Origin: a virus
Length of the DNA: 29,586 nucleotides
Direction: 5' to 3' (one strand)
Virus record (IMG/VR): IMGVR_UViG_3300030406_005472
Location: 1-29,586 of that record
Shown: piece by piece, positions 1-29,586 of the stretch
How the letters are laid out: the number at the start of each line of letters is the position of its first letter
How positions within the stretch are numbered: the stretch's first letter is position 1
Notes under the pieces: model-generated
Seen by the model: only the letters and a program-made list of their open reading frames with translations
What the model was told of the DNA's origin: nothing
Databases searched by the model: none
Program-made: the position numbers and the translations under genes

Positions 1-68
1 TCACAATTTCGTTTGCTGCGCCCCAATCAGGTGAAAGCTTGATCGCCGATTATAATACAACCTCATAG
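1..68 (+). CDS. C-terminal end of small tail/fibre-associated protein (continues from right edge of window)
   Basis: The frame starting at base 3 is open at the left edge and encodes a 20-residue tail after a Thr codon (ISFAAPQSGES then LIADYN...), ending in TAG at 66-68. This fits the end of a phage fibre domain, with a '...F...P.SGE.L..Y' ending like the C-terminus of the 544-residue fibre just downstream. The gene cut off at the right edge (starting 29365) ends in the same frame with the codon for Thr. Overlapping the shared TCACA of the two ends joins them into one 94-residue protein. The next gene starts 9 bases after this stop with a good AGGAG site, so the two are co-transcribed. The function is inferred only from context and the shared domain. 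Confidence 0.7.
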   Translation, partial: TISFAAPQSGESLIADYNTTS

Positions 69-76
69 GAGCTAAA

Positions 77-1711
77 ATGGCTATACAAATTAGAAGTAAT
101 CAGATCGCCGATTCGCAGATCGGTGTTAGCAAACTGGATCTATCATCAGGCACATTTAACTTTGCCTCAGCAACTCTACAAGTTGCTACACCATCAGCAG
201 ATGCACAGGCCGCGAATAAAGGCTATGTGGACTCTGTTGCTCAAGGTCTTGATGTTAAAGACTCTTGTAAGGTCGCAACGACCGCAAACATTACGCTTAG
301 CGGGACTCAAACCATCGACGGGATCGCTGTTGCGGCTGATGACAGGGTTCTGGTAAAGGCGCAAAGTACGGCCTCACAAAATGGGCTTTATTTGTGTAAA
401 GCGGGCGCATGGTCGAGAACTGATGACTTAGCAGCGGGATCAGATGCTGCGGGCGTCTTTGTCTTTATTGAGCAGGGATCAACTCAAGCTGATGCTGGTT
501 TTGTTTGCACCAGTGACAAAGGAGCTGCTGTTGTTGGCACAAATCCTCTATCTTTTACTCAGTTTTCAGGCGCTGGAGCTGTCGAAGCGGGTAACGGTTT
601 AAGTCGCTCAGGTTCGACTTTGAGCGTTAATCTTGATGGTTCAACTTTGGCCGTATCTGGATCGGGTGTTAAAGTTGCTGACGGTGGCATTTCTGACGCT
701 CAGATCTCTAACAGCGCGGCGATCTCCGTTTCTAAGCTTGCGTCTTCTTCTGTCAGCTTGGGTGGTGTTACCGTCTCTTTAGGAGGAACTGATGCCACAC
801 CAGCATTTAATTTACAGGATGCGACCGGATACCCTACAGGATCTCTAGTCGGCACAATCTCAAATGCGCAATTGGCGGGCAGCATAAGCGAGGATAAACT
901 TCTTGGGTCTATCTCAAACGGAAAGCTCGCAAATTCTAGCATTTCGATCGGTGGTGTTTCTTTGGCGCTAGGTGCCACAGATGCGACACCGGCCTTTGAT
1001 CTTGCTGATGCTACAAACTATCCAACAAGTTCTCTTGTTGGAACGATCACCAATGCACAACTAGCGGGATCTATTGCAAATGCTAAATTAGCAAATTCAA
1101 GCGTTTCTTTTGGTGGTGTCTCCTTGGCTTTAGGTGCTTCTGATGCAACACCCGCGTTTGATCTTGCTGATGCAACAAATTATCCAACATCTTCTCTAGT
1201 TGGGACAATTACAAATGCTCAACTAGCGGGATCTATTGCCGAGTCAAAGCTAGCTGGATCTATTCCAGACTCAAAACTTAACAACATTACCACCGCTAAC
1301 AAAGTCCAAGGATCAGCTGTACAACTAAAAGCTTCTGGGTCTGGTATTGCGAACGACTCAGGACTAAAAATTAACACTGACGGATCAACCGTCCAAGTTA
1401 ATGGATCTGGAAATTTAGAGGTTAAAGACTCGGGTATTACAGCAGCAAAAGTAAATTTTGCTCCAAGCGTTGACTTTTTTACTGGTGACGGCACAGCTCA
1501 AAACTTTGATCTTGCTGCAACTCTACCGTCAGGATTTGAGGCTATGTTGGTTTTCCGCAACGGTATAGCTCTTAAACAAGTTGCTTCATCTCCTTCAAGT
1601 GTTGATGAGTTTGTACTAAATAGAACAGGCGGATCAGGCGGAGCTAGTCGGATTGAGCTAGGCGCAGCTATTCCAAGCGGCGAAACTTTAAATTGTTTCT
1701 ATGTTGCCTAA
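77..1711 (+). CDS. Repeat-containing tail fibre / receptor-binding structural protein
   Basis: A 544-residue low-complexity virion protein rich in Ser, Gly, Ala, Asp and Thr. Residues about 45-165 form a domain I know from marine and other aquatic phage fibres: a KGYVD motif, then 'LSGTQTIDG...DRVLVKAQ...NGLYLCKAGAWSRTDD'. Residues about 225-400 are three tandem units of 55-63 residues, each with 'GGV..LG..DATPAF.L.DATNYPTSSLVGTI.NAQLAGSI'. The C-terminal roughly 80 residues form a separate domain ('FEAMLVFRNGI...', ending 'AIPSGETLNCFYV') resembling the end of the preceding 94-residue protein. The start is ATG at 77, 5 bases after AGGAG. It is the last gene of the plus unit and is followed by a terminator. 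It probably forms trimeric fibres that contact the host; the receptor is unknown. The role is inferred from composition and domain style. Confidence 0.75.
   Translation: MAIQIRSNQIADSQIGVSKLDLSSGTFNFASATLQVATPSADAQAANKGYVDSVAQGLDVKDSCKVATTANITLSGTQTIDGIAVAADDRVLVKAQSTASQNGLYLCKAGAWSRTDDLAAGSDAAGVFVFIEQGSTQADAGFVCTSDKGAAVVGTNPLSFTQFSGAGAVEAGNGLSRSGSTLSVNLDGSTLAVSGSGVKVADGGISDAQISNSAAISVSKLASSSVSLGGVTVSLGGTDATPAFNLQDATGYPTGSLVGTISNAQLAGSISEDKLLGSISNGKLANSSISIGGVSLALGATDATPAFDLADATNYPTSSLVGTITNAQLAGSIANAKLANSSVSFGGVSLALGASDATPAFDLADATNYPTSSLVGTITNAQLAGSIAESKLAGSIPDSKLNNITTANKVQGSAVQLKASGSGIANDSGLKINTDGSTVQVNGSGNLEVKDSGITAAKVNFAPSVDFFTGDGTAQNFDLAATLPSGFEAMLVFRNGIALKQVASSPSSVDEFVLNRTGGSGGASRIELGAAIPSGETLNCFYVA
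750..1280 (+). repeat. Three diverged tandem repeats inside the fibre gene
   Basis: Units start near 750, 939 and 1101. Each encodes a short beta-rich segment beginning GGV and ending around 'NAQLAGSI'. Units 2 and 3 are nearly identical in protein but differ at many third codon positions, so the duplication is not recent. The first unit has an extra 'SEDKLLGSISNGKL' segment. Such repeats often set fibre length and can be gained or lost by recombination. Confidence 0.8.
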
Positions 1712-1768
1712 TTTAATCATTAGGTTATTATAAGTTCAGACCATGGTTTCATTGATGGTTTGGACATC

Positions 1769-1796
1769 AAAAAGGCTCTTTATGGGCCTTTTTTTT
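1769..1796. terminator. Bidirectional rho-independent terminator between convergent units
   Basis: AAAAAGGC (1769-1776) and GCCTTTTT (1786-1793) form a perfect 8-bp stem with a 9-base loop. There is a run of eight T on the plus strand and, reading the other way, a T run on the minus strand. It lies between the plus fibre gene (stop 1711) and the last minus gene (stop 1795-1797), so it can end both long transcripts. The segment 1712-1768 holds nothing else recognisable. Confidence 0.85.
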
Positions 1797-2043
1797 ATGC
1801 TTCAGGTATATCGTAATCTTCGAAATTCATGAGTGCTAAATTCAGTTTGACCTCGGACCATATCTTTGACAATGTTTTCATAACATTTGCCTTTTTGATC
1901 TTACCGTTATGGGATTGGATCGCGATGCAATAAAGAAGAGCAGCCACGATCTCGGACTCGTCTATTTTTTCTTGCTCTTTGAGGTAGTAACACAAAAAAT
2001 TACACATCATTGCCGCTTTACGATGTTGGTCTTTATCCAGCAT
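1795..2043 (-). CDS. Hypothetical protein at end of lysis cassette
   Basis: About 82 residues, mostly helical and mixed charge, with several Cys (FLCYYL, LLYCIAI) and an acidic tail. I recognise no family. It is the last gene of the minus unit and overlaps the 3' end of the preceding membrane/coiled-coil gene (stop at 2033), so its translation is probably coupled. I chose ATG at 2043; a GTG at 2052 would add three residues, and neither has a clear Shine-Dalgarno site. The stop codon overlaps the terminator T-tract. A lysis accessory role is only suggested by position. 'EIVAALLYCIAIQ' is weakly hydrophobic and is not a convincing membrane span. Confidence 0.6.
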   Translation of the reverse strand: MLDKDQHRKAAMMCNFLCYYLKEQEKIDESEIVAALLYCIAIQSHNGKIKKANVMKTLSKIWSEVKLNLALMNFEDYDIPEA

Positions 2044-2374
2044 CTGAGCCACGATGGATCAGCCGATCCAGTTTATTGAGGATCTTTTCTATTTGTTTAA
2101 GCGTGTCTTTTTGTGCTTCATCTCTTTCGCTTTCCACTTTTTCGACAACAGATCGCCAGCGATCGATAATCTCTTTCTCTCGTTGTTCCATTTTGTCGGT
2201 CAGTGCTTCGCGCTCTATTTGGCCTTTTTCGTTAAGTTGCTCAACTCGAGCCATAAACTCACCTTGAAGAGTATCAAGTCGCTTTTGTCCCTCTCTTTGT
2301 GTCCATATGGCATAAATAGCGAGAACGCCCAATGGACCAGCATTAAGTAGCACATCATAAAAGATCTCCATCAT
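2033..2374 (-). CDS. Membrane-anchored coiled-coil protein, possible holin/antiholin or spanin-like lysis protein
   Basis: A 113-residue protein with one N-terminal hydrophobic segment at about residues 9-25 (AGPLGVLAIYAIW), followed by a long, highly charged coiled coil (about 28-105) rich in Glu, Lys, Arg and Gln. No lipobox and no cleavable signal are apparent. The start ATG overlaps the stop of the upstream 75-residue membrane gene, giving tight translational coupling. One N-terminal span plus a charged cytoplasmic coil is common among small phage holin-type proteins. Two such proteins in a row suggest a holin and partner. The exact role cannot be decided from sequence; a tail or replication membrane role is less likely given the endolysin nearby. 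Confidence 0.7.
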   Translation of the reverse strand: MMEIFYDVLLNAGPLGVLAIYAIWTQREGQKRLDTLQGEFMARVEQLNEKGQIEREALTDKMEQREKEIIDRWRSVVEKVESERDEAQKDTLKQIEKILNKLDRLIHRGSDAG

Positions 2375-2598
2375 GTGATCCTTTGTTTGATGTCGTCAAT
2401 GTCTCGGCCGATTTGATCCATCTTTGAGACCAAAGTTAACATGCTATCTCGATATAAAGCGCGATCCTCTCGATGCTCTGTTAAAGATTGATCAATCAAA
2501 GATTTATAATGTCTCATGATGATCAAAAGTAACAAAACAGCGAGAACCAAAGCGCCAAATTGCCCGGTCACCATGTCAATAAGTTGTTGAGTTTGCAT
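2371..2598 (-). CDS. Putative holin (single-span, coiled-coil tail)
   Basis: A 75-residue protein. A strong membrane span at about residues 13-29 (FGALVLAVLLLLIIM) is followed by a charged amphipathic helix ('HREDRALYRDS...' to 'IDDIKQRI'). This is the layout of small phage holins of the BhlA/single-span type. It sits two genes after the putative peptidoglycan enzyme and overlaps the next coiled-coil membrane gene by 4 bases (ATGA). It would permeabilise the inner membrane at lysis time. The call rests on topology and neighbourhood, not on a diagnostic motif. Confidence 0.65.
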   Translation of the reverse strand: MQTQQLIDMVTGQFGALVLAVLLLLIIMRHYKSLIDQSLTEHREDRALYRDSMLTLVSKMDQIGRDIDDIKQRIT

Positions 2599-2604
2599 GC
2601 CGTA

Positions 2605-3012
2605 TTATAGCTTATTTTCTGCTTTTGTTATAATTTTTGGGATAGCAGATTGTAAAATATTCGTGATGACCTCAACCGCCTCTTGTTTGGTTATTTGCGT
2701 GCCTCCTTGAGAGTTTTCACTTTTGACACGATCGAGCTCATCAGGTAAATTTTTAAGCTCCTGTGCCAACATTTTGATCATTTCCCATCTGAGTTTTGAC
2801 ACTGGATTTAAAGCGTTTTTTGCTAAGATCGCATTTTCGAGTTTAGGAGCTAGGTCACAGATGAAATCTGTTAACAGATCCCAAACCTCGCCGCGCGTTA
2901 TTGTCTTGCCGCCTTCACTATCGGCCGATCTCGCCGCTTGAAGATCTGTATAAACTGAGAGCAACTCATTGACAAAGATTTGAACTAGCTTGATATTATT
3001 TAGTTTAAACAT
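2605..3012 (-). CDS. Hypothetical protein with an internal duplication
   Basis: A 135-residue helical protein. Two halves resemble each other. About residues 27-62 (ARSADSEGGKTITRGEVW... DLAPKLENA) match about 97-132 (VKSENSQGGTQITKQEAV... SAIPKIITKA). In each, an acidic/Ser/Gly loop is followed by 'IT..E' and then a helix, with 12-residue loop spacing reminiscent of EF-hands, although several ligand positions are degenerate. It lies between the putative endolysin and holin, with GGAAAG upstream of its ATG. A lysis or virion role is suggested only by position. No family recognised. Confidence 0.7.
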   Translation of the reverse strand: MFKLNNIKLVQIFVNELLSVYTDLQAARSADSEGGKTITRGEVWDLLTDFICDLAPKLENAILAKNALNPVSKLRWEMIKMLAQELKNLPDELDRVKSENSQGGTQITKQEAVEVITNILQSAIPKIITKAENKL

Positions 3013-3054
3013 ACACTTTCCAAAAATTATTTATAATTATCTGTTTTTCTTGAT

Positions 3055-3639
3055 TTACAGGTATCTACCTTCTAAAACAGTCAGTGAGAAACTTGATCCG
3101 TGGTTGTTTTTTACCTGCTTTTTACACAGCTCCATAAACTCATGGAATCCGGTTTGAAGCACACAACATCCAGCGCTCCATTTGTTAACAAGAGCAGATC
3201 GATCGCCTTTACTAGCACGGTGGATCTGTATTGCCACAGCCTCACCATCATTGTACTCATCAAGCAGCTCATTACGGTTATTATCTCTCCAAACTGATAT
3301 TTTTCTCTTTTGCACCAAACACTCATATTCACCCCGGTGAGATCCAAAAGTAAAAGCCGATCGATATTGATGAGGGTGGACCATGTGAGCTGTTCCTCCT
3401 GTTCTCATCGGGTTCTCCATCCAGTGAGCCCCGGCGTCTAATGTACATGGGTAAATATACTCAAACCATAGACCATTGTGATAATGGACAACATGTAAGA
3501 GATCATCAAATTCGTTAGGTCTGGGTAAAGGATTTCGGGCCCCGATTAAGTTAAGATCGTAGCTCTTTGCAAATGTTTTGAACCCGTGCTCTTCGGCTGC
3601 TAGCAAAATAAGAGGTTTATTAGCATGTATTCTCAACAT
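3055..3639 (-). CDS. Putative lysis enzyme with L,D-transpeptidase-like (YkuD-like) His/Ser-x-Gly-Cys signature
   Basis: A 194-residue soluble protein. The C-terminal half contains 'VWRDNNRNELLDE' (about 116-128), 'IQIHRA' with His140, and 'VNKWSAGCCVLQ' with Ser155-Ala-Gly-Cys158. The His...S-x-G-C arrangement resembles the L,D-transpeptidase/YkuD catalytic site. I also know closely similar 'RD.NRD..LD...INIHR...WSAGCQV' proteins from phage and prophage lysis regions. It probably cuts or remodels peptidoglycan cross-links at the end of infection. There is no signal peptide, so it would need the neighbouring holin for export. It starts at ATG 3639 with TAGGA upstream and is followed by small membrane proteins. 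Family assignment is from motif memory only. Confidence 0.6.
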   Translation of the reverse strand: MLRIHANKPLILLAAEEHGFKTFAKSYDLNLIGARNPLPRPNEFDDLLHVVHYHNGLWFEYIYPCTLDAGAHWMENPMRTGGTAHMVHPHQYRSAFTFGSHRGEYECLVQKRKISVWRDNNRNELLDEYNDGEAVAIQIHRASKGDRSALVNKWSAGCCVLQTGFHEFMELCKKQVKNNHGSSFSLTVLEGRYL

Positions 3640-3643
3640 AATT

Positions 3644-5236
3644 TTATCCTATAGTATCAGTGGTTTGTTTGGTTTTTCGGCTGGGTATAGCTAGACCAAT
3701 AACACAGCTCTGTTGATCAAAGTCAAAATCACAACTAATTATCATTGCTCTTTTTCCTCTAAATGTTCGACCCGACTCAAGCAGCCCAAATAGATATCGA
3801 GAGCTAAGCTCAACAATATCACCAGCAACCAATCCAGAAAGCGAAATCTTGACCCGTAAGACAATTTTTTCAGAAATGTAAAGATCCCACCGCCGCATCC
3901 TTTGAAGATCGCCGATCGCCATTTCTTCTCTTTTGTCCGCTCCTGATCTATCATGGTGATAGTATAAACTGTTATCTCTGTTTATTGTAGCGATCGCGGG
4001 TAAAGTATCCACCCGATCGCCATCATAAACACCGCCGCTGAATTTACCCGCTCCATTTTCATCATAAATTATTCTGGTTGTCCGATAGATATTTTGAATG
4101 TTTGCATTATAAAATTCGTGGCGTAGGATCTCTATAATATGGTGATCTTTAATTGATGCAACAGGTCCACCCATCATGATCTCGCTATCATTGCCATCAG
4201 GATCGCTGCAACCGCGCCATGATAATTTGCCTTGTCTAAATACGGGCCATTGACCGCTTTTAATACCGATGTCAACAATAGACCTGATCCCGTTTGTTAA
4301 AGGCTCTTCAAAAACCAAACCCCACTCATAAACACCATTGTCAGATCGTTTTATATATGAAGCTTGTCGACTAACATCACCAAAATCAAACAGATCGCGA
4401 TCAATAAATCCACCGACTGACCATTCGCGTGGGAAAATATCAAGTGGACCGTTTGCACCTGCTGATCCCGTGCTCGTAATGATTGATCCTAATATGTCCC
4501 ATGGTTGATTTTCGAGAAATCCGATATAAGTCGCAATTGATCCAATCGGAGCATTTACACGATTAGCGCCTCTATTGGTTACAGTAGAGATCCCGGTGAT
4601 ATCATTGGATCCGCTGGTTCCGGTCCAAAAGACATAAAAATCAGATCCTCCCGTGGGTGTTATTTTTATCATTCCACGACTTGGGATCGATGCAGTTCCA
4701 CTGTGTTTTTTAAAAAAAGAATTATCCGAAACGGTTAATGTAGTGTGACCCGTATTAAGTTGTGCTGTTAAAGTTGTCGTTCGTCCCAATTTATAAAATA
4801 GATTGAATCTAGGTGGATCCGATGTTGAGAATGCTGTTCCTGCTCTTGTGTCTAGACTATTTTGTAGAGCGCTTAGAAGATCTCTAAAGTTGAGCTGATA
4901 ACGCCCTCTCACTCCGTTGAGAGTTACCAATTGACCAATTGCAACTCTTTGATAATCAGACTCTCCTATTATACGACAATACAAAGCGGCCAATTGGCCT
5001 TTACGGATATATGGCAACATTTCGGAAATATCGCCATGGACAGCAACAGAAAATCCCCCAAAGCTGACATTCCATCTTTGAGGAATCACAGAACAGCCAG
5101 AAAAACTAACACCTTGAGGTAGTCTCACCGTATAATTTTGACCGAGATGATTAGCGACATCAACAAACTGTAGCAGCCAATCAAAAGCTAAACTTGATCG
5201 ATCGAGTTGATTGATAAAATCTTGATCCCAGCTCAT
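3644..5236 (-). CDS. Tail tip / baseplate hub-like structural protein
   Basis: A 530-residue, mostly beta-rich protein, located right after the tape measure and a 285-residue tail protein, where siphophages keep distal tail and tip (hub) genes. The first roughly 135 residues look like a small sandwich domain. About 150-250 are Ser/Thr/Gly-rich with 'GRTTTLTAQLNTGHTTLTVSD'. The middle and C-terminal parts contain 'EWGLVFEEPLTNGIRSIVDIGIKSGQWPVFRQGKLSWRG', typical of proteins that parse a hub layer. The start is ATG 5236 with AGGATC upstream. It is followed 4 bases later by the lysis enzyme's stop/start region, marking the end of the tail block. I cannot name a specific family. Confidence 0.7.
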   Translation of the reverse strand: MSWDQDFINQLDRSSLAFDWLLQFVDVANHLGQNYTVRLPQGVSFSGCSVIPQRWNVSFGGFSVAVHGDISEMLPYIRKGQLAALYCRIIGESDYQRVAIGQLVTLNGVRGRYQLNFRDLLSALQNSLDTRAGTAFSTSDPPRFNLFYKLGRTTTLTAQLNTGHTTLTVSDNSFFKKHSGTASIPSRGMIKITPTGGSDFYVFWTGTSGSNDITGISTVTNRGANRVNAPIGSIATYIGFLENQPWDILGSIITSTGSAGANGPLDIFPREWSVGGFIDRDLFDFGDVSRQASYIKRSDNGVYEWGLVFEEPLTNGIRSIVDIGIKSGQWPVFRQGKLSWRGCSDPDGNDSEIMMGGPVASIKDHHIIEILRHEFYNANIQNIYRTTRIIYDENGAGKFSGGVYDGDRVDTLPAIATINRDNSLYYHHDRSGADKREEMAIGDLQRMRRWDLYISEKIVLRVKISLSGLVAGDIVELSSRYLFGLLESGRTFRGKRAMIISCDFDFDQQSCVIGLAIPSRKTKQTTDTIG

Positions 5237-5248
5237 TTGTGATCCTGT

Positions 5249-6106
5249 TTAGGTAATGTTAACATCAGCTGTTTCTGATATGCTTTCATGTTGCTGTATA
5301 ACATCGACCTCTATCTCGTGACGATTAACAAACGGTAAAGGATCATAACCGCCCGTAAATGGAGGCGTAGTGCTGTCCTCAGTCGGTAAAGTTTGAGGAT
5401 CGCGCCTAATCCCATCAAAGGATCGATGAAAAGCAAACAGAGCGCTCAAATCAACAAATAGACGAATATCCAGGCTAAACAAAAACCCCCTTTCATTGGT
5501 GACAATGTTTTGACCAATATCACCAGCTGGACGCCGTAAACACAAAGGCCAAAATCGATAGTGTCTTAAAAATGTTCGTCTTTTGTAATTAAAAGCGATC
5601 TTGTTTTTCAAAGATATCGTGCCTCCTGCTGATGTGATATGTGCAACCGAGGTAATTTTATTTTGCTCGCGTAAGCTCGCCGGGCTCTCTGTTTCAATTG
5701 TTACATAATCGTTAACAGTCGGTATTATAGACCCTGCAAAGTCGGTAAAAGGGTTAGAGGCGCAGCCAACAGATTGCTCGCCTGTTCTTGGCCTTTTTGA
5801 CAATGGAAAAGCATAAGCTTTGTCAGAGTCTGCACAAAAACCAACCACTCCACCGCGATCAAGATGATTTTGCATGGCTACAAACTGGATCGCCAGATCC
5901 TCAGATCCAACCATCCGATCGCGCTGTATATTCACGATCTCTCTTGTCCGACCTACAGATCTAGACATGCCCCCGTCACGATAATCTGCATCAACCGCGT
6001 CAACAGTGTAATCACTAAACAGCTCACCAATCATCTCACCGAGATCGATCGTAACCAGTCTTGAGGCATCAGGTTGAGGATAATAAAAGAATTTCGAATT
6101 GCCCAT
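5249..6106 (-). CDS. Distal tail / minor tail protein
   Basis: A 285-residue protein encoded directly downstream of the tape measure, the usual place for the distal tail protein that caps the tube and joins it to the tip. Its N-terminus ('MGNSKFFYYPQP', then 'VTIDLGEMIGEL') resembles short tail-tube-end proteins, and it contains 'NDYVTIETESPAS' and a basic stretch around 'NYKRRTFLRHYRFW'. I chose ATG 6106, which overlaps the tape-measure stop (TAAC ATG). The longer alternative would begin with TTG at 6142 inside the upstream gene and is unlikely. The functional call is positional. Confidence 0.65.
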   Translation of the reverse strand: MGNSKFFYYPQPDASRLVTIDLGEMIGELFSDYTVDAVDADYRDGGMSRSVGRTREIVNIQRDRMVGSEDLAIQFVAMQNHLDRGGVVGFCADSDKAYAFPLSKRPRTGEQSVGCASNPFTDFAGSIIPTVNDYVTIETESPASLREQNKITSVAHITSAGGTISLKNKIAFNYKRRTFLRHYRFWPLCLRRPAGDIGQNIVTNERGFLFSLDIRLFVDLSALFAFHRSFDGIRRDPQTLPTEDSTTPPFTGGYDPLPFVNRHEIEVDVIQQHESISETADVNIT

Positions 6107-6107
6107 G

Positions 6108-8786
6108 TTAATTACCAAAGAGAGGTGATGTTGATTGTCCAAAAGTTTGAAAGCGGCGCTCTATTTGCCTAACAAGTTCATCAACCGCATTACGCTCAAC
6201 GACCTGAGCATTTATAACAATGTTAACCGCGCTAGATCCACTCATGACCCGATCCACGCTTTGGGGTCTTCGACCGCTTTCTGGAACCACAAACTCGTTT
6301 TTATGTAACAGATGCAACCCGGCATTTGATCCAGTAAACATACCAGATCTAGCAGATGGGATCCGGCCGCCTGAGCGCATTCCTTCAAAGGCAATATCAC
6401 CCACGACACCTAACCGCCTCAAAAACTCATCAAGTCCTGAGGTTCTTCGATCTTGACGATCAGATCGGCGCTCTTGACGTCCTTCTCTTGTAAAGATGCT
6501 TTTGAAAAAAGTTAAAATTTGATTGATCCGTTCAGCAAAAGCTTTGGCTATACCAAAAATTAGAGCATCCGCAAAGATCGCCAATATGCGCGGCAGTGTT
6601 TTGAATAAAATATCAGGCAATACTTGAAGGCCGAGCTGGATCGCTTTGGCCCGTGCTCGTGCTTCATCTTCTACAGATTTAATTATTTCCCCTTTTGTGC
6701 TACCTCTTTGTCCTAAACTAGCAGCTAGCTGTAATACACCAAGGGCAGCTCCTATTCCAACCCCAATTTTTCCGGCTTTGGCTATCAGTGAGGATCCGAC
6801 ATTTGCAGCAAATTCCTTGGAGCCTTCTTTGGTTTTTGCTAATCCTTTTGTAAACCCAAAAGTGATTTTTTTATTGATCTCTAGAAGCTTGTTTACCCCA
6901 TTGTTAAAAGTGACAGCAAATTGAGTTAACATTTGTTGGAGTGGTGTCGACTCAAGAAAGCTTTGGCCCTCTTTGCCTAATTTGCTAATCAAATTAGTAA
7001 TTAAAACATTAAATTCTAAACCTGTTTTTGTTATTTTTGTATGAAAGAATTTAGCCAAGTCAATGATCCCACCATGTAAATGACTAAAGAATTCATCTGT
7101 TGATTTTTGTTGATCACTTGAAAGCATATGTAGGAAGCTTTGACCTAATAAATCGACCTCTTTTATTATCTCTCTGATCTTTTGGGGTCTAAAAAATTCA
7201 GGAATTCCAATCGTTGCAAACACCCGATCAAAGATACGCATGCGCTCAGCCACAAGATCGATCGAATCTGCTAATTTTTCAACATCTTTAGATCCGTCTT
7301 TGAGATCATCACCAAAGCCCTTCACATTCTTTCTATTCTGCGACATTAGATCATTAAAGGCATCTAAAGCACTCTCAGCGCCACTCATGGCCGTTTGTAT
7401 TACCTCAAAACCTTCAACAGTGTTAATGTCAAAGCTTTTCTGTAGATCAGTTAATATATTCTGAAAATCAGAAAGTTGATCTTTAAAGTTTTTCGGGATC
7501 TCTGAACTTCCGAATGGATTAGCAGCTGTTTGTACATTGATCCCTCTTTGCTGTAATAGATTGGTTTGCGGCACCTCAATAACATTTGATTTTGTAAGTT
7601 TATCAAGTCCAGTTAACCCTCTACCACCTAATCCTTTTGAAAGTTGAGAAACAGTTTCTGTTATATCGCCAGCAGAAGTTTTTATTTGCTCAATCATATC
7701 CATTAAGCTGATCATAATCTCCAATGTTTTGATTAAAGGCGTTAACATTTTATGAATTAACGCCTGTGATGCAATCAAAATGTTATTGACAAGACCTTTG
7801 ATCCCTTTTGACGCATCTGATGTACCAGCCAAAGAAACCGTGAAAAATCTCAAAACATCTAGAGCTAGATCATTTAGACGATCGCCGCCTGTGACAATAT
7901 CAGATTGAAACTCTTCGAGAGCGGCTTTAACACCAGCAGCCACAGCCATGGCGACATTCATGGCTCGTGAAAACATGTCGATGAGTCCAAGACTTTCAAC
8001 AAAACTTTGTTTAAGTCCTCCTACTGATACATTCAAAAGACTAATCGAATCCTGAAAAGTCGCCGCCGATTTTGCTGCTTTTGGTGATGCTTTTGCCCCA
8101 AACTCATCAACAAAAGCCAAAAACTTATCAAAATCACCCGCGCCAAGTGCTTGGCTGAGTTGTTGACCGCCTCGACCCAGCAACTCAAGAGCCGCGCGCG
8201 ATCTTAATGATGTGTCTTCCATGCCCTGGATCAAATGTAGTGTGTCCACCAATATATCATTATTTGATCTGAGCTCTCCTGTGTTTTCTCGGATCTGGAT
8301 CCCGTATTTTTTAAAAGCCTTCTCTGTTTCTCCGCTGCCTTTTGATAATAGCGCTAATCTTTTAGCTGTTACATCTAGGACAGACACAACATTAGATGCC
8401 TCCTGTCCTGAGGCTTGGAACGCTGCTTTTAACGCCCCCACAGTGGAAGCGGCTACACCTGATCTGTTTCCAATATCGCCGAGATCGTTGATCATATCAA
8501 CAGAGTTTATGGTCATTTCTTTTATAGACCCGGCGAGATCTTTAACTGTGCCGATTAATTTAACAAAACCAAAACCTAGGGCAGCAACTCCACCAACAGC
8601 TGCGATCGCTCCAAGTTTAACTTTTGAAAAACCGCCCGTTATTCTTTGGGTCGAGTCCTCAGCGCGCGCCGCCGTTTTTGTTAACTGAGATCTTAACTCT
8701 TTTGTTTCTCGTTCAGTCTTTTGGATTGAGTCAACAGCCCCAGTCGTGTTAACCTTTAAAATGTATTCAACAACACTTCGCGCCAT
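6108..8786 (-). CDS. Tail tape measure protein
   Basis: An 892-residue protein, the longest tail gene, just after the two overlapping assembly-chaperone frames. The N-terminus is a coiled coil ('KTERETKELRSQLTKTAARAED'), followed by hydrophobic segments ('GAIAAVGGVAALGFGFVKLIG', about 58-78) and a long helical Ala/Ser/Leu-rich body with further hydrophobic patches near 680-700 and 740-760. The C-terminus has 'GSNAGLHLLHKNEFVVPESGRRPQSVDRVM', a motif typical of tape-measure tails. It scaffolds tube polymerisation and sets tail length. By the usual rule of about 0.15 nm per residue, the tail would be about 130 nm. No lysozyme or peptidase domain is evident. Confidence 0.92.
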   Translation of the reverse strand: MARSVVEYILKVNTTGAVDSIQKTERETKELRSQLTKTAARAEDSTQRITGGFSKVKLGAIAAVGGVAALGFGFVKLIGTVKDLAGSIKEMTINSVDMINDLGDIGNRSGVAASTVGALKAAFQASGQEASNVVSVLDVTAKRLALLSKGSGETEKAFKKYGIQIRENTGELRSNNDILVDTLHLIQGMEDTSLRSRAALELLGRGGQQLSQALGAGDFDKFLAFVDEFGAKASPKAAKSAATFQDSISLLNVSVGGLKQSFVESLGLIDMFSRAMNVAMAVAAGVKAALEEFQSDIVTGGDRLNDLALDVLRFFTVSLAGTSDASKGIKGLVNNILIASQALIHKMLTPLIKTLEIMISLMDMIEQIKTSAGDITETVSQLSKGLGGRGLTGLDKLTKSNVIEVPQTNLLQQRGINVQTAANPFGSSEIPKNFKDQLSDFQNILTDLQKSFDINTVEGFEVIQTAMSGAESALDAFNDLMSQNRKNVKGFGDDLKDGSKDVEKLADSIDLVAERMRIFDRVFATIGIPEFFRPQKIREIIKEVDLLGQSFLHMLSSDQQKSTDEFFSHLHGGIIDLAKFFHTKITKTGLEFNVLITNLISKLGKEGQSFLESTPLQQMLTQFAVTFNNGVNKLLEINKKITFGFTKGLAKTKEGSKEFAANVGSSLIAKAGKIGVGIGAALGVLQLAASLGQRGSTKGEIIKSVEDEARARAKAIQLGLQVLPDILFKTLPRILAIFADALIFGIAKAFAERINQILTFFKSIFTREGRQERRSDRQDRRTSGLDEFLRRLGVVGDIAFEGMRSGGRIPSARSGMFTGSNAGLHLLHKNEFVVPESGRRPQSVDRVMSGSSAVNIVINAQVVERNAVDELVRQIERRFQTFGQSTSPLFGN

Positions 8787-8788
8787 AA

Positions 8789-9049
8789 TTACCCCAAAAG
8801 ATCAGCTAGATCACCCAAACTTACATTTGGGAACAACATAGCCGATTTTTTCCGGTTTTGTTTTTTAAGGATCCTGTTTAAACGGTCCGATCTTGTCGAT
8901 AGGCATCTGATACAGATAAATAAATCAAACCAATCCAGTTTACGAACTTCTGAAGGGAGTAAACCGTAGCGAGCGCCAATAAGATCGTAGATATGCAGCA
9001 GGTGTTCATCATTTGCGAAAGCTGGCCGCTTTTTCGGCGGCCTCCTCAT
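8789..9049 (-). CDS. Tail assembly chaperone, frameshift extension (lambda T-like)
   Basis: An 86-codon open frame overlapping the 3' end of the upstream chaperone frame by 41 bases and ending 3 bases before the tape measure. It contains 'IYDLIGARYGLLPSEVRKLDWFDLFICIRCL', a pattern (short helix, 'LPS.V..LDW.DL') common in the second tail-chaperone frame of siphophages. It has no convincing Shine-Dalgarno at its own ATG. It is therefore most likely made as a C-terminal extension of the upstream protein by ribosomal frameshifting at the A-run 9030-9034, giving a fusion of about 244 residues. The frame lies +1 (or -2) relative to the upstream gene, unlike lambda G-GT (-1). Confidence 0.75.
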   Translation of the reverse strand: MRRPPKKRPAFANDEHLLHIYDLIGARYGLLPSEVRKLDWFDLFICIRCLSTRSDRLNRILKKQNRKKSAMLFPNVSLGDLADLLG

Positions 9050-9524
9050 GTCCAGTCATCGCCGCATTAATAATAGCAGCTCGATCGTCTTTACTTAACA
9101 TGCCAACCCAAAGACATCCAGTATCAGGATTTTGTTGATCCACACCTGTAACAAGATGCACAGGATCCCATGTCGATCCTCCATCAGACGAGCCTCTTTT
9201 AACAACTTGACAAAGAATTTTATCCTCTTGATCTGTTATTGCAGTCAATTGCTCAGGCCTCAAGGAGCTAATAAATCCGATGAGTTGCTCTTGTTCAAGA
9301 TCGTTAAGCTCTTCGCCTTTCTGAGCTTTGTCTGCAATTACATCTATAGATTTTTTGTTTTTTGGCTGTTCTTTGACGATTTGAGCGGCGATCAATGAGC
9401 TGGCTAATCCTGCCCTCTCAGCCTCTGCAGGTGTCAAAATACGGCCTTCGAATAGCACCTGACCATTAAAGCATGTCACTCGCCAATAACTATCTTTGAC
9501 AAGCTCTTTTAAAAAGTCTTTCAT
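9009..9524 (-). CDS. Tail assembly chaperone (lambda G-like)
   Basis: A 171-residue protein encoded between the tail tube gene block and the tape measure, followed by an overlapping second frame, the hallmark order for tail assembly chaperones. About residues 14-45 ('WRVTCFNGQVLFEGRILTPAEAERAGLASS') begin a small domain; about 65-95 are Glu/Gln/Leu-rich helices; the C-terminus is Ala-rich. These proteins coat the tape measure during tube assembly and are not in the virion. ATG 9524 follows AACAGGAG by 6 bases. The gene starts at a divergent intergenic region shared with a plus-strand gene, so it and the downstream tail genes may have a separate promoter from the head genes. Confidence 0.7.
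   Translation of the reverse strand: MKDFLKELVKDSYWRVTCFNGQVLFEGRILTPAEAERAGLASSLIAAQIVKEQPKNKKSIDVIADKAQKGEELNDLEQEQLIGFISSLRPEQLTAITDQEDKILCQVVKRGSSDGGSTWDPVHLVTGVDQQNPDTGCLWVGMLSKDDRAAIINAAMTGHEEAAEKAASFRK
9024..9042 (-). promoter_or_regulatory. Putative programmed frameshift site with hairpin
   Basis: In the minus-strand mRNA, GGCCGC (9042-9037) and GCGGCC (9029-9024) are perfect inverted repeats around a 7-base loop CGAAAAA. The upstream chaperone reads GAA AAA GCG here and the extension frame reads AAA AAG CGG. A Lys tRNA on AAA could re-pair with AAG (+1) or with the AAA two bases back (-2). Both frames stay open across the site. The slip itself is inferred. Confidence 0.55.
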
Positions 9525-9667
9525 TGTTTCTCCTGTTGTGAGGTGTATAGATTTTTAACATATCAATGATCTTTTATAAAGTTTTTTGAATTATTTTATG
9601 ATTTACCCTGCAGGATATAAAATGATAGATTATAATAAAGTATAACCAATCAACAACAGGAGCTTCC
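9525..9667. promoter_or_regulatory. Divergent promoter/leader region between chaperone (minus) and 81-residue gene (plus)
   Basis: A 143-base AT-rich gap. On plus, TATAAT at 9631-9636 is followed by the shared leader AAAGTATAACCAATCAACA then ACAGGAG, placing the start codon 31 bases after the -10; no good -35 is visible. On minus, ACACCTCACAACAGGAG precedes the chaperone ATG, with AT-rich sequence but no clear hexamers. No other gene fits in the gap. Confidence 0.5.
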
Positions 9668-9913
9668 ATGCTTAATGTTTCTTCCCTAAATCTCAACCCT
9701 ATAAATAACCCATCAAAAAAGGGCTGTGTTGTTGAAAATACTTCCTTGATATTTGGCCCTTTTTCAAGATATAAAATTGTTGCAATACACACCAGATTCG
9801 ATCGTGTTTCTTGGTTTGTGTACGATGCTGATCTTACTGATGATCTTACCGGCGGGCCTTCTGTTATTCGCCAAGCAGACACATTTGACAAAGCTATAAA
9901 TGGGCTGTGTTAA
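9668..9913 (+). CDS. Hypothetical protein, moron-like insertion in the tail operon
   Basis: An 81-residue protein of unknown family, transcribed opposite to all surrounding tail genes. ATG 9668 lies 5 bases after a strong CAACAACAGGAGC site and downstream of a TATAAT box. The gene ends before a strong terminator (9936-9954). Promoter, one small gene and terminator inside a late operon is the classic moron arrangement. Sequence features are a Gly-Cys-Val-Val segment, 'FGPFSRYKIVAIHTRFDRVSWFVYDAD' (possibly a small beta sheet) and a Cys at the end. An inverted repeat (9716-9764) lies inside the coding region. No function can be assigned; superinfection exclusion or host takeover are only guesses from the moron context. 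Confidence 0.7.
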   Translation: MLNVSSLNLNPINNPSKKGCVVENTSLIFGPFSRYKIVAIHTRFDRVSWFVYDADLTDDLTGGPSVIRQADTFDKAINGLC

Positions 9914-9935
9914 AGGATAGCTACCAAAGAAGATC

Positions 9936-9954
9936 GGCCCGAAAGGGCCTTTTT
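9936..9954 (+). terminator. Rho-independent terminator after the plus-strand tail-region gene
   Basis: GGCCC-GAAA-GGGCC with a GAAA tetraloop, followed directly by TTTTT. It is 22 bases after the stop of the 81-residue gene and just before the minus-strand tube gene's stop at 9958. The T-run makes it directional for plus transcripts; it lacks a U tract for minus transcription, so late tail transcripts could pass. Confidence 0.88.
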
Positions 9955-9957
9955 CGT

Positions 9958-10899
9958 TTAGTTATCAACGGCTGAGCTTTGTTGGTTAACGATAACAATA
10001 CTGATCGCCTCATTGCTTGAATCCGCTTCACCTTGAAAAGTCAAAGTTCTCTCTAGCGCTCCAAAAGTGTTAACCGGATCGCTGTAGTCGGTCACATAAG
10101 CATTTTTAAGAGTAAAGGTTATGCTATCACTATCTGAGTTTGTAAAAACGAGAACCGCATCAGAACTGATTGCACTATCATCCAGAGAAGCATTATAAAG
10201 ATTGTCGTCCTCCATTTCCAAAGTGACATTGAACATGGCCTCTCTGACATCATTGATCGCAGGCTCTAAGGTCTTTTTATCTCCAAGAACTTGACGCCGC
10301 TCTAATTTATTATCGATTGAGCACTCAAACGATCTGACTTTGTAGCTCACACTGTTGAATGTCAAATTACCTGCTTCAAAATGAAATACTTGTCTACCTG
10401 ATCCCAAAGTTGATCCAGCCGCGGCCGCCCTTGCATCAGCATCCTGAGCGATAATTTCAGCGCTCATCATGATCTCTTCTCCTGCTGATCCACTAAAGCT
10501 CAAAGTTGAAACCATGCAACCAAGGAATTTCTCGCTTGATCCGGTACCTCTTTGAAGCTGTATAGTTAAACTGGGTAGAGTTGCCGATGGTGTATAAGTA
10601 TGGGTATAAGGCCCGGATCCAGTCGACGCCGCCGATCCGAGAGCCGCTTTTATCAACATTCCAGATCCTTCATAAAATAAAGGCAACTCAATCGATCCAC
10701 CGACAACCAAAAAATTATCAAAATGACCCGTGCTAAAAGCCGCAGCGCTCTGAGTTAAAAAAGACTTTCTAGATCTTTCTTGGCTCTCTGCTAGAGTTGC
10801 AGAAACTATTCGATTGGTGACTGTTAAAGCCGCCGCCGCTCCATAACTGGACTCTTCTCCTAAATTAATTAATCCTGATCTACCAAACTGTAAAGGCAT
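9958..10899 (-). CDS. Major tail tube protein
   Basis: A 313-residue beta-rich protein with the signature layout of phage tube proteins of the Phage_tail_tube type. It has an N-terminal 'GRSGLINLGEESSYGAA', then 'SIELPLFYEGSGMLIKAALGSA..TGSGPYTHTYTPSATLPSLTIQ', 'FEAGNLTFNSVSYKVRSFECSIDNKLERRQVLG' and 'TLEMEDDNLY'. 'YTHTYTP...PSLTIQ' and 'V.SFE.SIDN.LE' are positions I associate with this family. It polymerises around the tape measure to form the tail tube. It starts at ATG 10899 behind TAGGAG, between the DUF2341-like gene and the moron/terminator; chaperones and tape measure follow. Confidence is high on class and moderate on exact family. Confidence 0.85.
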   Translation of the reverse strand: MPLQFGRSGLINLGEESSYGAAAALTVTNRIVSATLAESQERSRKSFLTQSAAAFSTGHFDNFLVVGGSIELPLFYEGSGMLIKAALGSAASTGSGPYTHTYTPSATLPSLTIQLQRGTGSSEKFLGCMVSTLSFSGSAGEEIMMSAEIIAQDADARAAAAGSTLGSGRQVFHFEAGNLTFNSVSYKVRSFECSIDNKLERRQVLGDKKTLEPAINDVREAMFNVTLEMEDDNLYNASLDDSAISSDAVLVFTNSDSDSITFTLKNAYVTDYSDPVNTFGALERTLTFQGEADSSNEAISIVIVNQQSSAVDN

Positions 10900-10908
10900 A
10901 ACAATCTC

Positions 10909-11670
10909 CTATTGAGCAACTAGCTCTCTAATCTGTAATAAACATGTAAATGTGATTCCTTCGGCATCTGTGGTCAACATGCCGAGTCTAACCGTAAAAT
11001 CTTGCTGATCTGTGCCTGCTTTAACTCTTACTCTACACCATCCATTAATCAGGCGCGTTTCTTGGAGAGCAAACATTGAAGCCTGCGAAACTTTGGAATT
11101 GTTCTTGACATCAACATTAAATCTTTGAGGAAGCTTGAAGTCAAGTCGTTGATTGTATTCAATTCGTCTTTTAGCCAAAGCCGCCCCCACAGGAAACCAA
11201 ATATCAACCTCATCAGCCGGATCCTTTTGAAAAACTGAAACTGGAACAGTTCCAATCGGCCTAAACCCTACATCTTTAACAATGAATCCACTTGGACCAC
11301 CTAGATAAATGTAGCCGTTTAAAATACTCGATACGGTTATTGAGGTTTGAAGAGAGGAGCTCTGAGCGCTATTATCCCAATAAAGCTGGACGATCCTCAT
11401 CCGGTTATTAGCGCCGAGATTGATGTTTTCAGCTTGCAATGTTAAAGATCGATTAGGGATGTTAAACCCTGATTTGAATTGATAATTTAAAATTGACTTT
11501 CCATCTGCATCAGTCAACACTATATCATTGCCATCTGCTCTAATGTTGTTCCAAAAATCATCCCAATCAGCAGGAATTTCGACCTCAAAATCATGCGTGC
11601 CACTTGAGGCGCTACTTGCATCTATTGTGACGGGGATCCGACGATTAAATGATCCATTATACCAGCTCAT
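10909..11670 (-). CDS. DUF2341-like beta-sandwich protein in the tail block
   Basis: A 253-residue protein. The N-terminus ('WYNGSFNRRIPVTID', then 'HDFEVEIPADWDDFWNNIRADGNDIVLTDADG') matches my memory of the DUF2341 pattern (W..R.pItI...dfpv.i....d......dG.Dir.td.dG), normally found in surface or carbohydrate-associated proteins. The C-terminal half ('WCRVRVKAGTDQQDFTVRLGMLTTDAEG') looks like a minor virion protein. I chose ATG 11670, 6 bases after GGAG and overlapping the previous stop; an upstream extension to 11712 is unlikely. Its place between the tail terminator and tube genes suggests a tail- or neck-surface decoration that could bind glycans. The function is inferred. Confidence 0.7.
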   Translation of the reverse strand: MSWYNGSFNRRIPVTIDASSASSGTHDFEVEIPADWDDFWNNIRADGNDIVLTDADGKSILNYQFKSGFNIPNRSLTLQAENINLGANNRMRIVQLYWDNSAQSSSLQTSITVSSILNGYIYLGGPSGFIVKDVGFRPIGTVPVSVFQKDPADEVDIWFPVGAALAKRRIEYNQRLDFKLPQRFNVDVKNNSKVSQASMFALQETRLINGWCRVRVKAGTDQQDFTVRLGMLTTDAEGITFTCLLQIRELVAQ

Positions 11671-11671
11671 T

Positions 11672-12130
11672 TTAAACTCCAAACTGAGTTTGATGAGATA
11701 CTCTAACCTCAAGTAGCGCGATCCCTGCCTGACTTATACCATATTCTTCGCCATCAAGCGCGGTTTGGTTGACCAAAACATCTTCAGTTAGACCAGAAAG
11801 CCCGAGTGTTCGATCCTGTGTTAAAGCCTTTTGGAGATCAGCTGCTAGATTCAAAGCCCCGGTTATTCTTTTTTCCAAAGTTGATCCACCTGCATAAGCT
11901 ACAATTTGATAGACCGATTCCCCAACATATCGCCCGAGTGTTCGCCCCTGCTGCTCTATTGTGTCGACATAAATGATTGAAGCCGATGGAATTAGCGGCG
12001 CGCCGTTTGGAGCCCCTAAAATAACCCGTCCTGTAGCGCTAAGATTAGCACCTGAAAAACCGCTCGAAAAATCAGAACTCGTTAAGGCTTTGAGTTTATT
12101 GATGATCGTTACTTGAATTGAATCAGGCAT
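11672..12130 (-). CDS. Tail terminator / minor tail completion protein
   Basis: A 152-residue protein between the gp10-like gene and the tube region, where head-tail siphophages encode the tail terminator that caps the tube. It begins 'MPDSIQVTIINKLKALTSSDFSSGF' and shows 'SIIYVDTIEQQGRTLGRYVGESVYQIVAYAGG', a small alpha/beta protein pattern similar to gpU/terminator proteins ('...R.....v.....gG'). ATG 12130 overlaps the stop of the preceding gene. The longer alternative begins with TTG at 12142. The assignment is by order and size (most terminators are 120-160 residues), not by a clear motif. Confidence 0.65.
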   Translation of the reverse strand: MPDSIQVTIINKLKALTSSDFSSGFSGANLSATGRVILGAPNGAPLIPSASIIYVDTIEQQGRTLGRYVGESVYQIVAYAGGSTLEKRITGALNLAADLQKALTQDRTLGLSGLTEDVLVNQTALDGEEYGISQAGIALLEVRVSHQTQFGV

Positions 12131-12521
12131 CAGAAACACCAAAAGCTACAGATAAAAGTGATCTTAATTTATCAGGCAAATTATCTTTTTCTTTTGCAAC
12201 AGCTCGCCCTAGAAATAACCGGGGCGGCTGGATGTTATCTGTTCCAAACTCCTGAAATTTAGCATAACGGACATCAGATCCGCCTGATTGACCGCCAGCT
12301 CTCAATATGATTCGAGGTGTAGCCAAAGGAGCATCTATGAGACCATGAATCGACGATCTTAAACGGCCTGTTCTCACTTTTGGGAATGATGTGGCGTTAA
12401 CTTTAGCAGAGCGCTCCATTCTCAAAGCCGATGCCTCAAGTATTTTTTTAAGGTCGTCAATGAGGCGCTTTGAAGCTTTTTCTTGGACTTTTATGAATTG
12501 ATCAAAAGATAGTTGAGACAT
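12123..12521 (-). CDS. HK97 gp10-like neck / tail-completion protein
   Basis: A 132-residue basic protein with the gp10 family layout. An N-terminal helix ('FIKVQEKASKRLIDDLKKILEASALRMERSAKVNA') is followed by 'PKVRTGRLRSSIHG', then 'RYAKFQEFGTDNIQPPRLFLGRAV'. 'TG.LR.SI' and 'YA.f.EfGT....P.pFl..A' are the recurring marks of this family. It joins the connector to the tail. It overlaps its neighbours on both sides, consistent with coupled translation in the head-tail joining block. Confidence 0.88.
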   Translation of the reverse strand: MSQLSFDQFIKVQEKASKRLIDDLKKILEASALRMERSAKVNATSFPKVRTGRLRSSIHGLIDAPLATPRIILRAGGQSGGSDVRYAKFQEFGTDNIQPPRLFLGRAVAKEKDNLPDKLRSLLSVAFGVSDA

Positions 12522-13113
12522 TTCGAAAACCCCTCAATATTTGTTTGACCTCATCCGGCATCGTCCGCGGGCTCAAAGTTATGGTTGAATTGCGCTGAGT
12601 GATATTATTGTTTCCTTGGCTGGTTTTGGCTCGTTGCAAATGACTAGCATAAACACAGATCGCATGTACTAGATCAGCAGGAGGGCCGGATGTAGAGTAT
12701 CCTGCAGACAATACAACTTTGATATTTCGAAAACCCCGATCAAATGAGGCCGTTGAATCGGCTTTGAGTATTACCCGCGCGTTATTTTTATCTAAATGGT
12801 ATTGACTGCTCTCAATCTCAGTCGAGCTTGGATACTCTAGATCGGGATCTGAGTGGATGGATGTTATTGTGTTGATTGGTTTGATTGGAATTTGGAGAAC
12901 AGTCGGTAACTCAAACAGTGGACCGTCTAAAAATAAACTATATGTAGCTTGATCCAGTGTTAAAGAGGTAGCCCCATCAGACATGGTAAATCCGAGATAT
13001 TGAGCGATCGCGGATTCAACACGTCCAATGAGGCTATTCAAATCTGTGTCAAGATCTGTGCCCTGGATCTCAGGCAAATACTCTTTGAGAGTTGCTGCGT
13101 TAACCAAGGCCAT
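12502..13113 (-). CDS. Head-tail connector (gp6-like adaptor)
   Basis: A 203-residue protein, first gene of the connector block. The N-terminal 'LVNAATLKEYLPEIQGTDLDTDLNSLIGRVESAIAQYLGF' is typical of gp6-like adaptors, which begin with helices starting '...LK.yl......D..l..li..A...i..ylg'. A later 'DLVHAICVYASHLQRA' helix resembles the C-terminal helix of this family, and 'RTMPDEVKQILRGFRNVS' ends the protein, as is common in connector proteins. It forms a ring below the portal. AGGTGATCTG precedes ATG 13113. It follows a small beta protein and precedes gp10-like. Confidence 0.82.
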   Translation of the reverse strand: MALVNAATLKEYLPEIQGTDLDTDLNSLIGRVESAIAQYLGFTMSDGATSLTLDQATYSLFLDGPLFELPTVLQIPIKPINTITSIHSDPDLEYPSSTEIESSQYHLDKNNARVILKADSTASFDRGFRNIKVVLSAGYSTSGPPADLVHAICVYASHLQRAKTSQGNNNITQRNSTITLSPRTMPDEVKQILRGFRNVSTIF

Positions 13114-13121
13114 CAGATCAC

Positions 13122-13490
13122 CTAGCTATAATCTCTCGATAGATCACAAAGGACATTAACAGAGATTTGTCCAACTACACCAGCCCCTGAATGTCCAACT
13201 CGGATTTTGATAGCTGATCCGGCTGCAAAATCAAGCTTGTCAGCATTGGCCAAAGTTAGAGACTCGACAACGCCAACAGAAAAACCTGTTGAATTAGTCG
13301 CTCGTGTTGCATATGTAACAGATGCATCAGCATTTTGAACACTAAGAGTCATGTAGTTTGTCCCGTTTGCGCCTATAGCACCAGCACACAGGCGGACCTC
13401 TTTTACTGTGAGGGCAACAGGACAGACCAAGAAAAGATCCATAGCGGCCCCGGCTGCAAAGTCCAAATATCCATTTAAAATAATAGGCAT
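13122..13490 (-). CDS. Small beta-rich head protein, possible capsid decoration protein
   Basis: A 122-residue, low-charge, Ala/Val/Gly-rich protein ('LDFAAGAAMDLFLVCPVALTVKEVRLCAGAIGANGTNYMTLSVQNAD'), predicted all-beta. It sits immediately after the major capsid gene and before the connector, where decoration or head-fibre proteins are often encoded. 'LTLANADKLDFAAGSAIKIRV' partly repeats the N-terminal 'LDFAAGAAMDLFLV', suggesting a symmetric sheet. AGGAGATTGACATG gives a strong start. It could also be a short fibre or hoc-like protein; no family recognised. Confidence 0.65.
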   Translation of the reverse strand: MPIILNGYLDFAAGAAMDLFLVCPVALTVKEVRLCAGAIGANGTNYMTLSVQNADASVTYATRATNSTGFSVGVVESLTLANADKLDFAAGSAIKIRVGHSGAGVVGQISVNVLCDLSRDYS

Positions 13491-13499
13491 GTCAATCTC

Positions 13500-14954
13500 C
13501 TAAATTGCAAGATTATAATGATAAGCTACGTTTTTGGTTGCAGCTGCATCAGGGGATCCGAATGTCCCTCTCATGGTACTAACAATTTGAATCACGCCGC
13601 TCTTGATATCTTTTTGTGTCTCGATGGTGATCCGCCGTCTAACATAGTTGTAATAACTCTCACGATTCACGATCAAATATCCAGTTTTGGTTTTAGTTGC
13701 ATTATCAAACAATCCAGCTGTGTTAAGGTCTGCACCCATAAATCTAGAAAGGATGATCGGCATCCCGGCCAAACTTGCGATCTCACCGCTTAAAACAGTG
13801 GCCTGTGGTCCGTATTTGTCGACGGTTGCGACCTCAGTCAAACCAAGGAAATTAGCCAGGACAGCCTCAGGACTTGCAATGATTATGCGGTTACCCATGG
13901 CCTGTTCACCCATTGCAGAGCTAACAGCCAAGAAGTTTGAGAAATTGAAAGTCGTGTTAAAACCTGTGGATTTCGCAGCGTCAAGAGCAGCTGCCCGTAA
14001 ACCCAAGAAAGTTCTTCTGTGATCTGATGCAGATCCTAGAGATGGAGTTGTTCCCCATCTTTCGCGAATGTTCCAGTTTTCGATCGCATCTTGATGACTT
14101 GCTGCTGTATCTCCATTGATAATACAATCTTCATAGGCATCCTCAAGATCCTGAGCAACTTGACGGCTCATAGCTGGGATGATTGCAAAAGCACTATCTT
14201 CACCAGCTGCGTCGTCAATGTTCATCAATACGGCCAACCCTTTGGCTCTAATGGTTGATTGAGCGGTTTCAATTGTGCTAGCTGTGTAAGAAGCGAGATC
14301 GTCGGTCGCCGCGCCTTTAATATAAGGACGCCCCCCGCGTACCAATTTGGGAACCAAAAGAGTCTCACGATCCATTTGCACATCAGCAAAAAGAGATCTC
14401 AAACCTCTTGGAATTTCAAAAGATTGATACAATTCAGAGGCAAATTCATCCGGGATCCAATCTCCACCGCTTCCAGCGGAGTCGCTAAAAATTTTCTCGA
14501 TCGCCGGTTTAAAAAAGCTAGGTGCCTTCATGAGGTGATTGTAAAGCTTCATGTCAGCTTTTGGTGTATGGGGAGTCTCCATGATCCCTCTCACCAAAGA
14601 TCGCTCTTGTGTCATTTTACAAAGATCTTTGTGCCATTCATTAGCATAATGATCAGCATCTAGTAGACCCGGCTCTTCAACATTGACAAGCCCACGACCA
14701 TTAATCTGTTTTCTCACAGATTTGGTTTTTAGCCTAACTCCATCATCATCAGATAGATATTGTTTAAGAGCATAATCACCACCTGATAAAACAGGCTCTG
14801 ATTTTTTTTCTTGCCCTTCGACCATGAGCTGTTGAGCCTTTTTAAGGTCTTTGACCTGTTGCTCAAAGTTATTCATTCTGTTGTCTGATTCGCGCTGATG
14901 CTTAACCAGACCAGAAACAAGGCGCTTGGCCTCTTCGATCTTTGTGTTTGACAT
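13500..14954 (-). CDS. Major capsid protein, HK97 fold
   Basis: A 484-residue protein encoded right after the protease. Residues about 1-60 form a coiled-coil delta/scaffold domain ('EEAKRLVSGLVKHQRESDNRMNNFEQQVKDLKKAQQLM'). The stretch around 'SDSAGSGGDWIPDEFASELYQSFEIPRGLRSLF' is the usual start of the mature HK97-type subunit. The P and A domains follow, with 'QVAQDLEDAYEDCIINGD', 'GLRAAALDAAKS', 'IIIASPEAVLANFLGL', 'GMPIILSRFMG' and 'ESYYNYVRRRITIETQKD', all common in this family. It should self-assemble and be trimmed by the protease. I chose ATG 14954 behind GGAGG; a TTG at 14966 is unlikely. Confidence 0.93.
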   Translation of the reverse strand: MSNTKIEEAKRLVSGLVKHQRESDNRMNNFEQQVKDLKKAQQLMVEGQEKKSEPVLSGGDYALKQYLSDDDGVRLKTKSVRKQINGRGLVNVEEPGLLDADHYANEWHKDLCKMTQERSLVRGIMETPHTPKADMKLYNHLMKAPSFFKPAIEKIFSDSAGSGGDWIPDEFASELYQSFEIPRGLRSLFADVQMDRETLLVPKLVRGGRPYIKGAATDDLASYTASTIETAQSTIRAKGLAVLMNIDDAAGEDSAFAIIPAMSRQVAQDLEDAYEDCIINGDTAASHQDAIENWNIRERWGTTPSLGSASDHRRTFLGLRAAALDAAKSTGFNTTFNFSNFLAVSSAMGEQAMGNRIIIASPEAVLANFLGLTEVATVDKYGPQATVLSGEIASLAGMPIILSRFMGADLNTAGLFDNATKTKTGYLIVNRESYYNYVRRRITIETQKDIKSGVIQIVSTMRGTFGSPDAAATKNVAYHYNLAI

Positions 14955-14972
14955 AAGATCCTCCAATTATTG

Positions 14973-15773
14973 TTATAAGATCTGAGCGAAAAGCTCAGCG
15001 ATTTTGTTTATTTCAAAATTCTTTTTTTCATCATCATCATCATCATCATGATCACCATAAGCTTTAGGCATGTCCTCGGTCGAGTCCTCACTATCAAAGG
15101 CCTCCTCTTCCATTTCTTCTTCATCCATTTCAGGCTCTTCCATTTCTGGTTTACCTTTGGCAAAAGAGATCAAGATGCGATCATCTTCTTCGCTGATTTC
15201 CAAGATGTGTTTGATTTTGAGCTCAGGTTGATCGGCTATTTCAGATCTGATAATCGACCTGATCTCATCGATCATTGTGCTCTTAAACTCGTTAAATTGT
15301 TTTTGTGTGATCATTGTTGCCTCTCCGTTTGCCGGGATCGTCACAATGGAGACCTCTAGCAACTCAGCAGATTTGAAATATTGTCCTGATTTGGCATGAT
15401 AAGGATTGTCAGCTGGAAGTTCTGCTCTTAATGCGCTTTGAAGAGGCTGAAAACCAACGCTTACAGCATTCATAAACCCTTTTTGTGTTTTACGGGCGAC
15501 CTCAGCTCCTCTAGGATCGTCCATGTCAAACTCAACATCAATGACAAGTTGATTATTTTTAACCTCAACATGACCCCGGGCGATCGGTAGTTGCGAGCTG
15601 TCATGATTTAACAAAACGATCGGGTTTTGTCTATATGCGTCTAAGGACCACCCATCCTGATCAATGATATCACCATATCGATCAGGGTTTGATGTTGAGG
15701 CTACAAAACTAACTTTAGCAGGATCAGCTTCTCCTGTTGATTGTCGTCTCATTAAATAATTGATTTTCTTCAT
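14973..15773 (-). CDS. Prohead protease (HK97 gp4-like, family U35/S78)
   Basis: A 266-residue protein. Catalytic triad candidates are His57 in 'VLLNHDSSQLPIARG', Ser105 in 'MNAVSVGFQP' and Glu140 in 'AELLEVSIVTIPAN', matching the prohead protease pattern, with 'SNPDRYGDIIDQDGW' upstream. It cleaves the capsid N-terminal scaffold and itself. The C-terminal third is unusually acidic, with a run of aspartates near residue 240 encoded by a CAT/ATG trinucleotide microsatellite. This part probably acts as scaffold or is removed on maturation. It is the first gene of the head block after the plus-strand island, with only AGGG before ATG 15773. Confidence 0.93.
   Translation of the reverse strand: MKKINYLMRRQSTGEADPAKVSFVASTSNPDRYGDIIDQDGWSLDAYRQNPIVLLNHDSSQLPIARGHVEVKNNQLVIDVEFDMDDPRGAEVARKTQKGFMNAVSVGFQPLQSALRAELPADNPYHAKSGQYFKSAELLEVSIVTIPANGEATMITQKQFNEFKSTMIDEIRSIIRSEIADQPELKIKHILEISEEDDRILISFAKGKPEMEEPEMDEEEMEEEAFDSEDSTEDMPKAYGDHDDDDDDEKKNFEINKIAELFAQIL
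15029..15049. repeat. (CAT)7 trinucleotide microsatellite in the protease gene
   Basis: Seven CAT units in a row (minus strand ATG/GAT repeats) encode the poly-aspartate stretch near the protease C-terminus. Length changes would keep the frame, so it tolerates slippage; it is not a phase switch. Confidence 0.9.
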
Positions 15774-15853
15774 AATTTAACCCTGACTTTATATACTACA
15801 AAATTCAACTCTTTACAATTATAGATTTATTATTGGTTAATTTTATATATTAC

Positions 15854-15882
15854 TTGACGATATATAATCTTAAATGTTATAG
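15854..15882 (+). promoter_or_regulatory. Sigma70-like promoter of the plus-strand head-region island
   Basis: TTGACG (15854-15859), a 17-base spacer, then TTATAG (15877-15882), followed by AGTATAACAAAACAACAGG and the ATG at 15913. An alternative -10 TATAAT lies at 15863. This is one of the better promoters of the window and shares the leader found before other small genes. The rest of the gap 15774-15912 is AT-rich with no other gene. Confidence 0.72.
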
Positions 15883-15912
15883 TTAAGTATAACAAAACAA
15901 CAGGGGATCAAA

Positions 15913-16182
15913 ATGACACTCAAAGCAATCGAAAACAAAATAGCCAAACTATTAAGAAAAGAAATCCTTATTACATCAGAAGAATTTAGCGTGACTTTTC
16001 TCGGAGATGGAAGCTTTAACATTTCTTTATTTACAGAAGAAGACCAAAACAAAGATATGGAAACAATGAAAATGATCGCTAAATATCTTAAAAATTTAAA
16101 TGCTGTCATTGTAAACGATATTGAAGCATATATTTGTGAGATTGATGGTTATCTCGGAACTTACTACAATGTTAAAATATAA
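15913..16182 (+). CDS. Hypothetical protein, first gene of a moron-like pair
   Basis: An 89-residue mixed helix/strand protein, Ile/Lys/Glu-rich ('MTLKAIENKIAKLLRKEILITSEEFSVTFLGDGSFNISLFTEED'), with one Cys. No family recognised. It is transcribed against the flanking head genes and has its own promoter (15854-15882) and the ACAACAGGGG leader. It is followed 28 bases later by a second small gene with the same leader type. Lower GC than the capsid genes suggests a separate origin. The function is unknown; the arrangement is typical of morons. Confidence 0.7.
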   Translation: MTLKAIENKIAKLLRKEILITSEEFSVTFLGDGSFNISLFTEEDQNKDMETMKMIAKYLKNLNAVIVNDIEAYICEIDGYLGTYYNVKI

Positions 16183-16210
16183 AAGACCAATAAACAACAG
16201 GAGAAAAAAA

Positions 16211-16450
16211 ATGACCTATCAACGAACAGAAAAGGCTAAGATCGCGCTCGAAGAGGCTGAAACAATGATTACTCTTCTCGATGAAGATAACTATCTACAC
16301 AAGGTTTTCAAAGACACCATTGAAGGCTTGAAACAAGTTATCTATGATGCTGAATACAGAGAGCATGAGCTTCATTGTGAAATTTGCACAATAGATGAAG
16401 AAAAACAAATGTATCTTAAACAACTTCTAGATCTTGTTTATTCTGAATGA
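16211..16450 (+). CDS. Hypothetical acidic helical protein, second gene of the moron-like pair
   Basis: A 79-residue helical, acidic protein ('TEKAKIALEEAETMITLLDEDNYLHKVFKDTIEGLKQVIYDAEYREHELHCEIC'), probably a coiled coil or helical bundle, with a Cys pair at 'HCEIC'. The start is ATG 16211, 7 bases after AACAACAGGAG; a longer upstream reading would run through the first gene's 3' end. It ends just before a long inverted repeat (16459-16504) and meets the portal fusion gene tail to tail. No family recognised. A helical, acidic small protein in a moron could be a host-factor inhibitor, but this is a guess. Confidence 0.7.
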   Translation: MTYQRTEKAKIALEEAETMITLLDEDNYLHKVFKDTIEGLKQVIYDAEYREHELHCEICTIDEEKQMYLKQLLDLVYSE

Positions 16451-16458
16451 TGTTTACT

Positions 16459-16504
16459 GACAATCAAAATCGTGATTGAGGGAGTGATCGCGGTTTTGGT
16501 TGTC
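16459..16504. terminator. Long inverted repeat between the island and the portal gene, possible terminator/RNA stem
   Basis: GACAATCAAAATCGTGAT (16459-16476) pairs with 16487-16504 over 18 bp with three G-T wobbles on the plus strand and a 10-base loop. It separates two convergent genes (stops 16450 and 16503). It lacks a clean T run, so intrinsic termination is uncertain. It could stabilise 3' ends or end transcripts with factor help. Confidence 0.5.
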
Positions 16505-19500
16505 ATGTTTCGTCTTGTTCCCATGTTGGCAAATCATCAACATTGTTAATAACTGGAATGATAGTGCAACGACAATTAACATCAAGAGCAGGATCACCAA
16601 AATCCGCAGGAGATGGAGCATAGAGACCTTCACTTTCAAACTCTTCATTGACTCCGATAATTGTTCCATCAAGTTCAACATGTGCATCTCTTACCCTTGA
16701 ATCACGAGAGCTTAACCATTGCTTTTGAACATTGACCCCGTTTTCATTTGCTATCCGATAAGCTTGATCAGTTGCTGTATTCACTGCTTTTGTGCTTTCA
16801 GTCCGTGCAATCCTTAACGATCTAGCAGCCGAGAAAGCTAAGTTTGTTTCTAAAGTTTTGGCTATATCTTCAACAGCTGCCCCAGCTATGAGGCCTTTTT
16901 CAATAACCTCAGAGACTTTGTTGATCGTTGTTTCTGTCATTTGCTCGGCCGCGGTTGAGGATATTTGAACAGCTAAATCTCTTCTTCCAAAGATCAGATC
17001 TAAAGGCCTTGTTTCATTTGCCAGTTTGAACACCCGATCAAGTTCTGAATTACCCGTTAACTCAAACCATTTCAAAAAGCGCGGCTGATATCCCAACTCT
17101 AAGAGCTTCTTTTCTGTTGCTCTTTGCTCTTCAACCACACTCAACAAAAGATCAGGATCTGTATTCTCCAAGATTTTTAAGAACCTAAACTTTGCTCCTT
17201 TGAGATAACCATTTAAAGCTCTTCTAAGATCATCCTCAACTTTCTTTTGTGATCGCTCTACCCAGCTGTGCCACATCCGCGATCGCTCTTCATTGTCAAA
17301 GCTTTTTTCATTGTTGTCGAGTTTCTTCTTTAAAACCCTTAAGACCTCTTTCATCCTGATCTCGCCAATCTCACCGATCGCGAGCCATTTGATTTGTGCA
17401 ACTATACCAGCTACAGTCGAGATATTCACCGGGTGATTTTGATCTTTGAATTGAGATCCGTCTTTAAAGTGTCGAGCGATCCAAGCCTCTCTTAATCTGA
17501 TCGCTTCTTCCTCTGCTTTGCTCGTTGGCACGCCGTTATTTTTTACTATAGGCCTGAGCTTTCTGAATTGCTCATTTCCTTTGATGTTCCCCCCTGCTCT
17601 CCATATCTGCGGATATTGATCCTTCAGTTTTTCGGCATAATCAAGATCAAAGATTGGATATTGTGAGTTTCTCAAACTCACCTTTAGATCGTCGCCGCGT
17701 TTCGGGAAATTAGTTATTTCTGAATTTTTTTTTTCGGCTTCAAAATCTAGATATACGGGCATAAGCTTTTGTGGCTCTTCTCCTAATTTATTGTAATATC
17801 TAACGATCACCCGATAGGCTTTTTCTCTTTCCTCCTCCGTGATCCCGAGTCGACCCTCAACACCATTGAGCAGATCAACAGCTCGACTTAACATATCAAG
17901 ATAAACAATCAAATATCCTTTATCGGGAGCGGCGTTAACTGGATCGTTTTCATCATATCGACGTGCAATTAATAACATGTATCCGTCAAAGGATTGATCT
18001 TGTTGATCATTGTACAAACAATGAGCCGCTTTAAATCGCTCCCAGTTTGGAGGACGACCAAGAACAGATCTGATAATATCATCTTTGTCTTGTTGTTGTG
18101 GATTGGAGGGATCTTTTGAAACAGGTAAATCAGCAAAATCAACATCAAAAGATTTATGAAAATCAACAAGATATAGCTTTTCGTCCTTGCTCATCGGGTG
18201 ATCTTTAGGTAGTAGATCAGTATCATGTTGACCGGATCGATATCGTCCGTTTCTAAGAGCATAAAGAAAGCTGTTTACTCTAGCCATGGCCCATTGTTGT
18301 GCGCTTGTCACAGAAGGCCTAACGGAGGACGGATTATTTTGATATGCCCCTAATCCTCTATGATAAGACACAGCTAAATAATTTTTATTTGTAAGTTTCT
18401 TTGCTTTATTGTTCCCGTGTTCTTCGTTGTGATCTTTGGCTTTCTTTTTAAGTGCGTTCTGTGTTCCCTCTGGCAGATCATCCATGGCCTCTTTTGCGTT
18501 TGACTTATCACCAAAATCAACAGCTTTAAAAATAGCGCTGAGCATTCTAACATTTTCTTCCTCTTCATCTCCGATCAAAGATGGATCTTTCTGAACCGAT
18601 GGAAACTCCAAACCCTCAGCCGCATAAGCTGCCTGGGGATCTATGCCGTTTAAAATGTGGATTTGGACACGATTGAGCTGCTCAGTTCTCACTGTTTGCA
18701 GCGCCTCAACACCAGAATAATCATGCTCAACTCGATAATCAGGGTTAAACCCTTTCGCGATTATTGTCAAAAGCTCGCCGAGCTGTTTACCTTTTTTGAT
18801 TTGATTGGTCCAATAATTCATCGCCTGTTGTCTACTGGTCGCATAGTTAGCAGCGGGTAAACCGAGCACGGTCGGAGGTATACCCAAAACCGCAGATATT
18901 GATTCACGCGCCATTCTTCGTGATGCTTCAAATTCCATTTCGCGCGGTGAGAGTTGTAATTCTCTAACCTCAACTTGACCACTCAACACAAGAGCGCCGC
19001 CCTTTGTCGCTAAACCTGAATATTGATCGGCTATTTGTCGTCTAGTCTCACTCGGCCAAATGTCACCGTCTTCTTTGGGATAAAGCAGAATATCGGGGCG
19101 CCCTTTCGCTGATGCATCTGAGGCTAACTTTTGAGCGTTAAGATCGGCGTCAATTTCTCGACTGAGCGCCTCAACCGCGCCACACCCATAAACACTTTGG
19201 CTTCCTTTGGCATAACTGTAGTTTTTCCCGTGGATCACCCTTTCAACGGGATACATAACAACGGATCCTGAGCTGTTATGCTCGTATCCTGTGATCCCCT
19301 GTTTCGGATCTGTAACAATCCTGACCTCATCCGGATGCAGTCGTATAAGAGAAACAGGCTGATTGTCTCGAGGGCCTAATTTTAAAATGTAACAGTTACC
19401 CGCTAACATCAGATCAGTTAAAAGCGACTCCCTAAAGCTGAATCCGCTTTCTTTGGAATTTGGTTGATTGAGCAGATCAATAAAGTCAGATTCCAAAACC

Positions 19501-19775
19501 TCTTCTGTGTTCGCGCCTTTTCCTTTCAAAAGCTTGATCGGTAAAGCGGCGAGATCCTGAGCTGATCTTTTAGCCGCAGCATGTGTATAGCCGTGGATCC
19601 CGTAAGCTTTAAGAGAGGCGCCTTGAGAATAGGTAGGTTTAACACCCGCGGGAGATGCCCATGACGCGCCTCTGTTTTCCTCTTTAGGTTTGTTAACTTG
19701 GAGCGCGTATCCTTTACCCGTGATCGCAGTCCATAACCTAATAAAATAATTATCTCGTTTGACTATATCAGACAT
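16503..19775 (-). CDS. Portal protein fused to an unusual middle region and a C-terminal MuF-like head morphogenesis domain
   Basis: A 1090-residue fusion. Residues about 45-395 are an HK97-type portal ('THAAAKRSAQDLAALPIKLL', 'LMLAGNCYILKLG', 'MARESISAVLGIPPTVLGL', 'DYSGVEAL'). Residues about 435-530 hold a conserved-looking module ('NPSSVRPSVTSAQQWAMARVNSFLYALRNGRY..G.HDTDLLPKDHP'). About 575-670 hold another ('FKAAHCLYNDQQDQSFDGYMLLIA...VRYYNKL'). About 700-870 are charged helices. About 940-1078 are MuF-like ('RSLRIARTESTKAVNTATDQAYR', 'WLSSRDSRVRDAHVELDG', 'DPALDVNCRC'). Portals usually stand alone at 400-500 residues, so this single chain combines the DNA gate and an internal head protein, with extra modules. 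The start is ATG 19775 behind AGAGG. Domain borders are by eye. Confidence 0.88.
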   Translation of the reverse strand: MSDIVKRDNYFIRLWTAITGKGYALQVNKPKEENRGASWASPAGVKPTYSQGASLKAYGIHGYTHAAAKRSAQDLAALPIKLLKGKGANTEEVLESDFIDLLNQPNSKESGFSFRESLLTDLMLAGNCYILKLGPRDNQPVSLIRLHPDEVRIVTDPKQGITGYEHNSSGSVVMYPVERVIHGKNYSYAKGSQSVYGCGAVEALSREIDADLNAQKLASDASAKGRPDILLYPKEDGDIWPSETRRQIADQYSGLATKGGALVLSGQVEVRELQLSPREMEFEASRRMARESISAVLGIPPTVLGLPAANYATSRQQAMNYWTNQIKKGKQLGELLTIIAKGFNPDYRVEHDYSGVEALQTVRTEQLNRVQIHILNGIDPQAAYAAEGLEFPSVQKDPSLIGDEEEENVRMLSAIFKAVDFGDKSNAKEAMDDLPEGTQNALKKKAKDHNEEHGNNKAKKLTNKNYLAVSYHRGLGAYQNNPSSVRPSVTSAQQWAMARVNSFLYALRNGRYRSGQHDTDLLPKDHPMSKDEKLYLVDFHKSFDVDFADLPVSKDPSNPQQQDKDDIIRSVLGRPPNWERFKAAHCLYNDQQDQSFDGYMLLIARRYDENDPVNAAPDKGYLIVYLDMLSRAVDLLNGVEGRLGITEEEREKAYRVIVRYYNKLGEEPQKLMPVYLDFEAEKKNSEITNFPKRGDDLKVSLRNSQYPIFDLDYAEKLKDQYPQIWRAGGNIKGNEQFRKLRPIVKNNGVPTSKAEEEAIRLREAWIARHFKDGSQFKDQNHPVNISTVAGIVAQIKWLAIGEIGEIRMKEVLRVLKKKLDNNEKSFDNEERSRMWHSWVERSQKKVEDDLRRALNGYLKGAKFRFLKILENTDPDLLLSVVEEQRATEKKLLELGYQPRFLKWFELTGNSELDRVFKLANETRPLDLIFGRRDLAVQISSTAAEQMTETTINKVSEVIEKGLIAGAAVEDIAKTLETNLAFSAARSLRIARTESTKAVNTATDQAYRIANENGVNVQKQWLSSRDSRVRDAHVELDGTIIGVNEEFESEGLYAPSPADFGDPALDVNCRCTIIPVINNVDDLPTWEQDET

Positions 19776-19818
19776 GTAGACCTCTTTGAGCGTAATATAT
19801 CACATTAAAATGTTGTTG

Positions 19819-21297
19819 TTATTGGTGAGCTAAAAACCGTTTATATTGCATGATCTGATATCTCAAAGCGTCAAGGGCATGATCATATTTTTTAATTGGC
19901 TTGTCCTGTTTGCTCTTCTGATCCCATTTGTACAGCTTTAACTCTTTGATCAAGTTCTTACATTTTGGCTTTATTAGGAGTCTAACTTTTCCATCAAGAT
20001 CAGGAGCAAGAAACTCTTTGACTTGGTTGATCCCTTCAACCACACCGAAATGTTTTGGCGCGGCCAAAGTCCTAAGATCAAGTTCACGCGCCATTGTGAG
20101 CCGGCCGTCACGGCTCTCAGGATCTGCTACAGTCCAATCAAAATCTTGATCCTTTGACCGCCTCAAAATCTCTCTACCGCTTTCAAGGGTCGTTTTATCA
20201 GTCCAGTATAGCTCATCATAAACAATCAACACAGGATCAGCAGCTAGATGTCCAGCGGGCGCCTCAGCAAACCAAAGACAACAAAATGGATGTGATGTCC
20301 CAAAGTCGATCGATCTGAAACGGCGCCAATGGTCTTCGATCTCAATCTTGGTGATGTGTCTGTCAGGTCTAAACTCAGAATAGATCAAACCGCTTTGAGC
20401 GGCGAATTCTCCAAATAATCTTGATTGTTGTGCCTCTTCACTTAAATGACTTACCGCGCGCCTCATCTTAACGCTAGAGATGTAAGGATTATCGAGTCCT
20501 GAAATTTGAACCCTTGAAAATCCGATCGGCGGCTTCTCAACAAAACGATCAAACATCCAAGAAAGACCTTTCAAAGGTGTTGCTGTCACAATAACGCGAC
20601 CTCTTTGATCGACTGTTCTCAAAATCGACTCCTCAAAGACGGGCTCCGGCGGCTCTTCATCCAGCCAAATTAAACTGGCCGATCCTCCTTGCCATGCCTC
20701 TCTTCCAGCATCACAGGACATGGATACAATCCGGCCTTTATTGGGTAGGATTGCAACAGCTCGATCTTGACTGTTCCAACGGATCCGCCGTGTATTTTTT
20801 GGAAGAAAGAGATCCAACTTTGGCCGCATATATTCAAGACCATCTTTGTAACTCAAAGAGCCACACCAAACAGTTGAGGGTCGATCAGGAATAAGCTCGG
20901 GCGGGATCTCGTTGAGCTTAATCCAATCCTTAACCCACCTTTCATCTTTACCAGCCGCAAAAGCGACGGCAAGCTGCGCGCCCATGTGACTTTTGCCGGA
21001 TCTGTTACCGCCACTTATTAGAGTCGCCTCTTCTGCTAAAGATCGAATAGCCTCTTTTTGAGATGTCCTTGACTCAGTGATATCACAACGATCACAACGA
21101 TATAATCCAGGCGCTAATTTTTTCATTTGTCGACCGCATCCGCGCGCCCTTTCGCTTTCTTCGCTTAACCCATCCCATCGACAACAATAAGGCCCCCATA
21201 GCCGTCCAGCGGCCAAAGGATAAGCCTTTATGTATTGGAGCAGCTCTTGTCTAATTTCAAGGCTGCTCTCAAGTTTTGATCGATCTGCTTCATTCAT
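19819..21297 (-). CDS. terL: Large terminase subunit (TerL)
   Basis: A 492-residue packaging motor. The ATPase Walker A is 'SGGNRSGKS' (about 95-103), Walker B 'LIWLDEEPP' (209-217), and motif III 'VIVTATP' (235-241). The C-terminal nuclease domain carries 'RSIDFGTSHPF' (Asp331), 'TVADPES' (Asp392) and 'DHALDALRY' (Asp472/Asp476), the acidic metal-binding cluster. An N-terminal Cys-rich segment (Cys38, 39, 54, 68, 71) may form a zinc site before the ATPase, a less usual addition. ATG 21297 directly follows the preceding stop (TGATAATG); a TTG at 21303 is unlikely. It drives DNA into the portal encoded next. Confidence 0.95.
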   Translation of the reverse strand: MNEADRSKLESSLEIRQELLQYIKAYPLAAGRLWGPYCCRWDGLSEESERARGCGRQMKKLAPGLYRCDRCDITESRTSQKEAIRSLAEEATLISGGNRSGKSHMGAQLAVAFAAGKDERWVKDWIKLNEIPPELIPDRPSTVWCGSLSYKDGLEYMRPKLDLFLPKNTRRIRWNSQDRAVAILPNKGRIVSMSCDAGREAWQGGSASLIWLDEEPPEPVFEESILRTVDQRGRVIVTATPLKGLSWMFDRFVEKPPIGFSRVQISGLDNPYISSVKMRRAVSHLSEEAQQSRLFGEFAAQSGLIYSEFRPDRHITKIEIEDHWRRFRSIDFGTSHPFCCLWFAEAPAGHLAADPVLIVYDELYWTDKTTLESGREILRRSKDQDFDWTVADPESRDGRLTMARELDLRTLAAPKHFGVVEGINQVKEFLAPDLDGKVRLLIKPKCKNLIKELKLYKWDQKSKQDKPIKKYDHALDALRYQIMQYKRFLAHQ

Positions 21298-21299
21298 TA

Positions 21300-21566
21300 T
21301 CAAAATGGGTAAGCGACTGCGCGGCCTTTATATATAAAATATTCCTCTTTATAAGGATCTTCACAAGTTTCAAGAATAGCAGAAAGATCATCATCACATG
21401 GCAATAAAACAAAATCACCTTGACAAGGATCCTCATTTATATTGGTTAGGTAATAATCAGACCCGGCCGATCCGACGCCAATATTTTTTATCGTGTCATT
21501 GATAGCTGCTCTTTCTGTTTTGCCATAACCGAGGATTGGACCTCTGTAAGAAATAAGAACATACAT
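21300..21566 (-). CDS. Hypothetical protein between the terminase subunits
   Basis: An 88-residue acidic protein ('MYVLISYRGPILGYGKTERAAINDTIKNIG', then 'CDDDLSAILETCEDPYKEE') with three Cys, probably a small alpha/beta fold. No family recognised. It splits TerS from TerL and carries its own AT-rich promoter-like region and the ACACCAAACAACAGGAGC leader before ATG 21566, so it may start a transcript that includes terL. Acidic, small and early-style leader suggest an inserted accessory gene rather than a packaging subunit. It ends 3 bases before the terL start. Confidence 0.7.
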   Translation of the reverse strand: MYVLISYRGPILGYGKTERAAINDTIKNIGVGSAGSDYYLTNINEDPCQGDFVLLPCDDDLSAILETCEDPYKEEYFIYKGRAVAYPF

Positions 21567-21651
21567 GATAGCTCCTGTTGTTTGGTGTAATTAAACAATA
21601 ACATTTATTTTATAAACTTTAAAGTTATATTTGTTTGATTTGAGGAGCGCA
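21567..21651 (-). promoter_or_regulatory. Promoter-like leader upstream of the 88-residue gene
   Basis: On the minus strand, GTTTATAAAATAAATG precedes TTATTGTTTAATTACACC and then AAACAACAGGAGC before ATG 21566. The same order (TATAAAATA, an AT-rich -10 zone, CACC, leader) occurs before the genes starting at 25208 and 26314. The -35 and -10 hexamers here are weaker, so promoter activity is plausible but not certain. Confidence 0.45.
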
Positions 21652-22095
21652 CTACTCATCAAGATCAATTACAGGATCATCAATAAGATCTTGAAGCTCC
21701 ACATCGATCTGTTTGACCTGTTGGATTAGCTGGGTAATGCTTGCTTCTTTTGCGTCTATCTGTAGCACGACCTCAGGCTCTTTTCTTTGTCGTCCAAAGT
21801 CATCCGGAAAACGGCGCTCTAAGATCCAGGCAGATGCTTGCCATGTCCCATTGTTAGCAGCTTTTTGAATCAAAGCCATGTTAACCAAAGCAGCTTTTGA
21901 CATCGCTTTATTTACAGTCTCCATAAATTCAAAATACTCGCCGGTGCCTTCTTTATGTCCTCTGTTGATCCAATTGTAAAAAGTTGATGGTGTGATCCCT
22001 GCATATTTTGACGCGAGATCGATGGTCATATTGAGCTCCAAAGCTTGAACAAATAGCCGAGTTACAGCAGGTGTTAACTTTGATCGGCGGGCCAT
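21652..22095 (-). CDS. terS: Small terminase subunit (TerS)
   Basis: A 147-residue protein. The N-terminal helix-turn-helix is 'SKLTPAVTRLFVQALELNMTIDLASKYAGITPSTFYNWINRG' (about 5-46), typical of phage TerS that recognise packaging sites. Central helices ('MSKAALVNMALIQKAANNGTWQASAWILERRFPDDFG', about 66-100) match the common TerS oligomerisation core, 'A...LerR.Pd.yg'. The acidic C-terminus may bind TerL. ATG 22095 sits inside the 3' end of the methyltransferase gene behind GAGGAGGAG, a 22-base overlap. The cos/pac site would be expected nearby but is not recognisable by eye. Confidence 0.9.
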   Translation of the reverse strand: MARRSKLTPAVTRLFVQALELNMTIDLASKYAGITPSTFYNWINRGHKEGTGEYFEFMETVNKAMSKAALVNMALIQKAANNGTWQASAWILERRFPDDFGRQRKEPEVVLQIDAKEASITQLIQQVKQIDVELQDLIDDPVIDLDE

Positions 22096-24026
22096 GTCTC
22101 CTCCTCTAATCTTTCGATTTTGAGTTTATCTATCTCTACAATTTCAGCTCCCGCCGCATGACTAATTCTTTGTAGGCATATATCAGCATAATCGCTATCC
22201 TTTTCTATTCCTATCGATCTGAAACCCTCAAGACTTGAAGCTACGCCAGTTGTTCCCGATCCTAAGAAAGGCTCTAAGACAAGACCGTTAACGGGTGTCA
22301 CAAGGCGAATGAGCCAACGCATCAGATTGACAGGCTTGACGGTAGGATGGAAATTTTTAACCTCGCCCGCTGTTCTTCCTGCTCCTGCCCTTGGATTATC
22401 TACCCCCGCCGATCCTTCTTTGCGGTTAACAGCATCAAACCCAGCTATAGCCTCAAGATCTGCAAGTCCCTGCTCACGCTCTGATCGTGATGGTTTTGGA
22501 CACTGGTAAAGGTTAGCGGGCCATCGGCCTAGAGCGTGGGGCTTTGGAGCCTCTACCATTTTGTAATTTTGATCTTTATTGCTCTCAAAATGCCCTCTTT
22601 TATTTCTTATTCTGCCTGCCGGCATGGCTGGATCTTGCGGCCCTATCCAACAAGGATCACCATAACCAAACCGACATGCATCAATATTGATCGCCCCCGT
22701 CCCAGACTTCAAAACTTGACTTGCTACATTTTTTTCAGCGATTGGTTTTCGAGCAAGCACACAAGGCTCATAAGCGGGTTTTAAGGCAGTCCCCCAGCCT
22801 TCCCAATATTGCGCCTCTTTGGTGGCTGGTTTTGTTATATCAAAAGATTTGTTTTTATGATACTCAATAAGATCAGCATCACGTTCTCCACATGCAACAG
22901 TTCCACCCAAAGAAGATTTTTTTGATCCTACAACTTCTCTTTCTGCTTCAACCCTTTTTATTTCTTCATCATATCTATCATCAAGATCAAGTATCTCTTT
23001 CATCTTCTCCCAATGTTCTAATGTTGGATATTCAGGTTGTGATCTTCCTACCCAATGACCAACCATGCCATTAGTACCACAATGACGATCTATATCTTTC
23101 TGTGTTAGATTTGCCTTCTTTATTGCTGATCTAAGATATTCTCTAAAATCATCATCAGGCTTTGGTGATCTACCATTCATCTTATCTATCTGCTTAGAGA
23201 TATCCATACTCTTAGGGAATCCAGAGTAATAACACCAACCAAGCTGATCCCTTATCTCAAAACCTGCATCCTCAACCGCAACCGCTAACCTGTGAACTGT
23301 TCTTGTGGCAGCAAAGCAAATCAGATGTCCGCCATCTTTCAAGACCCTCAAACACTCTCTAGCCCATTCTTCAGAAGGTACGCTGTGATCCCAGTCCCTC
23401 GACATGAACCCAATACCATAAGGCGCATCTGTTACAATAGAATCCACGCTGTTATCAGGCAAAGAGCGCATAACCTCAACGCAATCACCGCATGCGACCT
23501 GTTGCCCGCCGATCTGATAAACACCGCCTGTCTTCGCAATCTTAACCGATTCAGAGGGCATTTGATCCCAGTCCTGATCATCAAGATCGCCCTCTATCAC
23601 ATTGTCAAGTTGATCAACCTGAGCTTCTTGGATCAGCTCATCAAGCTCGGCATCAGAAAAACCGATCCCGGTCAAATCCGCATCTTTGAGATCTGTCAAA
23701 ACCTCACTTAGCAGATCCTGATCCCAGTCTGCAATCTCACCGATCTTATTGTCTGCTAGAGCTAGCAGCTGCGCCTCTGTAGGATCGAGATCAACAAAAC
23801 GCACGGGTACTACATCAATATTCAAAACCCGCGCGGCTGCTAGGCGAGTGTGGCCCGCGATTACCATTTTGTCTTTTTTTCTCGCTATGATCGGAGATGC
23901 AAACCCAAAACGCTTGATCGACTTTGCGACCTCTTCAACCGCATGATCGTTTTTTCTTGGGTTATTTTTCCATTCTTTGAGATCTGATATTGGTGTATAT
24001 GTTCCGATTGATTCATTCTCATCCAT
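22074..24026 (-). CDS. ParB-domain DNA methyltransferase (beta-class N6-adenine/N4-cytosine) fusion
   Basis: A 650-residue fusion. About 8-115 are a ParB/Srx-like domain ('TPISDLKEWKNNPRK', 'VIAGHTRLAAARVL', 'TEAQLLALADNKIGE'). The methyltransferase follows, with motif IV 'TDAPYGIGF' (199-207) before motif I 'EPFLGSGTT' (585-593), the beta-class order for amino-methyltransferases. Residues about 290-345 are an inserted segment with a helix-turn-helix look ('HCGTNGMVGHWVGRSQPEYPTLEHWEKM'), which I recall from other phage enzymes of this type, as is 'WGTALKPAYEPCVLARKP' (411-428). The target is unknown. ATG 24026 lies behind GAGGTGG. It likely protects phage DNA from restriction or marks it; location next to TerS also allows a packaging link. 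Confidence 0.93.
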   Translation of the reverse strand: MDENESIGTYTPISDLKEWKNNPRKNDHAVEEVAKSIKRFGFASPIIARKKDKMVIAGHTRLAAARVLNIDVVPVRFVDLDPTEAQLLALADNKIGEIADWDQDLLSEVLTDLKDADLTGIGFSDAELDELIQEAQVDQLDNVIEGDLDDQDWDQMPSESVKIAKTGGVYQIGGQQVACGDCVEVMRSLPDNSVDSIVTDAPYGIGFMSRDWDHSVPSEEWARECLRVLKDGGHLICFAATRTVHRLAVAVEDAGFEIRDQLGWCYYSGFPKSMDISKQIDKMNGRSPKPDDDFREYLRSAIKKANLTQKDIDRHCGTNGMVGHWVGRSQPEYPTLEHWEKMKEILDLDDRYDEEIKRVEAEREVVGSKKSSLGGTVACGERDADLIEYHKNKSFDITKPATKEAQYWEGWGTALKPAYEPCVLARKPIAEKNVASQVLKSGTGAINIDACRFGYGDPCWIGPQDPAMPAGRIRNKRGHFESNKDQNYKMVEAPKPHALGRWPANLYQCPKPSRSEREQGLADLEAIAGFDAVNRKEGSAGVDNPRAGAGRTAGEVKNFHPTVKPVNLMRWLIRLVTPVNGLVLEPFLGSGTTGVASSLEGFRSIGIEKDSDYADICLQRISHAAGAEIVEIDKLKIERLEEETWPADQS

Positions 24027-24297
24027 TTTCCACCTCTTCAATTGCATCAAAGAAATCGTCTAATATTGCCCGGTTAGCTGCAATCATTAGATCCTGCGGT
24101 GTTTGATTACAATATGGAGCTAGGACCTCAAGAACACGCCAAAGAGTTTGGTCCTTTGGTCTTTCTTTGGTTGGTTTAGTTGCCCATCTCCATAAACATG
24201 GCCATGTGATCTGTGCTTGTCTACACAGCTCGCTTTTATTGATTGAGCAACTAGCAAGCTCGATCTGCTCTTGTAAAAATCGATTAAAATTGGTCAT
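24019..24297 (-). CDS. Cro/XRE-like helix-turn-helix DNA-binding protein
   Basis: A 92-residue protein. 'SINKSELCRQAQITWPCLWRWATKP' (about 18-42) reads as a helix-turn-helix of the Cro/XRE type, and the following 'TLWRVLEVLAPYCNQTPQDLM' fits the remaining helices of such a domain. The acidic C-terminus is 'DDFFDAIEEVENG'. It may act as the only visible transcription regulator, controlling late genes or its own operon. ATG 24297 follows AACAGGAG by 6 bases. Its stop overlaps the methyltransferase start. No repressor-cleavage (LexA-like) domain, so it is not a classical lysogeny repressor. Confidence 0.7.
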   Translation of the reverse strand: MTNFNRFLQEQIELASCSINKSELCRQAQITWPCLWRWATKPTKERPKDQTLWRVLEVLAPYCNQTPQDLMIAANRAILDDFFDAIEEVENG

Positions 24298-24308
24298 TGT
24301 TTCTCCTG

Positions 24309-24572
24309 TTATAATTTTCGATCTGTGAGTTGATGAAGGCTTTTGATCATGACCGCATGCGGATCTTCATTGTTGTATTTGTTCCAATCGGCTTTTGAGC
24401 ATAGGATCGCTCCGTCTTGGAGATGAAAACGGAATCGTTTATGACATTTTCCATTTTTATGGATGTGAAATACTTGTATTTCTTGAATTAGACCCTCAGC
24501 TCCGCATGTCCAATCACGATCCATTTCTTGAATAATTTGGTTTGCTGTTCTTCTCGTTATTTTGGTAATCAT
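24309..24572 (-). CDS. Hypothetical protein
   Basis: An 87-residue protein with 'MITKITRRTANQIIQEMDRDWTCG', a His/Lys-rich stretch ('VFHIHKNGKCHKRFRFHLQDG') and a C-terminal 'DPHAVMIKSLHQLTDRKL'. Two Cys and several His could bind metal, but no finger pattern is clear. It overlaps the upstream annealing-protein gene by 4 bases (start 24572, stop 24569) so it is translationally coupled. It may work with that recombination protein. No family recognised. Confidence 0.65.
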   Translation of the reverse strand: MITKITRRTANQIIQEMDRDWTCGAEGLIQEIQVFHIHKNGKCHKRFRFHLQDGAILCSKADWNKYNNEDPHAVMIKSLHQLTDRKL

Positions 24573-24919
24573 TGATCACCCCCCAACTCATCAATACAAG
24601 TGAGACCAACAGCACAATAAGACCTGAGCGCCCTGGCGATCGCTCTTGTCTCAGCCATGCGGATCAAATGAGGCGCGATCATTCGGTTAACATTCTTTGG
24701 AGAGGCATCGCCAAAACCGGAATAGGTGCCTTCTTTACCTGATACTGTTGCTTTGAAAATCGCTAAACCAGTCTCTTGATTGAGCTCAATGAGCTCTGTT
24801 TGGATTGAATTCATCCCCATGTTTCTAGCCAAGACTTGAAGGCCACTATAGAGGACAAAGTCTTTTCCTTGAAGGTTTATAATAAATCCAGCTTCTTTGA
24901 GTTGTTCAATATTCGACAT
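24569..24919 (-). CDS. Putative single-strand annealing protein, Rad52-like motif
   Basis: A 116-residue protein. 'GTYSGFGDASPKNVNRMIAPHLIRMAETRAIARALRSYCAVG' (about 65-106) resembles the Rad52-family pattern of a 'GyG' loop, then an 'A...A.TRA..RALR..G' helix; similar small phage proteins are known to me only as hypotheticals. The N-terminal 'MSNIEQLKEAGFIINLQGKDFVLYSGLQVLARNMG' could be the first strands and helices. I set ATG 24919 because CACCAAACAACAACAGGA lies directly before it; a longer upstream reading would cover the 3' end of the previous gene. It could pair with the exonuclease at 28251 in recombination or replication. The family call is tentative. Confidence 0.55.
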   Translation of the reverse strand: MSNIEQLKEAGFIINLQGKDFVLYSGLQVLARNMGMNSIQTELIELNQETGLAIFKATVSGKEGTYSGFGDASPKNVNRMIAPHLIRMAETRAIARALRSYCAVGLTCIDELGGDQ

Positions 24920-24947
24920 TTTTTTTCCTGTTGTTGTTTGGTGTTGA

Positions 24948-25208
24948 TTAGGTGTTTCTGACTTTTCTAATTTGATATTCAGGTCTCTCATACTCACCAT
25001 GGTCCAAGATGTATTGACCATCTGTTGCCCATGTTGAGCCTTTGAAATTATCAGTGATGCCGAGATCGATTAGATATTCTTCGGCTTCTTTTTTGCTGTT
25101 AAAGGTTAACTTTCGATCCCACCCATCGCACATGGCCCGATCTTTTGGGGCGTGGAAAGTATTGTTATAGTAAAAGAATTTTTTCAAGATGTAGTATTTG
25201 GTTTTCAT
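24948..25208 (-). CDS. Hypothetical small basic/aromatic protein
   Basis: An 86-residue protein rich in Tyr, Lys and Asp ('MKTKYYILKKFFYYNNTFHAPKDRAMCDGWDRKLTF', then 'SKKEAEEYLIDLG'). 'F.SKKEAEEYL..LG' looks like a short helical element of phage-encoded small proteins that read 'A.eyl'. No family recognised. It starts a transcript with a good sigma70 promoter (25237-25265) and the shared CACCAAACAACAGGA leader. Next is the annealing protein with the same leader, so these belong to one early operon. Confidence 0.68.
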   Translation of the reverse strand: MKTKYYILKKFFYYNNTFHAPKDRAMCDGWDRKLTFNSKKEAEEYLIDLGITDNFKGSTWATDGQYILDHGEYERPEYQIRKVRNT

Positions 25209-25236
25209 GTTGGTTCCTGTTGTTTGGTGATACTTT

Positions 25237-25265
25237 ATTATTACTTGTTATTTTATAAAGGTCAA
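25237..25265 (-). promoter_or_regulatory. Sigma70-like promoter for the 24948-25208 gene
   Basis: Reading on the minus strand: TTGACC (25265-25260), 17 bases, AATAAT (25242-25237), then AAAGTATCACCAAACAACAGG before ATG 25208. The same block, with TTGACA and TAATAA, lies before the gene at 26314. It begins right at the stop of the 46-residue membrane gene. Confidence 0.68.
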
Positions 25266-25267
25266 GT

Positions 25268-25408
25268 TTATGAGTAATCTTTTTTTAACTTTTTATCCAT
25301 GTTTATTAGGTTGATGAAGCACAGAGCCCCAATGACCATAAAAATTATTTTTATGATCTTGGCATTTCCGGCCATAAAAAGATGAATCTCGTTCATTATT
25401 TCGATCAT
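25268..25408 (-). CDS. 46-residue single-span membrane protein
   Basis: A short gene with a strong TAGGAG site 6 bases before ATG 25408. The stop of the upstream zinc-ribbon gene overlaps its start (ATGA), a typical coupling. The product starts 'MIEIMNEIHLFMAGN', then has a hydrophobic segment 'IIKIIFMVIGALCFINLI' (about 18-35) and a Lys-rich tail 'DKKLKKDYS', so a positively charged cytoplasmic end is likely. No known family. Small membrane proteins in early phage operons can block superinfection or modify host functions, but this is unproven. Confidence 0.6.
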   Translation of the reverse strand: MIEIMNEIHLFMAGNAKIIKIIFMVIGALCFINLINMDKKLKKDYS

Positions 25409-25788
25409 AACAATCTCCTATGTGATCCCTTGTTTTGTTGCTGAGCTGTTGTCATGCCATAAAAAGCAGCTGCTGTTATTAGCATCTTGAGAGTGTGTCT
25501 CTGCCTCCTTATTTCTGTGGCGCGGTTATTGGGCAATACGCCTCTGGTAATGTTTCCAACCATGGACTTTTGACGAAGATCGATGTTTTTTCTCATAGTT
25601 GTTATTTGTTTCTTAAGTTCTTTTTGAGTGTAATAGTTTCCTTTGTCCGAGTCTTGATCGCATCTAGGACAATGATAAACTTTTAAGCCTTTAAGTTTGA
25701 TCCGTTCTGAATATCCACAGTGAGGACATATAATGCAAACGGTTATTGATCCTGCCTGTTTTATTCTGCTCGTTAGATAGTTTTTCAT
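25405..25788 (-). CDS. Zinc-ribbon protein of unknown role
   Basis: A 127-residue basic protein with 'CIICPHCGYSERIKLKGLKVYHCPRC' (about 18-43), two Cys-x-x-Cys knuckles 17 residues apart, a zinc ribbon. The rest is basic and helical ('KELKKQITTMRKNIDLRQKS', 'TEIRRQRHTLKMLITAAAFYG'). It could bind nucleic acid or a host protein. ATG 25788 is behind ACAACAGGAGC and overlaps the previous stop by four bases; an upstream in-frame start would overlap the previous gene more and is unlikely. Its N-terminus MKNY matches that of the gene before it. Confidence 0.7.
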   Translation of the reverse strand: MKNYLTSRIKQAGSITVCIICPHCGYSERIKLKGLKVYHCPRCDQDSDKGNYYTQKELKKQITTMRKNIDLRQKSMVGNITRGVLPNNRATEIRRQRHTLKMLITAAAFYGMTTAQQQNKGSHRRLL

Positions 25789-26105
25789 TTTTGCTCCTGT
25801 TGTGCTACTTGTTTCCAATTGTTCCAATTGTGTAGGTTAAAGGTGTATGTTTCAGAACCGCTTTTAGCTCGGTTTCCTTCTTTGTTTTTTGATATTATGG
25901 TCATGGTCTTGTAGTCGGTTACAGCCTCAAGGTATCGACCATTGATGTATTCTTTTTTCGGCTCTTCTGGTGGTGTGTAACCAATGACGCTAAGATCAAC
26001 CGATCTATCATCACTGTTTATCGTTATCTTTCCGGTTGAACAGTCATAAGAAATCTCTGTGGTCATGTTACAATCAACATAATTTACTGAAAAATAGTTT
26101 TTCAT
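25785..26105 (-). CDS. Hypothetical protein
   Basis: A 106-residue protein ('MKNYFSVNYVDCNMTTEISYDCSTGKITINSDDRSVDLSVIGYTPPEEPKKEYINGRYLEAVTDYKTMTI') that looks beta-rich, with a Pro-Pro-Glu-Glu turn. ATG 26105 follows AACAACAGGAGCAATC. It is coupled on both sides (ATGA overlaps). No family recognised. It belongs to a chain of three small genes from 26314 to 25405. Confidence 0.68.
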   Translation of the reverse strand: MKNYFSVNYVDCNMTTEISYDCSTGKITINSDDRSVDLSVIGYTPPEEPKKEYINGRYLEAVTDYKTMTIISKNKEGNRAKSGSETYTFNLHNWNNWKQVAQQEQK

Positions 26106-26314
26106 GATTGCTCCTGTTGTTTAATAAGCTCGATGATCTGCTCTGGTGTTTCAATCACAGAATGCAAACCGTAATGTGTTTCAATGAGTGTCTGTTTGTT
26201 TTTTATGCATCTCTTTAATGAGCAGATCTTACTAATTTCGATATATGTTATTTCAATATGATAGAAATCTTTTTTATTCTTTCGATCCCAATTTTGTAAT
26301 TTTATAAATTTCAT
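26102..26314 (-). CDS. Hypothetical small protein
   Basis: A 70-residue basic protein ('MKFIKLQNWDRKNKKDFYHIEITYIEISKICSLKRCIKNKQ', ending 'ETPEQIIELIKQQEQS'). It is the first gene of the small-gene chain. ATG 26314 lies behind ACCAAACAACAGGAGCAATA and a sigma70-like promoter (26344-26372). Its stop overlaps the next start. No family recognised. Confidence 0.65.
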   Translation of the reverse strand: MKFIKLQNWDRKNKKDFYHIEITYIEISKICSLKRCIKNKQTLIETHYGLHSVIETPEQIIELIKQQEQS

Positions 26315-26343
26315 TATTGCTCCTGTTGTTTGGTGATAATTTA

Positions 26344-26372
26344 TTATTACTCGGTATTTTATAGACTGTCAA
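26344..26372 (-). promoter_or_regulatory. Strong sigma70-like promoter of the small-gene chain
   Basis: On the minus strand TTGACA (26372-26367), exactly 17 bases, then TAATAA (26349-26344), followed by TAAATTATCACCAAACAACA and the gene at 26314. It matches the block before 25208 almost base for base from the -10 through the leader. The gap to 26392 holds nothing else. Confidence 0.75.
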
Positions 26373-26392
26373 GAAATAATAAGTAATTTAAA

Positions 26393-27052
26393 TTATTGTT
26401 CAAGATTGTGGTGTTTTTTATGGCAATAGGTACAAAGCACACATAGATCCTCAGGATCCTCTCGTCCTAATCGATCATAGGTGTTGTGATGGACATCAAG
26501 ACGGCATTGGGAAGCGCTACACACCTGACAACGATATCCAGCTCTTTTTAAAGCAATCTTTCTCTTCTTTTTCCAAGTTTGGCTGTTTAGATATGCTGAG
26601 TAGTCACCACGATCGATCTCCTCTGGGACATGATCATGCTCTTCCCAATCAACCAGAAAAGCACGATGCGCCTTGATCTTAAGATTGTTTGAACAGTTTG
26701 AACACTCGCGATCATAGTCTCCTCGACGGCTGGTTTTTCGCGCGGTAAACTCAGAACCACAAGAGCGACAAGTAGCTCTAAAACAGATCGGCCCTGCGAC
26801 ATGCTGCATCTTAGACGGGCTAACATCGGTTAGCTCGTGGATCTTATTGGCTGATAATTTTGAATACCAATAAAGGTAACGAACCAATTCATTTATCCCA
26901 TCCTCATCAGCCTGAGCTCGAAAATCATTGATTGACTCGGTGAGATACTTTTGATGTAGATCTCTCAACTCCTCTAGATATTGTAAATTATCATCAAGCA
27001 AATCTAGCATTTTAAGATTATCTACTATTTTGAGCTGTGCTGGTCTACCCAT
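26393..27052 (-). CDS. HNH endonuclease with two extra Cys knuckles
   Basis: A 219-residue protein. About residues 88-120 hold Cys-x-x-Cys pairs ('CFRATCRSCGSEFTARKTSRRGDYDRECSNCSNN'), a zinc ribbon. The C-terminus is an HNH nuclease: 'SQTWKKKRKIALKRAGYRCQVC', then 'RLDVHHNTYDRLGREDPEDLCVLCTYCHKKHH', with paired Cys, the His-His of the first catalytic strand, Asn/Asp and terminal His. The N-terminus is a helical, acidic domain. It may nick DNA for replication, recombination or packaging. Unlike many phage HNH enzymes it is not beside the terminase. ATG 27052 overlaps the previous stop (TAATG). Confidence 0.85.
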   Translation of the reverse strand: MGRPAQLKIVDNLKMLDLLDDNLQYLEELRDLHQKYLTESINDFRAQADEDGINELVRYLYWYSKLSANKIHELTDVSPSKMQHVAGPICFRATCRSCGSEFTARKTSRRGDYDRECSNCSNNLKIKAHRAFLVDWEEHDHVPEEIDRGDYSAYLNSQTWKKKRKIALKRAGYRCQVCSASQCRLDVHHNTYDRLGREDPEDLCVLCTYCHKKHHNLEQ

Positions 27053-27702
27053 TAGACCCTCCCCGTAAAGATTCCGAATTTTTTATTTAAATCATGCAAT
27101 ATCGTAGCTAATGGTTTTTCCTGATGTCCGTTTTTAGCCTCAAAAACTTGATCCCAATATTCTTTGTTTGGCATGTAGTGCTCTGACATTGGAATTTTTT
27201 GCTTGTGCTCTGTTTGGATCCACGGCTCTTTTAAAAGGTTTTCTTTCCTTTGTAGGATCTCAAGTCCCTTTTTCAAGCTTAAAATGCCCATGCTTTTTTT
27301 CTTTTTGCCAGCCTCACAAGAGCAACTCGCGTAAATTTGTTGCATCCGTGGCATGTCTTTAACTAGCTCCCAATAATGAATTAAGATCAGGCCCTTATCG
27401 CATCGATCACAGTCCTGATAAACTGTTTTGAGCTTGGAGTTACCGATAAACTTTCTCATTGATTTGACGATCAAACCAGCCGGGGGCGGAAACTCTCTCT
27501 CACATGTTGCAATGTATTTGCCCGCAGCTGCTGTTATGGCCTCGGGTTTGGTTTCTGCGAAAGCGGATCTAAACACCAATTCAAGCTGAGTTACCCATTC
27601 GTCATTTGATCGTAATATGCTCCAATTCGTTTGAATCATCGCGGCGGCATGTTGACAAGCTCTCACATGGATTGGTGTGCCATATCTGTATTCTTCACTC
27701 AT
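27052..27702 (-). CDS. Zinc-binding replication protein, probable helicase loader
   Basis: A 216-residue protein encoded directly after the initiator, the order of lambda O-P. The N-terminal half is helical ('CQHAAAMIQTNWSILRSNDEWVTQLELVFRSAF', 'FPPPAGLIVKSMRKF'). The middle carries 'CDRCDKGLILIHYW...ASCSCEAGKKKK' (about 98-137), a Cys-x-x-Cys plus Cys-x-Cys pattern often found in phage replication and loader proteins. No Walker motif, so it is not an AAA+ loader of the DnaC type; it could be a P- or G39P-like loader that brings host helicase to the initiator. ATG 27702 is behind AACAACAGGAG. Role inferred from order and the zinc motif. Confidence 0.6.
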   Translation of the reverse strand: MSEEYRYGTPIHVRACQHAAAMIQTNWSILRSNDEWVTQLELVFRSAFAETKPEAITAAAGKYIATCEREFPPPAGLIVKSMRKFIGNSKLKTVYQDCDRCDKGLILIHYWELVKDMPRMQQIYASCSCEAGKKKKSMGILSLKKGLEILQRKENLLKEPWIQTEHKQKIPMSEHYMPNKEYWDQVFEAKNGHQEKPLATILHDLNKKFGIFTGRV

Positions 27703-27719
27703 TTTTTTCTCCTGTTGTT

Positions 27720-28178
27720 TTAAAAGTCGATTTTGAAATTATCCTCTATTAAGTAAATATTAGTTTTTAGTTTGTTGTTTTGTTTAGTATATATAGATCG
27801 CTCATCATGTGATCTTTCTGGATTGCTCCTCATGTTGATTGATCCGGATGAGTCACCATGTGAGCTGTATAATGTGTCACCATGTGATTGATCTACAACT
27901 AGAGTGATGATCGCCGATATTGATGGTCTTCTTTTGATTGTCAGGAGATCGCGCGCTTTTAGGCCGTTTAAGCCTCGTCTTATTGTAGCAGGAGAACAGC
28001 ACATAATCTGTGATAGATAGGCTAATCCTTTATTGTAAGTGGTTGTTATGGTGTATTTATCAACCCTAAGGAATCCTCCATATCTTAAGCCGAGAAAGAC
28101 CTTAAGCTCAGCGGGTTTGAGATCAGCTATAAGTTGAAGATCCGGAAAAAATAACCGGGCATGTTTGGACTTGGACAT
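27720..28178 (-). CDS. Replication initiator with winged helix, lambda O-like gene containing iterons
   Basis: A 152-residue protein. 'LKPAELKVFLGLRYGG' (about 20-35) and 'GLAYLSQIMCCSPATIRRGLNGLKARDLLTIKRR' (about 51-84) form a winged helix typical of phage initiators and DnaD/RepO-like N-termini. The C-terminal part (about 97-130) has a repeated 'SHGD' motif because the gene itself carries iterons, as in lambda O. The last 20 residues are a separate polar segment. ATG 28178 follows ACAACAGGAGCC, with promoter TTTACA-17-TATAAT upstream. It likely binds the iterons, opens the adjacent AT-rich tract and recruits the loader encoded next. Confidence 0.72.
   Translation of the reverse strand: MSKSKHARLFFPDLQLIADLKPAELKVFLGLRYGGFLRVDKYTITTTYNKGLAYLSQIMCCSPATIRRGLNGLKARDLLTIKRRPSISAIITLVVDQSHGDTLYSSHGDSSGSINMRSNPERSHDERSIYTKQNNKLKTNIYLIEDNFKIDF
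27721..27887. other. Putative replication origin: iterons plus AT-rich unwinding tract
   Basis: Repeats of TCACCATGTGA at 27853-27863 and 27877-27887, TCATCATGTGA at 27802-27812, and a degenerate copy around 27828-27838 (CATGTTGA). The shared CATGT cores start at 27806, 27831, 27857 and 27881, spaced 25, 26 and 24 bases. Next to them, 27721-27800 has only 17 G/C in 80 bases, a good DNA-unwinding element. Iterons inside the initiator gene and an AT-rich stretch beside them repeat the lambda ori design. Confidence 0.68.
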
Positions 28179-28191
28179 GTTATGGCTCCTG

Positions 28192-28220
28192 TTGTTGTTT
28201 GAGTGGTGTTATTATTATAG
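28192..28220 (+). promoter_or_regulatory. Weak candidate promoter for the exonuclease gene
   Basis: TTGTTG (28192-28197), 17 bases, TTATAG (28215-28220), placing a start of transcription about 20-25 bases before the ATG at 28251. It overlaps the divergent minus promoter, so the two probably compete. The -35 is poor, and the ribosome site (TAGGTG) is weaker than the CAACAGGAG class. Confidence 0.4.
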
Positions 28221-28221
28221 C

Positions 28222-28250
28222 ATTATAAACCGCTCTTTTATAGGTGTAAA
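28222..28250 (-). promoter_or_regulatory. Sigma70-like promoter of the minus (early-late) unit
   Basis: On the minus strand TTTACA (28250-28245), exactly 17 bases, TATAAT (28227-28222). A second TATAAT lies a few bases downstream. The leader CACCACTCAAACAACAACAGG leads to the initiator's ATG at 28178. The promoter sits at the divergence point; its -35 touches the exonuclease start codon at 28251. Confidence 0.7.
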
Positions 28251-28820
28251 ATGATTTTATGTTTTTTTGATACTGAGACAACAGGGTTAAACCATAACAA
28301 ACATGAAATTATTGAGTATTCAATCATTGTCCACATCAACGATGTTGAAAAGTTTAGACGCACGCGGCGAGTCAAACCTTTAAGAATCAATGAAGCTGAT
28401 CCTGAGGCTTTGAAAATTAACGGTTTTGACCCTCGTAAATGGATCAATCCAGAGCACCCAAATAAAACAGCAGATTTTTTTACGGAGCTAATATACCAAT
28501 ATCCTGAGATGATATTTGTCGGCCACAATGTACAGTTTGACCTAGCCTTTTTGAAAAAATTATGTCGAGACTATCATCCAAACTTTTGGATTAAGAACCG
28601 TTATATTGATACGAAGTGTTTGGCAATTGCCACACTGTTTCCTCTTGGCCTAAAAAGCGCCAAACTGGACGAGATTAGGCGCTTTCTCGATTGGACCTGC
28701 ATAAATAGTCATCGAGCTGAAAAAGACTGCGAGGATGCACGGGATCTTTTTTATCTTTGCCGTAAAGATTTAAACTCCTTTGATTGTAAATATCCAAGAG
28801 ACCGGATAGAATTCACTTGA
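28251..28820 (+). CDS. DEDDh 3'-5' exonuclease (DnaQ-like)
   Basis: A 189-residue stand-alone exonuclease. Exo I is 'FFDTETTGL' (Asp7, Glu9), Exo II 'GHNVQFDLAFL' (Asp97), Exo III 'HRAEKDCEDA' (His154, Asp159), all four acidic residues plus the DEDDh histidine present. It would trim single-stranded or mismatched 3' ends in phage replication or work with the annealing protein in recombination; or degrade host nucleic acid. It is the first gene of the plus unit, divergent from the initiator. No polymerase is encoded, so it is not a proofreading domain of a phage enzyme. ATG 28251 lies 7 bases after TAGGTG. Confidence 0.92.
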   Translation: MILCFFDTETTGLNHNKHEIIEYSIIVHINDVEKFRRTRRVKPLRINEADPEALKINGFDPRKWINPEHPNKTADFFTELIYQYPEMIFVGHNVQFDLAFLKKLCRDYHPNFWIKNRYIDTKCLAIATLFPLGLKSAKLDEIRRFLDWTCINSHRAEKDCEDARDLFYLCRKDLNSFDCKYPRDRIEFT

Positions 28821-28828
28821 TCGGGGTG

Positions 28829-28854
28829 GTGCCCGATTGGACAGCTTCGGCTGT
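28829..28854 (+). terminator. Hairpins between exonuclease and fibre cassette
   Basis: Within the 137-base gap after the exonuclease, GACAGC-TTCG-GCTGTT (around 28840-28855) forms a stem with a UUCG tetraloop, preceded by an ATCGGG/CCCGAT pair. No T-tract follows, so it may be a weak terminator or a stabilising stem. A further weak GGCG/CGCC stem lies at about 28889-28905. Confidence 0.35.
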
Positions 28855-28897
28855 TCTCCTGTTGTAGGGCCCTGATATGGTCCTTGAGGGCGGCTTA

Positions 28898-28926
28898 TTG
28901 TCGCCTTCTAAACTTTTGGATATATT
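28898..28926 (+). promoter_or_regulatory. Sigma70-like promoter of the fibre cassette
   Basis: TTGTCG (28898-28903), 17 bases, TATATT (28921-28926), then CACACCATTGCAACAGGAGC before the start at 28958. It shares the CACC...CAACAGGAG leader. This gives the three fibre genes their own promoter, separate from the late minus-strand genes. Confidence 0.65.
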
Positions 28927-28957
28927 ACCGTCACACCATTGCAACAGGAGCTATAGT

Positions 28958-29368
28958 ATGCGCATGGATCACGGTAAATCAACAACAACAATAACCGGAA
29001 TCGGAACGAGTTATGACCCTGCTAAAGGCTTAGAGGTGGATCTTAACTTTGTACCTCGGACAGCTGTTTTTTTGGCCAAAGTGTCTCTAGTTCAAGTTTT
29101 TCTCAGCAATCTCAGCGGATCTAGTACGCCGACCAAACTCACAATATCAATCAGCGAAGATCAGCAGGGTGATCAGTTCTTTTTAACTGATACTCAAAGC
29201 ACGATCCAAGCCGGGTTAACGACCTCAACAGATGGAACAGCCCTTTACATGCTTGATGTGATTGTTACAATGAGCAACGATTTGACAGATAAGTGCTATG
29301 TTTTCTTTAAAGTTGATCAGGGATCTTGTGATATCCAAAAAGTGACCATCACTTGGGAGGCGCCATGA
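28958..29368 (+). CDS. Tail-associated structural protein, fibre cassette first gene
   Basis: A 136-residue protein ('MRMDHGKSTTTITGIGTSYDPAKGLEVDLNFVPRTAVFLAKVSLVQVFLSNLSG', then 'TKLTISISEDQQGDQFFLTDTQSTIQAGLTTSTDGTALYMLDVIVTM') with beta-sandwich character; no family recognised. It starts the plus-strand fibre cassette and overlaps the next gene by 4 bases (ATGA). I chose ATG 28958 behind CAACAGGAG; an upstream in-frame start would run through the promoter. It is likely a virion component near the fibres, e.g. a fibre hub or base. This is inferred from the cassette. Confidence 0.62.
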   Translation: MRMDHGKSTTTITGIGTSYDPAKGLEVDLNFVPRTAVFLAKVSLVQVFLSNLSGSSTPTKLTISISEDQQGDQFFLTDTQSTIQAGLTTSTDGTALYMLDVIVTMSNDLTDKCYVFFKVDQGSCDIQKVTITWEAP

Positions 29369-29586
29369 GCATTGCGCGCGCTTTTAATAATGAGGGTGGC
29401 ACAGGCGGCGGTGGGGGCGGTGGTAGCACATCAACACAAAAAACACAGGATTTTAGTAGCGAATTAAACGGCTCAAAGACTACATTTGTAATTTCAGAAA
29501 GTTTTAGCTCAAACTCCATTAGAGTTTATTATAATGGTGTCAGACAGAGCGGATCATCTGTATCAGAAACGGCGAGCGGCTTCACA
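29365..29586 (+). CDS. Small glycine-rich tail/fibre-associated protein, cut by the right edge
   Basis: The first 74 residues are visible: 'MSIARAFNNEGGTGGGGGGG' as a flexible linker, then a beta-rich domain ('TKTTFVIS'-like strands, 'IRVYYNGVRQSGSS', ending '...SGFT'). ATG 29365 overlaps the previous stop and is behind GGGAGG. The frame is open at the window end. Overlapping TCACA with the window start continues it for 20 residues to a stop at 66-68, giving 94 residues. The whole domain resembles the C-terminus of the 544-residue fibre. It is probably a fibre tip or adaptor. Confidence 0.68.
   Translation, partial: MSIARAFNNEGGTGGGGGGGSTSTQKTQDFSSELNGSKTTFVISESFSSNSIRVYYNGVRQSGSSVSETASGFT

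Follow-up and report, generated by a model that had tools for sequence, protein, structure and literature searches.

A putative lambda-like replication origin embedded in the gene of its own predicted initiator in a small group of tailed phages

Why would a phage gene for a short, predicted winged-helix protein carry four regularly spaced CATG-core repeats within its own coding sequence, next to an A+T-rich tract? We analysed this locus in a window of 29,586 bases, the whole stretch of viral DNA at hand, which most likely represents a complete, circularly permuted genome, as its ends abut in the related genome G002 and share 5 bases. From sequence comparison, we give a probability of roughly 0.85 to the reading that positions 27715-27887 form a lambda-like phage replication origin that lies within the gene for its initiator. 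The description below relies on the following features.

27720-28178, minus strand: predicted replication initiator of 152 aa (winged-helix model, weak PHROG matches, relatives)
27877-27887, minus strand: iteron 1 in gene order, gene strand TCACATGGTGA, encoding S-H-G-D
27853-27863, minus strand: iteron 2, gene strand TCACATGGTGA, encoding S-H-G-D
27826-27837, minus strand: iteron 3, the weakest, TCAACATGAGGA, in another reading frame and encoding I-N-M-R, without the right TGA half-site
27802-27812, minus strand: iteron 4, closest to the A+T-rich tract, gene strand TCACATGATGA, encoding S-H-D-E
27715-27800, no strand: A+T-rich tract, candidate unwinding element, doubling as coding sequence for the initiator C-terminus
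27052-27702, minus strand: next gene, 216 aa, candidate helicase loader with invariant C98-x2-C101 ... C127-x-C129
28222-28250, minus strand: sigma-70-like promoter TTTACA-17-TATAAT (11/12; consensus match only)
28251-28820, plus strand: divergent neighbour, DnaQ-like 3'-5' exonuclease (PF00929, E 1.5e-14; phrog_192, E 8.5e-29)

The four CATG cores start at 27806, 27831, 27857 and 27881 (spacing 25/26/24), which in gene order, from 27881 to 27806, are gene-strand positions 295, 319, 345 and 370 of the initiator ORF (24, 26 and 25 apart). All four copies lie within the ORF at 27720-28178 on the minus strand, in the 3' third of the winged-helix gene. On the plus strand they read TCATCATGTGA at 27802-27812 and TCACCATGTGA at both 27853-27863 and 27877-27887; the weaker copy, with its CATG at 27831, reads TCAACATGAGGA on the gene strand. 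Repeats 1, 2 and 4 are interrupted palindromes of the form TCA..CATG..TGA, and the third copy lacks the right half. The half-site spacing of the palindromes varies (5, 6 and 8 bases), which is unusual for a strict dimer site. The bare CATGT core is frequent, with 47 occurrences on the plus strand; what stands out is only the longer motif and the way its copies cluster. The entire 29,586-base record contains TCAYCATGTGA three times, always within the cluster, and the reversed pattern used as a control does not occur at all. The original prediction had described CATGT-core repeats with a spacing of 24-26 bases in a winged-helix gene, three of them with this extended motif. The coordinates, the spacing and a clustering above chance were all confirmed, and the extended motif proved unique to the cluster in a search of the whole genome.

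Could the repeats be a mere by-product of a repetitive peptide (S-H-G-D) or of chance? Two of the four copies do encode SHGD. When the codons of the window gene were redrawn synonymously, the observed count of near-identical 11-mer pairs was reached in none of 300 trials; the same test on known origins gave 1/300 for lambda O and 1/300 for the phi80 homologue. For the initiator genes of two relatives, G002 and G004, the excess was modest, as the synonymous null reached the observed pair count in 8/300 and 15/300 trials, respectively, which speaks for the peptide or chance reading. Against it, the remaining copies lie in other frames and encode unrelated peptides, and the motif counts of G002 and G004 were reached in 0/20,000 synonymous trials each, with a motif defined post hoc. 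The three motif matches in the window gene, for which the motif was likewise set post hoc, arose in 8/20,000 trials. The dyad score around CATG distinguished the iteron sites only weakly from other CATG sites.

The comparison with relatives was more informative on this question. Only three genomes of the group are known, the window and the two relatives reached via terminase, G002 (29,591 bp) and G004 (30,770 bp), whose initiator homologues are each 38% identical to the window protein. Both relatives carry three TCA..CATG..TGA repeats at the equivalent location in the gene, with an A+T-rich tract on the equivalent side. In order, these are CCTCAAACATGTCTGAGG, CTCAACATGGTGAG and CCTCAAACATGTCTGAGG in G002 (spacing 27/27), and GTCAACATGTGAC, GTCAACATGGTGAG and GTCACATGGTGAC in G004 (spacing 25/25). 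Clustered regular repeats in the initiator gene beside an A+T-rich tract were thus found in 3/3 genomes, and the pattern TCAN0-2CATGN0-3TGA is confined to the cluster in the entire window, in 26.8 of 29.6 kb of G002 and in 18.8 of 30.8 kb of G004. The original prediction had named a loss of the repeats from homologues that retain the protein as counting against it; both homologues found still have the repeats, the spacing and the A+T-rich tract.

The repeats span different reading frames, and the peptides encoded across the three genomes are SHGD, INMR, SHDE, STCD, VNMV or SNMSED. Between G002 and G004, the iteron-coding linker contained 0 synonymous and 17 nonsynonymous codon changes, as opposed to 28 synonymous and 14 nonsynonymous changes in the DNA-binding domain (Fisher p 1e-6 versus the linker). 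Moreover, the outer palindrome bases differ symmetrically, CCTCA..TGAGG versus GTCA..TGAC (G002, G004). Both arms of the iteron change together, and the dyad is therefore preserved. The substitution pattern of the linker and the preservation of the dyad together suggest that the peptide is free to vary and the DNA is selected. In other words, the sequence comparison indicates that the repeat DNA, not the encoded peptide, is under selection. Because of the frame and substitution data, with palindromes persisting while the linker changed only nonsynonymously, we regard a peptide by-product or chance as extremely improbable.

Searches beyond these three genomes covered several collections. Queries with the initiator, the next gene product and the HNH protein against 2.9 million viral contigs returned only G002 and G004, and the initiator and loader alignments returned none from bacterial and archaeal genomes. 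Fifty further viral records reached via distant terminases contained no initiator match. An iteron-array DNA pattern retrieved 15 stretches from viral contigs, and in the portions read, 0 of them fell within the gene of a winged-helix initiator. The unrelated viral contig L118 has an intergenic array of TTTCAC-N-GTGAAA palindromes at ~20-bp intervals (5920-6160), beside a terminase-small-subunit-like gene.

What kind of protein would bind this array? The 152-aa product consists of a winged helix (residues ~8-98), a predicted disordered linker whose coding DNA contains the repeats, and a short C-terminal segment that contains KQNNK and ends in D-F. AlphaFold modelled the winged helix at moderate confidence (pLDDT mostly 65-86 over residues 11-98), and residues 99-152, where the iterons are encoded, are predicted to be disordered (pLDDT <50). 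The fold matches in the PDB are ordinary winged helices, including the RepA-type staphylococcal plasmid initiators 4pql, 4pt7, 4pta and 5kbj as well as MarR and Crp types. Model and fold matches point, with moderate confidence, to a winged-helix N-terminal DNA-binding domain as found in O-type initiators. A fold search against predicted viral structures gave a weak and mixed result, with many HTH proteins, some annotated as replication initiators or replisome organisers. In O, a C-terminal domain contacts P. In the present initiator, only ~25 residues come after the repeats; they are predicted to be disordered, yet they are conserved between the relatives, and this tail may be a peptide binding the next protein.

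According to the original prediction, the initiator was unrelated in sequence to lambda O. This was correct at the level of BLAST, as tblastn with the window initiator against 50,697 phage records gave no match, but less so for protein families, where weak matches to initiators emerged, one of them to a family containing or near lambda O. The window protein matched phrog_428 'replication initiation protein' (E 0.0022), and the relatives matched phrog_678 'O-like' (E 0.0032 and 0.0071) and phrog_8102 (E 0.0036 and 0.021); lambda O itself matches phrog_678 at E 1.7e-35. The G004 protein also matched PF13730 (HTH_36) below the cut-off. In hhalign, a nine-member O alignment matched with 84% probability over the winged helix only, a value uncalibrated against other winged helices. 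A PDB sequence search with the initiator and loader alignments produced nothing useful. The PHROG E-value of ~0.003 weakly supports membership of the lambda O family; the initiator probably works like O, and its DNA-binding domain is perhaps a distant O cousin.

Winged-helix proteins are mostly regulators, and the closest folds include the MarR and Crp types. The repeats might instead be operator or partition (parS-like) sites of this protein, used for the control of transcription or segregation, with the origin elsewhere. A regular palindrome array would also fit a centromere-like site, and the phage has a ParB-domain gene at 22074-24050. However, the sites occupy the distal 3' part of the gene, at least ~340 bp from the only good promoter (28222-28250), and no repeat is found at that promoter. 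Furthermore, the weak family matches include replication initiators, and the layout is like that of the lambda and phi80 origins. We therefore consider operator or partition sites unlikely.

The resemblance to known phage origins is one of arrangement. As in lambda and phi80, the iterons lie in the initiator gene directly downstream of the DNA-binding domain, in four copies with inverted symmetry. As in lambda (O, P) and phi80 (gp15/gp14), the A+T-rich tract is on the C-terminal side and is followed by a (candidate) helicase loader gene. The lambda O/ori-like iteron origin within an initiator gene, as originally proposed, is well supported by relatives that keep the repeats, spacing and A+T-rich tract. 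In lambda, O binds the origin as a dimer, next to a 40-bp A+T region (PMC5043065). Several differences were also evident. The annotated iteron spacing is 20/24/23 in lambda and 20/21/21 in phi80, and wider, at 24-27, in the present phages. The initiator has 152 aa instead of the 299 aa of lambda O, lacking a counterpart of most of the C-terminal half of O. BLAST detects no similarity to O or P, and the iteron sequence differs. An invariant CxxC...CxC motif sets the next protein apart from lambda P, and the A+T-rich tract is at the extreme 3' end of the gene rather than mid-gene.

Initiator-embedded origins are established in lambdoid phages (PMC7466680; PMC5043065). In pSK41-type plasmids, the origin likewise lies within the rep coding region, and the part of the protein encoded there is dispensable (PMC5703833). 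These RepA_N replicons and the HTH_36 (PF13730) variant pPR9 share with the proposed origin a location inside the initiator gene and a winged-helix/HTH_36 domain, and the predicted fold of the present initiator matches RepA_N structures, among others. Unlike this initiator, the plasmid initiators have a C-terminal domain, in pSK41 also a primase-interaction region; there is no sequence match to RepA_N plasmids, and the present origin would belong to the early genes of a tailed phage. A limited search of the open-access literature found no description of the system of this phage group. What is new here is best read as an initiator-embedded iteron origin in phages whose replication proteins are not closely related to those of lambda.

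The A+T-rich tract and the strand composition fit an origin to different degrees. The predicted 80-base stretch with 17 G/C beside the repeats was found at 27721-27800, at the very 3' end of the gene. Equally A+T-rich 80-mers account for 242 of 29,507 in the window (<1%), with other such tracts at 15812, 25228, 9560, 26229 and 2978. By nearest-neighbour stability, the tract ranks in the bottom 0.2% of 80-mers in the window, and the corresponding tracts of the two relatives in the bottom 0.01% and 0.1%. Its A+T content is no higher than synonymous codon choice for the same peptide gives, and we downgraded the tract as independent evidence because codon choice accounts for its composition. Cumulative GC skew is lowest at 27712, and in the relatives a local turning point lies at or within ~0.3 kb of the homologous gene. 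This agrees with the proposed origin but is supportive only and not independent, because transcription diverges close by. The predicted promoter at 28222-28250 directs into the initiator gene and therefore through the repeats; in lambda, transcription through or near the origin is required (PMC5043065). A single DnaA box (TTWTNCACA) was found, at 3120 and distant from the repeats, and none in the parts of the relatives that were read.

The gene next to the initiator had been called a P-like zinc protein. Four invariant cysteines (CxxC...CxC) are present, but the proposed identity was not substantiated: the product of 27052-27702 has no Pfam or NCBIfam match and no significant PHROG match, and hhalign of its very shallow alignment against lambda P covered a 14-column stretch only, EREFPPPAGLIVKS versus NRPFLPSPGQFVAW, with a probability <1%. 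In this stretch the FPPPAG motif aligns on FLPSPG of lambda P, without significance. The structure model (mean pLDDT 39) was too poor to use. The 216-aa protein, a candidate helicase loader, is 57-58% identical to its relatives and occupies the equivalent position in 3/3 genomes.

How might such an origin fire? The winged-helix initiator would bind the four interrupted TCA-CATG-TGA palindromes ~25 bp apart, probably with one dimer at each site, and the resulting assembly would strain and then open the A+T-rich tract beside iteron 4. Either the next gene product or the C-terminal segment of the initiator would then guide the host replicative helicase to the opened tract, leaving the rest of replication to host primase and polymerase. 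Repeat binding, dimerisation on the DNA, melting and helicase recruitment are thus all presumed steps of this model. More tentatively, the locus could be a minimal replication module, comprising a winged-helix-only 152-aa initiator, an origin-holding linker, a tail peptide and a zinc-motif loader unlike known loaders, in which iterons and specificity would co-change quickly and the DNA need would override the linker sequence.

The remainder of the genome is compatible with reliance on the host. Scanning the main ORFs against Pfam and PHROG identified terminase, portal-MuF, protease, capsid, tail, endolysin-like, methylase, HNH and exonuclease genes, and no polymerase, primase or helicase, as had been predicted; some small ORFs had no match at all. 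Because the genome is apparently complete, it is fair to infer that the phage depends on host replication proteins. The gene order of initiator, 216-aa protein and HNH protein, with the DnaQ-like exonuclease on the opposite strand, is conserved in 3/3 phages. Identity to the relatives is 90% for terminase, 60% for the loader, 53% for the exonuclease and 38% for the initiator. The replication module of the window thus diverges faster from G002 and G004 than do the genes for terminase and capsid, a pattern expected for module exchange or a joint change of initiator and iterons. Joined through a 5-base overlap of its ends, the record closes into a circle, with respect to which the relatives are permuted. 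This fits headful packaging and could suggest another cis site, such as a packaging (pac) or recombination site. Such a site is very improbable here, as the terminase genes are 6-8 kb off (19.8-22.1 kb) and the repeats stay with the initiator gene.

With the proposed origin, the lambda-type layout would no longer be confined to lambdoid phages and RepA_N plasmids. The three genomes also provide a clean case in which a DNA signal appears to dictate how the stretch of protein that it encodes evolves. With a small, self-contained initiator, binding, melting and helicase recruitment become addressable with two proteins and <1.3 kb of DNA.

We also made several minor observations on this genome. 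A DnaQ-like exonuclease gene adjoins the candidate origin in 3/3 genomes, in a phage without a detected DNA polymerase, and its product could act with the host polymerase. The minus-strand gene at 22074-24050 combines a ParB-type N-terminal domain with an N4/N6 DNA methylase in a single 658-aa protein, and a portal protein is fused to a Mu gpF-like protein in the 1090-aa ORF at 16503-19775 (minus strand). A conserved small protein encoded at 24569-25021 (minus strand), with GDASPKNV...MIAPHLIRMAETRAIARALR, matches only a PHROG of unknown function; its motif is presumably reminiscent of single-strand annealing proteins. Finally, we counted 12 copies of the extended ribosome-binding-site-like string CAACAGGAG, several of them immediately 5' of genes, at 27717, 28194, 28864, 26328, 26119, 25802, 21580, 15739 and 9538 on the minus strand and at 9654, 16195 and 28942 on the plus strand.
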